Origin: Pseudarthrobacter siccitolerans
GTDB taxonomy: Bacteria; Actinomycetota; Actinomycetes; Actinomycetales; Micrococcaceae
Direction of reading: 5' to 3'
Assembly (NCBI RefSeq): GCF_030823375.1
Contig: NZ_JAUSXB010000001.1
Span: 558,001 to 622,000 of the forward strand
DNA length: 64,000 bases
Shown: positions 1 to 64,000 of the stretch, piece by piece
Layout: every line of letters starts with the position of its first letter
Position numbering within the stretch: the stretch's first letter is position 1
Position numbers and translations under genes: made by a program
Notes under the pieces: model-generated
Seen by the model: only the letters and a program-made list of their open reading frames with translations
Databases searched by the model: none
What the model was told of the DNA's origin: nothing

Positions 1-442
1 CCTGCGTTGCCGACGGTGTTCCGGACTCCGGACCGGCACGGCTCCCGCCTCCGTTCTCCTCACCCGACCCGCCGTCCTCGCTAGCCACGGCAGTGGTTTC
101 GGGGTTGACGCCGTTAAGGGGAAGGATCTGAGGCCGCCCGGACGCCGCCTGCCACCAGAACCAGGCACCGGCAGCGACCGTGAGGATGCCCACGATCACG
201 GCGAGCCGAAAACCCAGGCGCCAGCGGATGGCCGGGCCGACGTCGCGGGATTTGGCGGCATCCTCCCCACTGCGGCCGGTGACATCGCCGCCGTCGGGGC
301 CGTGTGCACCGCGGTATTCGAAGGCAGACTCCCCGTCCTCCCCAAGGAGGAGCCCCCGGGGACTGCTCCCGAGGGTGGCCTGCAGCCGGTTCATGGCGTG
401 GCGCGCCTGCTGACCTGCTGCTCCAGCATCCCGGCGTGACAT
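1..442 (-). CDS. comEA: ComEA-type DNA-binding competence protein, 5' part (runs off the left edge)
   Basis: Reading the minus strand from an ATG at 442 gives an open frame to the window edge. It begins MSRRDAGAAGQQARHAMNRL, has a charged cytoplasmic segment, one membrane helix at about residues 76-93 and then a Pro/Gly/Ser/Glu-rich linker after ILPLNGVNP. The C-terminal SLBB and helix-hairpin-helix domains expected of ComEA lie outside the window, so the family call rests on the N-terminal architecture and on the leuS-degV-comEA gene order known from Micrococcaceae. ComEA binds incoming DNA at the outer face of the membrane and passes it to ComEC. A second ATG in frame at 394 is possible. 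The first codons are duplicated in the repeat copy at 2074-2169. Confidence 0.6.
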   Translation of the reverse strand, partial: MSRRDAGAAGQQARHAMNRLQATLGSSPRGLLLGEDGESAFEYRGAHGPDGGDVTGRSGEDAAKSRDVGPAIRWRLGFRLAVIVGILTVAAGAWFWWQAASGRPQILPLNGVNPETTAVASEDGGSGEENGGGSRAGPESGTPSATQ

Positions 443-506
443 ACAGCCCACGCTAGCGACGGGCGGCACCCCGGCAACAGGGCAGGAACGGGCTATGTGG
501 AAAGGG
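410..506. repeat. Direct repeat copy A (comEA 5' end and upstream region)
   Basis: Positions 410-506 match 2074-2169 in the same orientation with only a handful of substitutions and two single-base indels. Copy A contains the real comEA start codon and its upstream region. Just beyond it, at about 507-530, the sequence still resembles the 3' end of degV. This suggests that the comEA-degV junction was duplicated around an inserted segment. Confidence 0.85.
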
Positions 507-636
507 CGCCGCTACTCGCACCCACACGCCCTCGATCACTACTTCCTGGGGAATATCGAACTCTTGTTCTCCGCGGAATTATGCAGCAGGCGCGGGGCAA
601 GAATCACGACGCCGAAAATCACCGCGGCCCCGCCGC

Positions 637-1041
637 GTGGCTGAAACCGCTGCGGGATATCAGCTGGCCATTGCCGCCGGGCAGGGAGCCGGCATCGGTG
701 CTGAACACCAAGTAGAACTCCCTGTATCGCCGCAGCCGGCTCCCGGGAACTGGAAAGACATGATCGCTTCCTATAAAGCCGAGAACCGGTCGCCAACCTC
801 CAGCCGTTCGCCCCAGGAAAAGGCGCTGGCGGTGTGGTTGCACCGGCGCCGTCAGGCACCAGCAGAGGGATCCCTCTCCCCCGCCTATGCTGATGCCGTC
901 ACCGAAACCGCTGCATCCCCCCAGGTCACGGTCACCAGCGCAGGCAGCGGTGATCCGTGCAGCATGCAGTGCGTGACCATGATCGGCTACGTCCAGCTCA
1001 GCTCCATCGGCGACCGGGAGGTCATCGGTAACGCCAGCTGA
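637..1041 (+). CDS. Small ORF with a helicase-associated-domain-like segment (gene or remnant)
   Basis: The GTG-started frame encodes 134 residues. Residues about 39-93 resemble one helicase-associated (HA) repeat: a Trp (GNWKDM), a Tyr seven residues on, a Pro, then a Glu followed by ALAVWLHRRRQ and GSLSP. Short HA-repeat proteins are common in Arthrobacter. The residues on either side look like no family I know, and the ORF has no convincing ribosome binding site. It could be a small accessory gene or a decayed end of a larger one. The rest of the 507-1101 interval shows nothing I can support; minus-strand frames there are broken and shadow-like. Confidence 0.35.
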   Translation: MAETAAGYQLAIAAGQGAGIGAEHQVELPVSPQPAPGNWKDMIASYKAENRSPTSSRSPQEKALAVWLHRRRQAPAEGSLSPAYADAVTETAASPQVTVTSAGSGDPCSMQCVTMIGYVQLSSIGDREVIGNAS

Positions 1042-1101
1042 TAGAGCTGGGACGAGGCCGGATGAGAAGAAAGCGACCGGGCGTGGAGAAGGTAGACCCG
1101 T

Positions 1102-1674
1102 TCAAACGACCAACGTGGTGGTTCCGCAGGTAAGCCGCAGCTCCCCAGCGGCAGTATTCAGTTGGCAGTTCTGGTCTTTTACTCGAGGCCAACCCGAAAA
1201 CTCGGGTGCGCTGCGGACCCGTTTGTAGTGGAGCCCGTCGTGCTCGGTGTAAATGTCGACGCTGTCGCCGTCGAAACCATCCTGAGTGATGAGCAGGGAG
1301 CGGCCGTCCGCTGCTGTGACCTTCACGGTGTCCCCTATGCCGAATGCGCCCAGAAACGCGAAAAGGAACATTAGGCCGAAGTACGGCACCGCGGCTGCGG
1401 CCGCCACCGCAGTTGTCCAGCCGATGATGCGCCGTGGCACTTTCCGCGGAACGCGGCCTATCAGCGCCGGCAGCAGGAGAAACAGGCCGGTGGCACCAGC
1501 CAGGAGCGCGGCAATCAAGAACCAGGAGGCGAGGGAGTTAGCGGGTATGCCGATGTAGAGCAGCAGGTCCTCCCGTGCAGCCGCCCGATACGCCGCACTG
1601 ATGGCGTGGTCTGTACAGGAGGCCAGGGCAGCAACAGTCAGAAGGACGGCGCCCCAGATTTCCCGGCGTTTCAC
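1102..1674 (-). CDS. Hypothetical membrane protein, 190 aa
   Basis: A GTG at 1674 overlaps the stop of the upstream gene as GTGA, so the pair is probably translationally coupled. The product starts VKRREIWGAVLLTVAALASC, has about three or four hydrophobic segments in the first 115 residues, and ends in a soluble domain of about 70 residues carrying two cysteines (DQNCQL and LTCGTT) that could form a disulfide if it lies outside the cell. I do not recognise the family. A longer frame reaching 1908 exists but overlaps the upstream gene. The gene sits inside the segment bounded by the 97-bp direct repeats, so it is probably acquired cargo. Confidence 0.6.
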   Translation of the reverse strand: MKRREIWGAVLLTVAALASCTDHAISAAYRAAAREDLLLYIGIPANSLASWFLIAALLAGATGLFLLLPALIGRVPRKVPRRIIGWTTAVAAAAAVPYFGLMFLFAFLGAFGIGDTVKVTAADGRSLLITQDGFDGDSVDIYTEHDGLHYKRVRSAPEFSGWPRVKDQNCQLNTAAGELRLTCGTTTLVV

Positions 1675-1949
1675 GCTGCCCTCTTCGCTCTGACGTCCCT
1701 CGCAACCATCGAGCCCATCGTAAGAATGACTTCCAGGAGCACCATTCCAAGCCAGGTCAGGGCGGTAATTAGGGCGAGTATGAAACCCGCCATGCTGCCG
1801 GACAAAAGCATCACCGCGGCCACGACAGGAAGCCCACCGAAGAGGACCCAACGGGTGTAGCGGGTAGCAGGGCTGCCGGCGATGGCCAAGCCCGCGTGAA
1901 TAAGCCACAGAACCAGGGCGATCGCGGGTGTAAACAGGAAAACGCTCAT
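1671..1949 (-). CDS. Hypothetical small membrane protein, 92 aa
   Basis: The ATG at 1949 opens a 92-residue frame starting MSVFLFTPAIALVLWLIHAG. It contains three hydrophobic stretches (about residues 3-24, 32-48 and 53-80) followed by a basic tail, ARDVRAKRAA. This looks like a three-helix membrane protein with a cytoplasmic C-terminus. It is first in a two-gene operon and overlaps the next gene by GTGA. No family is recognised. It probably works with the 190-residue membrane protein downstream, but nothing in the sequence says at what. Confidence 0.55.
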   Translation of the reverse strand: MSVFLFTPAIALVLWLIHAGLAIAGSPATRYTRWVLFGGLPVVAAVMLLSGSMAGFILALITALTWLGMVLLEVILTMGSMVARDVRAKRAA

Positions 1950-2073
1950 TACTTACCCCGCGTGCTGTCGCTCATCCAGTGCAGTGGCTGCCCTGCGTCC
2001 CCCGACGTCATCGATTCAGCCTACCGTCGCAAGGAGCAAAGCTGCCCGCCGCGTCTCGCGGCTGGTCCTATCC

Positions 2074-2169
2074 CTGACCTGCTGCTCCAGCATCCCGGCG
2101 TGACATACACCCACGCTAGGGACAGGCGGCACCCGGGTAACAGGGCAGGAACGGGCTATGTGGAAAGGG
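2074..2169. repeat. Direct repeat copy B (relic of the comEA start next to degV)
   Basis: This is the second copy of the repeat at 410-506. On the minus strand it still encodes the first eleven codons of comEA (MSRRDAGAAGQ) and then meets a TAG within two codons, so here the comEA start is a dead relic. It lies directly downstream of the degV stop. The two copies bound about 1.57 kb of extra DNA. Confidence 0.85.
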
Positions 2170-2174
2170 AATCG

Positions 2175-3185
2175 CTATCCCGCGTCGCCGGCGTCGCTAC
2201 TCCCACCCACAGCACTGCCGTCGCCCACAATAACGGCAAGGACGCCCAGCCCAGCATGCGCCGCCAGTACGGCGGGAAGGGAACTGATCTGGGCAGGAGG
2301 ACAGTGCGGCAACGCGGCTGCCAGCCGTCCGGCGAGGCTCTCCGCCTCCACCGGGTTTCCGAAATGGTGGACGGCGAGCCGCACTCCGTCCGGACGGGCC
2401 GAAGCGTCAGCGGCCACGATTTCCTCCAGCCGGGCTACGGCCCGGGCAGCAGACCGGACCTTTTCCAGCGGTACGATTTTGCCGCCGTCGACCGCGAGGA
2501 TGGGTTTGATGGCGAGCATGGTGCCCCACAGCGAGGCTGCGGCCCCGATCCGTCCGCCACGGCGGAGCTGCTCGAGGCTGGGGACGTAGAAATAGACTTT
2601 GGTACTGGCTGCCTGGCCCGCCGCGGCAGCGGCCACTGCCCCTGCCCCGGCGCCTTCGGACGCGGCACGCACACTTTCCTGCACCGCCATCCCGAGGGCC
2701 ATGCCCACAGTTGCGGAGTCGACCACTTCCACGTGAATGCCCACGCGGGCTGCCGCCAGGCGCGCCGCGTCCGCCGTCCCGGACAGGCCGCCCGAAATGT
2801 GCACGGAGACAACGGCCTCATAGCCCCGGCGCTGTGCGGCGAGATAGGCCTGCTCAAACTGCCCGGGCGAGGGCCGGGAGGTCTTCACGGAAGTCCCGCT
2901 GGCCAAGGCCAGCGCGATCGTCTCCGAGATGTCGTCCTCGCCCTCGCCGTAGATCTCATCGCCCACCATCACCGGCATGGGGATCACGGTCAGGCGCCCG
3001 TCACCGCTGAGTCCCGCCGTCCAGTCAGCCGGCAAGGCAGCTGCGGAATCGGTGACCACGGCAGTACGTACGACGACGTCGGGCCGGGCTGCGGCACTGT
3101 CCCGCCTGGCAGCGTCCTGCTTGGCGCGCACAGCGGCCAGGCGGCTGCGGATCCAGGGCCAGGCGGCGGGGTCGCGGTTTGGCAA
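2175..3185 (-). CDS. DegV-family fatty-acid-binding protein
   Basis: The product has the DegV fold signature: an N-terminal VVTDSAAALP strand, the TSRPSPGQF motif that lines the acyl pocket, SGGLSGTADAARLAA, and a C-terminal GxIxPLEKVRS-like region. DegV proteins bind fatty acids; in Firmicutes their FakB relatives present fatty acids to the kinase FakA, and no FakA-like gene is seen here. The start is set at the TTG at 3185 because AGGAGG lies four bases upstream; a TTG at 3203 would add six residues and place that SD inside the gene. It lies 53 bases after leuS in the same direction. An imperfect duplication begins just after its stop. Confidence 0.85.
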   Translation of the reverse strand: MPNRDPAAWPWIRSRLAAVRAKQDAARRDSAAARPDVVVRTAVVTDSAAALPADWTAGLSGDGRLTVIPMPVMVGDEIYGEGEDDISETIALALASGTSVKTSRPSPGQFEQAYLAAQRRGYEAVVSVHISGGLSGTADAARLAAARVGIHVEVVDSATVGMALGMAVQESVRAASEGAGAGAVAAAAAGQAASTKVYFYVPSLEQLRRGGRIGAAASLWGTMLAIKPILAVDGGKIVPLEKVRSAARAVARLEEIVAADASARPDGVRLAVHHFGNPVEAESLAGRLAAALPHCPPAQISSLPAVLAAHAGLGVLAVIVGDGSAVGGSSDAGDAG

Positions 3186-3204
3186 GGGGCCTCCTGGGGT
3201 CAAG

Positions 3205-3232
3205 CAGGCCGCCGGAGGTATCCGGCGGCCTG
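3205..3232. terminator. 12-bp stem inverted repeat between leuS and degV
   Basis: The arms CAGGCCGCCGGA and TCCGGCGGCCTG are perfectly complementary with a 4-base loop. No T-run follows. It lies just after the leuS stop, so it is probably the leuS terminator of the U-less type common in actinobacteria, or an RNA stability hairpin. Confidence 0.5.
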
Positions 3233-3238
3233 GTCCGG

Positions 3239-5767
3239 CTAGGCCGGGACGATGTTGACCAGTTTAGGGGCGCGGACGATGACCGTGCGGATGCCTCGGC
3301 CGTCGAGGGCGCGTTGGACGTTGTCCGAGGCCAGCGCCAGTTCCCGCAGCTGGTCCTCGGAGACGTCCGGGGAGACCTCAAGCCTGTCCCGCACCTTGCC
3401 CTGGACCTGCACAACGGCAGTGACGGTGTCCTGCACCAGGAGGGAAGCGTCGTGGGCCGGCCACCCTGCGTTGGCCACCGACGCCGGGTGTCCCAGGACG
3501 TTCCACATGTCCTCAGCGGTGTAGGGGGCGAAGAGGCTCAGGATCACGGCAACAGCCTCCGCTGCCTCCCGTACTGCCGGGTCGGCACCCCCTGCACCGG
3601 AATCGATGGCCTTGCGGGTGGCATTGACCAGCTCCATCAGCTTGGCCACCACCACGTTGAACTTGTTGGCATCCAGCAGTTCGGCCGCGTCGGCGATGGT
3701 CCGGTGCGTGACCGACCGCAACGCGCGGTCACCGGTAGCGACGTCCACGCCGGGTCCGCTGGCTACATCCTGGGCGAGGCGCCAGGCACGGGCCAGGAAC
3801 TTCGCCGAGCCGGACGGCGAAACGTCGGCCCAGTCAACGTCGTCCTCGGGCGGGGACGCGAAGATCATGGTGAGCCGGACAGCGTCCACCCCGTACTTGT
3901 CCAGCTGCTCGCCGAGGTCCACGCCGTTGCCCAGCGACTTGCTCATGGCCTTGCCGCCATTGAGCACCTGCCCCTGGTTGAGGAGGGCGCTGAAGGGCTC
4001 GTCGGCATCGATCATGCCGAGGTCGTGGATGACCTTGGTGAAGAACCTGGCGTACAGCAGGTGCAGGATGGCGTGCTCGACGCCGCCGACGTACTGGCCC
4101 ACAGGCATCCAGTCGTTAATCTTGGCCGGGTCAAAGGGGCCCTCCGTGTAGTCCGGGGAAACGAACCGCAGGAAGTACCAGGACGAGTCAACGAACGTGT
4201 CCATGGTGTCGGTGTCCCGCTTGGCCGGGCCGTGGCAGTTGGGGCACTCGACGTTGACCCACGCCTCGGCGGCAGCCAGGGGCGAGGTGCCCTTGGGCGA
4301 CAGGTCCTCGCCGCGCAGGTCTGAAGGCAGCGTGACGGGCAGCTGCTCGTCCGGTACGGGAACCTCACCGCAGGACGGGCAGTGGATGATCGGGATGGGG
4401 GTGCCCCAGAAGCGCTGGCGGCTGAGCAGCCAGTCACGCAGGCGGAAGTTCACGAACTTCTCGCCGGTGCCCTGGCGTTCCAGGATGGCAATCGCCGCCG
4501 GGATGGCCTCGGCCTTGGGCAGCCCGTCAAGGTCACCGGAGTTGATCAGGGTTCCCTCCCCTGCTGTCGCGGTGCCGGACACCGCAGGGTCCTCTTCGCC
4601 GGTATCCAGGACGGCGCGCACGGGCAGGTCGAACTTGCGGGCGAAGTCCAGGTCGCGCTGGTCGTGGGCGGGTACGGCCATGATGGCGCCGGTTCCGTAG
4701 TCAGCCAGGACGTAATCGGCTGCCCAGACCGGCAGTTTCTCCCCGTTCAGCGGGTTGATAGCGTACCGGCCGGTGAAGACGCCCGTCTTTTCCCGTTCGG
4801 TGGACTGCCGTTCGATCTCCGTGAGCGCCTTGACCTGTTCGCGGTATTCCTCCAGGGCAGCGGCGTGCTCCTCTGTGACGAGCTCGACGGCGAGTGGCGC
4901 GTCCGCGGCCACCACAAAGAACGTTGCGCCGTACAGGGTGTCCGGGCGGGTGGTGAAGACCGTCACCTCTTTGGCGGGTTTGCCGCCGTCGGCCTCGATC
5001 ACGAAGTTGACGTGCGCTCCCTCAGAGCGTCCGATCCAGTTCTTCTGCATCGCCAGGACGCGCTCGGGCCAGTGGCCCCGCAGTTCGTCCATGTCATCGA
5101 GCAGGCGGTCCGCGTAGTCGGTGATCTTGAAGTACCACTGGTTGAGGGACTTCTTGGTGACGGTGGTACCGCAGCGCTCGCAGGCACCGTTGACTACCTG
5201 CTCGTTGGCCAGCACTGTCTGGTCCTTGGGGCACCAGTTGACCGGTGAGTTCTTCCGGTATGCCAGGCCGCGCTCGTAGAAGCGCTTGAACAGCCACTGG
5301 GTCCAGCGGTAGTACCCGGGGTCCGAGGTGTGCAGCCGGCGGGACCAGTCAGCCGAGATGGCGTAGCGCTTGAAGGACGCCGCCTGGGTGTCGATGTTGG
5401 CGTAGGTCCACTCGCTGGGGTGGGCGTTGCGCTTGATGGCGGCGTTCTCGGCAGGCAGGCCGAAGGAGTCCCAGCCGATCGGGTGCAGGACATCGAAGCC
5501 CTGCTGGCGGAGGTAGCGGGCCACCACGTCGCCCATGGCGAACGCTTCCGCGTGGCCCATGTGCAGGTCGCCGGACGGGTACGGGAACATGTCCAGCACG
5601 TAGCGCCGCTCCCGGGACCCGTCGTCGGCAGGTGTGAAAACCTTGAGGTCCTCCCACACCTGCGGCCACTTGGCCTCCATGGCGGCAAAGCTGTACGTGC
5701 CCTCCTCGGGCACGTCCGCCTGCACTGTTGCTGCTGTTCCGGTCTCTGTCTCCGGCTGAACGCCCAC
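3239..5767 (-). CDS. leuS: Leucyl-tRNA synthetase
   Basis: This class I synthetase charges tRNA-Leu. The HIGH-type motif is [11 protein letters not shown], the KMSKS loop is AMSKSLGNG, and the CP1 editing domain is present ([12 protein letters not shown] and VPAHDQRD). The 842-residue product fits bacterial LeuRS. I start it at the GTG at 5765-5767 ([10 protein letters not shown]), preceded by GAGG. The open frame extends to 6061, but that stretch contains the leader peptide, terminator and promoter and is not coding. Expression is probably controlled by transcription attenuation: an 8-residue leader with three Leu codons and a terminator hairpin precede the gene. Confidence 0.97.
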
Positions 5768-5855
5768 TGCTGCCCTCTTCTGTTCTGTTACGGCATCTGT
5801 GCTGCCATAACGGCCTGATCCTCCTGCTGCCGGCCCGGGAAATACGCCCGGACAC

Positions 5856-5882
5856 ACAAAAGCCCCTCGCCAGGGAGGGGCT
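5856..5882 (-). terminator. leuS leader terminator (attenuator)
   Basis: On the minus strand AGCCCCTC, a 6-base loop and GAGGGGCT form a perfect 8-bp stem followed by TTTT. It lies between the leader peptide and the leuS start, inside the leader transcript, as expected of an intrinsic attenuator. I did not find a clear competing antiterminator pairing by eye. Confidence 0.75.
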
Positions 5883-5918
5883 GCCGCACGGTGATCCGTT
5901 GTTCCGGACGCCGGGCGG

Positions 5919-5945
5919 CTAACTAAGCAGAAGGATCGCACGCAT
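5919..5945 (-). CDS. leuS leader peptide MRAILLLS
   Basis: ATG CGT GCG ATC CTT CTG CTT AGT TAG encodes eight residues with three consecutive Leu codons preceded by Ile. It sits 37 bases before the terminator hairpin and about 150 bases before leuS. This is the classic layout of a ribosome-mediated attenuator: slow translation of the Leu codons when charged tRNA-Leu is scarce would favour read-through. No SD is visible. The ATG lies about 7 bases after a -10-like TAAAGT, so the transcript may be leaderless. The gene is far below usual annotation length. Confidence 0.75.
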
Positions 5946-5951
5946 AAAACC

Positions 5952-5980
5952 ACTTTAGCGCACACTGCGGCCCGGCTGAC
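5952..5980 (-). promoter_or_regulatory. Probable leuS promoter
   Basis: The minus strand carries GTCAGC (weak -35), a 17-base spacer and TAAAGT (-10). The leader-peptide ATG begins 7 bases after the -10, near where transcription should start. This is a sequence match only. Confidence 0.45.
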
Positions 5981-6059
5981 CTTCGGGCCTGTACCCGCCC
6001 ACGCGGACTTAACTAGACTTGGGCCAGGCCGCCCGGCCCCGGATCCGGCAGGTGACTCC

Positions 6060-8360
6060 ATGAGTGACGATACGGGTACTGACGCAGGTCATGACCTGCC
6101 TTTCCCTCCGCTCGGCGGGCCCCCCGCACTGGACCGGGAAGTAACAGGCGGCAAGGCGTCGGCACTGTCAGCGCTGCTCGCGGCAGGCTTCCCCGTGCCG
6201 CCAGGATTCGTCATCACCCGCGCAGCGATGCTGGACGGTCGCGGGCGGGACGACTGGGCGATGCGCCTGCAGGCTGCCGCCCGTGCCGCCGGCCCCGGCC
6301 CGTACGCGGTGCGCTCCTCGGCGGCCGCCGAAGATCTTCCGGGTGCTTCCTATGCCGGGATGTATGACAGCTACCTGGGCGTCGACGCCGATGGACTTGC
6401 TTCGGCAGTGACCCGCTGCTTCGAATCCGCGGAATCCGACCGGGTCCTGGCCTACCAGGAGTCCCACGAAAATAATGACGCCGGGAAGATGCCGGGCACC
6501 GGCGGAATGGCAGTCCTGGTTCAGCAGATGGTGGATGCTGCAGCCGCCGGCGTGGCGTTCACAGCCAACCCCCTGACCGGGGCCCGCGACGAGACCGTGG
6601 TCTCCGCCGTCGTCGGGCTTGGGGAGAACCTCGTGGGAGGGTCGGAAAGCGGCGAGGAGTGGCTTGCGCGCGGCGGACTGGTCAGCCGGCGGCGCGGTGC
6701 CAAAGCGGTCCTGACGAAGGAAAGCGCGACGACGGTGGCCGCCGCCGCACGGGACGTCGCCACGCATTTTGGTACGCCGCAGGATGTTGAATGGGCACTG
6801 GACGCCTCCGGCCATGTCCATATCCTCCAGGCCCGCCCCATGACGGCAGTTCCGGAACCGGTCATGTGGGAGCCGCCGGGGAAAGGCGTCTGGCTCCGGA
6901 ACTTCCGGTTGGGCGAATGGTTGCCCGAACCTGTGACACCGCTGTTCATGGACTGGATTGTGCCGCTTATCGATACCGGGTACCACCAGGCGGTCACTCG
7001 TTCCGCCGGCATCAGCATCCCTATGGGACATGGGGCGGTCAACGGCTGGTACTACCTTGCCCCGCCTGGCCCGATGGCACTCCCCCATCTTCTGTTCGGC
7101 GGCAGCCTGCGCCCGCTGCCCTATATCTTCAACTCCGTGCTCCGCCCCATGGTGGATCCGGCCGGAGCCGACCGTGCAGTGCTTCGCAGCCTGGAGCACG
7201 AATGGCGGAATGTGTGCCTCACTCGCTACCGGGAGCTGGCAGGGGCACAGGGCATCGACGTCGGAACGGCCGACCTGCCCCAGCTCACCTCCGTGGTTGA
7301 GCAGGTAGCCCGGGCAGCAGGCGAATACCTCTGGTACTTCTCCGCGGCAGGTGGTGCCGCCTGGAAGATGGAGGCGGTGCTGGCCAGGTTCTGGCGCAGG
7401 CACCTGGCCGCTGCCCTGGCCGAGGGGCAGCGGGACGCGCCGGAAACCGAGGGCTACCAGGTGCTCCTCGGTGGACTCCTGCCGACGCTCCCGGCACAGG
7501 TACCGCACGCCGTCTTCAGTTTGGACTGGTACCACCCAACGGCGGGCGAAGAACAGCAGGGGCAAGGTAAGGGAGTTGGAGTGGGGCGCGGGGAGGGTGC
7601 GCCGGCTGCCCCAGCAAGGGCAATGGAACGGCGCCACGCAGCGGAGGCCGCCTGCCGGAAAGTGCTGCGGGGCACCCGCCACCTGCGCCGTTTCGACACG
7701 CTCCTGGCCGTCGCACAGCACTACGCAAGGCTGCGGGAGGACCAGGCGCGCGACTTCACCCTGGGCTGGCCGCTACTGCGCCGGTGCGCCGCGCGAATGG
7801 GAATGCTCCTGCAGCAGTCAGGCGTCATCGCAAGCCCGGATGACGTCCACTTCCTGACCCGGGCCGATCTTCGCACCGGCGCGCCAGCCCAGCATGCTGT
7901 TGTGGGTCAGCGCCGCCAGGAATGGCTGCGGCAGCGGAAGCTCGACGCGCCGCTTACGCTCGGCACACTTCCCATCCTGGGAAACGCCTTTGACCGCCTG
8001 GCGGATGCCGCACGCAGTACACGCACCGCGCCCCCGGGATCCCTTCGTGGCCACCCGGCCAGTCCTGGCCGTGCCCGTGGACATGTGCGGATAGTGGATG
8101 GTCCAGCGGATTTTTCGGACTTCCAGCCGGGCGAAGTGCTCGTGGCCAAGGCAACGGCACCGGCGTGGACCCCGCTGTTCGCGTCCGCGGCGGCCGTGGT
8201 CACGGACACGGGCAACCTCGCCGCCCACGCCTCCCTCGTAGCCCGCGAGTACGGCATCCCCGCGGTGGTGGGGACCGGCAACGCCACCCGGCTCCTCCAC
8301 ACAGGGCAACTGGTCACAGTAGACGGCAACGCAGGAACAATAGAACTCCACGAGGACTGA
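6060..8360 (+). CDS. PEP-synthase-family enzyme, rifampin-phosphotransferase-like
   Basis: The 766-residue protein has the three-part layout of ATP-driven dikinases: an N-terminal ATP-grasp PEP/pyruvate-binding domain (about 25-265; [46 protein letters not shown]), a long middle domain (about 270-680), and a C-terminal swivelling phosphohistidine domain with the carrier His at about 723 in [19 protein letters not shown]. Classical PEP synthases have a C-terminal TIM barrel and the His domain in the middle. Here the His domain is last, as in rifampin phosphotransferase (Rph). The middle domain begins [18 protein letters not shown], of the type seen there. The substrate is unknown: an antibiotic, another small molecule or pyruvate are possible. 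It is divergent from leuS. GGCAGGTG precedes the ATG. Confidence 0.75.
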
Positions 8361-8376
8361 CGCTGATTAAGCCGAA

Positions 8377-8450
8377 AGAGGGGCCGATGACTCCCCGCCA
8401 TGGTGTGGTGGGCACCGCGGAGCGGGCGGGCGGGAGTCATCGGCCCCTCT
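8377..8450. terminator. Bidirectional terminator, 19-bp perfect inverted repeat
   Basis: AGAGGGGCCGATGACTCCC at 8377-8395 is exactly repeated in reverse complement at 8432-8450 with a 36-base loop. It lies between the convergent ends of the PEP-synthase-like gene and glpK and could end both transcripts. Confidence 0.65.
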
Positions 8451-8461
8451 CCTGACAGGAC

Positions 8462-9976
8462 CTACCGAACGTCCTCGTCGACCCAATCCATGGACTTGGT
8501 GACGGCCTTCTTCCAGAGCCGCATCTGGCGGTCCTGTTCGGCCTGGTCCATCTGGGGTTCCCAGCGCTTGTCCTCGGACCAGTTGGCCGAGCACTCGCCC
8601 AGGTCCTTCCAGAAGCCGACGGCGAGGCCGGCCGCGTAGGCGGCACCGAGGGCGGTGGTTTCAACCACCTTCGGCCTGATCACCGGCACGCCAAGGATGT
8701 CCGCCTGGAACTGCATGAGGGCGTCGTTAGCTACCATGCCGCCGTCGACCTTCAACTCCGAAAGCGGAACGCCGGAGTCGGCGTTGACTGCGTCCAGCAC
8801 CTCGCGGGTCTGGAAAGCGGTGGCTTCCAGGGCTGCCCGGGCAATGTGGTTCTTGTTGACGAAGCGCGTGAGGCCCACGATTGCGCCACGGGCATCCGAA
8901 CGCCAGTACGGCGCGAAGAGTCCCGAGAAGGCGGGGACGATGTACACCCCGCCGTTGTCCTTCACGGACGCGGCGAGCGTTTCAACTTCGGGGGCGCTGT
9001 TGATCATGCCGAGGTTGTCGCGCAGCCACTGGATCAGCGAGCCGGTGACTGCGATGGAGCCTTCCAGGGCGTAGTGCGGCGCGGCGTCGCCGAGCTTGTA
9101 GCCCACCGTGGTCAGCAGCCCGTTCTTCGAGTGGACGATTTCCTCACCGGTGTTGAAGATCAGGAAGCAGCCGGTTCCGTAGGTGTTCTTGGCTTCGCCT
9201 GTCTCGAAGGCGGCCTGGCCGAAGGTGGCTGCCTGCTGGTCCCCGAGGATGCCCGCGACCGGCACCTCGCGGAGAAGCTGGGAGGTGTGGACCGTGCCGT
9301 AAACCTCGGACGAGGACCTGATCTCCGGCATCATGCTCCGCGGAACGCCGAAGATGCCCAGGATTTCGTCGTCCCACTGGAGCGTTTCCAGATCCATAAA
9401 CAGAGTGCGCGAGGCATTGGTCACATCGGTGACGTGGACGCCCCCGTCCACGCCGCCGGTGAGGTTCCAGAGGACCCAGGCGTCGGTGTTGCCGAACACG
9501 AGGTTCCCGGCTTCGGCTTTGGCACGCGCGCCGTCAACATTGTCCAAAACCCACTTGATCTTGGTACCCGAAAAGTAGGTGGCAAGCGGCAGGCCGACCT
9601 TCTCCTTGAACCGGTCCGCGCCGCCGTCCCTGGCCAGTTCATTCACAATGTCCTGCGTGCGGGTGTCCTGCCAGACAATGGCGTTGTAGACGGCCTCGCC
9701 GGTGGTTTTGTCCCACACCACGGCCGTTTCCCGCTGGTTGGTGATTCCGACGGCGGCAATATCGTGCCGCGTCAGGTTCGCCTTGGAGAGGGCGGAGGCG
9801 ATGACCTCGCGGGTGTTGTTCCAGATTTCGGCAGGGTTGTGCTCCACCCAGCCGGCCTTCGGGAAGATCTGTTCATGCTCCATCTGCCCTGAGGAGACGA
9901 TGGCGCCGCTGTGGTTGAAGATGATGGCGCGGGTGCTGGTGGTGCCCTGGTCAATGGCGATTACGTACTGGTTCAT
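8462..9976 (-). CDS. glpK: Glycerol kinase
   Basis: This FGGY-family kinase phosphorylates glycerol to sn-glycerol 3-phosphate in the cytoplasm. The 504-residue product has the phosphate-binding start [14 protein letters not shown], the substrate-site region [12 protein letters not shown], the [13 protein letters not shown] motif, and the FGGY signature region [19 protein letters not shown]. Length and motifs are normal. It is the last gene of glpD-glpF-glpK and lies 52 bases after glpF, so uptake, phosphorylation and oxidation of glycerol are encoded together. I see no EIIA/PTS-phosphorylation feature that I can assert. Confidence 0.97.
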
Positions 9977-10028
9977 GATGACGTCCTTGTCTGTAACGGT
10001 ACTTTTGGATCAGTGGCTGGGTAGGTGG

Positions 10029-10778
10029 TCAGGCAGCTGCTGAGGCGATGATGGGAACCAGCCGGGCTATGAGCCCGCCCAGGGCGCCGCCCACGAGCGG
10101 GCCAACAACCGGAATCCATGAGTAGCCCCAGTCGCTGGAGCCCTTGCCCTTGATGGGAAGCAGGGCGTGGGCGATGCGCGGGCCGAGGTCGCGGGCAGGG
10201 TTGATGGCGTAGCCGGTGGGGCCGCCCAGGGAAACGCCGATGCCGACGACGAGGAGGGCCACGGCGAGCGGCCCGAGGCCGGATGGGGTTCCGCCGAAGG
10301 TCAGGATGACGAACACCAGGACAAAGGTGCCAATGATCTCTGTGACCAGGTTCCAGGAGCTGGTACGGATCGCCGGGCCGGTGGAGAAAACTGCCAGCTT
10401 GCTGGCGGCTTCCTCTTCGGCGTCGAAATGCTGCTTGTAGGCGAGCCAGCAGACGACGGCACCGAGGAACGCACCCAGCATTTCCCCACCGAGATAGGTC
10501 AGCGTGGACGCGAAATCAACGGGAACGTCCGGCGCATATTCCTTATTTCCCTTCGCCAGGAAACCAAGCGTCACGGCGGGGTTCAGGTGTGATCCCGACT
10601 TCGCGGCCACATAGACACCCGCGAAGACAGCAACACCCCATCCCCAGGTGACCATCAGGAACCCGCCGCTGTTGCCTTTTGTGCCCCGCAGGGCGACGTT
10701 GGCCACGACGCCGCAACCCAGCAGGGTGAGCATCGCCGTTCCGAAGACTTCGGAAAGGAAAACAATTCCAAGAGACAT
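10029..10778 (-). CDS. glpF: Glycerol facilitator (MIP/aquaglyceroporin)
   Basis: This channel lets glycerol cross the cytoplasmic membrane by facilitated diffusion. The 249-residue protein has six hydrophobic segments and the two pore motifs, both intact: SHLNPAVTLG in the first half and YAINPARDLGPR in the second. The Arg and Asp after the second NPA (NPARD) are the residues that mark glycerol facilitators rather than water-only aquaporins. It lies between glpD and glpK on the same strand. An SD-like GGAGAG precedes the ATG. Confidence 0.95.
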   Translation of the reverse strand: MSLGIVFLSEVFGTAMLTLLGCGVVANVALRGTKGNSGGFLMVTWGWGVAVFAGVYVAAKSGSHLNPAVTLGFLAKGNKEYAPDVPVDFASTLTYLGGEMLGAFLGAVVCWLAYKQHFDAEEEAASKLAVFSTGPAIRTSSWNLVTEIIGTFVLVFVILTFGGTPSGLGPLAVALLVVGIGVSLGGPTGYAINPARDLGPRIAHALLPIKGKGSSDWGYSWIPVVGPLVGGALGGLIARLVPIIASAAA

Positions 10779-10868
10779 CTTTGACTCTCCTTATTTTCTG
10801 TTGTCAGTCCTTCGCGGGTTGAAGGACCGTTTGCCGGGGCGGGTTGGCGCCCCGGCCGCCAGCCGGGC

Positions 10869-12740
10869 CTAGGCGACCAGGCTGTTGATCTCTACGCGGT
10901 GGAGCCGCTGCAGGACGTCCTGGGCATGCCGGATCTCGGCGGCACGCGCGGCGGCGTCCCAGCCCAGTGGAACGGCGAGCACCTCTGCCACCTCATTAAG
11001 CAGTTCGCCGGTGACGAGGCCCCGGAAGGCCAGGGACGTCCTGCGGATGAAAACATCTACAAGGTGTCCCACCTGCTCACGGGCTGCCATGAATTCCAGT
11101 TCACGGACACTCAGTTCGCGGGTGGAGCGCAACTGGTGGTCAGGTGCGGCATCCAGGTAGGCCATCACGGCCTCCGCCCGCGTACCGTAGCGGGTCAGCA
11201 ACCCGGCAGTCCGGTCAGCGTCCCGGCCCGGGGCCATGTGCTGCTTGATCCACTTCTGCACACCGGCCTCGTCGGAGGGAAAGCCTGCGCCGCTGCCGAT
11301 GGCGAGCTGCGCCGTCGAGACCTTGCGCTGCATGCCAAGTTCGGCGAGGACATCGTCGGTCAGGTGCTCGGCCAGGGCGCGGAAGGTGGTCCATTTGCCG
11401 CCCACCAGGCTGAGTACGACGGCCCCCGGCCGGGGCTGCGCGCTGGCTGCGGCTTCCCGGCGCTCAATCCGGTAGTCCCGGGAAACGAAGCCGGGCTGCG
11501 TTGCGTCATGCCGGGGCAGCGGCCGCACGCCGGCGAAGGTGTACACGATCTGCTCCCGCGTGACGGCGATACCGGGGAACACGTGGCCGATCAGTTCGAA
11601 GAAGTACTCGATCTCCTCATCGGTGCAGACGGCGTCCTGGCTCATGTCGGCGTCCACGTCGGTGGTTCCGACCAGGACACGGTCCCCCATGGGGTAGATG
11701 AGGACGATCCGGCCGTCCGTGTGTTCGAAGAAGATCTCGCGTCCGCGGCAGGCGTCGAGCAGCCCGGGGTGGTCCAGCACTATGTGGGAACCCTTGGTGC
11801 CGCCCATGAAGGAGGAGGCTGTTCCCATCGCCTCATTGGTCAGGTCCACCCAGGCGCCGGTGGTGTTGACGATGACGTCCGCGGTGAAGTCGAATTCCTC
11901 GCCGGTCAGCTCATCACGCAGCCGCACCGTGCTGCCCTTGCCGGTGCCGCGGTTGGGTTCGCCGGTCATGGACTTCAGTGACAAGTAGTTACTGGCCCGG
12001 GCTGTATTGCCCTGGGCGTTGCTTTCAGCGTGTGCTCCGGCGCCGGCCGGGCGCCCTGCTCTTTCGCCGTCCTGCAGAACGTCGAGGGTGAGCCGCTCCG
12101 GGTTGTGGACGGAGGCGTCGAAGTATGTGGCCGCGTATTTTATGTCAGGGCGCAGGCCGGGCAGTTCAGCCAGGGCGCGTTTGCGGCCCCTGAACTGGTG
12201 CCGAGGCACGTTGCCTCCGTCGCGCGAGAAGGAGTCGTAGAGGCTGAGGCCGACCTTGATGAGGAAGGCTCCGCGTTCCTTGGGCTTGCCCTGCTGTTTG
12301 TGGGTAAGGAACCGCAGCGGAGCCTCGAGGATACCGGAGAAGGTGCTGAAGATTGGGATGGTGGTCTGCAGCGGCTTGACATAGTGCGGGGCGATCCGGA
12401 GCAGCCGGTTGCGCTCCACCACTGATTCCCGGACCAGCCTGAATTCGCCGTTCTCGAGGTACCTGATGCCGCCGTGGATCATGTGCGAGGACGCTCCGCT
12501 GGCTCCCTGGCAGTAGTCCCCGCGCTCAACGAGTGCCACGTCCACCCCCTGCAGGGCCAGGTCCCGGAAGGTTCCGACGCCGTTAATGCCGCCACCCACC
12601 ACCAGCACCTTTGCGTGGGGCCGCCGCCTCAGGTTGTGTACAGATGCGCGTTCGCCGCCAGGTTTCGGCGCGGTGGGGCGGGCGGGTGAATCCTTGGGTC
12701 CCAAAACAACTCCCTTGGGGCTTTTGTGTGGCGCGGCCAC
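10869..12740 (-). CDS. glpD: Aerobic glycerol-3-phosphate dehydrogenase
   Basis: This FAD enzyme oxidises glycerol 3-phosphate to dihydroxyacetone phosphate and passes electrons to quinones at the membrane. The N-terminal dinucleotide fold VLVVGGGINGVGTFRDLALQG, the GASGASSHMIHGGIRYLE motif and the C-terminal DAO_C region (LSVRELEFMAAREQVGHLVDV) are clear. A 623-residue frame starts at a GTG at 12740, but the TTG at 12704 has AAGGGAG five bases upstream and may be the true start. It heads the glp operon and is divergent from a SorC-type regulator that probably controls it. Confidence 0.95.
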   Translation of the reverse strand: MAAPHKSPKGVVLGPKDSPARPTAPKPGGERASVHNLRRRPHAKVLVVGGGINGVGTFRDLALQGVDVALVERGDYCQGASGASSHMIHGGIRYLENGEFRLVRESVVERNRLLRIAPHYVKPLQTTIPIFSTFSGILEAPLRFLTHKQQGKPKERGAFLIKVGLSLYDSFSRDGGNVPRHQFRGRKRALAELPGLRPDIKYAATYFDASVHNPERLTLDVLQDGERAGRPAGAGAHAESNAQGNTARASNYLSLKSMTGEPNRGTGKGSTVRLRDELTGEEFDFTADVIVNTTGAWVDLTNEAMGTASSFMGGTKGSHIVLDHPGLLDACRGREIFFEHTDGRIVLIYPMGDRVLVGTTDVDADMSQDAVCTDEEIEYFFELIGHVFPGIAVTREQIVYTFAGVRPLPRHDATQPGFVSRDYRIERREAAASAQPRPGAVVLSLVGGKWTTFRALAEHLTDDVLAELGMQRKVSTAQLAIGSGAGFPSDEAGVQKWIKQHMAPGRDADRTAGLLTRYGTRAEAVMAYLDAAPDHQLRSTRELSVRELEFMAAREQVGHLVDVFIRRTSLAFRGLVTGELLNEVAEVLAVPLGWDAAARAAEIRHAQDVLQRLHRVEINSLVA

Positions 12741-12802
12741 CCTTGGGTGCGCCGCCGTTCTGATCTAATGTTTGGAGTAATGGAAAATGGAGTCAAGCAC
12801 AA

Positions 12803-12816
12803 TGCACAAACGTGCA
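12803..12816. promoter_or_regulatory. Candidate operator palindrome in the glpD/regulator intergenic region
   Basis: TGCAC-AAAC-GTGCA is an inverted repeat between the divergent glpD and SorC-type genes. It would bind a dimeric HTH protein and could serve both promoters. It overlaps the upstream alternative GTG start of the regulator (12812), which favours the later start at 12830. Confidence 0.35.
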
Positions 12817-12829
12817 GAATGGAGTTCCC

Positions 12830-13804
12830 GTGGATCCTTCCCGGCATGCTGACGCCCTGCGGGCTGCACAAATGTATTACCTGCAGGACCTCACCATGGA
12901 CGCCATTGCCCGCGAACTCCGGACCTCGCGGTCAACGGTTTCACGGCTGTTGTCCTCGGCCCGGGACTCGGGCCTGGTCCAGGTCCAGATCCGCAACCCC
13001 CTGGACACCGCCCCGGAGCTGGAAGGCCTGATCCGCCGCCGCTTCGGAGTTGACGTCCACGTTGTCCCGGTGGTGGAAACACTCAATGAGGCCGAAACCC
13101 TGGACCGGGTGGCCATGCAGGCCGCACGTACTATCGGGCCCCTGGTGGATTCCAATGCGATTATCGGCGTGGCCTGGGGCTCCACGCTCAGCGCCGTCAG
13201 CCGGCAGCTGACCAGGAAAATTACGCACGACAGCGTGATAGTGCAGCTGAACGGCGCCGGCAACATGCACACGACGGGCATCACCTATGCGAGCGACATC
13301 ATGCGCCGCTTCGGCAGCGCCTACGGAGCGCGGGTGGAACAGTTCCCGGTTCCCGCCTTCTTCGACCACGCGGCCACCAAGACCGCGATGTGGAATGAAC
13401 GCAGTGTGCAGCGGATCCTCGCACTCCAGGCCAAAATGAGCATCGCGATCTTTGGCGTCGGCTCGGTGGACGCGGATTACCCGAGCCATGTGTACGCCGG
13501 CGGCTACCTGGACGAGAACGACCTCAAAATCCTGGCGAATTCCGATGTGGTGGGTGACGTGGCCACCGTTTTCTTCCGCAGCGACGGTTCATCGGACGGC
13601 ATCGTCCTCAACGAGCGGTCCACGGGTCCGGCCCTCTCAGAACTCCGGCAGGTCCGGCGCAGGATCTGCGTGGTTTCGGGAGTCTCCAAAATCAACGGCC
13701 TCAAAGGCGCCCTTGCGGCCGGCCTGGCGACAGACCTGATCCTCGACGAGGCCACCGCGCGCCGCTTGGTGGGCCTGGAGGGCATGGCGACTTCGAATAG
13801 GTAG
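12830..13804 (+). CDS. SorC-family sugar-phosphate-sensing transcriptional regulator
   Basis: The protein has an N-terminal HTH (AALR..MYYLQDLTMDAIARELRTSRSTVSRLLSSAR, split here for length) and a C-terminal sugar-phosphate-binding domain of the SorC type (GVAWGSTLSAVSRQL, FGVGSVDADYPSHVYAGGYL, ICVVSGVSKINGLKGALAAG). Such regulators bind phosphorylated sugars or polyols. The divergent arrangement with glpD suggests control of glycerol use, possibly with glycerol 3-phosphate or DHAP as ligand (inference). The GTG at 12830 has GGAG five bases upstream; a GTG at 12812 in frame is less well placed. The aldo/keto reductase follows 10 bases after the stop. Confidence 0.85.
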   Translation: MDPSRHADALRAAQMYYLQDLTMDAIARELRTSRSTVSRLLSSARDSGLVQVQIRNPLDTAPELEGLIRRRFGVDVHVVPVVETLNEAETLDRVAMQAARTIGPLVDSNAIIGVAWGSTLSAVSRQLTRKITHDSVIVQLNGAGNMHTTGITYASDIMRRFGSAYGARVEQFPVPAFFDHAATKTAMWNERSVQRILALQAKMSIAIFGVGSVDADYPSHVYAGGYLDENDLKILANSDVVGDVATVFFRSDGSSDGIVLNERSTGPALSELRQVRRRICVVSGVSKINGLKGALAAGLATDLILDEATARRLVGLEGMATSNR

Positions 13805-13814
13805 AGTCAAGGTT

Positions 13815-14684
13815 ATGAGGACCTCACCCCGGCTCAGCCTGAACAACGGCGTGCTGATCGACCAGCTGGGCTTTGGCCTGTACAAAGTGCCGCCGTCGGA
13901 CGCGGCAGGACTCGTGGCCATGGCCCTCGGCGCCGGCTACAGGCATTTTGACACCGCCGCCATGTACGGCAATGAGTCCGGTGTTGCCCGCGGCATCAGC
14001 TCCCAGCTCGGCGCTCCGGCAGGCAGCGGCGGCTCCGGGGAACTGTTCCCGGCACCCGCCAGGGAAGATCTTTTCGTCACCACCAAGGTGTGGAATGACC
14101 ACCACGGCTACGATGCCACCCTCCGGGCATTCGATGACTCGATGGTCAACCTTGGCCTGGATTACGTGGACATGTATCTCATCCACTGGCCCTGCCCCCG
14201 GCGCGGACTGTTTCCGGAAACCTACCGGGCCCTCGAGACGCTCTACCGGGAGGGTAAGGTCCGGGCCATCGGTGTCAGCAACTTCCAGCCTTCCCACCTT
14301 GACCGGCTGATGCAGACAGCAGAAGTAACACCCGCCGTAAACCAGATCGAGCTGCACCCCTGGCTTCAGCAGCATGAGCTCCGGAAGATCCATGATGACC
14401 TGGGCATCCGGACCGAAGCCTGGAGCCCCCTGGGGCGCGGACACGTGCTTGCCGATCCCGTCGTCGGGGCCTGCGCCGCCGAAGTTGGCCGGACGCCTGC
14501 CCAGGTGGTCCTCCGCTGGCACATGCAACTGGGAAACATCGCCATCCCCAAAGCCAGTTCGGAGGCGCGGATCCGCGAGAACCTGGACATCTTCCGCTTT
14601 GAGCTTTCGGCCCGGGATATGGACGCGCTGGCCGGCCTCGACCGGGGCGAGCGTACCGGCTCCCACCCGGACAACGTCAACTAG
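13815..14684 (+). CDS. Aldo/keto reductase (AKR5-like)
   Basis: This 289-residue NADPH-dependent carbonyl reductase has the catalytic tetrad in place: Asp46 and Tyr51 in HFDTAAMYGNE, Lys91 in VTTKVWN, and His124 in YLIHWPCP. The cofactor-binding region IPKASSEARIRENLDIF is also present. The 2,5-diketo-gluconate-reductase type is suggested by GFGLYKVP and WSPLGRG. Its natural substrate cannot be told. It starts 10 bases after the SorC-type regulator and is followed 7 bases later by an alpha/beta hydrolase, so a small operon is likely. Confidence 0.9.
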   Translation: MRTSPRLSLNNGVLIDQLGFGLYKVPPSDAAGLVAMALGAGYRHFDTAAMYGNESGVARGISSQLGAPAGSGGSGELFPAPAREDLFVTTKVWNDHHGYDATLRAFDDSMVNLGLDYVDMYLIHWPCPRRGLFPETYRALETLYREGKVRAIGVSNFQPSHLDRLMQTAEVTPAVNQIELHPWLQQHELRKIHDDLGIRTEAWSPLGRGHVLADPVVGACAAEVGRTPAQVVLRWHMQLGNIAIPKASSEARIRENLDIFRFELSARDMDALAGLDRGERTGSHPDNVN

Positions 14685-14691
14685 GACCAGC

Positions 14692-15621
14692 ATGAAAACA
14701 ACACACCCGGGGCAGCCGCCCGCGCCCGCCTTCTTCAGCCCGGACCTGGCAGGACGCACGCGTGCTTCTTCCGTGCAGCTCACCGGCGGGAAAGTGGCCT
14801 TCTGGACGTATGAACCCGTCCAGGAAACACCGGAAACACGGACCATCCTGGTGATCCACGGGTTCCGCGGCGACCATCACGGACTGGTGCGCGTGGCCGA
14901 CCAGCTTCCCGAAATGCGCATCATCATGCCGGACCTGCCGGGTTTCGGCAGCTCAGAGGCCTTCGGGGACGGCGGCCACACGGTGCCCGGTTATGGGGCG
15001 TTCATCAGCGAGTTCATGAATGCCCTGGGTTTGGGCCCGGACACGGTTCTGCTGGGGCACTCCTTCGGATCCATCGTGGCCGCGCACTTCGTGGCAGCCC
15101 ATCCGGCCGCCGTACATCCCCTGATCCTCATCAATCCCATTGCCGCACCGGCCCTGGAGGGCCCCAAAGGCATCATGACCAGGCTGGCGGTGCTGTACTA
15201 CAAACTTGCCGCCCGGCTTCCCCGTCCGCTGGGGCAGGGACTCCTCCGAAGTCCGTTGATTGTCCGCGTGATGAGCGAGACCATGGCCAAAACGACCGAC
15301 CGGGAACTCCGGCGCTTTATCCACGGCCAACACCACGCGTACTTCAGCGCATTCGCCAGCAGGGACAGCCTCCTCGAGTCGTTCACTGCCTCCGTCAGCA
15401 GCCACGTGGCCGAGGTGGCCGGGCGGTTGACCCTTCCGGTGCTGCTGGTTGCCGGCGAAAAAGACGAGATCGCCACCCTCCCCGACCAGCACCGGCTTCT
15501 CGGGCTGCTGCCCGACGGCGAACTCAAGGTCATCCCGGGCGTTGGCCATCTCATCCACTACGAGACTCCGGAACCCGCCGCCCGCTACATCCGCAGCTTC
15601 CTGAAGGACCATCCCGCGTGA
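14692..15621 (+). CDS. Alpha/beta-fold hydrolase
   Basis: The 309-residue product shows the oxyanion region VIHGFRGDHHG, the nucleophile elbow GHSFGS with Ser124, an acid in AGEKDEIATLP, and the catalytic His in GVGHLIHYE. The substrate is unknown. I start it at the ATG at 14692, just after the reductase stop; the longer frame from 14374 is an overlap artefact. The stop overlaps the glycosyltransferase start as GTGA, so translation is probably coupled. Confidence 0.88.
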   Translation: MKTTHPGQPPAPAFFSPDLAGRTRASSVQLTGGKVAFWTYEPVQETPETRTILVIHGFRGDHHGLVRVADQLPEMRIIMPDLPGFGSSEAFGDGGHTVPGYGAFISEFMNALGLGPDTVLLGHSFGSIVAAHFVAAHPAAVHPLILINPIAAPALEGPKGIMTRLAVLYYKLAARLPRPLGQGLLRSPLIVRVMSETMAKTTDRELRRFIHGQHHAYFSAFASRDSLLESFTASVSSHVAEVAGRLTLPVLLVAGEKDEIATLPDQHRLLGLLPDGELKVIPGVGHLIHYETPEPAARYIRSFLKDHPA

Positions 15622-16694
15622 AGATAGTCATTGATGCACGTTTCACCAGGACCGACCACCATGACGGCATCAGCCGCTATGGCGCGAGCCTGATCGAGGC
15701 CACCGCTAAGATCGCAGATGTTTCCATGCTGGTCTCTGACCTCCGGCAGCTCGCCCTGCTGCCCGATGTTCCCTACACGCTGATCAACAGTCCCCTCTCC
15801 CCCCTGGAACTGTTTGTAGCGCGCAAGGTGAACCCGCTGGGCGCTGACGTGGTGGTCTGCCCGATGCAGACAATGGGCACGTGGGGCCGTAAGTACGGGC
15901 TGGTCCTGACGTTGCATGACCTGATCTACTACGAGCACCCTGCGCCGCCAGGATTCCTGCCCGCCCCTGTCCGGCTGCTGTGGCGGCTGTACCACAAGGC
16001 TTTCTGGCCGCAGCGGCTCCTCCTCAACCGGGCGGACGCGGTGGCAACCGTCAGCCGGACAACCGAGGCGCTGATCGCCAAGTACCGGCTGACGCGCCGG
16101 CCCGTAAGGGTTATCGGCAACGCTCCCCAGCCGGCGGCGGATCCGCGGGTCCCGGAGGCCGGTGCGGAGCCTTCGCTCGTCTATATGGGGTCTTTTATGC
16201 CCTATAAGAACGTGGAAACCATGGTGGAGGGGATGGCTTCGCTTCCCGGCTACACGCTTCACCTCCTCAGCCGGATCACGCCGCAGCGCCGCGCCGAGCT
16301 GGAAAAGCTCGTCCCGTCCGGAGCCCATGTGGTGTTCCACAACGGCGTGACGGACGAGGAGTACGGAACCTTCCTGAAAACGGCGACGGCGCTGGTGAGC
16401 CTCTCCCGGGCGGAGGGTTACGGCCTGCCGCTCGTTGAGGCCATGGCGGTGGGCACACCGGTCATTGCCAGTGACATCCCCATTTTCCGGGAAGTGGGCG
16501 GTGACGGCGCCAGCTACGTTGATCCGGCCTCGCCGGAACAGTTCGCCAACGCCGTGATGAAGCTGCAGGACCCGGAACGGTGGCAGGAAGCCTCGCGATG
16601 CTCCCTTGCCCGTGCCCGTCAGTTCACGTGGGACGAATCGGCCCGCCAACTGGTGGACGCGGCACACGACATCATCGCCCAGCGCCGAAAGTAA
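15618..16694 (+). CDS. GT4-family glycosyltransferase
   Basis: This retaining GT-B enzyme has an N-terminal acceptor domain (IDARFTRTDHHDGISRYG) and a C-terminal nucleotide-sugar domain with the E-x7-E motif EGYGLPLVE (Glu266 and Glu274), plus GSFMPYKNVETM and AMAVGTPVIASD. It probably transfers a sugar from an NDP donor to a lipid, glycan or metabolite; the acceptor is unknown. The GTG start overlaps the hydrolase stop by 4 bases. The 358-residue length is normal for a short GT4 enzyme. Confidence 0.9.
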   Translation: MKIVIDARFTRTDHHDGISRYGASLIEATAKIADVSMLVSDLRQLALLPDVPYTLINSPLSPLELFVARKVNPLGADVVVCPMQTMGTWGRKYGLVLTLHDLIYYEHPAPPGFLPAPVRLLWRLYHKAFWPQRLLLNRADAVATVSRTTEALIAKYRLTRRPVRVIGNAPQPAADPRVPEAGAEPSLVYMGSFMPYKNVETMVEGMASLPGYTLHLLSRITPQRRAELEKLVPSGAHVVFHNGVTDEEYGTFLKTATALVSLSRAEGYGLPLVEAMAVGTPVIASDIPIFREVGGDGASYVDPASPEQFANAVMKLQDPERWQEASRCSLARARQFTWDESARQLVDAAHDIIAQRRK

Positions 16695-16696
16695 CG

Positions 16697-16721
16697 GCGC
16701 CGGGACAGGAAAGGCCGGCGC
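16697..16721. terminator. Weak inverted repeat between convergent genes
   Basis: GCGCCGG at 16697-16703 pairs with CCGGCGC at 16715-16721. It lies between the glycosyltransferase and priA stops, which face each other. A short stem without a T-run makes this only a possible terminator. Confidence 0.3.
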
Positions 16722-16723
16722 AG

Positions 16724-18853
16724 CTAGAGGACGTCCACGCCGTCAAGGCGGAGCTGGACAGGCTCTGCGCTCCGCTTTGCGGCCGTAGCGGCCCGCGTTG
16801 CACGCAGGACCCGGGTTACCGCCGCCGCCTGGGTGTACGGGAAAAACAGGAGGGTCCGGACGTCCTCTCCCACCCGTCGCGATGAGGGCGGTCCGTTGAG
16901 GACCACCGGCGCCGGCCCGGCACTGCGCAGGCTGATCCCGGCTGGTTCCAGTTGGGCTGCCACTGCGGACGTAAAGTGTTCGACGGCGGCCCGGGGGCCG
17001 GTGACCGAGGCAATCCGCACCGCGGGCGGCAGTTGCAGCTCCACCCGCAGGGCCAGCTCCCGCCGCGCGTAGCCCGCAGGGTCCCACCGCAGCAGGGCAC
17101 CCACGGCGGACGTGTCCGTTGCGGTGATGACGACGAGCCCGCCGTCGGAGGCCGGCCGCACCAGGGCGGCGGCGTTGAACCAGCGGCGCACCGTGTCCTC
17201 ACCGGCCCGCAGATTTTCCCGCCGCAGCAAGGAATCGCCGTCGAGCAGTAGCGCCGCCGCATAGCCGCCCTCGGCCACGGGTTCTGCGCCCACGGTAGCT
17301 ACTACCAAAGACTTGCCCGGGCCTACAGTGGCTTTGACCTGATCACCCGAGGAAGTGATCACCGTTTTTCCCGGGAACCCGCGTCCCAGTTCCTCGGCGG
17401 TCCGCATCACTCCGGTAGCACCCTTGCGGAGCTTCCGGCCCCCGCAATGGGAGCACTCCCAATCGAGTGCCGGTGTGGAGCACCACCGGCACTGCGGAAT
17501 CGCGGAATTGCCGCTGGCCAGCGCCAGCGGCCCTTGGCAGGTTCCGCAGCGGGCGGGTTCGCGGCAGGTTTCGCAGACCAGTGAGGGCACGTACCCTGCC
17601 CGTGCCACCTGGACCAGGACAGGGCCGCGTTCGAGTCCTTCCTTGGCGGCGCGCCAAGCGGCGCCGGGCAGGCGGGCAATCCTTGCGAGCGGGTCCCTTT
17701 CCTGTTCGAAACTGTCAGCCGTGTTCACAACGCGCGGGACGGTGCGGCGGACAACGTTCCGATCGGCCTCAACGGGAAGGGCCCAGCCGGTCTCCACCAG
17801 CCGCTGGACTTCGGTACTGCGGGTGTGGCCGGCCAGGAGGCATGCGGCCCCTGCCTGCTCGGCACGCAGGAGCAGGACCTCGCGGGCGTGCGCATAGGGC
17901 GCGCGCTGCTCGATGTGGAGGTCGTCGCCGTCGTCCCAACAGACCACGAGCCCCAGGTCCTTGACCGGGGCGTAGGCTGCCGACCTCGTGCCAATCGCCA
18001 CACGTGCTGTGCCGGCAAGGAGGCGCAGGAAGTTCTGGTAGCGCGGAGTGGGTCCGTCCTCCGCCGTCAGGCGGGCTATAGCCTGCTCCGGGAGCAGGCT
18101 GGTGACTGCGTCCTCGAGCCGGTCCAGGTCGCGGTTGTCCGGCACCACTACCAGGGCACCCCGGCCGGAAGCGAAGGCAGCGGCCACGGCCTGGGCCACC
18201 AGTTGGGGCCAACCTGCGGCGCCGGACGCACGGAGCGGATTGAGTACCGCCCGCGGTGCACGGCCGTCTGCCAGGTGGCGGAGGAATGCCGGGCCGTTGC
18301 GGTAGTCGGTCCAGGCGGCCGGCCCGGTGACCTCCGCCCCAGGGTTCATCGGCTGGGGGGCCGCTGCCCCCGCCGCCGGTTCCCGGACACCAGGGAAGGT
18401 CTTCTCCAGACGGGCCACCCGGGGCGGGACTGCGACACGGAGGACATCGCTCACCGTTCCGGCGTAGCGGGCAGCGACGGCGGTGGCGAGATCGCGGATC
18501 TCCGGCGTCAGGACAGGAACCGGGGAGATAACCTTGGCCAGCGGCAGGAGCGTGTGGCCGGCGTCGGACCCGGCCACCCGCTCCATAATGAAGCCGCTGA
18601 GGTCCTGGCCGTTGAACTTGACCTTGACCCTGACCCCGGGCTGGGCATCCCCGGCGAGGCTGGCCGGGACGCCGTAGTCGAAGGGCCGGTCCAGGTGGGG
18701 CAGGGAGGACTCCACGAGCACACGGGCCACCGGGAGGTGGTCTGCGAACTGCGGGCCGGACTGTTGTTTCCGGTCCGGGAAACCCTGCAGCAAGGATGGC
18801 TGCACGGCTGATGGCAGATCCAGTAGCGGTTGTGCCGAATCGTCAGCAACCAC
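16724..18853 (-). CDS. priA: Primosomal protein PriA, actinobacterial helicase-defective type
   Basis: The 709-residue protein has the PriA 3'-DNA-binding domain at the N-terminus (ARVLVESSLPHLDRPFDYGVP), a helicase-like core, and the zinc module of eight cysteines (CETC, CGTC, CRWC, CSHC) at about residues 405-455. The ATPase motifs are degenerate: no Walker A is seen at the expected place and the DEEH box is replaced by CWDDGDDLH. Such 'probable' PriA proteins are typical of actinobacteria and may load replication proteins without unwinding DNA. The GTG at 18853 has GGAGG eight bases upstream. It follows metK in the same direction. Confidence 0.88.
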   Translation of the reverse strand: MVADDSAQPLLDLPSAVQPSLLQGFPDRKQQSGPQFADHLPVARVLVESSLPHLDRPFDYGVPASLAGDAQPGVRVKVKFNGQDLSGFIMERVAGSDAGHTLLPLAKVISPVPVLTPEIRDLATAVAARYAGTVSDVLRVAVPPRVARLEKTFPGVREPAAGAAAPQPMNPGAEVTGPAAWTDYRNGPAFLRHLADGRAPRAVLNPLRASGAAGWPQLVAQAVAAAFASGRGALVVVPDNRDLDRLEDAVTSLLPEQAIARLTAEDGPTPRYQNFLRLLAGTARVAIGTRSAAYAPVKDLGLVVCWDDGDDLHIEQRAPYAHAREVLLLRAEQAGAACLLAGHTRSTEVQRLVETGWALPVEADRNVVRRTVPRVVNTADSFEQERDPLARIARLPGAAWRAAKEGLERGPVLVQVARAGYVPSLVCETCREPARCGTCQGPLALASGNSAIPQCRWCSTPALDWECSHCGGRKLRKGATGVMRTAEELGRGFPGKTVITSSGDQVKATVGPGKSLVVATVGAEPVAEGGYAAALLLDGDSLLRRENLRAGEDTVRRWFNAAALVRPASDGGLVVITATDTSAVGALLRWDPAGYARRELALRVELQLPPAVRIASVTGPRAAVEHFTSAVAAQLEPAGISLRSAGPAPVVLNGPPSSRRVGEDVRTLLFFPYTQAAAVTRVLRATRAATAAKRSAEPVQLRLDGVDVL

Positions 18854-18962
18854 AGCGGCTACCTCCGTTCAACATTGCCTGGGTGGACACAGTCAGTAGA
18901 CCATCAGGCACTGACATTCCTGCCGGCGGGCGTTGTCCCGCCGGCACAGCACACCGGTTGCC

Positions 18963-20198
18963 CTAGGCGTTGAAGAACGCCTTCAGGTCGTCAACGCGGT
19001 CCAGGCGCTCCCAGGTGAAATCCGGATCGTCGCGGCCGAAGTGTCCGTGTGCGGCAGTCTTTGCGTAAATCGGCCGCTTCAGGTCCAGGGCGTCGATGAT
19101 GGCCCGGGGCCGAAGGTCGAAGATCTCCGCGATGGCGGCGCTGATGCGTGCCGGGTCCACCGTTTCGGTACCGAAGGTTTCAACGTAGGTTCCCACCGGG
19201 CGGGCCTGGCCGATGGCGTAGGCGATTTGGATCTCCGCACGTTTGGCCAGTCCTGCGGCCACCACGTTTTTGGCGACCCAGCGCATGGCGTATGCAGCGG
19301 AGCGGTCCACCTTCGACGGGTCCTTGCCGGAGAAGGCACCCCCGCCGTGGCGGGCCATACCGCCGTAGGTGTCAACAATGATCTTCCGGCCGGTGAGGCC
19401 GGCATCGCCCACGGGCCCGCCGATCACGAATTCGCCGGCCGGGTTCAGAATGTTCGCAGCACGGGAGATGTCCAGGTTGGCACCGGCCAGGACGGGCTCG
19501 ATCACGATCGAGGCAAGGTCTGCACGGAGCTGCTCCAGGCTTGCGCCCTCAGCATGCTGGCTGGAGATAACGACGGTTTCGACAGAGACGGGCCGGTCCT
19601 TGTCATAGCCCACGGTCACCTGGGTTTTGCCGTCCGGGCGGAGGTAGGCCAGCTGGCCTGACTTGCGGACTTCCGTGAGCCGCTCCGAGAGCCGGTGTGC
19701 CAGCCAGATGGGCGTGGGCATGTAGGACGGGGTCTCGTCACTGGCGTAGCCGAACATCAGGCCCTGGTCGCCGGCGCCCTGGAGGTCGTAATCATCCTCC
19801 TGGCGTCCCTCGCGCGCTTCAAGGGAGTTGAAGACTCCACCGGCGATGTCGTTGGACTGCTGGCCGATGGACACGGAAACACCGCAGCGGGCGCCGTCGA
19901 ACCCGTTGGCCGAGGAGTCGTAGCCGATGCCCAGGATGGTCTCGCGGACAATCTGCGGGATTTCGACGTAGGCGTCGGTGGTGACCTCACCGGCCACGTG
20001 GACCAGGCCTGTTGTGGCCATGGTCTCCACGGCAACGCGGGATTCCGGGTCCTTGTCCAGCAGGGCGTCAAGAATGGCGTCACTGATCTGGTCGCAGATC
20101 TTGTCCGGATGGCCCTCGGTGACCGACTCGGAGGTGAAGAGCCGGAGCGCGGAGGGCGTGGCCGCGTGGGACGGGGGAAGGTGCAGCGGTAAAGTCAC
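18963..20198 (-). CDS. metK: S-adenosylmethionine synthetase
   Basis: This enzyme makes SAM from methionine and ATP. The signatures are intact: [20 protein letters not shown] with the catalytic His, [12 protein letters not shown], and the P-loop-like [16 protein letters not shown]. The 411-residue length is normal. The GTG at 20198 is preceded by AAGG. It lies between coaBC and priA in the common actinobacterial order. I looked for a SAM riboswitch in the 87-base gap upstream and saw none. Confidence 0.97.
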
Positions 20199-20285
20199 TC
20201 AACTACCTTACTTGTTGGAATCCGTACACCCCGCAGGGGACGTCAGGAGATGTCCTCGTGCTAAGCGGACGTGGCCGCCGAACAC

Positions 20286-21527
20286 TCAGGCGCGGGGCGA
20301 AACGTGGTTCAGTTCGAAGCCGATCCGGCTGATGATGGCGGCGGAAACTTCTGTCTTGGTTCCGGCCGCCTCCTGTGGTTCGGAGCCGGAACGGGACAGG
20401 ATGACCACGGAGTTGGTGTCCTGGCCGAAAACTTTGTCAGTGCCTACGTGGTTGACCACCAGCAGGTCGCAGCCTTTGCGCTGGAGCTTCGCTTCGGCGT
20501 ATGCCCGGACATCGCCCTGGCCGTCCCCGGTTTCAGCGGCGAATCCGACGATCAGTTGCTGCCCCTCCCCTGCTCCTGCGATGTTCCGGCGCTCCACCAG
20601 CTCCTGCAGGATGTCAGGGTTGCGGACCAACGTGATCACGGGATCGGCAGTGTCGTCGCGCTTCTTGATTTTGGTGTTTGAGACCTCTGCGGGACGGAAG
20701 TCGGCCACTGCGGCGGACATAATGACGACGTCGGAATCGGCAGCGGCGGCCATTGCGGCCTCGCGCAGTTGCAGGGCAGTCTCCACCTGCACCACTTCCA
20801 CCTTGGCCGGCGGGGGAACTTCCATGTGGGCCGCGAGCAGCCGCACTGTTGCCCCGGCATTGCGTGCCGCGACGGCCAGTGCGACGCCCTGTTTGCCGGA
20901 GGACCTGTTGCCGAGGAACCGGACCGGATCGAGGGGTTCGCGGGTTCCGCCGGCGCTGATGGTCACGGTCTTCCCCGCCAGCGGCAGCTGGTAGTCAGAC
21001 TGCCCCTGGACCAGGGCCATGGCGGCGTCGAAGATCACTTCGGGCTCGGGCAGCCTGCCCGGTCCGGAGTCGGCCCCCGTCAGCCGGCCGGTAGCTGGCT
21101 CAAGGACCGCTGCGCCGCGGCCGCGCAAGGTTTCCACGTTGGCGCGGGTGGCAGCGTGCTGCCACATCTCGGTGTGCATGGCCGGGGCGAACAGCACCGG
21201 GCCATGGGCCATCAGCAGGGTGTTGGTGAGGAGGTCCCCGGCCTGGCCGGTGGCTGCTTTGGCCAGGAGGTCGGCAGTGGCCGGGGCGATGACCACGAGG
21301 TCCGCTTCGTGGCCCAGGCGGACGTGGTTGACCTGGTGGACGTCGTCGAAAACGCTGTTGCTGACCGGGTTTCCGGACAACGCTTCCCAGGTGGCGGTTC
21401 CCACGAAGCGGGTGGCCGCCTCCGTGGGGATCACTGTGACGTGATGGCCGGCTTCAGTAAAAAGCCGGAGGAGCGATGCCACCTTGTAGGCGGCAATCCC
21501 TCCCCCGACTCCGAGGACTATGCGCAC
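20286..21527 (-). CDS. coaBC: Bifunctional phosphopantothenoylcysteine decarboxylase/synthetase
   Basis: This fused enzyme makes 4'-phosphopantetheine for coenzyme A. The N-terminal CoaC flavoprotein (about 1-185) has the GVGGGIAAYKVASLLR start, a catalytic His in NHVRLGHEAD and the APAMHTEMW substrate clamp. The C-terminal CoaB half (about 190-413) starts with TISAGGTREPLDPVRFLGNRS. The 413-residue length is standard. The GTG at 21527 has GGAGG four bases upstream. It follows rpoZ by 34 bases. Confidence 0.96.
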   Translation of the reverse strand: MRIVLGVGGGIAAYKVASLLRLFTEAGHHVTVIPTEAATRFVGTATWEALSGNPVSNSVFDDVHQVNHVRLGHEADLVVIAPATADLLAKAATGQAGDLLTNTLLMAHGPVLFAPAMHTEMWQHAATRANVETLRGRGAAVLEPATGRLTGADSGPGRLPEPEVIFDAAMALVQGQSDYQLPLAGKTVTISAGGTREPLDPVRFLGNRSSGKQGVALAVAARNAGATVRLLAAHMEVPPPAKVEVVQVETALQLREAAMAAAADSDVVIMSAAVADFRPAEVSNTKIKKRDDTADPVITLVRNPDILQELVERRNIAGAGEGQQLIVGFAAETGDGQGDVRAYAEAKLQRKGCDLLVVNHVGTDKVFGQDTNSVVILSRSGSEPQEAAGTKTEVSAAIISRIGFELNHVSPRA

Positions 21528-21561
21528 GTGACCTCCGTCAACAGCACGTCAGGCGGCGGAA

Positions 21562-21822
21562 TTACTCCGCGGCTTCGATCGGCGTGGAAACCAGCTTGCC
21601 TTCGTTGATCTCGCGCAGGGCGATCGAAAGCGACTTCTCGTTCAGCTTGGTGTCAACCAGGGGGCCGACGTACTCGAAGAGGCCCTCGTGCAGCTGGGCG
21701 TAGTAGGCGTTGATCTGACGAGCACGCTTGGCACCGAAGATCACCAGGCCGTACTTGGAATCGGCTGCTTCGAGCAGCGAGTCGATCGGCGGGTTGATGA
21801 TGCCTTCAAGGTTCGTGGACAC
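21562..21822 (-). CDS. rpoZ: RNA polymerase omega subunit
   Basis: The 86-residue product carries the omega signature: [30 protein letters not shown], split here as [17 protein letters not shown] and [12 protein letters not shown]. Omega binds the beta-prime C-terminus and helps RNA polymerase assembly. The gmk-rpoZ-coaBC order is conserved widely in bacteria. The GTG start lies 15 bases after the gmk stop. Confidence 0.96.
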
Positions 21823-21837
21823 GAATTCTCCAAATTA

Positions 21838-22434
21838 CTAGCGGGCTGACGCTTCCCGCGCTCCGTGCGGATGCGGGGTCAGCCCCATGAGTGAAACAAG
21901 CTCGTCCGCCGCCCGGCGAACGTCGTCATTGATGACGGTATGGTCGAACTCCGGTTCAGCAGCAAGCTCCAGTTTAGCGGTTTCCAGCCGGCGCTGCTGT
22001 TCCTCGGGAGTTTCAGTGCCGCGGCCCACCAGCCGACGGACCATTTCGTCCCAGCTGGGCGGTGCGAGGAAGACGAACTGTGCGTCCGGAACGGCCGCCT
22101 TGACCTGGCGGGCTCCCTGCAGGTCGATCTCCAGCAGCACTGAGCGTCCTTCGGCGATAGCCTGGTTCACGGTGCTTTTCAGGGTGCCGTACGTGTTCTC
22201 GCCGTGGACCACGGCCCACTCCAGGAGCTCGCCTCCGGCAACCAGGCGTTCGAACTCCTCCTTGGACTTAAAGAAGTAGTGCACGCCGTCGATTTCACCT
22301 GGCCGGGGCGCCCGGGTGGTGGCAGATACCGACAACCAGACCTCCGGGTAATTGTCCCGGATGAAGGTGGACACGGTGCCTTTGCCAACAGCCGTCGGAC
22401 CTGCGAGGACTGTCAGTCCAGGTTTTTTGCTCAC
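21838..22434 (-). CDS. gmk: Guanylate kinase
   Basis: This kinase converts GMP to GDP with ATP. The P-loop is AGPTAVGKGTVSTF, the GMP-binding region is SATTRAPRPGEIDGVHY, and LLEIDLQGARQV is the usual Walker-B-like strand. The 198-residue length is normal. It follows mihF and precedes rpoZ on the same strand. A GTG at 22434 is the start, with a GGAAT-like stretch upstream. Confidence 0.96.
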   Translation of the reverse strand: MSKKPGLTVLAGPTAVGKGTVSTFIRDNYPEVWLSVSATTRAPRPGEIDGVHYFFKSKEEFERLVAGGELLEWAVVHGENTYGTLKSTVNQAIAEGRSVLLEIDLQGARQVKAAVPDAQFVFLAPPSWDEMVRRLVGRGTETPEEQQRRLETAKLELAAEPEFDHTVINDDVRRAADELVSLMGLTPHPHGAREASAR

Positions 22435-22482
22435 GTATTCCTTTATGCCGGAGTTCGGGGTGAGCTGGCCCGCGGGCCAGCC

Positions 22483-22800
22483 CTAGTTCTCGTCTATAAA
22501 ATCTACCAGCGCCCGGCGCTGGTGGACGCCGAGGCCCCGGAGCCTGCGGGAAGCCGCAATACCGAGCTGCTTCATGATGCCGGCGGCCCGGACTTTACCG
22601 ATGCCGGGCAAAGCCTCCAGCAACTCCGATACCTTCATCCGCGCCATGGCTTCATCTTCCATGGCCGAATTGATGATCTGGGACGCGGACCTCTCGCCGT
22701 TTTTCAGGCTTTCCTTGGCCGCCGCCCGGGTTGCCCTGGCCGCTGCCGCCTTGTTTAAGGCATCAGTGCGCTCGGACGCGGATAAGGGTCGCAGCACCAT
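22483..22800 (-). CDS. mihF: Actinobacterial integration host factor (nucleoid protein)
   Basis: The 105-residue protein matches mycobacterial IHF: an N-terminal basic helix (ALNKAAAARATRAAAKESLK), MARMKVSELLEALPGIGKV, and the DNA-binding RRLRGLGVHQRRAL. It bends and compacts DNA and aids phage-type site-specific recombination. I choose the ATG at 22800, with GGGGGT about seven bases upstream; a GTG at 22809 would add three residues. It is separated from pyrF by a 36-bp perfect palindrome and probably starts a new transcript with gmk and rpoZ. Confidence 0.92.
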   Translation of the reverse strand: MVLRPLSASERTDALNKAAAARATRAAAKESLKNGERSASQIINSAMEDEAMARMKVSELLEALPGIGKVRAAGIMKQLGIAASRRLRGLGVHQRRALVDFIDEN

Positions 22801-22822
22801 GGGTGACACCCCCGATTTCGGC

Positions 22823-22858
22823 GGATACGTCCAAGGGCGGCCGCCCTTGGACGTATCC
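22823..22858. terminator. Perfect 36-bp palindrome between pyrF and mihF
   Basis: The half GGATACGTCCAAGGGCGG is followed immediately by its exact reverse complement. As RNA it forms a hairpin of 16 pairs or more with a 4-base loop. There is no T-run. It sits after the pyrimidine operon and just before mihF, so it probably ends the pyr transcript; a protein-binding or cruciform role is possible because it is only 23 bases from the mihF ATG. Confidence 0.6.
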
Positions 22859-22931
22859 TGAAACTACCCTTTGGTGCTGCTCGAATCAATGCATCCGGGG
22901 GAAACAGCCGGCTGTTGGCAGGCAGCAACCC

Positions 22932-23802
22932 TTATTCGCCGCGCAATCCGTCGAGGGTCCGCCGGGCGGCGTCCCGCAGTGCCCCGCGCTCGGGACCGGC
23001 CGCGAGGATGTCCCGGCTGGAGGTACCCAGCACCTGCGGATAGGCATTGCCGAAGGTGGCGCGCAGATGGGCCGGGGTGGCCCCCTGCGCACCCAGGCCC
23101 GGTGCCAGGATGGGGCCGCGCACGGCGGCGAGATCCATGTCCAGGTCCACAAGGGCGGAGCCCACGGTGGCACCGACCACCAGTCCCACAGAGCCCATGT
23201 CCCCCGGGTATCGGCGGTTTTCACCGCCGGCAGCCAGCGCGATGCGGCGTGCCACGGAATCAGCTCCCCCCACGTGCTGGACTGACGGCCCTTCGGGGTT
23301 GGACGTCAGTGCGAGGACAAAAACACCGCGCCCGGTTTCGGCTGCGAGATCCAGCGCGGGGCGCAGCGATTCGAAGCCCAGGTAGGGGCTGAGGGTCACC
23401 GAGTCGGCGGCCAGCGGGGAACCGTCCCGGAGCCAGGCGTCAGCGTAGGCAGCCATGGTGGAGCCGATGTCGCCGCGCTTCGCGTCGGCAATAGTCAGCA
23501 CGGACTCATCCCGGGCTACGGCCAGGACCTCTTCCAGCACGGCCATCCCGGCGGAGCCGTGGCGCTCGTACAGCGCCACCTGCGGCTTGATCGCGGCAGC
23601 GAGCGGGGCCACCGCGTCCAGGACGGTGAGCGAAAAAGCGCGGAGGCCTTCGACGTCGTCCTTCAGCCCCCAGGCGGACAGCAGGGACGGGTGCGGGTCA
23701 ATGCCGACGCACAGCGGGCCGCGGGCAGCCATGGCGGCACCGAGCCGGGAGCCGAAGGACTCCCGGCCGGCGCCTGGTACCAGTTGGGTGCCGGGTACCT
23801 GC

Positions 23803-23810
<8 letters not shown>
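22932..23810 (-). CDS. pyrF: Orotidine 5'-phosphate decarboxylase (type 2)
   Basis: This enzyme decarboxylates OMP to UMP, the last step of de novo pyrimidine synthesis. The 292-residue length and the catalytic motif [13 protein letters not shown] mark the longer actinobacterial type. GIDPHPSLL and [11 protein letters not shown] are also typical. The ATG at 23810 lies inside the end of carB (8-base overlap), and the frame upstream of it belongs to carB's shadow. It is the last gene of the pyr operon. Confidence 0.95.
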
Positions 23811-27116
<3,306 letters not shown>

Positions 27117-27117
<1 letters not shown>

Positions 27118-28397
27118 TACTTCTTGTCCTCAGTCTTGTTGTCGTTTTTGTGTTCAGCGCCGGCGGGGTGTGCGGAGTCCACCGGGTCCTTGGACAGGTT
27201 GGCGGTCCGGCCGTCCCGGGTGCCTTCCATCAGGTCGATGAAGCGGTCAAACAGGTAGGCCGCATCGTGCGGGCCGGCCGCTGCCTCGGGGTGGTACTGC
27301 ACGGAGAAGGCGGGGATGTCCAGGCAGGCGAGGCCTTCCACGACGTCGTCGTTCAGGCTGACGTGGCTGACCTCAACGCGCCCGTAGCGTGCCTCGGGAG
27401 CCTGGGTGGCACCGTCCAGGGGCGCGTCCACGGCGAAGCCGTGGTTCTGGGAGGTGATCTCCACCTTGCCGGTGCGGCGGTCCATGACGGGCTGGTTGAT
27501 GCCGCGGTGGCCGTAGCGCAGCTTGTAGGTGCCAAAGCCGAGCGCGCGGCCCAGGATCTGGTTGCCGAAGCAGATGCCGAAGTAGGGGAGCTTTTCGTCC
27601 AGGACGGAGCGGAGGAGCTTGACCTGGGCGTCGGCTGTGGCGGGGTCGCCGGGGCCGTTGGACATAAAGAAGCCGTCCGGGTTGACGGCTTTGACGTCTT
27701 CGAGGGTGGCGGTGGCGGGGAGTACGTGGACGCGGACGCCGCGCTCGGCGAACCGGACGGGGGTCATGGCCTTGATGCCGAGGTCGACGGCGGCGATGCT
27801 GAACCGCGGTTCGCCGTCCCAGCCGTGGTCCTTCGGATCGACCACGTACGCCTCGTCCACGCTGACTTCCTCAGCGAGCCGGGCGCCTTCCATGGGCGCG
27901 CTGGCCAGTACGGCGTCGAGCAGTTCCTTGTCTGAGGCCTGGGCGGCTTCACCGGAGAAGATGCCGGCACGCATGGTTTTGTGCTCGCGCAGGTGGCGGG
28001 TGATGGCGCGGGTGTCAACACCCTGGATACCCACGATGCCCTGTGCCACGAGTTCCTCGTCCAGCGAACGCTCGGAGCGCCAGTTGGAGGGGCGGCGGGC
28101 GGCGTCGCGGACGATGTAGCCGGCCACCCAGATCCGGCGGGACTCGGCGTCGTCATTGTTTACGCCGGTGTTGCCGATGTGCGGTGCGGTCTGCACCACC
28201 AGCTGGCGGGCGTAGGAGGGGTCCGTGATGGTTTCCTGGTAGCCGGTCATGCCGGTGGCGAAGACTGCCTCTCCCAGGGCGGTTCCGGTGGCGCCGTAGC
28301 TGCTGCCGCGGAAGATGCGGCCGTCTTCAAGGACGAGCGCAGCGGGAGCTGATACAGGAGCGGAAACTGGGGCGGATACTGCGGTGTTTGTTGTCAC
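27117..28397 (-). CDS. carA: Carbamoyl phosphate synthase, small (glutaminase) subunit
   Basis: The class I glutamine amidotransferase domain has the nucleophilic Cys in [16 protein letters not shown] and the His-Glu pair in [12 protein letters not shown]. The N-terminal CarA domain has [14 protein letters not shown] and [10 protein letters not shown]. The 426-residue length is slightly long because of an N-terminal repeat, [11 protein letters not shown]. The start is a GTG at 28397. It supplies ammonia to CarB and lies in the pyr operon just after a membrane-protein gene. Confidence 0.97.
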
Positions 28398-28402
28398 TGT
28401 GC

Positions 28403-28924
28403 TTACTTTCCACTATTGGCATCAGCCGCGGGGGCCGAAGAAATCAATTCCTGAAGTGCTGCGAAGAGCACGTTCCTGTCCTCTGCGCGGCGGGTCCGGA
28501 AGCCGGTGTCCAGCTCGTGGCTGCCGTGCACCCACGCCAGGACCAGGAGGCCGTCCTTCTCTACGAACTTGCCGGCCATGCCGTTGTCCAGCCGCACCCC
28601 CGTGAGGGATGCCGCAGGAATGTACAGCGCCTGCGCCCCGGCCCGGTCAAAGAGGACGCCGTGCGGGTAGACCTCCAGCGTGGCGTTGGTCCGGATGCCC
28701 AGCCCGTGCACGGCGATCCGGTCCAGCCAGTCGCCGCCGGTGGTGGACGCAACGTACTGCCCCTCGGCGCTGTTGAGCGGTTCCCCCGGCGCCTCGGGCA
28801 CCTGCGGCAGCTGTTCGACGTCGGCCTGGCGTCGAAGGCGGTTCCGCCAGCCCAGCCCGATGAGGGCAAAAACTACGGCGATCAGGCCGACCGTGATGAT
28901 CAGCGAGAGGAGCTGGGTGTCCAT
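28403..28924 (-). CDS. Pyr-operon membrane protein, PH-like domain
   Basis: The 173-residue product has one N-terminal membrane helix (about 5-25) followed by a basic stretch (RNRLRRQ) and a soluble beta-rich domain ([38 protein letters not shown]) that resembles a bacterial PH-like fold. An equivalent gene, Rv1382, sits between pyrC and carA in Mycobacterium tuberculosis, so the position is conserved in actinobacteria. The function is unknown. The start overlaps the pyrC stop as TGATG, so it is translated with the operon. Confidence 0.8.
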
Positions 28925-30270
28925 CAGGCGGCGCCTACGGACGCCGCGTGCGGGTAGGGGGTGTTGAGCGCGCCGTCCAACACGGTGGGGTGTCCCTTGA
29001 AGAAGGTGGCAACCACCTTGCCGGGAAGTTCCATGCCCTTGAACGGGGAGTTGCGCCCCATGGTGGCCATCTTGGCGGGCTCCACAGTCCAGCGTGCGGC
29101 GGGGTCCACCAGGATGATGTTGGCGGGCTCCCCTGCTTCCAGCGGCCGGCCCTGGTCCTCGAGGCGGCCGATCTTCGCGGCAGCTGCGGAGGTGACCCGG
29201 GCGAAGTCGGCCCAGGTGATCAGGCCGGTTTCGATCATGGTGTGCTGCACCACGGACAGTGCGGTTTCCAGCCCGGTCATGCCCATGGCGGCCTGCGCCC
29301 ACTCGCATTCCTTGTGCTCGCTGGGGTGCGGTGCGTGGTCGGTGCCGACGACGTCGATGGTTCCGTCCGCGAGGCCGGCGCGCAGGGCCTGGACATCGGC
29401 GTCGGTACGCAGGGGCGGGTTGACCTTGTACACGGGGTCGTAGCTGCGGACCAGGTCATCGGTCAGCAGCAGGTGGTGCGGGGTGACCTCCGCCGTGACG
29501 TTGATGCCGCGCTGCTTCGCCCAGCGGATGATCTCCACCGAGCCGGCGGTTGAAACATGGCAGACGTGGAGCCGTGAGCCAACGTGCTGGGCGAGCAGCA
29601 CGTCGCGGGCGATGATGCTTTCCTCCGCCACAGCCGGCCAGCCGGTGAGCCCGAGGACGGCTGACACTTCGCCCTCGTTCATCTGGGCGCCGGCGGTAAG
29701 ACGCGGCTCCTGCGCGTGCTGGGCCACCACGCCGTCGAAGGCCTTGACGTACTCCAGCGCACGGCGCATGAGGACGGGATCATGGACGCAGATGCCGTCG
29801 TCGGAGAACATCCGAACCCTGGCGCGGGAATCGGCCATGGCGCCGAGTTCGGCTAGCTGCTCGCCGGCCAACCCGACAGTGACGGCGCCTACGGGGCGCA
29901 CGTCCACCCAGCCGGCCGCCTGGCCGAGGCTGAACACCTGCTCCACCACGCCGGCGGTGTCCGCCACGGGGGTGCTGTTGGCCATGGCGTGGACGGCAGT
30001 GTACCCGCCGAGGGCGGCGGCCCGGGTTCCGGTCTCAACGGTTTCGGCGTCCTCGCGGCCGGGCTCGCGGAGGTGCGTGTGGACGTCCACCATGCCGGGC
30101 AGCGCCACCAGGCCGGCGGCGTCGATGACAGTGGCGCCAGTGGCCCTACCTTCGGCGGTCAGGTCGGTGCCGGTTTCGGCGATGACGCCGTCGCGGACCA
30201 GCAGGTCCGCCGGCTCGCCGCCCAGGAGTGAGGCGCCGCGGATCAGATAGGTTCCGGTGTTGCCTGCCAT
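28924..30270 (-). CDS. pyrC: Dihydroorotase
   Basis: This amidohydrolase closes carbamoyl aspartate to dihydroorotate. Metal-binding motifs are visible: [16 protein letters not shown] near the N-terminus, [22 protein letters not shown], and the catalytic Asp in [15 protein letters not shown]. The 448-residue class I enzyme is normal in length. The ATG at 30270 overlaps the pyrB stop by one base; the open frame continues to 30537 inside pyrB and is not the start. Confidence 0.96.
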
Positions 30271-31292
30271 CAGTTGCTCTCCTTGGTGGAATGGGTGCCA
30301 GCGTACGCCAGGGCGGGGGCGGCTGGTTCGCGGGTGTCCCCGGAGAGCAGCAGGTAAAGGGCGGCCATCCGCACGGACACGCCGTTGCGGACCTGGGCCA
30401 GGACGGTGGAACGGGGGGAATCGGCGGCGGCCGCGGAGATTTCCAGGCCCCGGTTCATGGGCCCCGGGTGCATGATGATGGTGTCCTTCATGCCCAGGGT
30501 GTCCAGGGAACGCAGCCTGTTGTCGTCGAAGCCCCACCGGCGGGAGTACTCCCGGGTGCTGGGGAAGAAGGAGGCGTTCATGCGTTCGCCCTGCACGCGG
30601 AGCATCATTACCGCGTCAACGCCCTGCTCGAGGGTTTCGTCCATGTTGTAGCTGACAGTGCACGGCCACTTTTCAACGCCGATGGGCAGCAGGGTGGGCG
30701 GCGCCACCAGGGTGACTTCGGCACCGAGGGTGCGCAGGAGCCAGACGTTGGAGCGGGCCACGCGGGAGTGCAGCACGTCCCCGGCGATGGCCACCCGCAT
30801 TCCCTTGAGGTCTGCGCCCTCGGACCCGGTGCCGGCCAGGCGGGCCCAGTGGCGGCGCATGGTGAACGCATCAAGCAGCGCCTGCGTGGGGTGTTCGTGG
30901 GTGCCGTCACCGGCGTTGATGACGGCGGCGTCGATCCAGTCCGTCGCAGCCAGCCGGTGCGGTGCCCCGGAGGCCCAGTGCCGGATCACAACGGCGTCCG
31001 CTCCCATCGCGGACAGCGTCTGGGCTGTGTCCTTGAGGGACTCCCCTTTGGAGACCGAGGAGCCCTTGGCGGCGAAGTTGATGACATCCGCGGACAGCCG
31101 CTTGGCGGCGGCTTCGAAGGAGATGCGGGTGCGGGTGGAGTCCTCGAAGAAGAGGTTTACCACGGTGCGGCCGCGCAGGGCGGGGAGTTTCTTGACCTCC
31201 CGGTCGCCAACGGCAGCCATTTCCTCCGCGGTGTCGAGAATGCGGATGGCGTTGGTCAGGCTGAGGTCTTCGGTGGACAGTAGATGCTTCAC
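30270..31292 (-). CDS. pyrB: Aspartate carbamoyltransferase, catalytic subunit
   Basis: The enzyme condenses carbamoyl phosphate with aspartate. The carbamoyl-phosphate site [11 protein letters not shown], the [12 protein letters not shown] motif and the aspartate-side LRVQGERM region are all present. The 340-residue length is typical for a catalytic chain without a PyrI partner; no pyrI is seen nearby. The ATG overlaps the pyrR stop by 4 bases. It probably depends on PyrR for control. Confidence 0.96.
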
Positions 31293-31876
31293 GAGCGGCC
31301 CTCGATCACTACTTCGTTGACGGGGGTGCCGCCCGGGGCGGTGTCCGTTTCCTCAAGCCGGACGCGGACTTTTTCGGTTGAGGAGGTTGGGAGGTTCTTG
31401 CCCACATGGTCTGCCCTGATGGGAAGCTCGCGGTGGCCGCGGTCAATGAGCACGGCGAGCCGTACGATGCGGGGCCGGCCCAGGTCAACGAGGGCGTCCA
31501 AGGCGGCGCGGATGGTGCGGCCCGAGTACAGGACGTCGTCGATGAGGACCACCACTTTGTTGTCAATGCCGGTGCGGGGCAGCTTGGTGGGGTACGGCGG
31601 GCGCGTGCCCTGGTGCGACAGGTCGTCACGGAACATGGTGACATCGAGCTGGCCGACGATGGCCGCAGCGTCCACGGTGGGATCGGCGGCGGCGATCTTT
31701 TCGGCGAGCCGGGCTGCCAGCGGATATCCGCGGCGTGGAATGCCGAGCAGGACGAGATCCCGGGAACCCTTATTGGCTTCGAGGATCTCATGGGCGATAC
31801 GAGTGAGGGCCCGGTCGATGTCCGCCTGGCTGAGGACCACCCTGGCTGGAACCGGTGCGCTGGTGACAGAAGTCAA
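31289..31876 (-). CDS. pyrR: Pyrimidine operon regulator / uracil phosphoribosyltransferase
   Basis: PyrR senses UMP and UTP and binds the leader RNA of pyr operons. The PRPP-binding loop is [19 protein letters not shown], and [15 protein letters not shown] and [13 protein letters not shown] are family motifs. I start at the TTG at 31876 ([14 protein letters not shown] follows), which has GGGGAGA six bases upstream; a GTG at 31903 would lengthen it by nine residues. It is the first gene of pyrR-pyrB-pyrC-membrane protein-carA-carB-pyrF. In mycobacteria PyrR acts on translation of the operon start, and a similar mechanism is possible here. Confidence 0.95.
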
Positions 31877-32019
31877 CGCTCGTCTCCCCTTTCCCCGCCT
31901 CACAGGACGGAATTAAAAAAGGATCATGTGCGTCTCAAAATTACCACACGGGCAAGCTGGCGCCCCTGCTGGAAAGACGCGGTGATGGTCACACTTCCCA
32001 CGCCCCCCTGGCAGGATCC

Positions 32020-32048
32020 TTGGAGGTGTGGCGGGAGCCACCTAGGCT
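32020..32048 (+). promoter_or_regulatory. Promoter of the PrsW-type gene (leaderless)
   Basis: TTGGAG at 32020-32025, a 17-base spacer and TAGGCT at 32043-32048 form a good promoter. The ATG at 32056 lies 8 bases after the -10, where transcription should begin. No SD stands before the ATG. This predicts a leaderless mRNA, a common actinobacterial arrangement. Confidence 0.6.
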
Positions 32049-32055
32049 TTCGGAT

Positions 32056-33336
32056 ATGTCGATGCATCCCCGCTACCCTGCGTCCGGACCGCCTGAAGAT
32101 CCCTTCCGGGGCGGCGGGACCCCGCTCCCTCGCGAAGCCAACCCCACCTGGATGGGCCAGGTGCAGCCTGGCAACTACCGCTCGGCCCCCGGGCACCAGG
32201 GTCATCCAGTGGATGCCTTCGTGCCGCCCGGGGTTCAAGGCAGCGCTGTCAGGGCCGGCCGGGTCCGGAGCGGGAGCCTTGTTGCGCTGACCATCGGCGG
32301 CAGTGCCCTGGCCTTCCTTAGCCTCTTCCTGGTGGTCCCGTTCCTGTTGTCGAACATAGGCGCGGCGGGGTTCCTGATAGGTTTCCTTGCTTCGCTGATC
32401 CCCTTGTCGGTAGTCCTCCTGACTGTCCACGTCATCGATAAATGGGAACCCGAGCCAAAGCGCCTCCTGTTCTTCGCCTTCACGTGGGGCGCGGCCGTGT
32501 CCATCGCAGTTACCCTGCTGATCCAGCCGTTTTTTGTCCTGGGCTTCCAGTTTTCCGATGAAGCGGACCTGCAGACCTTCATGGCCACGGTCCAGGCGCC
32601 GATCGTGGAGGAGTTCGCCAAATCCCTGGGGCTGCTGCTCCTGTTGTTGCTGGCCAGGCGGCACTTTGACGGGCCCGTTGACGGGGTGGTTTTCGCCTTC
32701 ACCATTGCCGGCGGCTTCGCCTTCACCGAGAACATCCTGTACTTCGGCAGGGCCATCGCCGAATCGGCAGACCCGGCCGGCGATTTCGCCCAGGTGTTTT
32801 TCCTCCGCGGCGTGATGTCGCCCTTCGCCCATGCGATCTTCACGGGCACCACCGGGCTGGTCATGGGGTTCGCCGCCCGCCGCGGAGGTACCGGCGTCGC
32901 GGTGGCAGCCTTTGTCCTGGGGCTGCTGCCGGCCATGTTCCTGCACAACAGGTGGAACAGCATGGGCCAGGGCTTCCTGGTGGACTACATCCTGGTCCAG
33001 GTTCCCATCTTCTTCCTGGCCGTGGCCGGCATCATCCTGCTGCGGGTGGCGGAGAAGCGCCTGACCCGCCAACGCCTGCTCGAATACTCCGCGGCCGGCT
33101 GGTTCACCCCTGCCGAGGTGGAGCTCCTCGCCACCTTCGGCGGCCGCCGCACTGCACTCCGCTGGGCGGGCAGCTACGGCAGGAAGCGGCAGATGAAGGA
33201 ATTCACGAAAGCCGCCACTCAGCTGGCCAACACGCGGCAGCGCATCCTCAGCGGCCGTGACGTGCAGCTGCACCAGGCTGAGGAGCGCCAGCAGCTGCAG
33301 CGCATCCTGGCCTTGCGGGCCGCCGTCGCGCGTTAA
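32056..33336 (+). CDS. PrsW-family intramembrane metalloprotease
   Basis: The 426-residue protein has a Pro-rich cytoplasmic N-terminus (about 1-70), eight or more membrane helices, and the PrsW/CPBP-type motifs: EEFAKS (EExxK type) at about 195, FAFTENILYF, and HAIFTGTTGLVMG. These residues form the metal site in glutamic-type membrane proteases. A soluble C-terminal tail of about 90 residues follows. PrsW in Bacillus cleaves an anti-sigma factor; no such partner lies nearby, so the target is unknown. It is convergent with the catabolic operon at 33360. Confidence 0.85.
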   Translation: MSMHPRYPASGPPEDPFRGGGTPLPREANPTWMGQVQPGNYRSAPGHQGHPVDAFVPPGVQGSAVRAGRVRSGSLVALTIGGSALAFLSLFLVVPFLLSNIGAAGFLIGFLASLIPLSVVLLTVHVIDKWEPEPKRLLFFAFTWGAAVSIAVTLLIQPFFVLGFQFSDEADLQTFMATVQAPIVEEFAKSLGLLLLLLLARRHFDGPVDGVVFAFTIAGGFAFTENILYFGRAIAESADPAGDFAQVFFLRGVMSPFAHAIFTGTTGLVMGFAARRGGTGVAVAAFVLGLLPAMFLHNRWNSMGQGFLVDYILVQVPIFFLAVAGIILLRVAEKRLTRQRLLEYSAAGWFTPAEVELLATFGGRRTALRWAGSYGRKRQMKEFTKAATQLANTRQRILSGRDVQLHQAEERQQLQRILALRAAVAR

Positions 33337-33359
33337 ACTCCCAGCCCCGCACCGGCCGG

Positions 33360-34199
33360 CTACCGGCGGACGGCACTCTCCGTTGACAGCAATAGTGCCT
33401 CATCCAGCACTTTTCCGAAGTTTGCGGCATCGTGGGCAAACCTGCCCAGGAAGAGCCCCGAAACACCGGCCAGCGTGGGCAGGAGTCCTGGTTTTGCCGA
33501 GCCGCCATAAATGACCGGCAGGCTTTGCAGCGTTACTCCCGCCTCCGCTTCATTGGCGCCAAGCAGCACGCGGAGCGAACGCACTACCGCGGACACGTAG
33601 TCGGCGCTGGCCGGTTCTGCTGCCCCAATGGCCCAGACGGGCTCGTAAGCGATGATGAGCCGGGATGCCGCCTTCCAGTCACCGCCTACCGCGTCCTTGA
33701 TTTGCTGGTGGACGAAACCGGCTGCCGCTGCTGCGCCGGCTTCTGTCATGTCACCGCAGGTTTCCTCACCGACGCACAGCAGTGGAGTCATCCCTGCGGC
33801 ATCTGCTGCCAGGACCTTGCGTGCGATCACCGTGCTGTCTTCGCCGAAATGCCGGCGCCGTTCGGCGTGCCCGATTTCTACGAGGCTTACTCCGAGCTCT
33901 GCCAGGAGGGAAGGTGATACCTCCCCTGTCCAGGGACCGTCAGCCCAACCGCAGTTTTGGGCGCCCAGCAACACCGGCGAGCCGGAAAGGAGCTGTGCCG
34001 CAGCGGGCAGGACGGGGAACGACGGGATGACAAACGGGACAACCCGCCCGGCCGCGAGGGCCGGACGGGTGTCCACTTCGTGCCGCAGCCGCTCCAGCCA
34101 GTCCAGGCTGTCCCGGTAACCGAGGTACATCTTGGTGCTGACCCCGACGTACACGGTGTTGGTCAGGGCCGGTACCCTTCCGGGACTGCCTTCAGGCAC
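33360..34199 (-). CDS. TIM-like isomerase, probable L-erythrulose-1-phosphate isomerase (LerI/EryH type)
   Basis: The 279-residue protein is a triosephosphate isomerase paralogue. The catalytic Lys23 (VSTKMYLG), His111 (EIGHAERRRHFGED) and Glu186 (IIAYEPVWAIGA) are kept, but the NWKMN box of true TPI is changed so that the Asn is Ser and the Trp is Thr. That loss and the operon context argue against glycolytic TPI and for the C4 enzyme that converts L-erythrulose 1-phosphate to D-erythrulose 4-phosphate (LerI of Mycobacterium, EryH of Brucella). It is the last gene of the operon, 9 bases after the transporter gene. The GTG at 34199 is the likely start, without a strong SD. Confidence 0.8.
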   Translation of the reverse strand: MPEGSPGRVPALTNTVYVGVSTKMYLGYRDSLDWLERLRHEVDTRPALAAGRVVPFVIPSFPVLPAAAQLLSGSPVLLGAQNCGWADGPWTGEVSPSLLAELGVSLVEIGHAERRRHFGEDSTVIARKVLAADAAGMTPLLCVGEETCGDMTEAGAAAAAGFVHQQIKDAVGGDWKAASRLIIAYEPVWAIGAAEPASADYVSAVVRSLRVLLGANEAEAGVTLQSLPVIYGGSAKPGLLPTLAGVSGLFLGRFAHDAANFGKVLDEALLLSTESAVRR

Positions 34200-34208
34200 G
34201 GGAGGCGC

Positions 34209-35561
34209 TCATTTGGTGTCGAGCAGGTCGTCCGCCTTGTTGCGGAACCGCTTGGTGGCGTACATCATGATGGCGGCCAGGAATGGCAGCACGCCCAGGG
34301 CAAAGACGCCTGCGGAGCCGGTTGAGTCAGCCGCGATCCCGTTGACGCTGGTGCGCAGGATGGGCGCAACAAAGCCGCCGAGGTTTCCGAGCGAGTTGAT
34401 CAGGCCGATGCCTGCAGCTGCGGCCGTGCCCGTGAGGAACGCCGTGGGGTAGGACCACGCGATGGGGCCGATGGAGAGGAAGCTGCACACGGCCAGGGTG
34501 ATGAACATGATGCCGAGCGCCGGGAGGTGGTTGGTGCCGGCCCAGGCCGAACCGAAGATGCAGAGGCCCGTGGAGATGAAGAGCCCGGTGCCCCAGACCC
34601 GGCGGCGGACCAGGGTGTTGGCGGCCTTGCCGATGAAGTAGCAAGCAAAGATGCCGAAGAACCACGGGATGGCTGCCATCAGGCCGACGGCGAGGCCCAC
34701 CTTTTGGCCGGTCAGCTGCGCCACCTGCTGCGGCAGGTAGAACGTGACACCGTAAACGGCGATCTGCAGGCAGAAGTAGATGATGGTGAAGTACCAGACC
34801 TTGCCGTTCCTCATGGCCGCAAGGACGCCGCGGGGGCCGGTCTCTTCCTTCACCGTGTCCTCCAGCGCCATGACTTCCAGGAGCGCGCCCTTTTCGTCCT
34901 TGTTCAGGAACTTGGCGTCCTGCGGGCTGTTGATCAGGAAGAAGTATGCGGCGATGCCGGCCACCACTGCGAGCATGCCCTCGACGAAGAACATAACCTG
35001 CCAGCCCTGGACTCCGGGCACCTGGTCGCCGATGTTGATCAGCCAGCCGGACAGCGGTGCGCCCATCATTTGGGAGAAGGGCTGGGCCAGGTAGAAAATG
35101 GCGAACATCTTCACACGGACCTTGTTGGGAAACCACGCCGCCAGGAACATGATGACGCCCGGGAACAGCCCTGCCTCGGTGACGCCCAGCAGGAACCGCA
35201 GGATGATGAACGATGTCTCGCCCTGGACAAACGCGAAGCAGGCGGACACGATGCCCCAGGTGATGGCGATGCGGGCGAGCCACACCTTCGCCCCGAACTT
35301 GGTCAGGAGCAGGTTGCTCGGAATTTCGAACAGGGCGTAGCCGATGAAGAAGATTCCGGCGCCGAGGGCGAAGGCTCCGGCGCTAATACCTTTGTCGACC
35401 CCAAGGGCCGCTTCGGAGAAGCCCACGTTGGTGCGGTCCAGGAAGGCGACCACATAAAGGATCACCAGCATGGGCATAAGCCGGCGGGAAGCCTTGGAAA
35501 TCGCCGATTTCAGGACCGGCGAGTCCAGAAGCTCCTTGGTGGATGTTGCGGATAGGGACAT
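34209..35561 (-). CDS. MFS transporter, anion:cation symporter (ACS) type
   Basis: The 450-residue protein has twelve hydrophobic segments and ACS-family motifs: LDRTNVGFSEAALG in the first helix pair, RFLLGVTEAGLFPGVIMFLAAWFP in helices 4-5 (split as RFLLGVTEAGLFPG), and GVTFYLPQQV. ACS members such as GudP, phthalate and tartrate permeases mostly take up organic acids with protons. This suggests that the operon's substrate is a sugar acid rather than a neutral polyol. I start it at the ATG at 35561, with AGAGGAG seven bases upstream, not at 35618. Confidence 0.88.
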   Translation of the reverse strand: MSLSATSTKELLDSPVLKSAISKASRRLMPMLVILYVVAFLDRTNVGFSEAALGVDKGISAGAFALGAGIFFIGYALFEIPSNLLLTKFGAKVWLARIAITWGIVSACFAFVQGETSFIILRFLLGVTEAGLFPGVIMFLAAWFPNKVRVKMFAIFYLAQPFSQMMGAPLSGWLINIGDQVPGVQGWQVMFFVEGMLAVVAGIAAYFFLINSPQDAKFLNKDEKGALLEVMALEDTVKEETGPRGVLAAMRNGKVWYFTIIYFCLQIAVYGVTFYLPQQVAQLTGQKVGLAVGLMAAIPWFFGIFACYFIGKAANTLVRRRVWGTGLFISTGLCIFGSAWAGTNHLPALGIMFITLAVCSFLSIGPIAWSYPTAFLTGTAAAAGIGLINSLGNLGGFVAPILRTSVNGIAADSTGSAGVFALGVLPFLAAIMMYATKRFRNKADDLLDTK

Positions 35562-35607
35562 CAAAAACTCCTCTTTGAGTACATCAGATGCATGGGGTGC
35601 TGGGTTT

Positions 35608-35772
35608 CTAGAGCGCAAGCGCGATCATCATGGCTCCCGCAATGCAGGCAACGATGCCTACGGCGAGGTAGATCCGGCGTGCCCGGCTCCAGGACCCGGT
35701 GGTTTGGGCTGGTATTGCTGACGGGGGCCGCGCGGGTGAGAGCCGCGCCGGCCGGTTGCTGTTCTGTGCCAA
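35608..35772 (-). CDS. 54-residue single-helix membrane protein
   Basis: A TTG at 35772 follows AAGGAAGG by six bases and opens a 54-codon frame. The product starts MAQNSNRPARLSPARPPSAI, has a basic stretch SRARR at 30-33, and ends in one hydrophobic helix (about 34-54) with a single Cys. It is placed between the SDR and the transporter. It may be a small partner of the transporter, but I know no family. The strong SD and operon position argue that it is translated. Confidence 0.55.
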   Translation of the reverse strand: MAQNSNRPARLSPARPPSAIPAQTTGSWSRARRIYLAVGIVACIAGAMMIALAL

Positions 35773-35784
35773 GGCTGGCCTTCC

Positions 35785-36552
35785 TTAATGCATGTACAGT
35801 CCGCCGTCCACATTCAGCGTCTGGCCGGAGATGTATCCGGCGTCCTCGCTGATGAGGAAGGCGATGGCTGCTGCGATGTCCCGCGTGGACCCGACCCGGT
35901 TGACCACGAGGTCCTTCGTCAGTTCGTCCTTGCGTTCCTGGCTGAGGGTGCCGCCCATGATGTCCGTGTCGATCGGGCCGGGGGAGATGGCGTTGACGGT
36001 GATGTCGTACTCCCCCAGTTCCCTGGCCGTGGAGCGGGTCAGGCCGATGACGCCGGCCTTCGCCACGGAGTAAGGCGTTTTGGAGTACGTGCCGCCGCCG
36101 CGCTGGGCTGAGACGGAGGAGATGTTGACGATCCGCCCGATCCGGTTCTTCACCATGGACTCGGCCACCCGGCGGGTGGCGTAGTGGACGCCGTTGAGGT
36201 TGATGTTCAGAACGCGGTCCCATTCGGCCGCGTCCAGTTCCAGGTAGGGAACGGGGGAACTGACACCGGCAACGTTGGCCAGGGCCACGATCTGGGGCAG
36301 CGCAGCTTCCAGCTCGTCGATGGCGGCCCGTACCTCCGCCTCGCTGGCGACGTTTGCACCAGCGCCGTGAGCCTGGGCGCCGTACTCGGCGGCGATCTCC
36401 TTGGCCGCGAGCTGACAGGCAGCGTCATCGAGGTCGATGATGCCGATGTTCCAGCCCTGGGCGGCCAGGTAGTTGGCGGTAGCGCGGCCGATGCCGCGCT
36501 CGGAAACTGCACCGGTAACAATGGCGGTGCGCTGTGCGGGAAAACTGCTCAT
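35785..36552 (-). CDS. Short-chain dehydrogenase/reductase, possibly a polyol or sugar-acid dehydrogenase
   Basis: The 255-residue classical SDR has the TGAVSERGIGR cofactor loop, LANVAGV, catalytic Ser146 in NISSVSA, and YSVAK with Tyr161 and Lys165. Asp41 after the second strand (GIIDLDD) favours NAD over NADP. Relatives include D-threitol dehydrogenase of Mycobacterium and other polyol dehydrogenases. In this operon it could oxidise a C4 or C5 polyol or sugar acid, or supply an epimerising oxidation. The ATG at 36552 has AGGAGC six bases upstream. The frame upstream to 36633 is not used. Confidence 0.85.
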   Translation of the reverse strand: MSSFPAQRTAIVTGAVSERGIGRATANYLAAQGWNIGIIDLDDAACQLAAKEIAAEYGAQAHGAGANVASEAEVRAAIDELEAALPQIVALANVAGVSSPVPYLELDAAEWDRVLNINLNGVHYATRRVAESMVKNRIGRIVNISSVSAQRGGGTYSKTPYSVAKAGVIGLTRSTARELGEYDITVNAISPGPIDTDIMGGTLSQERKDELTKDLVVNRVGSTRDIAAAIAFLISEDAGYISGQTLNVDGGLYMH

Positions 36553-36580
36553 GGTTGCTCCTGGGGAAAGATGGAAGGTG

Positions 36581-37573
36581 CTAGCTGATGGGCGCGGGGC
36601 CGAGGTCTTCAATGAGCTTTTGCATGGCGACATAGGCCTTGTTGCGGTAGGCGATCAGCTCGGGTGTGCGCTCTGCCGGGACGTTGAGGAAACCCGCTCC
36701 GGTCTTGGTGCCGAGTTTTCCGGCCTCCACCAGGTCGGTGAGGATCTTCGGCGTTGCGAAGCGCTCGGGGAAGTCGGTCTGCAGGGACTTGTAGCAGAAG
36801 TTGTACACGTCCAGCCCGGCCATGTCCGCAATCGCGAACGGTCCGAAGAAGGGCAACCGGAAGCCGAAGGTGGTGCGGACCAGGGTGTCCACGTCATCCG
36901 CCGTCGCGATGCCCTGCTCCACCAGCTGCGCGGCTTCGTGGAACAGCGCGTACTGCAGGCGGTTGAGCACGAAGCCGGTGACGTCCTTGACTACAGCTGT
37001 CTGCTTGCCCGCGGCATGGACCAGGTCGCGTACGATGCCGACAGTAGCTGCCGAGGTCCCGGCGTGCGGGATGATTTCCACGCCGGGGATGAACGGTGAC
37101 GGGTTGGAGAAGTGCACGCCCAGGAACCGTTCCGGGTTTGTCACCGGCTCGGACAGTTCGGCGATGGAGATGGTGGAGGTGTTGGAGCCGATGATGGCGT
37201 CCGGCCTGGCGGCGGCGCTGATGCGGGCCAGGGTCTGGTGCTTGATGGCGATGACTTCGGGGACGGCTTCCTCGATGAAATCCGCGTCCGCCACGGCCTC
37301 CTCGATGTCCTTGGCGGCCCACAGGTTCTGCTTCAGGATTTCGGTGGAACCCTCCGGGAAAAGGCCGTCGGCAACAAACTGGTCCGATTCCGCGAGGAGT
37401 CGTTCATAGTTGCTTTGTGCCACCTCGGCCGACACGTCTGCGAGTGCCACTCGTGCCCCGCCGAGGGCCAGGACCTGGGCGATCCCGCCGCCCATGTAGC
37501 CGGACCCGACGACGGCGATCCTGCGGCCGCTGTTTGCATCCGCTGCGGCGGGGGTGCTTGTTGTTTCGCTCAT
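36581..37573 (-). CDS. 3-hydroxyacyl-CoA dehydrogenase-family protein of lambda-crystallin/L-gulonate type
   Basis: The 330-residue protein has the Rossmann motif VVGSGYMGGGIAQ (23-28 for GSGYMG), catalytic His154 in GVHFSNP and Glu166 in IPGVEIIPH, and a C-terminal 3HCDH domain (TGFVLNRLQYALFHEA, FGFRLPFFGPF). The NPxxxIPxVEIIPH pattern resembles L-gulonate 3-dehydrogenases, which oxidise C3 of a free sugar acid, more than CoA enzymes. No thiolase or enoyl-CoA hydratase is nearby, so fatty-acid oxidation is unlikely. I propose that it oxidises the beta-hydroxyl of a C5 sugar acid to a 3-keto acid. It lies two bases after the RpiB-type gene. Confidence 0.8.
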   Translation of the reverse strand: MSETTSTPAAADANSGRRIAVVGSGYMGGGIAQVLALGGARVALADVSAEVAQSNYERLLAESDQFVADGLFPEGSTEILKQNLWAAKDIEEAVADADFIEEAVPEVIAIKHQTLARISAAARPDAIIGSNTSTISIAELSEPVTNPERFLGVHFSNPSPFIPGVEIIPHAGTSAATVGIVRDLVHAAGKQTAVVKDVTGFVLNRLQYALFHEAAQLVEQGIATADDVDTLVRTTFGFRLPFFGPFAIADMAGLDVYNFCYKSLQTDFPERFATPKILTDLVEAGKLGTKTGAGFLNVPAERTPELIAYRNKAYVAMQKLIEDLGPAPIS

Positions 37574-37575
37574 GT

Positions 37576-38058
37576 TCAGACTGCCTTTGTGTAATCGGGT
37601 TCGTAGGAGCAGATGGCGTCCACCTTGGCGGCGGAGGCTGAGGTTTCGTCGAAACGGTAGTCAAGCCATTCGCCCACCAGTTTCTTGGCCAGTTCAAGGC
37701 CGATGACGCGCTGGCCCATGGTGAGGACCTGGGCGTTGTTGCTCAGGACGGAGCGCTCAACGGAGTATCCGTCGTGGGCGGTGACAGCACGAATGCCGGG
37801 CACCTTGTTGGCGGCGATGGCGACGCCCAGACCGGTGCCGCAGATCAGCAGGGCACGGTCCGCCTCGCCCTCGGCCACTTTCCGGGCAGCATCGACGGCG
37901 ACATGCGGGTACGCGGTCGTGTCGTTCGCACCGACGCCGACGTCCAGGACGGACGCCACGCGCCCATCTGCCTCCAGCAGCGCCTTCAACGCATCTTTGT
38001 ATTCAACACCGGCTTCGTCGTTGCCGACGACGATGCGCCAGCCTTCGTTTGTGGTCAT
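37576..38058 (-). CDS. RpiB/LacAB-type isomerase, probable D-erythrulose-4-phosphate isomerase (DerI/EryI type)
   Basis: The 160-residue product has the RpiB fold motifs: [14 protein letters not shown] in place of the usual GxDHAG, and [20 protein letters not shown] with the catalytic Cys73. RpiB interconverts ribulose and ribose 5-phosphates; the paralogues DerI and EryI convert D-erythrulose 4-phosphate to D-erythrose 4-phosphate. The neighbouring kinase and TIM-like isomerase favour the latter role. The ATG overlaps the kinase stop by 4 bases (ATGA). Confidence 0.85.
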
Positions 38059-39812
38059 GCTGGGACTCCGTTTCCGGCCGCAGCGGCCAGGTCTGAATCG
38101 GCGGTCAGTTGTAAATCGATGTAGTGCGAGATCCGGGCGGCGATCAGTCCGAAGGAGACAGCACCGGGATCGGGGTGGCCGAGGCTCTTTTCCGCCAGCG
38201 GGCGCGCCCTGCCCTTCAGGGGCCGCAGCCCGGCCGTCCGGGATGCCGCGGACTCAGCTGCCGCGGCGGCTGCCGCCAAGGCCCTGTCGACGGGAGCTCC
38301 GCCCTTGAGCTCTGCCAGGAATGCGTCCCGGAACGGAAGCAGTGCGTCCACCATCGTTTTGTCCCCGGCGTCGGCCTTGCCGAGTTCGGTGATTGCGCCG
38401 GCGAAGGCCTTCACCGCGGCGGCCGCGTCGGAGGCGTTGTAGCTTTCCTTATTGCCGAGTGCATGGCCGGTTGCGATGACGGCGGAGCCCCAGAGTGCGC
38501 CGGAGGTACCACCAGCGCGTTCACTCCAGGCCTCCCCGGCAACGGCCAGGATCCGGGCCACCGATGAACCGGACGCAGCTTCGGCCGCTGCGGCCGCGGC
38601 CTCCACACCGCGCCGCATTCCGATGCCGTGGTCACCATCCCCTGCGATTGCGTCCAGCTTGCCGAGTTCCTCTTCATGCTCGACGACGACGTCCCGCACC
38701 TGGGCGAGGACCCCCACGGCTTGCCGGCCGAGCTCCGCCGCTGCGGGGGCGGGCTGTTCGACATCGGCCGTTTCGGCGTCGTCGATCTCCGCCTTGGCGC
38801 GGGGTGCCCGCGGCGTCATGCTCCCCTTGCGGAAAGCCGCCGTGTCGGCGGGAGCGGCCCAGTACTGTTCGAGTTCCCCGTCCAGCCAGAGCAGGGTGAG
38901 GGACAGCCCGGACATGTCCAGGCTGGTGACCAGCTCGCCGCACTCCGGTTCAACCACAGTCAGGCCGGCGGCGGTGAGGAGCTTTTCGATCTTTCCGAAG
39001 AGCAGGAACAGCTCGTCGTACTTCACTGTCCCCAAGCCGTTGACGATTGCCACTACGCGGTCGCCGGCGTCTTCCGGTTTGTCGTTGAGGAGCTTCGAGA
39101 CCAGGAGTTCGGCGAGCTCTGAGGCGGTGGGCATGGGGTGCTCGGAGATTCCGGGCTCGCCGTGGATGCCCAGGCCCAGCGACATCTGGCCGGACGGGAC
39201 GTGGAACAGCGGATCGCTGGCGCCGGGAAGCGTGCAGCCGTCAAACGCCACGCCGAGTGAACGCGTGCGGTGGTTGGTCTTGATGGCCAGCCGCTCGACG
39301 TCGTCAAGGTTCAGGCCTGCTTCCGCGGCAGCACCGGCGACCTTGAAAACCGTCAGGTCCCCGGCGATGCCGCGCCGTTTCTCGAGCTGGTCGATGGGTG
39401 CGCTGGCAATGTCGTCGGTCACGGTGACCGTGCGGGTTTCGATGCCCTCGGCGTTGAGCCGGAGCTGGGCCTGGCCGAAGTGCAGGACATCGCCGGCGTA
39501 GTTGCCGTAGCTGAGCAGCACCCCGCCACCGGCGTTCGCCGCCTTGGCCACGCGGTAGACCTGTCCGGCCGCGGGCGAGGCGAACATGTTGCCGCAGGCC
39601 GCAGCGGTGGCAAGGCCGGGGCCCACCAGGCCGGAGAAGGCGGGGTAATGTCCGGAACCGCCGCCTACCACCAGGGCCACCTGGCCGGCCGGAACTTCGG
39701 TGGAGCGGACCACTCCGCCGTCCACCCGGGCTACATATCCCCGGTTGGCTGCCACAAAGCCGTCGAGTGCTTCATCCGCAAAGTTGGCGGGGTTGTCAAA
39801 GATCTGGGTCAT
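38055..39812 (-). CDS. Fused DhaK-DhaL dihydroxyacetone-type kinase, probable erythrulose kinase (LerK-like)
   Basis: The 585-residue protein joins DhaK (about 1-330), which binds the ketose through His217 in [10 protein letters not shown] and has [14 protein letters not shown] at 49-60, to DhaL (about 360-575), which binds ATP and Mg through the aspartates in [11 protein letters not shown] (387, 392, 394) and [11 protein letters not shown] single-chain ATP enzyme like this does not need the PTS protein DhaM, and no DhaM is nearby. LerK of Mycobacterium smegmatis has this layout and phosphorylates L-erythrulose. Dihydroxyacetone is an alternative substrate, but the two isomerases point to the C4 sugar. 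Confidence 0.88.
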
Positions 39813-39871
39813 GGTTCCTCATTGAATCCTTGGTGGTGGAGCGGTATCCGGGTTCCAGCGCCCGGCTGCAG

Positions 39872-40888
39872 TCAGACGGTGCTGAGTTCAGGGGTGGACG
39901 GCTGCTGCCGCCCCTGGGCCACCTGGCTCCGGCCAAGTGCGTAGCCGTCCGTCTTCGGGAGCACATGGCGGCGCAGGTATTCCTGGTTGCTGGCGGTCAC
40001 GCTGAGGCCGTCCCCGCCGTAGTGCTCGGTGCAGAGGATGCCCTGGAAGCCAACGGAGAGGGCAAGCTTGAAGGCCTCACGGTAGTTGATGAGGCCGTTT
40101 TCCATCGGAGCCGGCATCGTGACGTACACGTCGCGGGCCACGTCCTCGTCCCGGATGTAGTTCTTCATATGCCAGTAGTTGGAGTAGGGCAGGGTCTTCG
40201 CCACCATCTCGCGCCAGTCCTCGATGGGCCGGTGGAGCCGGATCAGGTTGCCGAGATCGGGGTTGAGTCCAACGTTGGCCAGCCCGATGTCCTGGACCAG
40301 CCGCACAGATGCATCCGCGGTGCCAAGGTAGGTGTCTTCGTACATTTCGAGCGAGAGGAGGATGCCTACCTCTGCGGCGTGCCGGCCAAGCTCGCGGAGG
40401 CGGGAGACTGCATTGTTCCACGCTTCCTTGTCCCCCACCGGATCCTTGTGACCTTCGACCGTCCAGAACCACAGCTGCTTTTGCTGCTCGGGCGTGATGG
40501 CCTGGTGGAGTCCGAATGACACAACCTCGCAGCCCAGTTCCGCAGCAGCATCGATGGTGCGGTGGCTGTAGGCAAGATTGGCTTCCCAGTTGCCTTCCTC
40601 GATGACGCTGCGGCGGATTGCAGAGATGACCGGTGTGCCGATGCCCACCTCTTCGGCTGTCTGCTTGAACTCGGCAAGGCGATCCTTGCCGAGGTCGCCC
40701 GGACGGACCCAACTGTCAGTGAGGTCCGCGTTCGCGAACCCCGCTTCTTTTACCTCAGTCAGCACTTCGGCCCATACGGAAGGTTCTGCCTCATTGACGT
40801 GCACTCCGGCGGCGTCGGTAGAGGGGAACTGCAGCAACGCTGCTGTGATCGGCCAGTTGTCTGCTGTATAGCTCAAGTGTCTGCTCAT
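39872..40888 (-). CDS. Xylose-isomerase-like TIM-barrel protein, OiaC-like decarboxylase candidate
   Basis: The 338-residue protein has the four metal ligands of the AP_endonuc_2/xylose-isomerase-like barrel: Glu181 (LSLEMYED), Asp211 (LNPDLGN), His240 (NYWHMKN) and Glu288 (CTEHYGGDG). The family includes isomerases, epimerases and OiaC, which decarboxylates 3-oxo-isoapionate to L-erythrulose. The downstream kinase and isomerases use erythrulose, so a decarboxylase producing it fits well. An isomerase or epimerase role is the main alternative. It is the first catabolic gene after the GntR gene and carries a CCTATAGG operator before its ATG. Confidence 0.75.
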   Translation of the reverse strand: MSRHLSYTADNWPITAALLQFPSTDAAGVHVNEAEPSVWAEVLTEVKEAGFANADLTDSWVRPGDLGKDRLAEFKQTAEEVGIGTPVISAIRRSVIEEGNWEANLAYSHRTIDAAAELGCEVVSFGLHQAITPEQQKQLWFWTVEGHKDPVGDKEAWNNAVSRLRELGRHAAEVGILLSLEMYEDTYLGTADASVRLVQDIGLANVGLNPDLGNLIRLHRPIEDWREMVAKTLPYSNYWHMKNYIRDEDVARDVYVTMPAPMENGLINYREAFKLALSVGFQGILCTEHYGGDGLSVTASNQEYLRRHVLPKTDGYALGRSQVAQGRQQPSTPELSTV

Positions 40889-40903
40889 TTCGTGGATCGT
40901 CTT

Positions 40904-40913
40904 TCCTATAGGA
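40904..40913. promoter_or_regulatory. GntR operator upstream of the catabolic operon
   Basis: TCCTATAGGA is a 10-bp perfect palindrome 16 bases before the first catabolic gene. The core CCTATAGG recurs at 41763-41770 before the GntR gene, in the context AAATCCTATAGG at both sites. It fits a dimeric GntR/FCD repressor. Confidence 0.7.
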
Positions 40914-40932
40914 TTTACTATCGAGGAAATGT

Positions 40933-40938
40933 TGTCAA
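40933..40938 (-). promoter_or_regulatory. Consensus -35 hexamer of the catabolic operon
   Basis: TTGACA stands on the minus strand 19 bases upstream of the palindrome. No clear -10 at 17 bases is seen; TAAATC or the operator itself is a candidate. The layout would let a bound repressor block the polymerase. Confidence 0.4.
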
Positions 40939-41025
40939 GATCACGTTGTTAGAGGAGGGTGTCGGAGAGGAGCGCCAGCCGTGCGGGGTGGTTTTTCGAT
41001 TTCCGGGTTCAGGCTTGAGGCCGGT

Positions 41026-41754
41026 TCAACTTTCCGGGGCGGCGGCGATCGCCCTCGACCGCACTTGTTGAATGTGCGCCGCCATGGCTGCTTCTGCTTC
41101 ACCGGGATCACCGGCGGAGATAGCCTTCAGGACGGCTTCATGCTCGGCTATGGCGCATTCCGCGTCAGTGATGCCTACTCCCCCGAAAAGCCGGAACCGC
41201 TGGACCTGGCCGCCGAGAGCCGAATACGCGGCTTCCATGAACTGGTTTCCGGTCTGCCGCGCAATGAGCTGGTGAAACCGCTCGTCGGCCTCCAGATAGT
41301 CTTTGAAGTCGGCGAAGGCCGGTCCCCGCGGAGCGGACTTCAAGTCCCGAACGGCCTTTTTCAGCTCCGCCAGGCCTCCTTTGTCCATGCGTTCGCAGGC
41401 AAGCCGGGCGTTGACCGGCTCGATGGCCAGCCTTGCCTCCATCAGTTCGGCAAAGTCCTCACGGGTGAAGACCGGGGCCACCCGGTAGCCTTTGAGCGCC
41501 ACCCGGCGGACCATTCCGGTGTGCTCCAGCCGGGCAAGCGCTTCGCGGACCGGCGTCGGTGAAACGTCGAGGTCCCTGGCAGTTCCGTCGATGCTGACTA
41601 CCGACCCCGGCGCCAGACGGCCATCCATGAGGGACGCCAGGAGCTCGGTGTAAACGTGATCAGCCAGCACCTGGCGGTTTACAGCGCGGCCGGAACGGCG
41701 GGAAGCCACCTGGTCCGGTGGAGTGGCATCAGTGCTGCCGGAGGCTTTCTGCAT
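41026..41754 (-). CDS. GntR-family (FCD) transcriptional repressor of the catabolic operon
   Basis: The 242-residue protein has an N-terminal winged HTH (VYTELLASLMDGRLAPGS, DLDVSPTPVREALARLEHTG) and a C-terminal FCD helical ligand-binding domain (ELMEARLAIEPVNARLACER, DERFHQLIARQTGN, EHEAVLKAISAGDPGEAEAAM). FCD regulators often bind organic or sugar acids through a metal; the ligand is probably the operon's substrate or an intermediate. Its own promoter overlaps a CCTATAGG palindrome, which implies autoregulation. The ATG starts about 8 bases after the likely -10, so the mRNA may be leaderless. Confidence 0.88.
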   Translation of the reverse strand: MQKASGSTDATPPDQVASRRSGRAVNRQVLADHVYTELLASLMDGRLAPGSVVSIDGTARDLDVSPTPVREALARLEHTGMVRRVALKGYRVAPVFTREDFAELMEARLAIEPVNARLACERMDKGGLAELKKAVRDLKSAPRGPAFADFKDYLEADERFHQLIARQTGNQFMEAAYSALGGQVQRFRLFGGVGITDAECAIAEHEAVLKAISAGDPGEAEAAMAAHIQQVRSRAIAAAPES

Positions 41755-41760
41755 GGTTAA

Positions 41761-41772
41761 ATCCTATAGGGT
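41761..41772. promoter_or_regulatory. GntR operator and -10 region of the GntR gene
   Basis: ATCCTATAGGGT contains the same CCTATAGG core as 40905-40912. On the minus strand TATAGG can serve as the -10, with GTCAAC about 17-18 bases upstream as the -35. Repressor binding here would shut off the regulator's own transcription. Confidence 0.65.
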
Positions 41773-41833
41773 TGCCCGGATCTGCAGTTGACCGGCGATG
41801 ACATAAACGGCGCTGACGCAAACGGCGATGGCA

Positions 41834-41871
41834 CAAAAAAGCCCCGGCCGGGCTGACCCGGCCAGGGCTCC
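41834..41871 (-). terminator. Intrinsic terminator after nusB
   Basis: On the minus strand GAGCCCTGGCCGGG, a TCAG loop and CCCGGCCGGGGC form a strong GC stem followed by TTTTTT. It lies just after the nusB stop and ends the shikimate-efp-nusB transcript. Confidence 0.9.
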
Positions 41872-41891
41872 TTGATGTCGCTGTCCTGGGA

Positions 41892-42302
41892 CTATGCCAG
41901 CAGGGAAGGCTTCAGCTGCTGCAGCCGGCCGAGCAGGCCGTTAATGAATTGCGGCGACTCGTCGGTGGAGAGCGTCTTGGCCAGCGCCACCGCTTCACTC
42001 ACCGCCACGCCGTCCGGGACGTCGTCGTTGTACAGGAGCTCCCAGGTACCTATCCGCAGGATGATGCGGTCCACCGACGGCATCCGCTCAAGACTCCAGC
42101 CCTGCGAGTAGGTTTCGAGGAATTCGTCGATCGCAGCCTGCTGGGACAGCACGCCTTCAACGATTTCCAGGGTGTAGGGGTTGATGATCTGGTCTGTCTT
42201 CTCCCGGCGCGCACGAAGCACGTCGAAAGCCGAAACCGAGCGCTGCTCGGCTTCGAAAAGGACATCCAGGGCCCTGTTTCGGGCTTTACCGCGGGCGCTC
42301 AC
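41892..42302 (-). CDS. nusB: Transcription antitermination factor NusB
   Basis: The 136-residue helical protein carries the NusB signatures ARNRALDVLFEAEQR and PSVDRIILRIGTWELLY, and ends with DESPQFINGLLGRL. With NusE (S10) it binds boxA RNA in rRNA leaders. The GTG start overlaps the efp stop by one base. It is the last gene of its transcript; a strong terminator follows. Confidence 0.96.
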   Translation of the reverse strand: MSARGKARNRALDVLFEAEQRSVSAFDVLRARREKTDQIINPYTLEIVEGVLSQQAAIDEFLETYSQGWSLERMPSVDRIILRIGTWELLYNDDVPDGVAVSEAVALAKTLSTDESPQFINGLLGRLQQLKPSLLA

Positions 42303-42865
42303 TACTCGCTGACCCGGCCAAGGTAGCTGCCGTCGCGGGTGTCTACCTTGACTTTGGTGTTGTTCTCGATGAACAGCGGGACCTGGATCTCGTAGCCGGT
42401 TTCCAGGGTTGCGGGCTTGGTGCCGGCGGAGGAGCGGTCGCCCTGCAGGCCGGGCTCGGTGTAGGTGATTTCGAGGACAACGCTCGGCGGCAGCTCGATG
42501 TAGAGCGGGTTGCCCTCGTGGATGGCGATGTTGACCATCTGGTTCTCAAGCATGAAGTTGGTGGCGTCGCCAACGGTCGCACCGGAGACCGTGATCTGGT
42601 CGTAGTCGGAGGTGTCCATGAACACGAAGTCCGCGCCGTCCTGGTAGAGGTACTGGTAGTCGCGGCGGTCCACGGTGGCGGTCTCGATCTTGAGCCCGGC
42701 GTTGAACGTCTTGTCCACGACCTTGCCGGACATCACGTTGCGCATTTTGGTCCGCACGAAGGCGCCACCCTTGCCCGGCTTGACGTGCTGGAATTCGATA
42801 ATGTTCCAGAGCTGGCCCTCAAGCTTCAGGACCGTTCCGTTCTTGATGTCGTTAGTGGTTGCCAC
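42302..42865 (-). CDS. efp: Elongation factor P
   Basis: EF-P helps ribosomes pass polyproline stretches. The 187-residue three-domain protein has the KPGKGGAF loop with Lys32 at the position that is modified in some bacteria; no modifying enzymes are seen here. [19 protein letters not shown] and the C-terminal [23 protein letters not shown] (split as [12 protein letters not shown] and [11 protein letters not shown]) are typical. The start is a GTG at 42865. It precedes nusB directly. Confidence 0.97.
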
Positions 42866-43037
42866 TGGTTTCCTCTGGTTTCTTTGTCTGGGTCACGTTG
42901 TCAGACGTTGTATGCCGGGCGGGCACGCCAATCGGCTCGCCAGCGCGTGTTTGTCAAAAATCGGGTCTCGAAAAAATTCAAGTACCATTCTACCGGTAAA
43001 TCGGGGGTGCCCCGGGTATGGTGTCCGCCGGAGGGCG

Positions 43038-43555
43038 TCAGCAGGCCAGGTCCAGCACGTCCCGGGCGCGCTGGAGGGCCACGGTGGAGGAGTAAATCAG
43101 GGCGGCATCAGCAGATTCGGCCACCCGCAAATCCAGGGCACGGGCAAAGGACTCAACGGCGGCCGAGGTCTGCCCGGCCGTGTATTGGGTCTTGCCCAGG
43201 AACTGCAGGACCAGTGCCTCACGGGGTGTCCCCTGTACTTCGACGAGCAGCTGCCGGAACAGCTCCACGGCCCGGTCCAGGCGGTTGGAAACCCGGAGCA
43301 CTTCGGCTTCGAACGCCCGCAGTTTGAACGATTCGGGATCCTTGAAGCGCGCTTCGGCCAGCAGTTCGGCAGCTTCAGCGGCGTGCCCTTCGACCAGCAG
43401 GACAAAGATGTGGTCTGCCGGGTCGCTGGAGACCGCCAGAGCTTCCCGGCACGCGTCCTCGTTCACGATTTCCGGCAGCAGTGATTCGGGGTTGATGCGG
43501 ATACCCGGGAACCCGGCCTCGGGCCAGTCCGTGGTGCCTTCCATGTCGCCCTGCA

Positions 43556-43556
<1 letters not shown>
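43038..43556 (-). CDS. Tetratricopeptide-like protein, 172 aa
   Basis: The protein has an N-terminal segment of about 35 residues and then helical repeats of the TPR type (DHIFVLLVEGHAAEAAELL, AEVLRVSNRLDRAVELFRQL, LGKTQYTAGQTSAAVESFARAL), ending in LQRARDVLDLAC. It is probably a cytoplasmic protein-binding protein of unknown role. Its start overlaps the aroB stop as TGATG, so it is translated with the shikimate genes. Other actinobacteria often have pepQ or aroQ at this place. Confidence 0.75.
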
Positions 43557-45210
<1,654 letters not shown>

Positions 45211-46410
45211 TTACTGGCCGATCGAGTCCAGGGACGCCGGGATGTTGTCCAGGTAACCCTTGATGTTCCGTGCGGTTTCCGCCACGGAGTCGCCGCCGAA
45301 CTTTTCGCTGACAGCCTCCGCCAGGACCAGCGCCACCATGGCTTCAGCCACAACGCCGGCGGCTGGTACGGCACAGACGTCGGAGCGCTGGTGGTGGGCC
45401 TTGGCAGCCTCGCCGGTGCTGACGTCGATGGTCTTCAGGGCGCGGGGCACAGTGGCGATGGGCTTCATGGCTGCGCGGACACGGAGCACGTCACCGATGC
45501 TCATGCCGCCCTCAATGCCGCCGGCCCGGTTGCTGGTGCGGATGATGCGGCCGTCGGCGTCCTTGACGATTTCGTCATGGGCCGCGGAGCCGCGGCGTGC
45601 GGCGGTGAGGAATCCGTCGCCGACTTCCACGCCCTTGATCGCCTGGATGCCCATCAGGGCGGCGGCCAGCCTGCCGTCAAGCCTGCGGTCCCAGTGGACA
45701 TAGCTTCCCAGTCCCGGCGGGAGTCCGTAGGCGAGGACCTCAACAACGCCGCCCAGGGTTTCGCCCTCCTTATGGGCTGCATCTACCTCGGCCACCATAG
45801 CGTCGGAGGTTTCGCGGTCGAAGCAGCGCAGCGGGTCAGCGTCCAGGGCCAGCACATTGGCCGGTACTGGCAGCGGGCGTCCCTCAGGAACAGTGACACT
45901 GGCGATGGACACTGTGTGGCTGACGAGTTCTATCCCGAGATGCTTCAGGAAACGGGCCGCAACGGTGCCGAGGGCCACGCGGGTGGCGGTTTCGCGGGCG
46001 CTGGCGCGTTCCAGGACGGGGCGGGCTTCGTCGAACCCGTATTTCTGCATCCCGGTGAAGTCGGCATGGCCGGGGCGGGGCCGCGTCAGGGGCGCGTTGC
46101 GGGCCTGGTCGGCGAGTATTTCAGCGTCAACGGGATCGGAAGACATGATCTGCTCCCATTTGGGCCATTCGGTGTTGCCTACCTGGATGGCCACGGGACC
46201 GCCCTGCGTGATTCCGTGCCGCACGCCGCCCAGGATGGTCACCACGTCCTGTTCGAACTTCATGCGTGCGCCGCGTCCGTAGCCCAGGCGCCGGCGGGCC
46301 AGTGAATCGGCAATGTGCCCGCTGGTGATTTCCACACCGGCGGGGACGCCTTCAATAATTCCCATCAGAGCCGGACCATGGGATTCACCGGCAGTCAACC
46401 AACGCAACAT
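45211..46410 (-). CDS. aroC: Chorismate synthase
   Basis: This FMNH2-dependent enzyme makes chorismate from EPSP. The signature starts are [15 protein letters not shown] and [14 protein letters not shown], with [15 protein letters not shown] and [14 protein letters not shown] later. I begin at the ATG at 46410, which gives the usual [12 protein letters not shown] start; an ATG three codons upstream (46419) is also in frame. The protein is 399 residues. Confidence 0.96.
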
Positions 46411-46436
46411 ATTTTCCATCCTGCCACGTATGGCGG

Positions 46437-47297
46437 TTACAACGCCCGTCGGGGAAGGCCGACTGCGTCACACATCACATCTATGACGGATGCGTTAACT
46501 TCCTCTTCGAGCCGGCTGAACAGGCGGACCTGTTCCACGGCCTGGTACAGCAACATTTCAAGACCGGGCACTACGGCGCCGCCGCCGGCCTGCCAGACGG
46601 ACGCGATCAGGCTGGGCCAGGGATCGTAGGCCACATCCAGTAAAACACCGGGCGTGGGGGTCTTCAGGGCGGCGATTTCGGCGGCCAGCCCGTCGGCAGC
46701 GCGCGGCGGCAGGGTGGAGATGACGACGTCGGCAGCAGCCGTGGGTGCCGCGGCTTCCGTCATGGGCTGCACGTCCACGACGATGCCAAGGCTGTCCGCA
46801 GCGTTACGGACATCCGCGGCGCGTGCAGGATCGCGCACGAAGATGCGGGCCGAACCCGCGCCGAGTTCCTTCAGGGCCGCCACGGCGGCTGCCGCCGTTC
46901 CGCCCGCACCGAGGACCACGGGTGCTTCCGGTGTGCGGGCGCCCGCGTGCCGGACCGCGTTTACGATTCCGGCAACATCCGTATTGGATCCGACGGTCCG
47001 GAAGCCGCTCCCGTGCTGTTCGAAGGACACCGTGTTCACAACACCCAGGGTCCGGGCCACGCCGCGGACCTCATCCACCTGAGCCACCATGGCCGCCTTC
47101 AAGGGCATGGTGACGGACAGTCCGCGCCAGCCCGGCTGGTCCCGGACCTGGCGCATCAGCGACGGCAACAGTTCCTCGGTGACGTCAATGGCCGTGTAGC
47201 TGATGCCGACGCCCAGCCTGCTGTACGCCGCGTGATGCAGCGCCGGCGATTTGGAGTGGCTGATCGGGTGGCCCAGGACGGCTGCCCGAAGACTCAT
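46437..47297 (-). CDS. aroE: Shikimate 5-dehydrogenase
   Basis: The enzyme reduces 3-dehydroshikimate with NADPH. The substrate site [16 protein letters not shown], the catalytic Lys in VTMPLKAAM, the SNTDVAG Asp, and the cofactor loop [14 protein letters not shown] are intact. Start at the ATG at 47297, whose ATGA overlaps the mltG stop; the frame upstream to 47324 is within mltG. The 286-residue length is normal. Confidence 0.95.
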
Positions 47298-49024
47298 GTG
47301 CAGCGGCCGACGTTTGCCGTGCACCAGGCGTTGTACTGCTCAACGTAGCCGTTGTGCTCCGCCAGGGTGCGGGAGAACTTCGTCTCCTTGGTGTCGAGGT
47401 TGACGGTCACCCAGTACAGGTAATCGTTGGCCTTCGGCCTGGCGGCAGCATCGATGGCCGTTTTGCCCGGCGAACCGATGGGGCCAGGGGGCAGGCCGGG
47501 GTTGGCATAGGTGTTGTAAGGGTTCGACTTGTCCTGACGCTGCTCGTCCGTGAAGTTGAAGCTCCTGGTGCCAAGGCCATAGGTCACGGCCGAGTCCACC
47601 TGCAGGAACCCGCCGGTCTGGTCATTGGGCTTCAGCCGGTTGTAGATGGCACCGGCCACGTCGCCGTAGTCCGCCTGGCCGCCCTCTGCCTGGACGATGC
47701 TGGCGACAACCACGGCTTCGTACTGTTTGGCCGGATCGGTAATGCCCTGCGAGACAAGCTCGTCAACGGTGGTTTTCACCAGAGACTGAAGGATGTCCTT
47801 CGCGGACGTGCCGAGCGGGTAGCGGTGCTCCCCCGGCGCCAGGAACCCTTCCAGGTTCTTTGCGCTGGCGGGCAGTCCGAACTCGGCCGGCTGGTCGCTG
47901 AGGGCCTTCAGGTCCTGGATGGAGACTCCGGATCCTTCCGAGATGGCCTGGAGTGACTCGCCAATACGGAGCCCGGCACTGAGGGCAAAGTAGATGACCT
48001 TGGTCTTGTCTTTGCCGAGCAGCACGTTCACGGCGTCGCTGTTCTTCATCTCGGTTTTGAAGGTGTAGTCGCCCGGGGCGAGCGTCCCCCCGGAGGCGGT
48101 GAACGCCTGCAGGAAGGTATCGGCGTTCGCGACCACGTGTTGGCTTTCCAGGGCGCTGGCCACCGCTCGCGTGCCTTCGCCATTTTGGACGGTCACCACA
48201 ACTTCCCCCGTTCCGGGGCCCGGGAAATCGCTGGGCTTGTCATTGCCCAGCAGGGGCTTGAGGAACTGTGCGCCAACCGCGACTGCAGTGACAAAAACTG
48301 CAAGGGTCAGAAACAGCGCCAGCAGCCTGCGGCGCCGACGGACCTTTTTGGACGGCTTGGCCACTACCGTTGCGGCCGCAGGGCCGGGCAGGAACTCGTG
48401 GTGCCCGTCGTCGTGCCCGTCGTCATAGTGCGCATTCTCGTAGTGCCCCTGGCCGTAATGCCCGTCGTGATGAAGGGTCTCGTCATGAGGCAGGCCCTCG
48501 TGGTGGCCGTGACCCTCTGCATAGTGGACGCCGCCGTCGTAGTGCATGTCCGCTGCGTGCTGGTGCCCGGCCAGGGCCGGCTCGTAGGAAGCGTGGACGT
48601 CCTCGTGAGGAATCGCCTCATGAAGCTGGGTAGCAGGCGCATCCGACGCGTGGGTGTGGTGATGTACGTCGGCTTCCACCGGCTGCTCAAAGGAATGCGG
48701 AGCGGACTGCGGCTCATCCTGATGGACATCCTGGATGGACGGCGGTGCTGCCGGAGCGGCCGGAACGGGCTGCTCTTCGGGGACCGGAGGAGCCGAGGCG
48801 GGCTCTTCGCGAGCCGGAGGGGCCACCGCGGCCGGCGGCTCGGCGGGTACGGGCGGCACGTCGTGTCCTGTTTCGTACGCCTGTTCGTACGCCTGCTCAG
48901 GGACGGTGCCCTGAAGCCCGGTGTTCGAGGTCTTCTCCCGCGCCCGGATTTCCTTGCGGGTCAGCGGCCTCGCTGCCCCGGCGTCCAAGGGGCCGGAAGC
49001 GTCGTCAATGTTGGCAGGGCTCAC
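47294..49024 (-). CDS. mltG: Endolytic murein transglycosylase MltG with a His-rich cytoplasmic extension
   Basis: MltG cleaves new glycan strands at the membrane. The C-terminal half has the YceG signature: a LysM-like region (GLRIGESLQAISEGSGV) and the catalytic Glu in VASIVQAEGGQ, followed by DVAGAIYNRLKPN. One membrane helix lies at about 233-252 after a run of arginines. The N-terminus is unusual: about 230 cytoplasmic residues, first Pro/Glu/Ala-rich, then a stretch (101-209) with 25 histidines, many in HY, HD, GH and EGH pairs. This could bind metal ions or a partner. The GTG start overlaps the ruvX stop as GTGA. Confidence 0.92.
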   Translation of the reverse strand: MSPANIDDASGPLDAGAARPLTRKEIRAREKTSNTGLQGTVPEQAYEQAYETGHDVPPVPAEPPAAVAPPAREEPASAPPVPEEQPVPAAPAAPPSIQDVHQDEPQSAPHSFEQPVEADVHHHTHASDAPATQLHEAIPHEDVHASYEPALAGHQHAADMHYDGGVHYAEGHGHHEGLPHDETLHHDGHYGQGHYENAHYDDGHDDGHHEFLPGPAAATVVAKPSKKVRRRRRLLALFLTLAVFVTAVAVGAQFLKPLLGNDKPSDFPGPGTGEVVVTVQNGEGTRAVASALESQHVVANADTFLQAFTASGGTLAPGDYTFKTEMKNSDAVNVLLGKDKTKVIYFALSAGLRIGESLQAISEGSGVSIQDLKALSDQPAEFGLPASAKNLEGFLAPGEHRYPLGTSAKDILQSLVKTTVDELVSQGITDPAKQYEAVVVASIVQAEGGQADYGDVAGAIYNRLKPNDQTGGFLQVDSAVTYGLGTRSFNFTDEQRQDKSNPYNTYANPGLPPGPIGSPGKTAIDAAARPKANDYLYWVTVNLDTKETKFSRTLAEHNGYVEQYNAWCTANVGRCT

Positions 49025-49620
49025 TGTTGCCTTCCATTATCTGGAGATCGGTGCGTGGCCTCCGGGGCGACGCGGACAGAGTTATCCACCTCGTTGGCCC
49101 CCGGATCCACGGAAGGGGAGGGCGCGGTTACGCGTCGGCCGACATCCGTTCCCCTGGCTTTCTGCATGTCGAGGGCGTGCTGAAGGATGCCTGCCGCCGC
49201 GACCTGATCAACTACTTTACGGTGGTTCCTGCTGCTCATGCCAGCTTCATGGAGGTTCCGGTGCGCCGTGACGCTGCTCAGGCGCTCATCCACCAGGTTC
49301 ACCGGGACGGCCAGAGCCCGCGCTGCCAGCTCTGCCGCCAACAGCCCGGCGTAGTCCGTGGCCATCCTCGCAGAGGCGTGCTCTTCACCCTTCATGGTGC
49401 GGGGCAGGCCAACGATGACCTGCACTGCACCAAGTTCCTGCACCAGGTTGGCGATGACCCGGATATCGGAGTTCTTTTTCGGGTTCCGGTCCAGCGTTTT
49501 GTAGGGAGTAGCCAGGATTGAGTCACGGTCGCAGATGGCCACACCCACCCGGACGGTGCCGACGTCGATCCCCAGTTTGACGCCTTGGGGGCTGCCGCCG
49601 GCCGCTGTTGGATTGGTCAT
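49021..49620 (-). CDS. ruvX: Putative pre-16S rRNA nuclease / Holliday junction resolvase RuvX (YqgF)
   Basis: The RNase-H-like fold begins KLGIDVGTVRVGVAICD with the catalytic Asp, followed by VGLPRTMKGEEH, VNLVDERLSSVTAHR and DQVAAAGILQHALD. The 199-residue length includes a short C-terminal tail. YqgF proteins mature the 16S rRNA 5' end. It starts 7 bases after alaS and overlaps mltG by 4 bases. Confidence 0.93.
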   Translation of the reverse strand: MTNPTAAGGSPQGVKLGIDVGTVRVGVAICDRDSILATPYKTLDRNPKKNSDIRVIANLVQELGAVQVIVGLPRTMKGEEHASARMATDYAGLLAAELAARALAVPVNLVDERLSSVTAHRNLHEAGMSSRNHRKVVDQVAAAGILQHALDMQKARGTDVGRRVTAPSPSVDPGANEVDNSVRVAPEATHRSPDNGRQQ

Positions 49621-49627
49621 CGGTGCC

Positions 49628-52306
49628 TTATCGCCGCGCGATGGCGTCCGCGACGGCTGCCAGTGCGGGGGCTACCTTGGTGGCGTCGGTTCCGCCGCCC
49701 TGGGCGACGTCGTCCTTGCCGCCCCCGCCGCCGCCGAGGATGCCTGCGGCGAGCCGGACCAGGGCGCCTGCCTTGACCCCGGCGTCCCGTGCAGCGTCGT
49801 TCGTGGCTACCAGGATCATCGGGCGGTCGTTGGCAACGCCGGCCACGGCCACGGTTGCCGCAGCCGAGCCCAGGCGGTTCCGGAGGTCCAGCGCGAGGCC
49901 GCGGAGGTCGTCCGCGCCGCTGATCTGGCCGGCATCATGCGCGATGACGCTGACGCCCGAGGCATCCTTGGCGCTGTTGACCAGCTGGGCCGCCGAAGCC
50001 GCCAGCTGTTCCTTGCGGAGGCGGTCCAGCTCCTTCTCCGTGGCCTTGAGCTTGGCCAGGGTGGCAGCGATCCTGTCGGCCAGCTGGCCGGACGGAACCT
50101 TGAGCATGTCCGTCAGTTCATTCACGAGGGCGCGCTCGGCGGCAAGGTGGCGGAAGGCGTCCATGCCGACGAAAGCCTCCACGCGGCGGTTTCCGGAGCC
50201 AACGGACTGTTCGCCCAGCAGGGAGAGGCTGCCGATCAGTGAGGTGTTGGCCACATGCGTACCGCCGCAGAGCTCACGGGACCACGCGCCGTCGATTTCC
50301 ACAACACGCACTTCGCTGCCGTAGTTCTCGCCGAAGAGGGCCATGGCGCCCAGGGCCTTGGCCTCGGCAAGTCCCATCACCTTGGTTTCCACGGAGAAGT
50401 TGTTGCGGATGGCGAGGTTGGAGACCTCTTCGATTTCGGAGCGGGTTGCCGTGCTCAGGCCCTCGCCCCAGGCGAAGTCGAAGCGCAGGTAGCCGGCCTT
50501 GTTGAAGGACCCGCGCTGGGTGGCTTCCGGCCCGAGGATCTGGTGCAGCGCCGCGTGCACGATGTGCGTGCCGGTATGCGCCTGCTCGGCGGCATGGCGG
50601 CGTTCGCGGTCGACGGCGGCCCGGACCAGTGAGTCGGCGCCGATCTCGCCTTCCCGGACAATCGCCTTGTGCACGCTCAGGCCCTTCAGCGGGCGCTGCA
50701 CGTCGAGGACCTCGACGACGAAACCGTCACCGGTGATCAGCCCGGTATCAGCCGCCTGGCCGCCGGCTTCTGCATAGAACGGGGTCTCGGCGAGCACCAG
50801 TTCGATCTCGTCCCCCGTGGAGGCCTGCTGTACCGGCCGTCCTCCGGTGAGGATGCCGCGGACGCGCGATTCGCCGTCGAGCTCCGTGTACCCGGTGAAG
50901 ACCGTCTCGCCCTGGCCGAGCAGTTCCTGGAACGCGCTGAGGTCCGCATGGCCGCCCTTCTTGCCCTTGGCGTCGGCCTGGGCGCGCTGGCGCTGCTCCT
51001 GCATCAGGCTGCGGAAGGCAGCCTCATCCACCTTGAGCCCGGCTTCCTCAGCCATTTCCAGCGTGAGGTCGATCGGGAACCCGTAGGTGTCGTGGAGGGT
51101 GAAAGCGTCGGCGCCGGACAGCGGCTTGTTGGCGGCCTTGGATTCCTTGACGGCGTCCTCGAGGCGGGCAGTGCCGGAGGCGATGGTGCGCAGGAAGGCC
51201 TTCTCTTCGGCATAGGCAATCCGGCTGATCCGGGCGAAGTCGGTTTCGACCACGGGGTAGACGCCCTTCATGGCGTCCCGGGAGGCGGGCAGCAGCTCCG
51301 GCAGGCAGGCCTGCTCGACGCCCAGGAGCCGCATGGAACGCACGGCACGGCGGATGAGCCGGCGCAGGACGTAGCCGCGGCCCTCGTTGGAGGGGGTCAC
51401 GCCGTCGGAAATCAGCATCAGGGCCGAGCGGATGTGGTCGGCCACCACGCGCATGCGCACATCGTCAGTGTGGTGGGGATCGTCCGGAGTCTCGGCGGAT
51501 GTGTATTCCCTGCCGGAGAGCGCGGCCGCCCTGTCGATGACGGGACGGACCTGGTCCGTCTCGTACATGTTCTCGACACCCTGCAGGATCATGGCGAGGC
51601 GCTCCATGCCCAGGCCGGTGTCGATGTTGCGCTTGGGCAGCTCGCCCACAACATCGAAGTCTTCCTTCGAACGGACGTTCTCGATCTGGTACTGCATAAA
51701 CACGAGGTTCCAGATTTCGATGTACCGGGTCTCGTCCGCCAGCGGCCCGCCCTCAACACCGTAAGCGGGGCCGCGGTCGTAGTAGATCTCGGAGCAGGGA
51801 CCGGCCGGCCCCGGCTGGCCAGTGTGCCAGTAGTTGTCCGACTTGCCCATCTTCTGGATGCGTTCGGCGGGAACGCCGGTGTTCTTCAGCCAGAGGTCCT
51901 TGGCTTCGTCGTCCTCTTCGTAGACGGTCACCCACAGCAGTTCCGGCGCGAGGCCGTAGCCGCCGTCGTCAACACTCTTGGTGAGCAGTTCCCAGGCGAA
52001 CCTGATGGCGTCTTCCTTGAAGTAGTCGCCGAAGGAGAAGTTGCCGCACATCTGGAAGAAGGTGCCGTGCCGTGCGGTTTTGCCCACTTCCTCGATGTCG
52101 CCGGTGCGGATGCATTTCTGCACGCTGGTGGCGCGGGAGTAGGGCGGTTCCTCGCGGGCTGTGAGGTAGGGAATGAACGGAACCATGCCGGCAACCGTGA
52201 ACAGCAGCGAGGGGTCGCTGGAGACCAGCGATGCGGAGGGAACCGCCGTGTGGCCCTTGCTGACAAAAAAGTCCACCCAGCGCTTTGTGATCTCCTGCGA
52301 CTTCAT
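49628..52306 (-). CDS. alaS: Alanyl-tRNA synthetase
   Basis: This class II enzyme charges tRNA-Ala. The 892-residue protein has the catalytic core (SLLFTVAGMVPFIPY, RHGTFFQMCGNFSFGDYF), the editing domain zinc motifs (HTGTHIVHAAL and CGGTHV), and a C-terminal C-Ala domain ending in GGGGGKDDVAQGGG. Length and order are normal. The ATG at 52306 follows a 133-base gap in which I see no clear leader peptide. Confidence 0.98.
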   Translation of the reverse strand: MKSQEITKRWVDFFVSKGHTAVPSASLVSSDPSLLFTVAGMVPFIPYLTAREEPPYSRATSVQKCIRTGDIEEVGKTARHGTFFQMCGNFSFGDYFKEDAIRFAWELLTKSVDDGGYGLAPELLWVTVYEEDDEAKDLWLKNTGVPAERIQKMGKSDNYWHTGQPGPAGPCSEIYYDRGPAYGVEGGPLADETRYIEIWNLVFMQYQIENVRSKEDFDVVGELPKRNIDTGLGMERLAMILQGVENMYETDQVRPVIDRAAALSGREYTSAETPDDPHHTDDVRMRVVADHIRSALMLISDGVTPSNEGRGYVLRRLIRRAVRSMRLLGVEQACLPELLPASRDAMKGVYPVVETDFARISRIAYAEEKAFLRTIASGTARLEDAVKESKAANKPLSGADAFTLHDTYGFPIDLTLEMAEEAGLKVDEAAFRSLMQEQRQRAQADAKGKKGGHADLSAFQELLGQGETVFTGYTELDGESRVRGILTGGRPVQQASTGDEIELVLAETPFYAEAGGQAADTGLITGDGFVVEVLDVQRPLKGLSVHKAIVREGEIGADSLVRAAVDRERRHAAEQAHTGTHIVHAALHQILGPEATQRGSFNKAGYLRFDFAWGEGLSTATRSEIEEVSNLAIRNNFSVETKVMGLAEAKALGAMALFGENYGSEVRVVEIDGAWSRELCGGTHVANTSLIGSLSLLGEQSVGSGNRRVEAFVGMDAFRHLAAERALVNELTDMLKVPSGQLADRIAATLAKLKATEKELDRLRKEQLAASAAQLVNSAKDASGVSVIAHDAGQISGADDLRGLALDLRNRLGSAAATVAVAGVANDRPMILVATNDAARDAGVKAGALVRLAAGILGGGGGGKDDVAQGGGTDATKVAPALAAVADAIARR

Positions 52307-52439
52307 GAGCTGTTTACTTACCCTTCTTGGTCCACGCCGATGCGCGGAAGTTCGTTCACTTGGCAGTTCCGTGGGGACCGTTGCTGCCGGTTGGTTCTAA
52401 AGTGCTGCGGCCGGACCCGCTGCCTGGTTGGTTGCCGGG

Positions 52440-52682
52440 TCAGCGCCGGGCGGGCTCCCCGGAGTCCACCCCGAGGGCGGCACGGAGATCGGTTTCCCGC
52501 TCGCGCATGCCCTCACGGAGGGCGTCGGCAAAGTCGTAGATGCCGTCGGTGAGCCGGCCCACTGCCCGGTTGAGGCCCTGGGGGCCGAGCGTGGACTGCA
52601 TGCTGGCCTGCGCTTCAGTCACTTTACGGAAGGCGATGACACCGATGGCCACGCCGATTCCCATCCAGACAAGTCGTTTCAT
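52440..52682 (-). CDS. DUF6167-like small membrane protein
   Basis: The 80-residue product starts MKRLVWMGIGVAIGVIAFRK, which is one membrane helix, and continues with a helical soluble part (LNRAVGRLTDGIYDFADAL, REGMRERETDLRAALG). A small protein of this kind lies between DUF948 and alaS in many actinobacteria. The function is unknown. Confidence 0.8.
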   Translation of the reverse strand: MKRLVWMGIGVAIGVIAFRKVTEAQASMQSTLGPQGLNRAVGRLTDGIYDFADALREGMRERETDLRAALGVDSGEPARR

Positions 52683-52699
52683 TTCAGGTTCTCCGGGGT

Positions 52700-53074
52700 T
52701 CAGCGGCTGCGGCGGCCGGCAGCGGGTTTCTTGCGGTTGGCCAGTGCGGTGCGGACGCCGTAGCTGAACGCTGCCACCTTAATGAGCGGCGAGCCCACGG
52801 TCGCGGCAATCAAAGAGGACAAAGCGGACAGGTTCGCCGAGGCATCCGAGACGTTGGACGAGATGCCGTCCACCTTTTTCAGCTGCTGGTTGGTGGTGGA
52901 CACGGTAGCGGTGACCTCGTCCATCAGGGGCGTGGCGCCGTCGCTCAGTGACCTGATGGACGTACGCACCTCGTCCAGGACTTTGCCCAGCTTCAGGATG
53001 GGCACTGCCAGCAGCAGCACCAGGAGCGCAAACACTCCGGCAGCGATCAGGCCGGCAATATCGCCACCAGACAT
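52700..53074 (-). CDS. DUF948-family membrane protein
   Basis: The 124-residue protein has an N-terminal membrane helix (about 6-28; GLIAAGVFALLVLLLAVPIL) followed by an amphipathic helical region (LDEVRTSIRSLSDGATPLM, TNQQLKKVDGISSNVSDAS) and a basic tail (NRKKPAAGRRSR). This matches DUF948, which is often near alaS in actinobacteria and Firmicutes and whose role is unknown. The DUF6167-like gene follows 17 bases later. Confidence 0.82.
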   Translation of the reverse strand: MSGGDIAGLIAAGVFALLVLLLAVPILKLGKVLDEVRTSIRSLSDGATPLMDEVTATVSTTNQQLKKVDGISSNVSDASANLSALSSLIAATVGSPLIKVAAFSYGVRTALANRKKPAAGRRSR

Positions 53075-53168
53075 AGACGTTTCATCTCCTCGAAATTCTG
53101 TGGTTCATGCCATCGGCGGATGCTTCGTGAAGCCCATTGCCGCAGATGTCCCCCAAGTACCTTACATA

Positions 53169-53204
53169 CAAAGAAGCCCGCGGCGCTTGCCACGGGCTTC
53201 TTTG
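53169..53204 (-). terminator. Intrinsic terminator after rpsD
   Basis: The minus strand reads CAAAGAAGCCCG, a 12-base loop and CGGGCTTCTTTG, a near-perfect 12-bp stem ending in a T-rich stretch. It lies 17 bases after the rpsD stop and probably ends that transcript. Confidence 0.85.
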
Positions 53205-53220
53205 GATACGCTGCTGGGAT

Positions 53221-53847
53221 TTAGCGTGCGTAGAATTCGACGACGAGCTGCTCTTCGCAGGTCACCGGGATCTCGGTGCGCTTGGGGCGGCGGACCAGGC
53301 GTGCCTGGAGGGCCTCCAGCTTGACGTCCAGGTAAGCGGGAACGGTGGGCAGGACGTCGCGGTGGGCGCCTGCTGCTGCAACCTGGAGCGGAACCATGGT
53401 TTCGCTGCGGCTGTGGACGTGGACCAGCTGGCCCTCGCCGACGCGGAACGACGGGCGGTCAACGCGGATGCCGTCAACCAGGATGTGGCGGTGCACAACC
53501 AGCTGGCGGGCCTGGGCGATGGTGCGGGCGAAGCCGGCACGCAGGACCAGGGCGTCAAGACGCATTTCGAGCAGTTCGATGAGGTTTTCACCGGTCAGGC
53601 CCTTGGTGCGGCGGGCCTCTTCGAAGGCACGGGTCATCTGTGCTTCGCGGATACCGTACTGGGCGCGCAGGCGCTGCTTTTCGCGCAGACGTACGGCGTA
53701 GTCGGAGTCCTGCTTCTTGCGGGCACGGCCATGCTCACCGGGGCCGTACGGGCGGCGCTCCATGTACTTGGCGGCCTTGGGGGTCAGAGCGATGCCGAGG
53801 GACCGCGAGAGGCGGGCCTGACGGCGAGCACGAGTGTTGTTAGCCAC
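53221..53847 (-). CDS. rpsD: 30S ribosomal protein S4
   Basis: The 208-residue S4 has the typical C-terminal S4 domain (RLDALVLRAGFARTIAQARQ, VVHRHILVDGIRVDRPSFRV, split here) and the N-terminal GEHGRARKKQDSDYAVRLRE. It binds 16S rRNA early in assembly. It stands alone rather than in the alpha operon, as in some other actinobacteria. The GTG has GGAAGG six bases upstream. An inverted repeat, CACAACCT at 53942-53949 with AGGTTGTG at 53969-53976, lies in its leader. Confidence 0.97.
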   Translation of the reverse strand: MANNTRARRQARLSRSLGIALTPKAAKYMERRPYGPGEHGRARKKQDSDYAVRLREKQRLRAQYGIREAQMTRAFEEARRTKGLTGENLIELLEMRLDALVLRAGFARTIAQARQLVVHRHILVDGIRVDRPSFRVGEGQLVHVHSRSETMVPLQVAAAGAHRDVLPTVPAYLDVKLEALQARLVRRPKRTEIPVTCEEQLVVEFYAR

Positions 53848-54018
53848 TTGTGTCCTTCCAATATCTGCGGTGTGTCAGTGTTACTGGCCTCCACGATGGA
53901 GAGCATCGGCCAACCGCTGCCTTTTGCTACTGGGCGCAGGGCACAACCTTCTCAACGTAAAATTGGGGAGGTTGTGGGTCCGCGCCTTGCCAGACAAACA
54001 TCCATCCTACCATGGTGG

Positions 54019-55440
54019 TCACGTGCCCCGGACAATCTTCCGCAGCCGCTCCAGCCGAACGGCGATGTCCCGTTCGGCGCCGTTGGCGGTGGGCTGGTAG
54101 TAGTCCCTCCCCACGAGGTCGTCAGGCGGGTACTGCTGGGCGGCCACTCCGTGCGGGGCGTCGTGGGCGTACTTGTAGCCCACGCCGTGGCCCAGCTGTT
54201 TGGAACCCGGGTAATGTGCGTCCCTCAGGTGCGCCGGAATGCCGTTGCCCAGCCCTGCCCGAACGTCTGCGGTGGCCTTGTTGATGCCCATGTACGCGGC
54301 GTTGGACTTCGGCGCCGTGGCCAGGTGCACCACGGCCTCGGCCAGGATGATCCGCCCCTCCGGCATTCCGATCAGCTGCACCGCCTGCGCCGCGGCCACT
54401 GCCGTTTGCAGGGCGGTGGGATCAGCCATCCCCACATCCTCGGCGGCCGAGATCATGATCCTTCGGGCCACGAAGCGCGGGTCCTCCCCCGCTTCAAGCA
54501 TCCGGGCCAGGTAGTGGAGCGCGGCGTCCACATCAGACCCTCGGATGGACTTGATAAAGGCGCTGATGACGTCGTAGTGCTGGTCGCCTGCGCGGTCATA
54601 GCGCACGGCTGCAACGTCCAGCGCGCGTTCGGTGTGCTGAAGGTCGACGGCGACCGGCCCGTCTCCGGCATCGTCCGCGTCTCCGAACGCCACGCCTGCG
54701 GCCGCCTCCAAAGCGGTTAAGGCACGGCGCGCGTCCCCGCCGGACAGCCTGACCAGGTGGTCGAGCGCTTCCTCGCTGAGGTTTACCTTCCCGTTCAGGC
54801 CGCGGGGATCACTGACAGCGCGCTGCAGGAGTCCTTCAATATCCTCGTCCGTCAGCGGACGAAGGGTCAGCAGGAGTGAGCGGGACAGCAGCGGTGAGAC
54901 CACGGAGAAGGAAGGGTTCTCCGTGGTTGCCGCGACCAGTACCACCCAACGGTTTTCCACGCCCGGCAACAGGGCATCCTGCTGCGCCTTGTTGAAACGG
55001 TGGATCTCGTCCAGGAACAGGACCGTAGTTGTTTTGTAGAGGTCGCGGGCGGTGAGCGCCTCGTCCATGACGCGCCGCACGTCCTTGACGCCGGCGGTAA
55101 TGGCCGAGAGTTCCACGAACTTCCTCCCCGGCCCGCGGGCAATCACGTGCGCGAGGGTCGTTTTGCCGGTTCCCGGCGGGCCCCAGAGGATGAGCGAGGT
55201 GGGCCCCGCGGGGCCGGATGTGTCCGCTCCGGCCCCGGCGGCCAGCTGGCGGAGGGGCGATCCCTGCCCGAGGAGATGCTGCTGGCCCACTACCTCGTCC
55301 AGGGTACGGGGACGCATCCTGACGGCGAGGGGGCCGCGGGGGGAGGCTTTGCTTCCTCCCCCGGCAGTCCGGCCGGCGGTCGGCGCAACATCGTCGCCGT
55401 CGTCGTCATTACCGGGCCCTTGCCCGAAGAGATCATCCAC
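54019..55440 (-). CDS. rarA: Replication-associated recombination protein A (RarA/MgsA)
   Basis: This AAA+ ATPase acts at stalled replication forks. Walker A is [16 protein letters not shown], Walker B is [17 protein letters not shown], and sensor 1 is [13 protein letters not shown]. The C-terminal RarA domain ([52 protein letters not shown]) is present. The 473-residue length is slightly above average because of an acidic/Gly-rich N-terminus. The GTG start at 55440 is divergent from the acVLRF1 gene. Confidence 0.96.
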
Positions 55441-55505
55441 ATAGATAGGCTACTTCCAGTCGTTCGGCTTTCCCGCCGAAGCCGCCGCCCAGCGAAGGAT
55501 GCCGC

Positions 55506-56180
55506 ATGCCCGCACATACCGCCGCCGGAGGAGAGCGCAAGCCCTCCGTCCGTACGGCTTATGTTCCGGGCGGCCGCCTTCCTGGGTGGGCGGAGAGGTT
55601 CGGCGCTTCACACAACGGCTACCAGCTGAAAGATGACGACGACGGGCTGCACCTTCTGGCGGCCGACGGCGCCGAAGCGCTCCTTCAGGCTCCCTGGCCG
55701 GTGGACGGCCGCCCGGGCCGCGGCCGTGACGAACTTGAAAGGCTCTCATCCCTCGCGTCCCAGCCGCGCAGGCTGGGCCTTCTCCTGGTGCGGCGTGGCG
55801 GGTACGGCGTGGCGGTCGTGAATGAGGGCGTGGCCCTGGCGTCCAAGGTGGGCTCGACGTATGTGCAGTCCAGGACCGCCGCGGGCGGCCAGTCGCAGCA
55901 GCGGTTCGCGCGGCGCCGGTCCAACCAGGCGGACGCGCTGGTCGAAACTGTTGCTGAGCAGGCGCTCCGGGTGTTCACCGGCGGGTCATTCGAATATGTG
56001 GTTCCCGGCGGCGACAGGGCACTGGCGGGTCTTGTGCTGGACCACCCGGCCCTTGCCCGCTACGCCGGGCTCCCCCGGCTGGCCTACCTTGACGTCCCGG
56101 ATCCTAAGGCCGCTGTGCTGCGGAAGGCCGCCGCCGATGCATGCGCTGTCCGGATCCAGGTGACCGACCCGCGCCCATAG
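55506..56180 (+). CDS. acVLRF1-type peptidyl-tRNA hydrolase (Vms1/ANKZF1-like release factor)
   Basis: The 224-residue protein carries the core signature of the actinobacterial Vms1-like release factor 1: GSTYVQSRTAAGGQSQQRFARRR, split here as GSTYVQSRTAAGG and QSQQRFARRRSNQAD. The glutamine in GGQSQQRF corresponds to the one needed by eukaryotic Vms1 to free peptides from tRNA on stalled large ribosomal subunits. The N-terminal region (about 15-90) is of unknown fold. It is divergent from rarA, with 65 bases between, and convergent with the GNAT gene. Family membership is firm; the bacterial role is an inference from Vms1. Confidence 0.85.
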   Translation: MPAHTAAGGERKPSVRTAYVPGGRLPGWAERFGASHNGYQLKDDDDGLHLLAADGAEALLQAPWPVDGRPGRGRDELERLSSLASQPRRLGLLLVRRGGYGVAVVNEGVALASKVGSTYVQSRTAAGGQSQQRFARRRSNQADALVETVAEQALRVFTGGSFEYVVPGGDRALAGLVLDHPALARYAGLPRLAYLDVPDPKAAVLRKAAADACAVRIQVTDPRP

Positions 56181-56245
56181 TCATCCACAACCATGCATCC
56201 ACATCTGGGACTCCGCCCTGGCAGGGCAGCCAGGTCAGCAACCGA

Positions 56246-57028
56246 TCAGCAGCCGGTCAGCGCCCGGCGGGGTCTTTGCTGGCGGTAAAGGTAGCGGCCG
56301 GACTCCTCAAATCCGGCGCTGCCGTACAGCTGCCGGGCTGCCTGATTGGCCGCCGTAACCAGCAACCAAAAGTCGTCGAGGCCGCGGGCGGAGCCTTCGG
56401 ACAGCAGCGCCTGGAGCACCGCTGACGCGTAACCACGCCTGCGCTGCGATGCAGACGTGGCCATGCAGTAGATCCCACCGGTCCCCTGCACCATGGCGAG
56501 GCGCCCGACGGCGGCGGGGACGCCGTCGTCGTCCCTTACCAACGCGTACACCGAGGGGCACCCGGTCAAGATGGCACGCACGATGTCCAGTTCCTCCGCG
56601 CCGCCGCGGCCGTCCACGCTCCACCACAGGGCCAGCCATTCGTCGTCGGGCTGGTCCAGGAGTTCAACGTTTGCAGATGCTGGGGGCAGGGGTTCAGTGC
56701 CTGCCGGCCAGGACAAAATAAGGGTCTCTGACTGCCGCGTGAAGCCCTGTTCGTCCAGGAAGTCGTTGAGGCCGGAGTTGGCATCCGTATCCGTTACCTG
56801 GAAGATCAGGGGCAGCCGCCGCTGCCGGTACCACTGAACCGCCTCGCGGAGTGCCTCATCGGGCTTCCCGGTACTGTTCCGCGGCCACACCGAATTAGCG
56901 CGTTGGGTAACTCCGGCCGCAGCGCGGAGGACCCACTCCCCAGTGTCGTGGCGCTCCAGGGAAGGCCAGGCAGAATCCAGCAGCGGCTCGTAGGCGCAGG
57001 CTTGTCGACCCGCATGGATGGGGGACAC
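56246..57028 (-). CDS. GNAT-family N-acetyltransferase
   Basis: The 260-residue protein has an N-terminal segment with GEWVLRAAAGVTQRANSVWP, like Rv0428c-type GNATs, and a C-terminal GNAT domain with the acetyl-CoA loop QRRRGYASAVLQALL and a final NQAARQLYGSAGFEESGRY. The substrate is unknown. It follows aspS in the same direction, after a terminator-like hairpin. Confidence 0.88.
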   Translation of the reverse strand: MSPIHAGRQACAYEPLLDSAWPSLERHDTGEWVLRAAAGVTQRANSVWPRNSTGKPDEALREAVQWYRQRRLPLIFQVTDTDANSGLNDFLDEQGFTRQSETLILSWPAGTEPLPPASANVELLDQPDDEWLALWWSVDGRGGAEELDIVRAILTGCPSVYALVRDDDGVPAAVGRLAMVQGTGGIYCMATSASQRRRGYASAVLQALLSEGSARGLDDFWLLVTAANQAARQLYGSAGFEESGRYLYRQQRPRRALTGC

Positions 57029-57050
57029 GGGTTTCCTCCTCTGTAGTTAA

Positions 57051-57086
57051 GCCTGAAGGCCCTCCCTTGCAGGAGAGCCTTCAGGC
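57051..57086 (-). terminator. Hairpin between aspS and the GNAT gene
   Basis: GCCTGAAGGC at 57051-57060 pairs with GCCTTCAGGC at 57077-57086, and CTCC/GGAG inside extends the stem to about 15 pairs. It lies just after the aspS stop. Only two T residues follow, so termination may be partial. Confidence 0.6.
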
Positions 57087-57102
57087 CAAACGGGTTGAGG
57101 CT

Positions 57103-58881
57103 TTACTTGCCTTCTGCCGGCCTGGCTTCCGGTTTGAAGTCGACGCCGGCTTCCTTGCGCTGCTGCGGCGTGATGGGTGCCGGGGCAGCAGTGAGGGGGT
57201 CGTAGCCGTTGCCGGTCTTCGGGAAGGCGATAACGTCGCGGATGGACTCAACACCTGCCAGCAGTGCCACCACGCGGTCCCAGCCGAAGGCGATGCCGCC
57301 GTGCGGAGGGGCGCCGTACTTGAAGCCTTCCAGCAGGAAGCCAAACTTCGTCTGGGCATCTTCCCGGTCGAGGCCCATCAGTTCGAAGACCCGTTCCTGG
57401 ACATCGCGCTCGTGGATACGGATGGAACCCCCGCCGATTTCGTTGCCGTTGCAGACGATGTCGTAGGCGTAGGACAGGGCAGACTCCGGGTCCTGGTCGA
57501 ACGTGTCCAGGAACTCGGGCTTGGGCGAGGTGAAGGCGTGGTGCACGGCGGTCCACTTGCCACCACCGACGGCCACGTCACCTGACGCAACGGCTGCAGC
57601 TGCTGGTTCGAACATGGGCGCGTCCACGACCCAGCAGAAGGCCCAGGCGTTGGGGTCGATCAGGCCGGTGCGGTGGCCGATTTCGACGCGGGCAGCGCCG
57701 AGGAGGGCGCGGGCGGCAGACTTCTCACCGGCTGCGAAGAAGATGCAGTCGCCGGGCTTGGCGCCCACGGCGTCCGCCAGGCCTGCACGTTCGGTTTCCG
57801 TGAGGTTCTTGGCGACGGGACCTGCCAGCTCGCCGTCTTCCTTGAACAGGACGTACGCCAAGCCCTTGTGGCCGCGCTGCTTGGCGAACTCCTGCCAGCC
57901 GTCCAGGGTGCGGCGTGGCTGGGAGGCGCCGCCGGGCATCACCACGGCGCCGACGTAGGGTGCCTTGAAGACACCGAAGTTGGTGTCCTTGAAGAATTCG
58001 GTCAGCTCGGTGAGCTCCACGCCGAAGCGGAGGTCGGGCTTGTCCGAGCCGTACCGTGCCATGGCGTCCGCGTAGGTGATGCGCTGGATGGGGGTGGGGA
58101 TCTCGACGTCAATCAGCTTCCACAGTGCCTTGACGATGTTTTCACCGAGGGCAATGATGTCGTCCTGGTCCACGAAGCTGGCTTCGATGTCCAGCTGGGT
58201 GAATTCCGGCTGACGGTCCGCGCGGAAGTCCTCATCGCGGTAGCAGCGTGCGATCTGGTAGTACTTCTCGAAGCCGCCCACCTGCAGGAGTTGCTTGAAA
58301 AGCTGCGGGGACTGCGGCAGGGCGTACCAGGAACCCGGGGCCAGGCGGGCGGGGACCACGAAGTCCCGGGCACCTTCCGGCGTCGAGCGTGTCAGAGTAG
58401 GGGTCTCAACCTCCACGAAGCCGTCCTGGTGCAGCAGCTCGCGGGCCACACGGTTGGCCTCTGAACGCAACCGCAGGTTGCGGGCGGGGCCGGGCCGGCG
58501 GAGGTCCAGGTAGCGGTGCTTCAGGCGTGCTTCCTCGCCCACTTCAACGTGCTCGTCGATCTGGAACGGAAGCGGCTCGGAGGTGTTGAGGATGACCACC
58601 TTGTCCGCCATGACTTCGATCTCGCCGGTGGCCAGCGCAGGGTTCTCGTTGCCCTCCGGCCGCTTCGAGACGGTGCCGGTGATCTGCAGAACGTACTCGT
58701 TGCGCAGGCCGTGGAAGACTTCTTCTTCGCGGACCACCACCTGGGCCACGCCGGAAGCATCGCGCAGGTCAACGAAGGCCACACCACCGTGATCACGACG
58801 CCGGCCCACCCAGCCAGCCAGGGTTACGGTTTGTCCAATGTGCTCGGAACGAAGGGATCCGAGGTCATGTGTGCGCAGCAC
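57103..58881 (-). CDS. aspS: Aspartyl-tRNA synthetase
   Basis: This class IIb enzyme charges tRNA-Asp. The N-terminal OB fold ([20 protein letters not shown]), the motif 2 region [20 protein letters not shown], the bacterial GAD insertion (about 290-420) and motif 3 ([14 protein letters not shown]) are all present. The 592-residue length is typical. The GTG at 58881 has AAAGG seven bases upstream. It is divergent from the APC permease. Confidence 0.97.
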
Positions 58882-58990
58882 AGCACGCCTTTCTGCGGGG
58901 TAACAGCGGGAAGATATACAGGAAGTTAAATAGGATCGATCCGGGAACGATCCCGTTCGAGTTTACCCGCTACCCAGGGACTGTCACCGC

Positions 58991-60229
58991 ATGAGCGAAC
59001 ACCAGCAGCTGCAACGCAGGCTTGGCGCCTTCGACGCCACCACCATCGGCCTCGGGTCCATGCTGGGCGCAGGGGTCTTCGTGGTGTTCGCGCCGGCCGC
59101 CGCGCTGGCTGGAAACCTGCTGGTGGTGTCAGTGGTCCTCGCGGGGGCGGTGGCGTACTGCAACGCGGTGGCGTCCGCCGCACTCGCCGCAAAGTATCCC
59201 ACCAGCGGAGGGACTTACGTTTACGGCCGCAAGCAGCTTGGCGAGTGGCCGGGCTTCCTGGCGGGGTGGGGCTTTGTTACCGGAAAGACCGCCTCCTGCG
59301 CCGCGATGGCGCTGACGTTCGGGAGCTATGTGGCCGGGAGTTACGCGGTACCGGTGGGCGTGGCGGCCGTCGTGGCTTTGACCGTGGTGAACCTGCTGGG
59401 AATCACCCGTACTGCCCTGTTGACGCGGATCCTGCTGTGCGTGGTGCTGGCCACGCTGGTGTTCGTTGGGGTGGCCGCGCTCGTTGGGCCTCATCCTTCC
59501 GCGGCGGGCAACGGCGCCCCGGGCGGGCTGGGGGGCATTCTTCCTGCCGCTGGCCTGCTGTTTTTCGCCTTCGCCGGGTACGCGCGGATCGCCACCCTGG
59601 GTGAGGAAGTCAAAGACCCTTCCCGCTCCATCCCGCGGGCCATCCTGGGCGCGCTGGCTTCGGCGTTCGCCATATACCTGGCGCTGGCGCTGCTGCTGCT
59701 TAACCACCTTCCTGGTGGCCGGCTTGCGGCAACGCCAACTCCGCTGCTGGAGGCCGTGCTGCAGTCGCAGTTTGCGGCGGGTGCGCCAGCGGTGCAGGCG
59801 GGCGCCGCGGCGGCGTGCCTGGGCGCACTCCTCGCCCTCATCACCGGCGTGGGCCGCACCACCCTGGCGATGGCACGGGAGCGCGACCTTCCCCGCCCGC
59901 TTGCCAGGATCGGCGGCAAGCACACGGTGCCCTGGGTTGCAGAAGTGACAGTGGCCGCCGTCGTCATCCTGCTTCTCCTGACCACCGACGTCATGACGGT
60001 GGTGGGCTTTTCCAGCTTCGGCGTGCTGCTGTACTACGCCGTGGCGAACGCCTCCGCCTACACCTTGAAGGCGCATCCAGGGTACGCGCCCAAGTGGCTG
60101 AACGCCGTGGGCTTCCTGGGGTGCCTTTTGCTGGCCTTCACACTTCCGGCTGCTTCTGTACTGGCCATGACGGCGGTCCTTGCGGCCGGCGTGGCGGGGC
60201 GCTGGCTGGTGCTGCGCTTCAGGAACTAG
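58991..60229 (+). CDS. APC-superfamily amino acid permease
   Basis: The 412-residue protein has about eleven or twelve hydrophobic segments. It begins RRLGAFDATTIGLGSMLGAGVF, the helix-1 signature of APC transporters, and later has LLFFAFAGYARIATLGEEVKDP, split as FAFAGYARIATLGEEVKDP, the helix 6-7 motif. The substrate is probably an amino acid or amine and cannot be set from the sequence. The length is a little short for the family because of a truncated C-terminus. Confidence 0.88.
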   Translation: MSEHQQLQRRLGAFDATTIGLGSMLGAGVFVVFAPAAALAGNLLVVSVVLAGAVAYCNAVASAALAAKYPTSGGTYVYGRKQLGEWPGFLAGWGFVTGKTASCAAMALTFGSYVAGSYAVPVGVAAVVALTVVNLLGITRTALLTRILLCVVLATLVFVGVAALVGPHPSAAGNGAPGGLGGILPAAGLLFFAFAGYARIATLGEEVKDPSRSIPRAILGALASAFAIYLALALLLLNHLPGGRLAATPTPLLEAVLQSQFAAGAPAVQAGAAAACLGALLALITGVGRTTLAMARERDLPRPLARIGGKHTVPWVAEVTVAAVVILLLLTTDVMTVVGFSSFGVLLYYAVANASAYTLKAHPGYAPKWLNAVGFLGCLLLAFTLPAASVLAMTAVLAAGVAGRWLVLRFRN

Positions 60230-60377
60230 CGCCGACGGGCTCTGTGCGTACGACGGCGGCCTTGCCGGATGTCGCGGGAGCGCGCCTTTCGTCAGGGTTG
60301 GGGCGGTTATCTTCGGGTTATCCACATAGGGTGTGAGGGTTCGTGCCTATGGCTGGGCCTGCTGGAAGACTTTGTTT

Positions 60378-61841
60378 ATGGAAGCGGATCAGTTATCGGC
60401 AGGGGCGGTCCCGGTGGTGATGCGTGCTGTGCCTTCTGTTGCTGATGTCCTTGCACTGCTGGCTGCTGTTCCTGTCGCTGAGGACGGCGCCGGAAAGATT
60501 GACCAGATGCGGGAATTCGAGGACGTGAAGTCCGCGGTCGCCGCGAAACAGGCCCGGATTGCCGTTGCCTATGACCTTGAGGTGCGGCGGGAACAGGCCG
60601 CCGCGGGTGTGCCCGCCGATGAGCTTGGTGCCGGGGTAGGCGCGCAAATCGCCCTGGCCCGGCGAGAGTCCCCGGCACGCGGCGGCAGGCTGCTGGGACT
60701 GGGGAAAGCCCTGGTCACCGAGATGCCCCACGCGTTCGCGGCACTTCAGAGCGGGCAGCTGAGCGAGTGGCGGGCCATCCTGATCGTGAAGGAAACCGCC
60801 TGCCTGTCCGCCGAAGACCGGGCCGCGGTGGACGAAGAAATCGCCGCGGACACCGGCACCCTGACCGGCTGCGGGGACCGGGCCATCACCGCCGCCGTCC
60901 GCACCGCCGCCTACCGGCGCGACCCCCAATCCTTCGCGAAACGGGCTTCCCATGCCGTGGCGGAACGGACCGTCAGCCTGCGCCCGGCACCGGAAACCAT
61001 GGCCTACCTGACCGCGCTGGTCCCGGTCGCGCAGGGCGTCGCCGCCTACGCTGCCCTGACCCGCCAGGCAGACGCCCTCAAATCTTCCGGTGATGAGCGG
61101 TCCAAGGGCGCCATCATGGCCGACGAACTGATCGAACGCATCACCGGCACCCCGGGCGGCTACACCGGCATCGACCTCCAGCTCGTGATGACCGACCGGA
61201 CCCTCTTCCAAAGCGACAGCGAACCCGCCCGCCTCGCCGGCTACGGCATCGTTCCAGGTGAATGGGCCAGGAAGGCCATCATGAACCCAGCGTCAGGGTC
61301 TGGATCTGCAGACGATGCGGACAGTGCCGGGTTCAACGTCTGGCTTCGCCGGCTCTACACAGCACCAACCGGCGGTGAACTCGTCGCGATGGACTCCAAG
61401 GCCCGGCTCTTCCCGCCTGGGCTCCGGCGGTTTATTCAGGTACGGGATGACACCTGCCGCACCCCGTACTGCGACGCGCCGATCCGCCACCTGGACCACG
61501 TCATCCCCTGGCACAACAACGGCCCAACCACCAGCACCAACGGCCAAGGCCTCTGCGAAGCCTGCAACCACACCAAAGAAACACCAGGCTGGGGCGCCAC
61601 AACTGTTTCCAGGCCAGGGCAACGGCATGCCGTCGAAACACGAACGCCCACCGGCCACACCTATCGCTCCACCGCGCCGCCTTTGCCGGGGACATCAGTG
61701 ACCTCAAGTCCTCCAGTCCAAACGCCGGTGGCCAGCCTGCCAGCACCTCCAGAGGCTCGGCCCCACCGCCGTCGCCGTGAGCACGGGCAACGCGCCAGGG
61801 AGCTCAAGCGCGCACGCTTCGAGCCGTCGGAGCTGGCATAA
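60378..61841 (+). CDS. DUF222 / HNH endonuclease-type protein (13E12 family)
   Basis: The 487-residue protein has the DUF222 region (about 45-330; [39 protein letters not shown]) and a C-terminal HNH domain: [19 protein letters not shown] with the catalytic His, then [11 protein letters not shown]. It resembles the 13E12 repeat-family proteins that are multicopy in actinobacteria. Biochemical activity is largely unknown; a DNA nuclease is likely. I start at the ATG at 60378, with GGAAG eight bases upstream; the frame upstream to 60333 lacks support. A Pro/Arg-rich tail follows the HNH domain. Confidence 0.88.
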
Positions 61842-61924
61842 CTAGCATCGCGGAAGCTGGATCATCACGGTAGCTGCTTCGCCGTTGCTAAAGGCGGACA
61901 CCACTGATGCCACTCCGAACCGCA

Positions 61925-63295
61925 TTAAACCGCGGATGGCACCGGAGCTGTCGCAGACACCTGCGCGGTCAGATCTTCTGCCGGCGGCGTCCAAGTCTCC
62001 GGGAAGGCCACCACCTGGTCGCCGGTGCGGAGGTCCTTGACCTGATGGGTGCCGTCGTCGTCCGTGAACCAGACGAAGGGGATGCCCCGGCGGTCGGCGA
62101 ATTTGATTTGCTTGCCGAACTTCTCCGCCTTGGCTGCCACTTCCGTGGGGATTCCGCGGTTGCGAAGCTGGGCGGCCAGGTCCTGGGCAGCGCTCCAACT
62201 CTCGTCGTGGGTCAGGGCAACAAGCACGGCGGTGGGAACCGAACGCGAAGCCTTGGCCAGATCCTGACTGAGGATGCGGGATACGAGCCGGGTGACGCCG
62301 ATCGAAAGGCCCACACCCGGGAACTTCCGGTTGCCCTTCGAGGCCAGCGCGTCATAGCGCCCGCCGGAGCAGATGGAGCCGAGCTGCTCGTGACCCACCA
62401 GGACTGTCTCCACCACAGTACCGGTGTAGTAGTCCAGGCCGCGGGCGATGCTGAGGTCAGCCAGTACCTTGCCGGGGGCACGCTGGACAGCGGCCTCGAT
62501 GACCTGTTCCAACTCGCTCAGGCCTTCCTCGAGCAGCTCATTGCTGACTCCCAAGGCGCGCACCTGTTCCACGAAGGAGGTGTCCTCGGTTCGGATTGCG
62601 GCCAGCTCCAGGGCCTTCTGTGCCTGCTGGTCCGTTGCACCCAGTTCAGCCTTCAGCAACTCGGCGACCTTCACGGGACCGATTTTTTCGAGTTTGTCGA
62701 TGCTGCGCAGCACGCCAGCGGTATCCTCAAGCCCGATACCGCGGTAGAAGCCCTCAGCGAGTTTGCGGTTGTTGACCCGGAGGCGGAAGTCGGGGATGGG
62801 AAGGGCGCTTAGGGCCTCAGCAATGACCAGCGCGATTTCGACGTCGTAGCGGAAGGGCAGTTCGCCGTCCCCCACCACATCGATGTCCGCCTGCGTGAAT
62901 TCGCGGGCGCGGCCCTCCTGCGGACGCTCGCCGCGCCAGACCTTCTGGATCTGGTAGCGGCGGAACGGGAAGGCGAGGTAGCCGGCGTTCTCCACCACGT
63001 AACGGGCGAACGGAACCGTCAGGTCAAAGTGGAGTGCAAGCGCGTGCGGATCGGCTTTGCCGCCCTTGACAGGATTCTCGCTCTCGTCCTCCTGGAGCCG
63101 GCTGAGACCGTACACTTCCTTGTCGATTTCACCCTTGCGCAGCAGCTGCCCCACCGTTTCAACCGCCCGCGTCTCAATAGAAGCGAATCCGTGCAGCTCG
63201 AATACCCGGCGCAGCGTATCCAACACATGCAGCTCCACCAGCCGCTCCTCGGGAAGCCACTCGGGGAATCCGGACAGGGAGGCGGTGCGTGCCAT
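61925..63295 (-). CDS. hisS: Histidyl-tRNA synthetase
   Basis: This class II enzyme charges tRNA-His. Motif 2 is YQIQKVWRGERPQEGRAREF, the histidine A and B boxes are ARGLDYYTGTVVE and GGRYDAL, and the anticodon-binding domain is at the C-terminus (VPTAVLVALTHDESW). The 456-residue length is normal. The ATG at 63295 has AGGAG upstream; the frame extends upstream by 41 codons to 63418, but this is probably leader. It is divergent from the cyclophilin gene. Confidence 0.96.
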   Translation of the reverse strand: MARTASLSGFPEWLPEERLVELHVLDTLRRVFELHGFASIETRAVETVGQLLRKGEIDKEVYGLSRLQEDESENPVKGGKADPHALALHFDLTVPFARYVVENAGYLAFPFRRYQIQKVWRGERPQEGRAREFTQADIDVVGDGELPFRYDVEIALVIAEALSALPIPDFRLRVNNRKLAEGFYRGIGLEDTAGVLRSIDKLEKIGPVKVAELLKAELGATDQQAQKALELAAIRTEDTSFVEQVRALGVSNELLEEGLSELEQVIEAAVQRAPGKVLADLSIARGLDYYTGTVVETVLVGHEQLGSICSGGRYDALASKGNRKFPGVGLSIGVTRLVSRILSQDLAKASRSVPTAVLVALTHDESWSAAQDLAAQLRNRGIPTEVAAKAEKFGKQIKFADRRGIPFVWFTDDDGTHQVKDLRTGDQVVAFPETWTPPAEDLTAQVSATAPVPSAV

Positions 63296-63382
63296 GGTGG
63301 ATTTTCTCCTCTTGATAAGAGTGCCTGAGACTTGCCCGCGGCCCCGAAACGGGCTTGAAACCGCGGCAGTCCAGCCAGTCAT

Positions 63383-63413
63383 GCATAAACTATGTGCGGC
63401 AGTCAGTTTATGC
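63383..63413. promoter_or_regulatory. Inverted repeat between hisS and the cyclophilin gene
   Basis: GCATAAACT at 63383-63391 and AGTTTATGC at 63405-63413 are exact reverse complements around a 13-base centre. It is AT-rich against a GC-rich background and lies in the divergent promoter region, so it may be an operator or part of the promoters. Confidence 0.4.
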
Positions 63414-63523
63414 GTCATCCGCCGGCATCTCTAATGCAGCGGAGCGCCCGGGCTCGGCCGTCAGACACCTGCGCCCGGGGCCCCGCGCCACGCACTGCAG
63501 CAGCCCGACAATGAGGAGGACCC

Positions 63524-64000
63524 TTGGCGACCAGTTCACGCAGCGCCCGCGAGGCAAAGCGGCGCATCCAGCAGATGGAAGCCAAGCGCGAGCTGCGCCG
63601 GGACCAGGAGAAGCGGCGCAAGCGCGACAACCTGATCGCCGCCGGCGCCGGGACGGCCGCCGTGGTGCTCGCCGTCGTTCTCCAGTTAACGGCCTTCGCG
63701 GGCAATCCCACTGAGGAGGAGTTCGCGGCCCTTGAGGCCGGTTTGTCCAGTCCCTCCGCGTCCGCAAGCCCCTCCGCGGAGGCGACCAACAGCCCCAACA
63801 TCCCTGCCGCGGAAACGGCCGCCGGCAAGACCTTCAGCGGTGAACTGGTGCTGAACGGCAGCCCCCTGGCCGTGGAACTGGACGGCACAAATGCGCCACA
63901 GGCCGCCGCTGTTTTTAAGTCGCTCAGCGACGAAGGCTATTTCAACGCGAAGACCTGCCACCGTCTCACCACAGGTGAATCGTTCGGGCTGCTCCAATGC
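63524..64000 (+). CDS. Membrane-anchored cyclophilin-type peptidyl-prolyl isomerase, 5' part
   Basis: A TTG at 63524 follows GAGGAGGA and opens a frame that runs off the right edge. It begins MATSSRSAREAKRRIQQMEA, a charged cytoplasmic stretch, has one membrane helix at about residues 39-58 and an Ser/Ala/Pro-rich linker. Then comes the start of a cyclophilin domain (GELVLNGSPLAVELDGTNAP, AVFKSLSDEGYFNAKTCHRL). The order hisS next to such a PPIase is common in Micrococcaceae. The catalytic part is outside the window. Confidence 0.85.
   Translation, partial: MATSSRSAREAKRRIQQMEAKRELRRDQEKRRKRDNLIAAGAGTAAVVLAVVLQLTAFAGNPTEEEFAALEAGLSSPSASASPSAEATNSPNIPAAETAAGKTFSGELVLNGSPLAVELDGTNAPQAAAVFKSLSDEGYFNAKTCHRLTTGESFGLLQC

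What the first reader, a model, noticed from the sequence alone, without database searches (positions are those of the whole stretch)
33360..41772. Operon that probably turns a C5 sugar acid into erythrulose and then into D-erythrose 4-phosphate
Seen: nine same-strand genes with short gaps or overlaps: GntR/FCD, xylose-isomerase-like barrel, DhaK-DhaL, RpiB-type, lambda-crystallin-type dehydrogenase, SDR, 54-aa membrane protein, ACS transporter, TIM-like isomerase. Known: LerK, LerI and DerI turn L-erythrulose into D-erythrose 4-phosphate (threitol/erythritol use in Mycobacterium smegmatis and the D-apionate pathway), and OiaC releases L-erythrulose from 3-oxo-isoapionate. Inferred: the acid transporter plus a C3-oxidising dehydrogenase plus an OiaC-like protein form a beta-oxidative decarboxylation route that feeds the pentose phosphate pathway. 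The substrate is unassigned. This is the best candidate here for an undescribed pathway.
Basis: partly seen in the sequence, partly recalled or inferred. Interest (0 to 1): 0.8.

Follow-up and report, generated by a model that had tools for sequence, protein, structure and literature searches.

The report
Sugar-acid to erythrose-4-phosphate operon
A soil bacterium carries a conserved set of genes that probably oxidises and decarboxylates a five-carbon sugar acid to the four-carbon sugar erythrulose and feeds it into central metabolism; nothing here has been assayed and the exact acid is unknown.

Summary
The nine-gene operon is real (33360-41754, minus strand). The kinase/isomerase trio is of the L-erythrulose type (LerK, LerI, DerI), apart from this genome's canonical DhaK, TIM and RpiB. 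The genome also holds a separate, recognisable D-apionate locus with its own trio, OiaC candidate and ApnO, so this operon looks like another entry into the same module. In one genome a single trio lies with both entry pairs (L205). Across genomes the barrel protein (XI) and, mostly, the trio stay, while dehydrogenases (3HCDH, PdxA, isocitrate-type) and transporters (MFS, GntP, TctABC) are exchanged. That fits 3-hydroxy acid -> 3-oxo acid -> decarboxylation by XI -> L-erythrulose -> D-erythrose 4-phosphate. XI belongs to the family of PDB 5TNV (no stated function) and is only remotely related to OiaC. A conserved operator, TCCTATAGGA, was found. Unproven: substrate, XI chemistry, SDR role. Corrections: the dehydrogenase is not nearest to lambda-crystallin; XI is not an OiaC orthologue. 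New variant of a known kind.

The parts
41026..41754 (-). GntR/FCD regulator, 242 aa
   Evidence: Pfam GntR + FCD; in 66 same-strand GntR-barrel loci the motif CTATAG lies upstream of one or both genes in 65
41763..41770 (.). Operator CCTATAGG, 9-16 nt upstream of the GntR start
   Evidence: CCTATAGG occurs twice in the 64-kb window; YCCTATAGGA at two places in 4.5 Mb, both here
40905..40912 (.). Operator (core of TCCTATAGGA), 17-24 nt upstream of the barrel gene start
   Evidence: sequence
39872..40888 (-). Xylose-isomerase-like TIM barrel (XI), 338 aa: proposed 3-oxo-acid decarboxylase giving L-erythrulose
38055..39812 (-). DhaK-DhaL fusion kinase, 585 aa: proposed L-erythrulose 1-kinase (LerK)
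   Evidence: Dak1 + Dak2; [10 protein letters not shown] motif shared with apionate- and threitol-type loci, GHEP in the canonical DhaK; tree
37576..38058 (-). [quoted passage not shown]
   Evidence: LacAB_rpiB; TIGR02133 over cut-off, DerI model NF051858 155 of 240 bits; 46% to the R. etli apiose-locus RpiB, 51% over 108 aa to the erythritol-locus RpiB, 30% to the RpiB that I take as housekeeping
36581..37573 (-). 3-hydroxyacyl-CoA-dehydrogenase-family protein, 330 aa: proposed 3-dehydrogenase of the sugar acid
   Evidence: PF02737 + PF00725; closest solved relative 4OM8; in 76 of 76 named loci counted
35785..36552 (-). SDR, 255 aa: accessory entry dehydrogenase, role open
   Evidence: adh_short_C2; 63 of 76 named loci; at the mycobacterial loci only distant SDR hits (30-34%) away from the 3HCDH gene
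35608..35772 (-). 54-aa single-span membrane peptide, conserved, function unknown
34209..35561 (-). MFS (D-galactonate-transporter-like), 450 aa: proposed sugar-acid importer
   Evidence: MFS_1; TIGR00893 255.5 bits, below its cut-off of 395
33360..34199 (-). [quoted passage not shown]
   Evidence: PF00121; 190 bits against a cut-off of 293 for true TIM; GVSTKM in place of the canonical GNWKM; tree

Best explanation
The operon imports a sugar acid, most likely a C5 aldonate (or a branched C5 acid), through the MFS symporter. The 3HCDH-type enzyme oxidises its C3 hydroxyl to a 3-oxo acid. The metal-dependent barrel protein XI decarboxylates this to L-erythrulose. The LerK-type kinase makes L-erythrulose 1-phosphate, the TIM-like LerI makes D-erythrulose 4-phosphate, and the RpiB-like DerI makes D-erythrose 4-phosphate for the pentose phosphate pathway. 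The GntR/FCD protein controls the operon through TCCTATAGGA-type sites in front of itself and of XI. Shown: anatomy, conservation, the conserved motif at both promoters, and family placement of the trio. Inferred: every reaction, the C5 size, the L-configuration, decarboxylation by XI, and binding of the motif by the GntR protein. The SDR may supply a second C3 stereospecificity or a pre-step; this is open.
For: (1) Kinase, TIM and RpiB are of the tetrulose type. Kinase motif GHYPAF in 43 of 47 rows; GHEP in the genome's canonical DhaK and in the R. etli DhaK; 2 rows not matched by the pattern. TIM has Ser two residues before the catalytic Lys in 38 of 41 rows, Gly in 1, Asn in the canonical, 1 not readable. 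On the three trees (kinase, TIM, RpiB) XI- and apionate-linked rows mix (fewest label changes 8/3, 8/3 and 7/3 for 3HCDH-type and apionate; well-supported branches force 5/1, 5/2 and 2/1), with the canonical proteins on long outside branches. (2) The genome's recognisable apionate locus L047 has the same trio with ApnO + OiaC candidate in place of 3HCDH + XI; 20 of 20 fetched OiaC-candidate loci have ApnO, 14 of 20 DhaKL. (3) L205 carries HIBDH, DUF1537, 3HCDH, SDR, XI, then OiaC, ApnO and one DhaKL, RpiB, TIM set, with the operator before XI, before DhaKL and before a GntR gene. (4) Dehydrogenase exchange: of 18 class-scan neighbourhoods, 3HCDH in 11, PdxA in 3, isocitrate-type in 1, none recognised in 3, both 3HCDH and PdxA in 0. 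Streptomyces L007 has instead a protein 56% identical to the threonate-dehydrogenase-like one of L046. PdxA-type loci L055, L056 and L066 have the operator too. (5) Transporters change among MFS, GntP and TctABC. (6) A second copy in the genome keeps XI 85%, DhaKL 81%, RpiB 88%, 3HCDH 89%, while SDR (54%), TIM (45%) and MFS (40%) diverge. (7) In E. coli, LerI + DerI with LerK and EltD let L-threitol or erythritol replace erythrose 4-phosphate supplements (PMC10733421, passages).
Confidence: 0.66

Rival explanations
1. XI is a ketose 3-epimerase or isomerase (for example D-/L-erythrulose 3-epimerase). The 3-oxo acid made by 3HCDH or PdxA loses CO2 spontaneously or by PdxA itself, and XI only corrects the tetrulose to the L-form for LerK.
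For: Outside 5TNV, ketose 3-epimerases are among the nearest solved structures by fold and profile, one of them solved with L-erythrulose (5H1W). PdxA-type dehydrogenases replace 3HCDH in 3 of 18 loci and need no decarboxylase (recalled).
Against: XI holds the place that the OiaC candidate holds in apionate loci. 3HCDH enzymes do not decarboxylate (recalled) and no other decarboxylase candidate is in the operon. Profile similarity to the OiaC candidates (E 3.5e-13 over 229 columns) includes E-x-Y-E, which the four epimerase chains aligned lack (they have E-VLNR-FE there).
Confidence: 0.15
2. A four-carbon acid (threonate or erythronate) is oxidised at C3 and decarboxylated to dihydroxyacetone, and DhaKL and TIM make DHAP and GAP.
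For: DhaKL and TIM family names fit. Threonate-dehydrogenase-like and DUF1537 kinase genes lie beside the second copy and some relatives.
Against: It leaves RpiB unexplained. The kinase motif and tree placement are apart from the canonical DhaK, and the TIM is not a true TIM. The genome already has a canonical TIM and a separate DhaK.
Confidence: 0.06
3. A six-carbon acid such as L-gulonate is taken through 3-dehydro-L-gulonate to L-xylulose, as in the animal pathway; the kinase and isomerases serve something else.
For: L-gulonate 3-dehydrogenase is a 3HCDH protein, and animals decarboxylate 3-dehydro-L-gulonate to L-xylulose (PMC12435205, passages).
Against: The animal decarboxylase is DUF1907, a different family from XI. 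The usual partners are tetrulose-type enzymes. No pentulose kinase family is in the operon.
Confidence: 0.06
4. It is simply a threitol/erythritol pathway, with 3HCDH or SDR as the polyol dehydrogenase and XI as an isomerase.
For: In M. smegmatis the LerK/LerI/DerI module was described for L-threitol and erythritol (Huang 2015, recalled; cited in passages of PMC10733421).
Against: The importers are of acid-transporter families. 3HCDH and PdxA are hydroxy-acid enzymes. A separate threitol-like locus (L048) is in the same genome.
Confidence: 0.05

Closest known systems
Oxidative D-apionate pathway with OiaC (ApnO, OiaC, LerK, LerI, DerI; Carter 2018, recalled, paper not held)
   Same: Same logic and same downstream trio; a barrel protein next to a 3-oxo-acid-forming enzyme; trees mix
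   Different: ApnO (PGDH_C family) is replaced by 3HCDH; OiaC by a remote relative with a longer chain; the CTATAG operator motif is absent from L047; the genome has a separate apionate locus (L047)
L-threitol/erythritol utilisation of Mycobacterium smegmatis (EltD, LerK, LerI, DerI; Huang 2015, recalled, paper not held)
   Same: Same trio. 5TNV (M. smegmatis) is 95% identical over 299 aa to a mycobacterial XI whose neighbours are DhaKL, RpiB, TIM and 3HCDH
   Different: No acid-oxidising or decarboxylating step in that pathway; XI and 3HCDH not part of it as far as I recall
L-gulonate 3-dehydrogenase / 3-dehydro-L-gulonate decarboxylase of animals
   Same: 3HCDH oxidation at C3 then decarboxylation to a ketose
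   Different: C6 acid, different decarboxylase family (DUF1907), product L-xylulose
D-threonate / L-threonate / D-erythronate pathways (DUF1537 kinase, PdxA2, LtnD, OtnC; recalled)
   Same: PdxA-type and threonate-dehydrogenase-like enzymes and DUF1537 kinases occur beside related loci
   Different: Those end in DHAP and phosphorylate before decarboxylation; they have no XI, LerI or DerI (recalled)
Ketose 3-epimerases (D-psicose, D-tagatose)
   Different: Low identity (13-18%), operon context

Membership tests
L-erythrulose module (LerK, LerI, DerI) | Kinase, TIM-like and RpiB-like genes together, each distinct from the canonical paralogue | tested here: met
L-erythrulose module (LerK, LerI, DerI) | RpiB scores over the curated DerI model cut-off (NF051858) | tested here: not met
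   155 of 240 bits; the apionate-locus RpiB of the same genome also misses it (141 bits), R. etli passes (258 bits); by its name (EryPhIsonDerIRhiz) the model is of the rhizobial branch
L-erythrulose module (LerK, LerI, DerI) | Enzyme activities on L-erythrulose and its phosphates | not testable with these tools
   needs assays
OiaC (3-oxo-isoapionate decarboxylase) | Orthology: close sequence kin next to ApnO | tested here: not met
   17-20% identity to the OiaC candidates; no ApnO in the operon; a separate OiaC candidate in L047. The candidates themselves are named by context, not by a characterised sequence
OiaC (3-oxo-isoapionate decarboxylase) | Shared active-site pattern (E-x-Y-E, D-x-x-N, H-x-K, final E-H) | tested here: inconclusive
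   seen in both alignments, but D-x-x-N is also in UlaE and Art22
D-apionate oxidative pathway | ApnO (PF16896) in the locus | tested here: not met
   seen only at L047 among the loci of this genome that I annotated
Lambda-crystallin / L-gulonate 3-dehydrogenase | Closest kin within the 3HCDH family | tested here: not met
   4OM8 and several HBDH rank above it among solved structures
5TNV family (xylose-isomerase-like, M. smegmatis) | Full-length sequence and fold match | tested here: met
Ketose 3-epimerase | Closest kin by sequence | tested here: inconclusive
   only part of the chain matches in the profile search; fold shared
Triose-phosphate isomerase (housekeeping) | Score over curated TIM cut-off and GNWKM motif | tested here: not met
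   190 of 293 bits; GVSTKM against GNWKM in the genome's canonical TIM

The most novel reading that the evidence does not exclude
There is a general route for L-series pentonates (best guess L-arabinonate or L-ribonate for the 3HCDH type, L-xylonate or L-lyxonate for the PdxA type): C3 oxidation by interchangeable dehydrogenases, decarboxylation by a new barrel decarboxylase family (type structure 5TNV) to L-erythrulose, and entry as D-erythrose 4-phosphate. It would be an alternative to the dehydratase (Weimberg/Dahms) routes, and the mycobacterial LerK/LerI/DerI cluster would serve sugar acids first and tetritols second.
Probability: 0.35. Interest if true: 0.72.

Novelty: new variant of a known kind. 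Interest (0 to 1): 0.6.

Why it matters
If right, it gives a function to a barrel protein family with a solved structure but no function in its title (5TNV), explains a locus that recurs in Micrococcaceae, in the mycobacterial genus sampled, in other Actinobacteria and, in part, in rhizobia, and adds a decarboxylating 3-oxo-acid route for sugar acids. The substrate question becomes directly testable with a small panel of acids and two purified enzymes. The operator motif gives a ready reporter for finding the inducer.

Tried and rejected
Rejected: that the operon is the D-apionate pathway (no ApnO; a separate locus exists). Rejected as unlikely: the DHA/glycolysis reading. Considered and not decided: XI as epimerase. 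Motifs do not settle it, because D-x-x-N is also in UlaE and Art22 and 5TNV is only third against the OiaC profile.

Substrate hints that stay weak. L054 has an arabinofuranosidase-type gene right behind 3HCDH, with an ALO-type oxidase and an esterase near. L063 has a GH39 gene, an aldo/keto reductase and a sugar ABC transporter ahead of SDR-3HCDH-XI. These are two loci only; the few neighbours of other loci that I scanned (L061, L153, L155, L123, L126) gave no such hint. Stereochemical argument (recalled textbook): 3HCDH enzymes act on L-3-hydroxy acids, which among L-pentonates means arabinonate or ribonate. Not tested.

Operator control: in the own-genome search the pattern read backwards also had 3 strand-wise matches (2 + 1), as many as the pattern itself (1 + 2). 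So the count alone is at chance level; what speaks for the operator is its place in front of GntR and XI and its conservation. The 66 loci are mostly near kin from one named set.

Structure prediction of XI was mediocre (pLDDT 72; 12 rows, the 11 others 72-89% identical to the first); its matches are used only because 5TNV also matches by sequence. The sigma-70 scan gave one promoter-like site where shuffles give 0.9, and none upstream of XI or GntR. The three class-scan loci without a recognised dehydrogenase (L059, L065, L067) were not annotated gene by gene (three genes of L059 only), L067 begins close to a contig end, and L065 is a weak XI match (44%).

Papers: Carter 2018 and Huang 2015 are not held, so their content is recalled, as are the threonate pathways. 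Searches for the pathway in print (open-licence papers only; listings) showed no description of it; this is not proof of absence. Passages only were read from PMC12435205, PMC10733421, PMC13296235, PMC12780249 and PMC11066805.

Rows dropped: L146 (stop in frame) and L127 from A2; L099, L107, L135, L147 from the 80-locus count (too little downstream). 18 of the 19 class-scan genomes were fetched as neighbourhoods (the 19th is the window's own), all 17 mycobacterial ones (15, 2), and 20 of 36 OiaC-positive genomes. Trees used the quick method without bootstrap; the tool flagged long branches. Group labels in the trees were set by me from the synteny calls. 'Canonical' for L049 (DhaK), L017 (TIM) and L022 (RpiB) is my reading from sequence and context.

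Full report
What is there. The window is from a 4.5-Mb genome of two contigs; its named near relatives are mostly Arthrobacter, Pseudarthrobacter and Paenarthrobacter. On the minus strand lie GntR/FCD (41026-41754), a xylose-isomerase-like barrel (XI, 39872-40888), a DhaK-DhaL kinase (38055-39812), an RpiB-type isomerase (37576-38058), a 3HCDH-type dehydrogenase (36581-37573), an SDR (35785-36552), a 54-aa membrane peptide (35608-35772), an MFS transporter (34209-35561) and a TIM-like protein (33360-34199). Upstream is a gene that I take for nusB from reading the sequence (recalled, not scanned), followed by a terminator-like hairpin (one of seven such sites where shuffles give 6.5). Downstream is a convergent gene at 32209-33336.

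The downstream trio. The genome has five DhaK, four TIM and five RpiB matches. The window's three are not the ones I take as canonical. The TIM scores 190 of 293 bits against the true TIM model and reads GVSTKM where the genome's best TIM reads GNWKM. The RpiB is 46% identical to the RpiB of the R. etli apiose locus, 51% over 108 aa to that of the R. leguminosarum erythritol locus, and 30% to the RpiB taken as housekeeping. The kinase has [10 protein letters not shown], as do 43 of 47 rows collected, itself included; the canonical DhaK and the R. etli DhaK have GHEP, and two rows did not match the pattern. Trees of all three families place the canonical proteins outside and mix XI-linked and apionate-linked rows, more firmly for kinase and TIM than for RpiB; the window's own kinase lies in a group of XI-linked rows only. 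LerK, LerI and DerI in this role are known: an engineered E. coli uses L-threitol and erythritol as a source of erythrose 4-phosphate with them and EltD (PMC10733421, passages).

A built-in comparison in the same genome. At C1:2.945 Mb (L047) lie GntR/FCD, MFS, DhaKL, RpiB, TIM, a 266-aa barrel and an ApnO-like PGDH_C protein. The ApnO-like protein is 42% identical to the one in the R. etli oiaX locus, and a 638-aa protein there is kin to that locus's 614-aa protein (26%, E 3e-39). I take this as the D-apionate pathway, with the 266-aa barrel as the OiaC candidate (names recalled). In 20 of 20 fetched OiaC-candidate neighbourhoods ApnO is present, and in 14 of 20 DhaKL too. The window operon therefore has the same trio behind a different entry pair. 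Most telling is L205 (genome G687): HIBDH, DUF1537, 3HCDH, SDR, XI, GntR, then OiaC, ApnO, DhaKL, RpiB, TIM in one locus with one trio.

A second copy. At C1:1.71 Mb (L046) the genome has XI (85%), DhaKL (81%), RpiB (88%) and 3HCDH (89%) again, with a diverged SDR (54%), MFS (40%) and TIM (45%, other strand), plus a threonate-dehydrogenase-like and a DUF1537 gene (both below their NCBIfam cut-offs). The conserved core and the diverged SDR + MFS suggest that SDR + MFS set the substrate entering a common core (inference).

Conservation and exchange. XI is found in 19 of 394 class genomes at E 1e-30, the window's own included, and in 17 of 198 genomes of G049's genus, which I read as Mycobacterium because 5TNV is 95% identical to one of its proteins. 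Of 80 named loci, 76 have enough downstream sequence, and 3HCDH is in 76 of 76. Of 18 class-scan neighbourhoods 11 have 3HCDH, 3 have PdxA, 1 has an isocitrate-type dehydrogenase, 3 show none to my queries, and none shows both 3HCDH and PdxA. Of 17 mycobacterial loci 17 have 3HCDH, DhaKL and TIM, and 13 have RpiB. Rhizobial plasmid loci have PdxA and TctABC beside XI and DhaKL (L006, L010), and so does a Paracoccus plasmid (L011). A Streptomyces plasmid has a GntP permease and a HIBDH-type protein (L007). Transporters seen are MFS, GntP or TctABC, with ABC types in L059 and L063. The exchangeable parts are hydroxy-acid dehydrogenases and mostly acid transporters; the constant part is XI, usually with the trio. 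This is the main reason to read the substrate as a sugar acid and the first step as oxidation of its 3-hydroxyl.

Mycobacterial link. In 16 of 17 mycobacterial genomes with XI exactly two TIM-type genes match at E 1e-10, and in 1 a single one; in 17 of 17 one of them lies at the XI locus. The M. smegmatis LerI described earlier is TIM-like (recalled), so it very probably lies beside XI and 3HCDH. If so, two neighbours of a known module have had no role assigned, as far as I know.

Regulation. CCTATAGG occurs twice in the window, in front of GntR and of XI. YCCTATAGGA occurs at only these two places in 4.5 Mb; the reversed control pattern is equally rare, so place and conservation carry the argument. 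In 66 loci with GntR and XI on one strand, CTATAG is upstream of one or both in 65 and of both in 59, against 0.044 expected per 450 nt. Upstream of XI at 23 further loci it is present in 5 (L055, L064, L066, L067, L158) and absent in 18, among them 8 of 9 mycobacterial and the three alphaproteobacterial loci. It occurs three times in L205, once before DhaKL. L055, L056 and L066 are PdxA-type, so 3HCDH- and PdxA-type loci can share the operator, which points to one kind of inducer (inference).

Limits. The acid, its configuration, the SDR, the DUF1537/HIBDH genes and the 54-aa peptide are unexplained. Ascorbate breakdown yields L-xylonate and L-lyxonate in plants (PMC11066805, passages), which makes L-pentonates plausible in soil, no more.

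Noticed in passing
own genome C1:1703000-1722900 (L046): Second copy of the operon core with different SDR and MFS, plus threonate-dehydrogenase-like and DUF1537 genes; no window-type GntR hit and no CCTATAGG in the 20 kb.
   Followed up: partly
own genome C1:2938000-2957900 (L047): Recognisable D-apionate locus with OiaC candidate and ApnO-like protein.
   Followed up: yes
own genome C1:3224000-3243900 (L048): Threitol-like locus: SDR, DhaKL, RpiB, a different barrel protein, sugar MFS and a split transketolase.
   Followed up: partly
window 40905-40912 and 41763-41770: Operator TCCTATAGGA / CCCTATAGGA at two places in the genome, conserved in relatives.
   Followed up: yes
window 35608-35772: Conserved 54-aa single-span membrane peptide between SDR and MFS.
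   Followed up: partly
L205 (genome G687): Both entry pairs (3HCDH/XI and ApnO/OiaC) with one LerK-DerI-LerI set and three operator sites.
   Followed up: yes
L054: Arabinofuranosidase-type gene directly behind 3HCDH, with an ALO-type oxidase and an esterase gene near: a hint at an arabinose-derived acid.
   Followed up: partly
L006/L009, Sinorhizobium meliloti pSymB: XI homologue (55%) with PdxA, TctABC, GntR and DhaKL beside the phn genes: a model organism in which the function could be tested.
   Followed up: partly
PDB 3QD5, 3SDW: These 'ribose-5-phosphate isomerase' entries match the window RpiB far better (about 203 bits) than the other RpiB structures listed (114 bits or less); they may be erythrulose-4-phosphate isomerases. 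I recall them as fungal.
   Followed up: no
L141, Halotalea alkalilenta: A Halomonadaceae genome with XI 73% identical to the window's, with 3HCDH and GntP: likely horizontal transfer.
   Followed up: no
L012, Klebsiella variicola plasmid: DhaKL, TIM, RpiB, transketolase, transaldolase, a barrel protein and a 2-hydroxyacid dehydrogenase on a conjugative plasmid.
   Followed up: no
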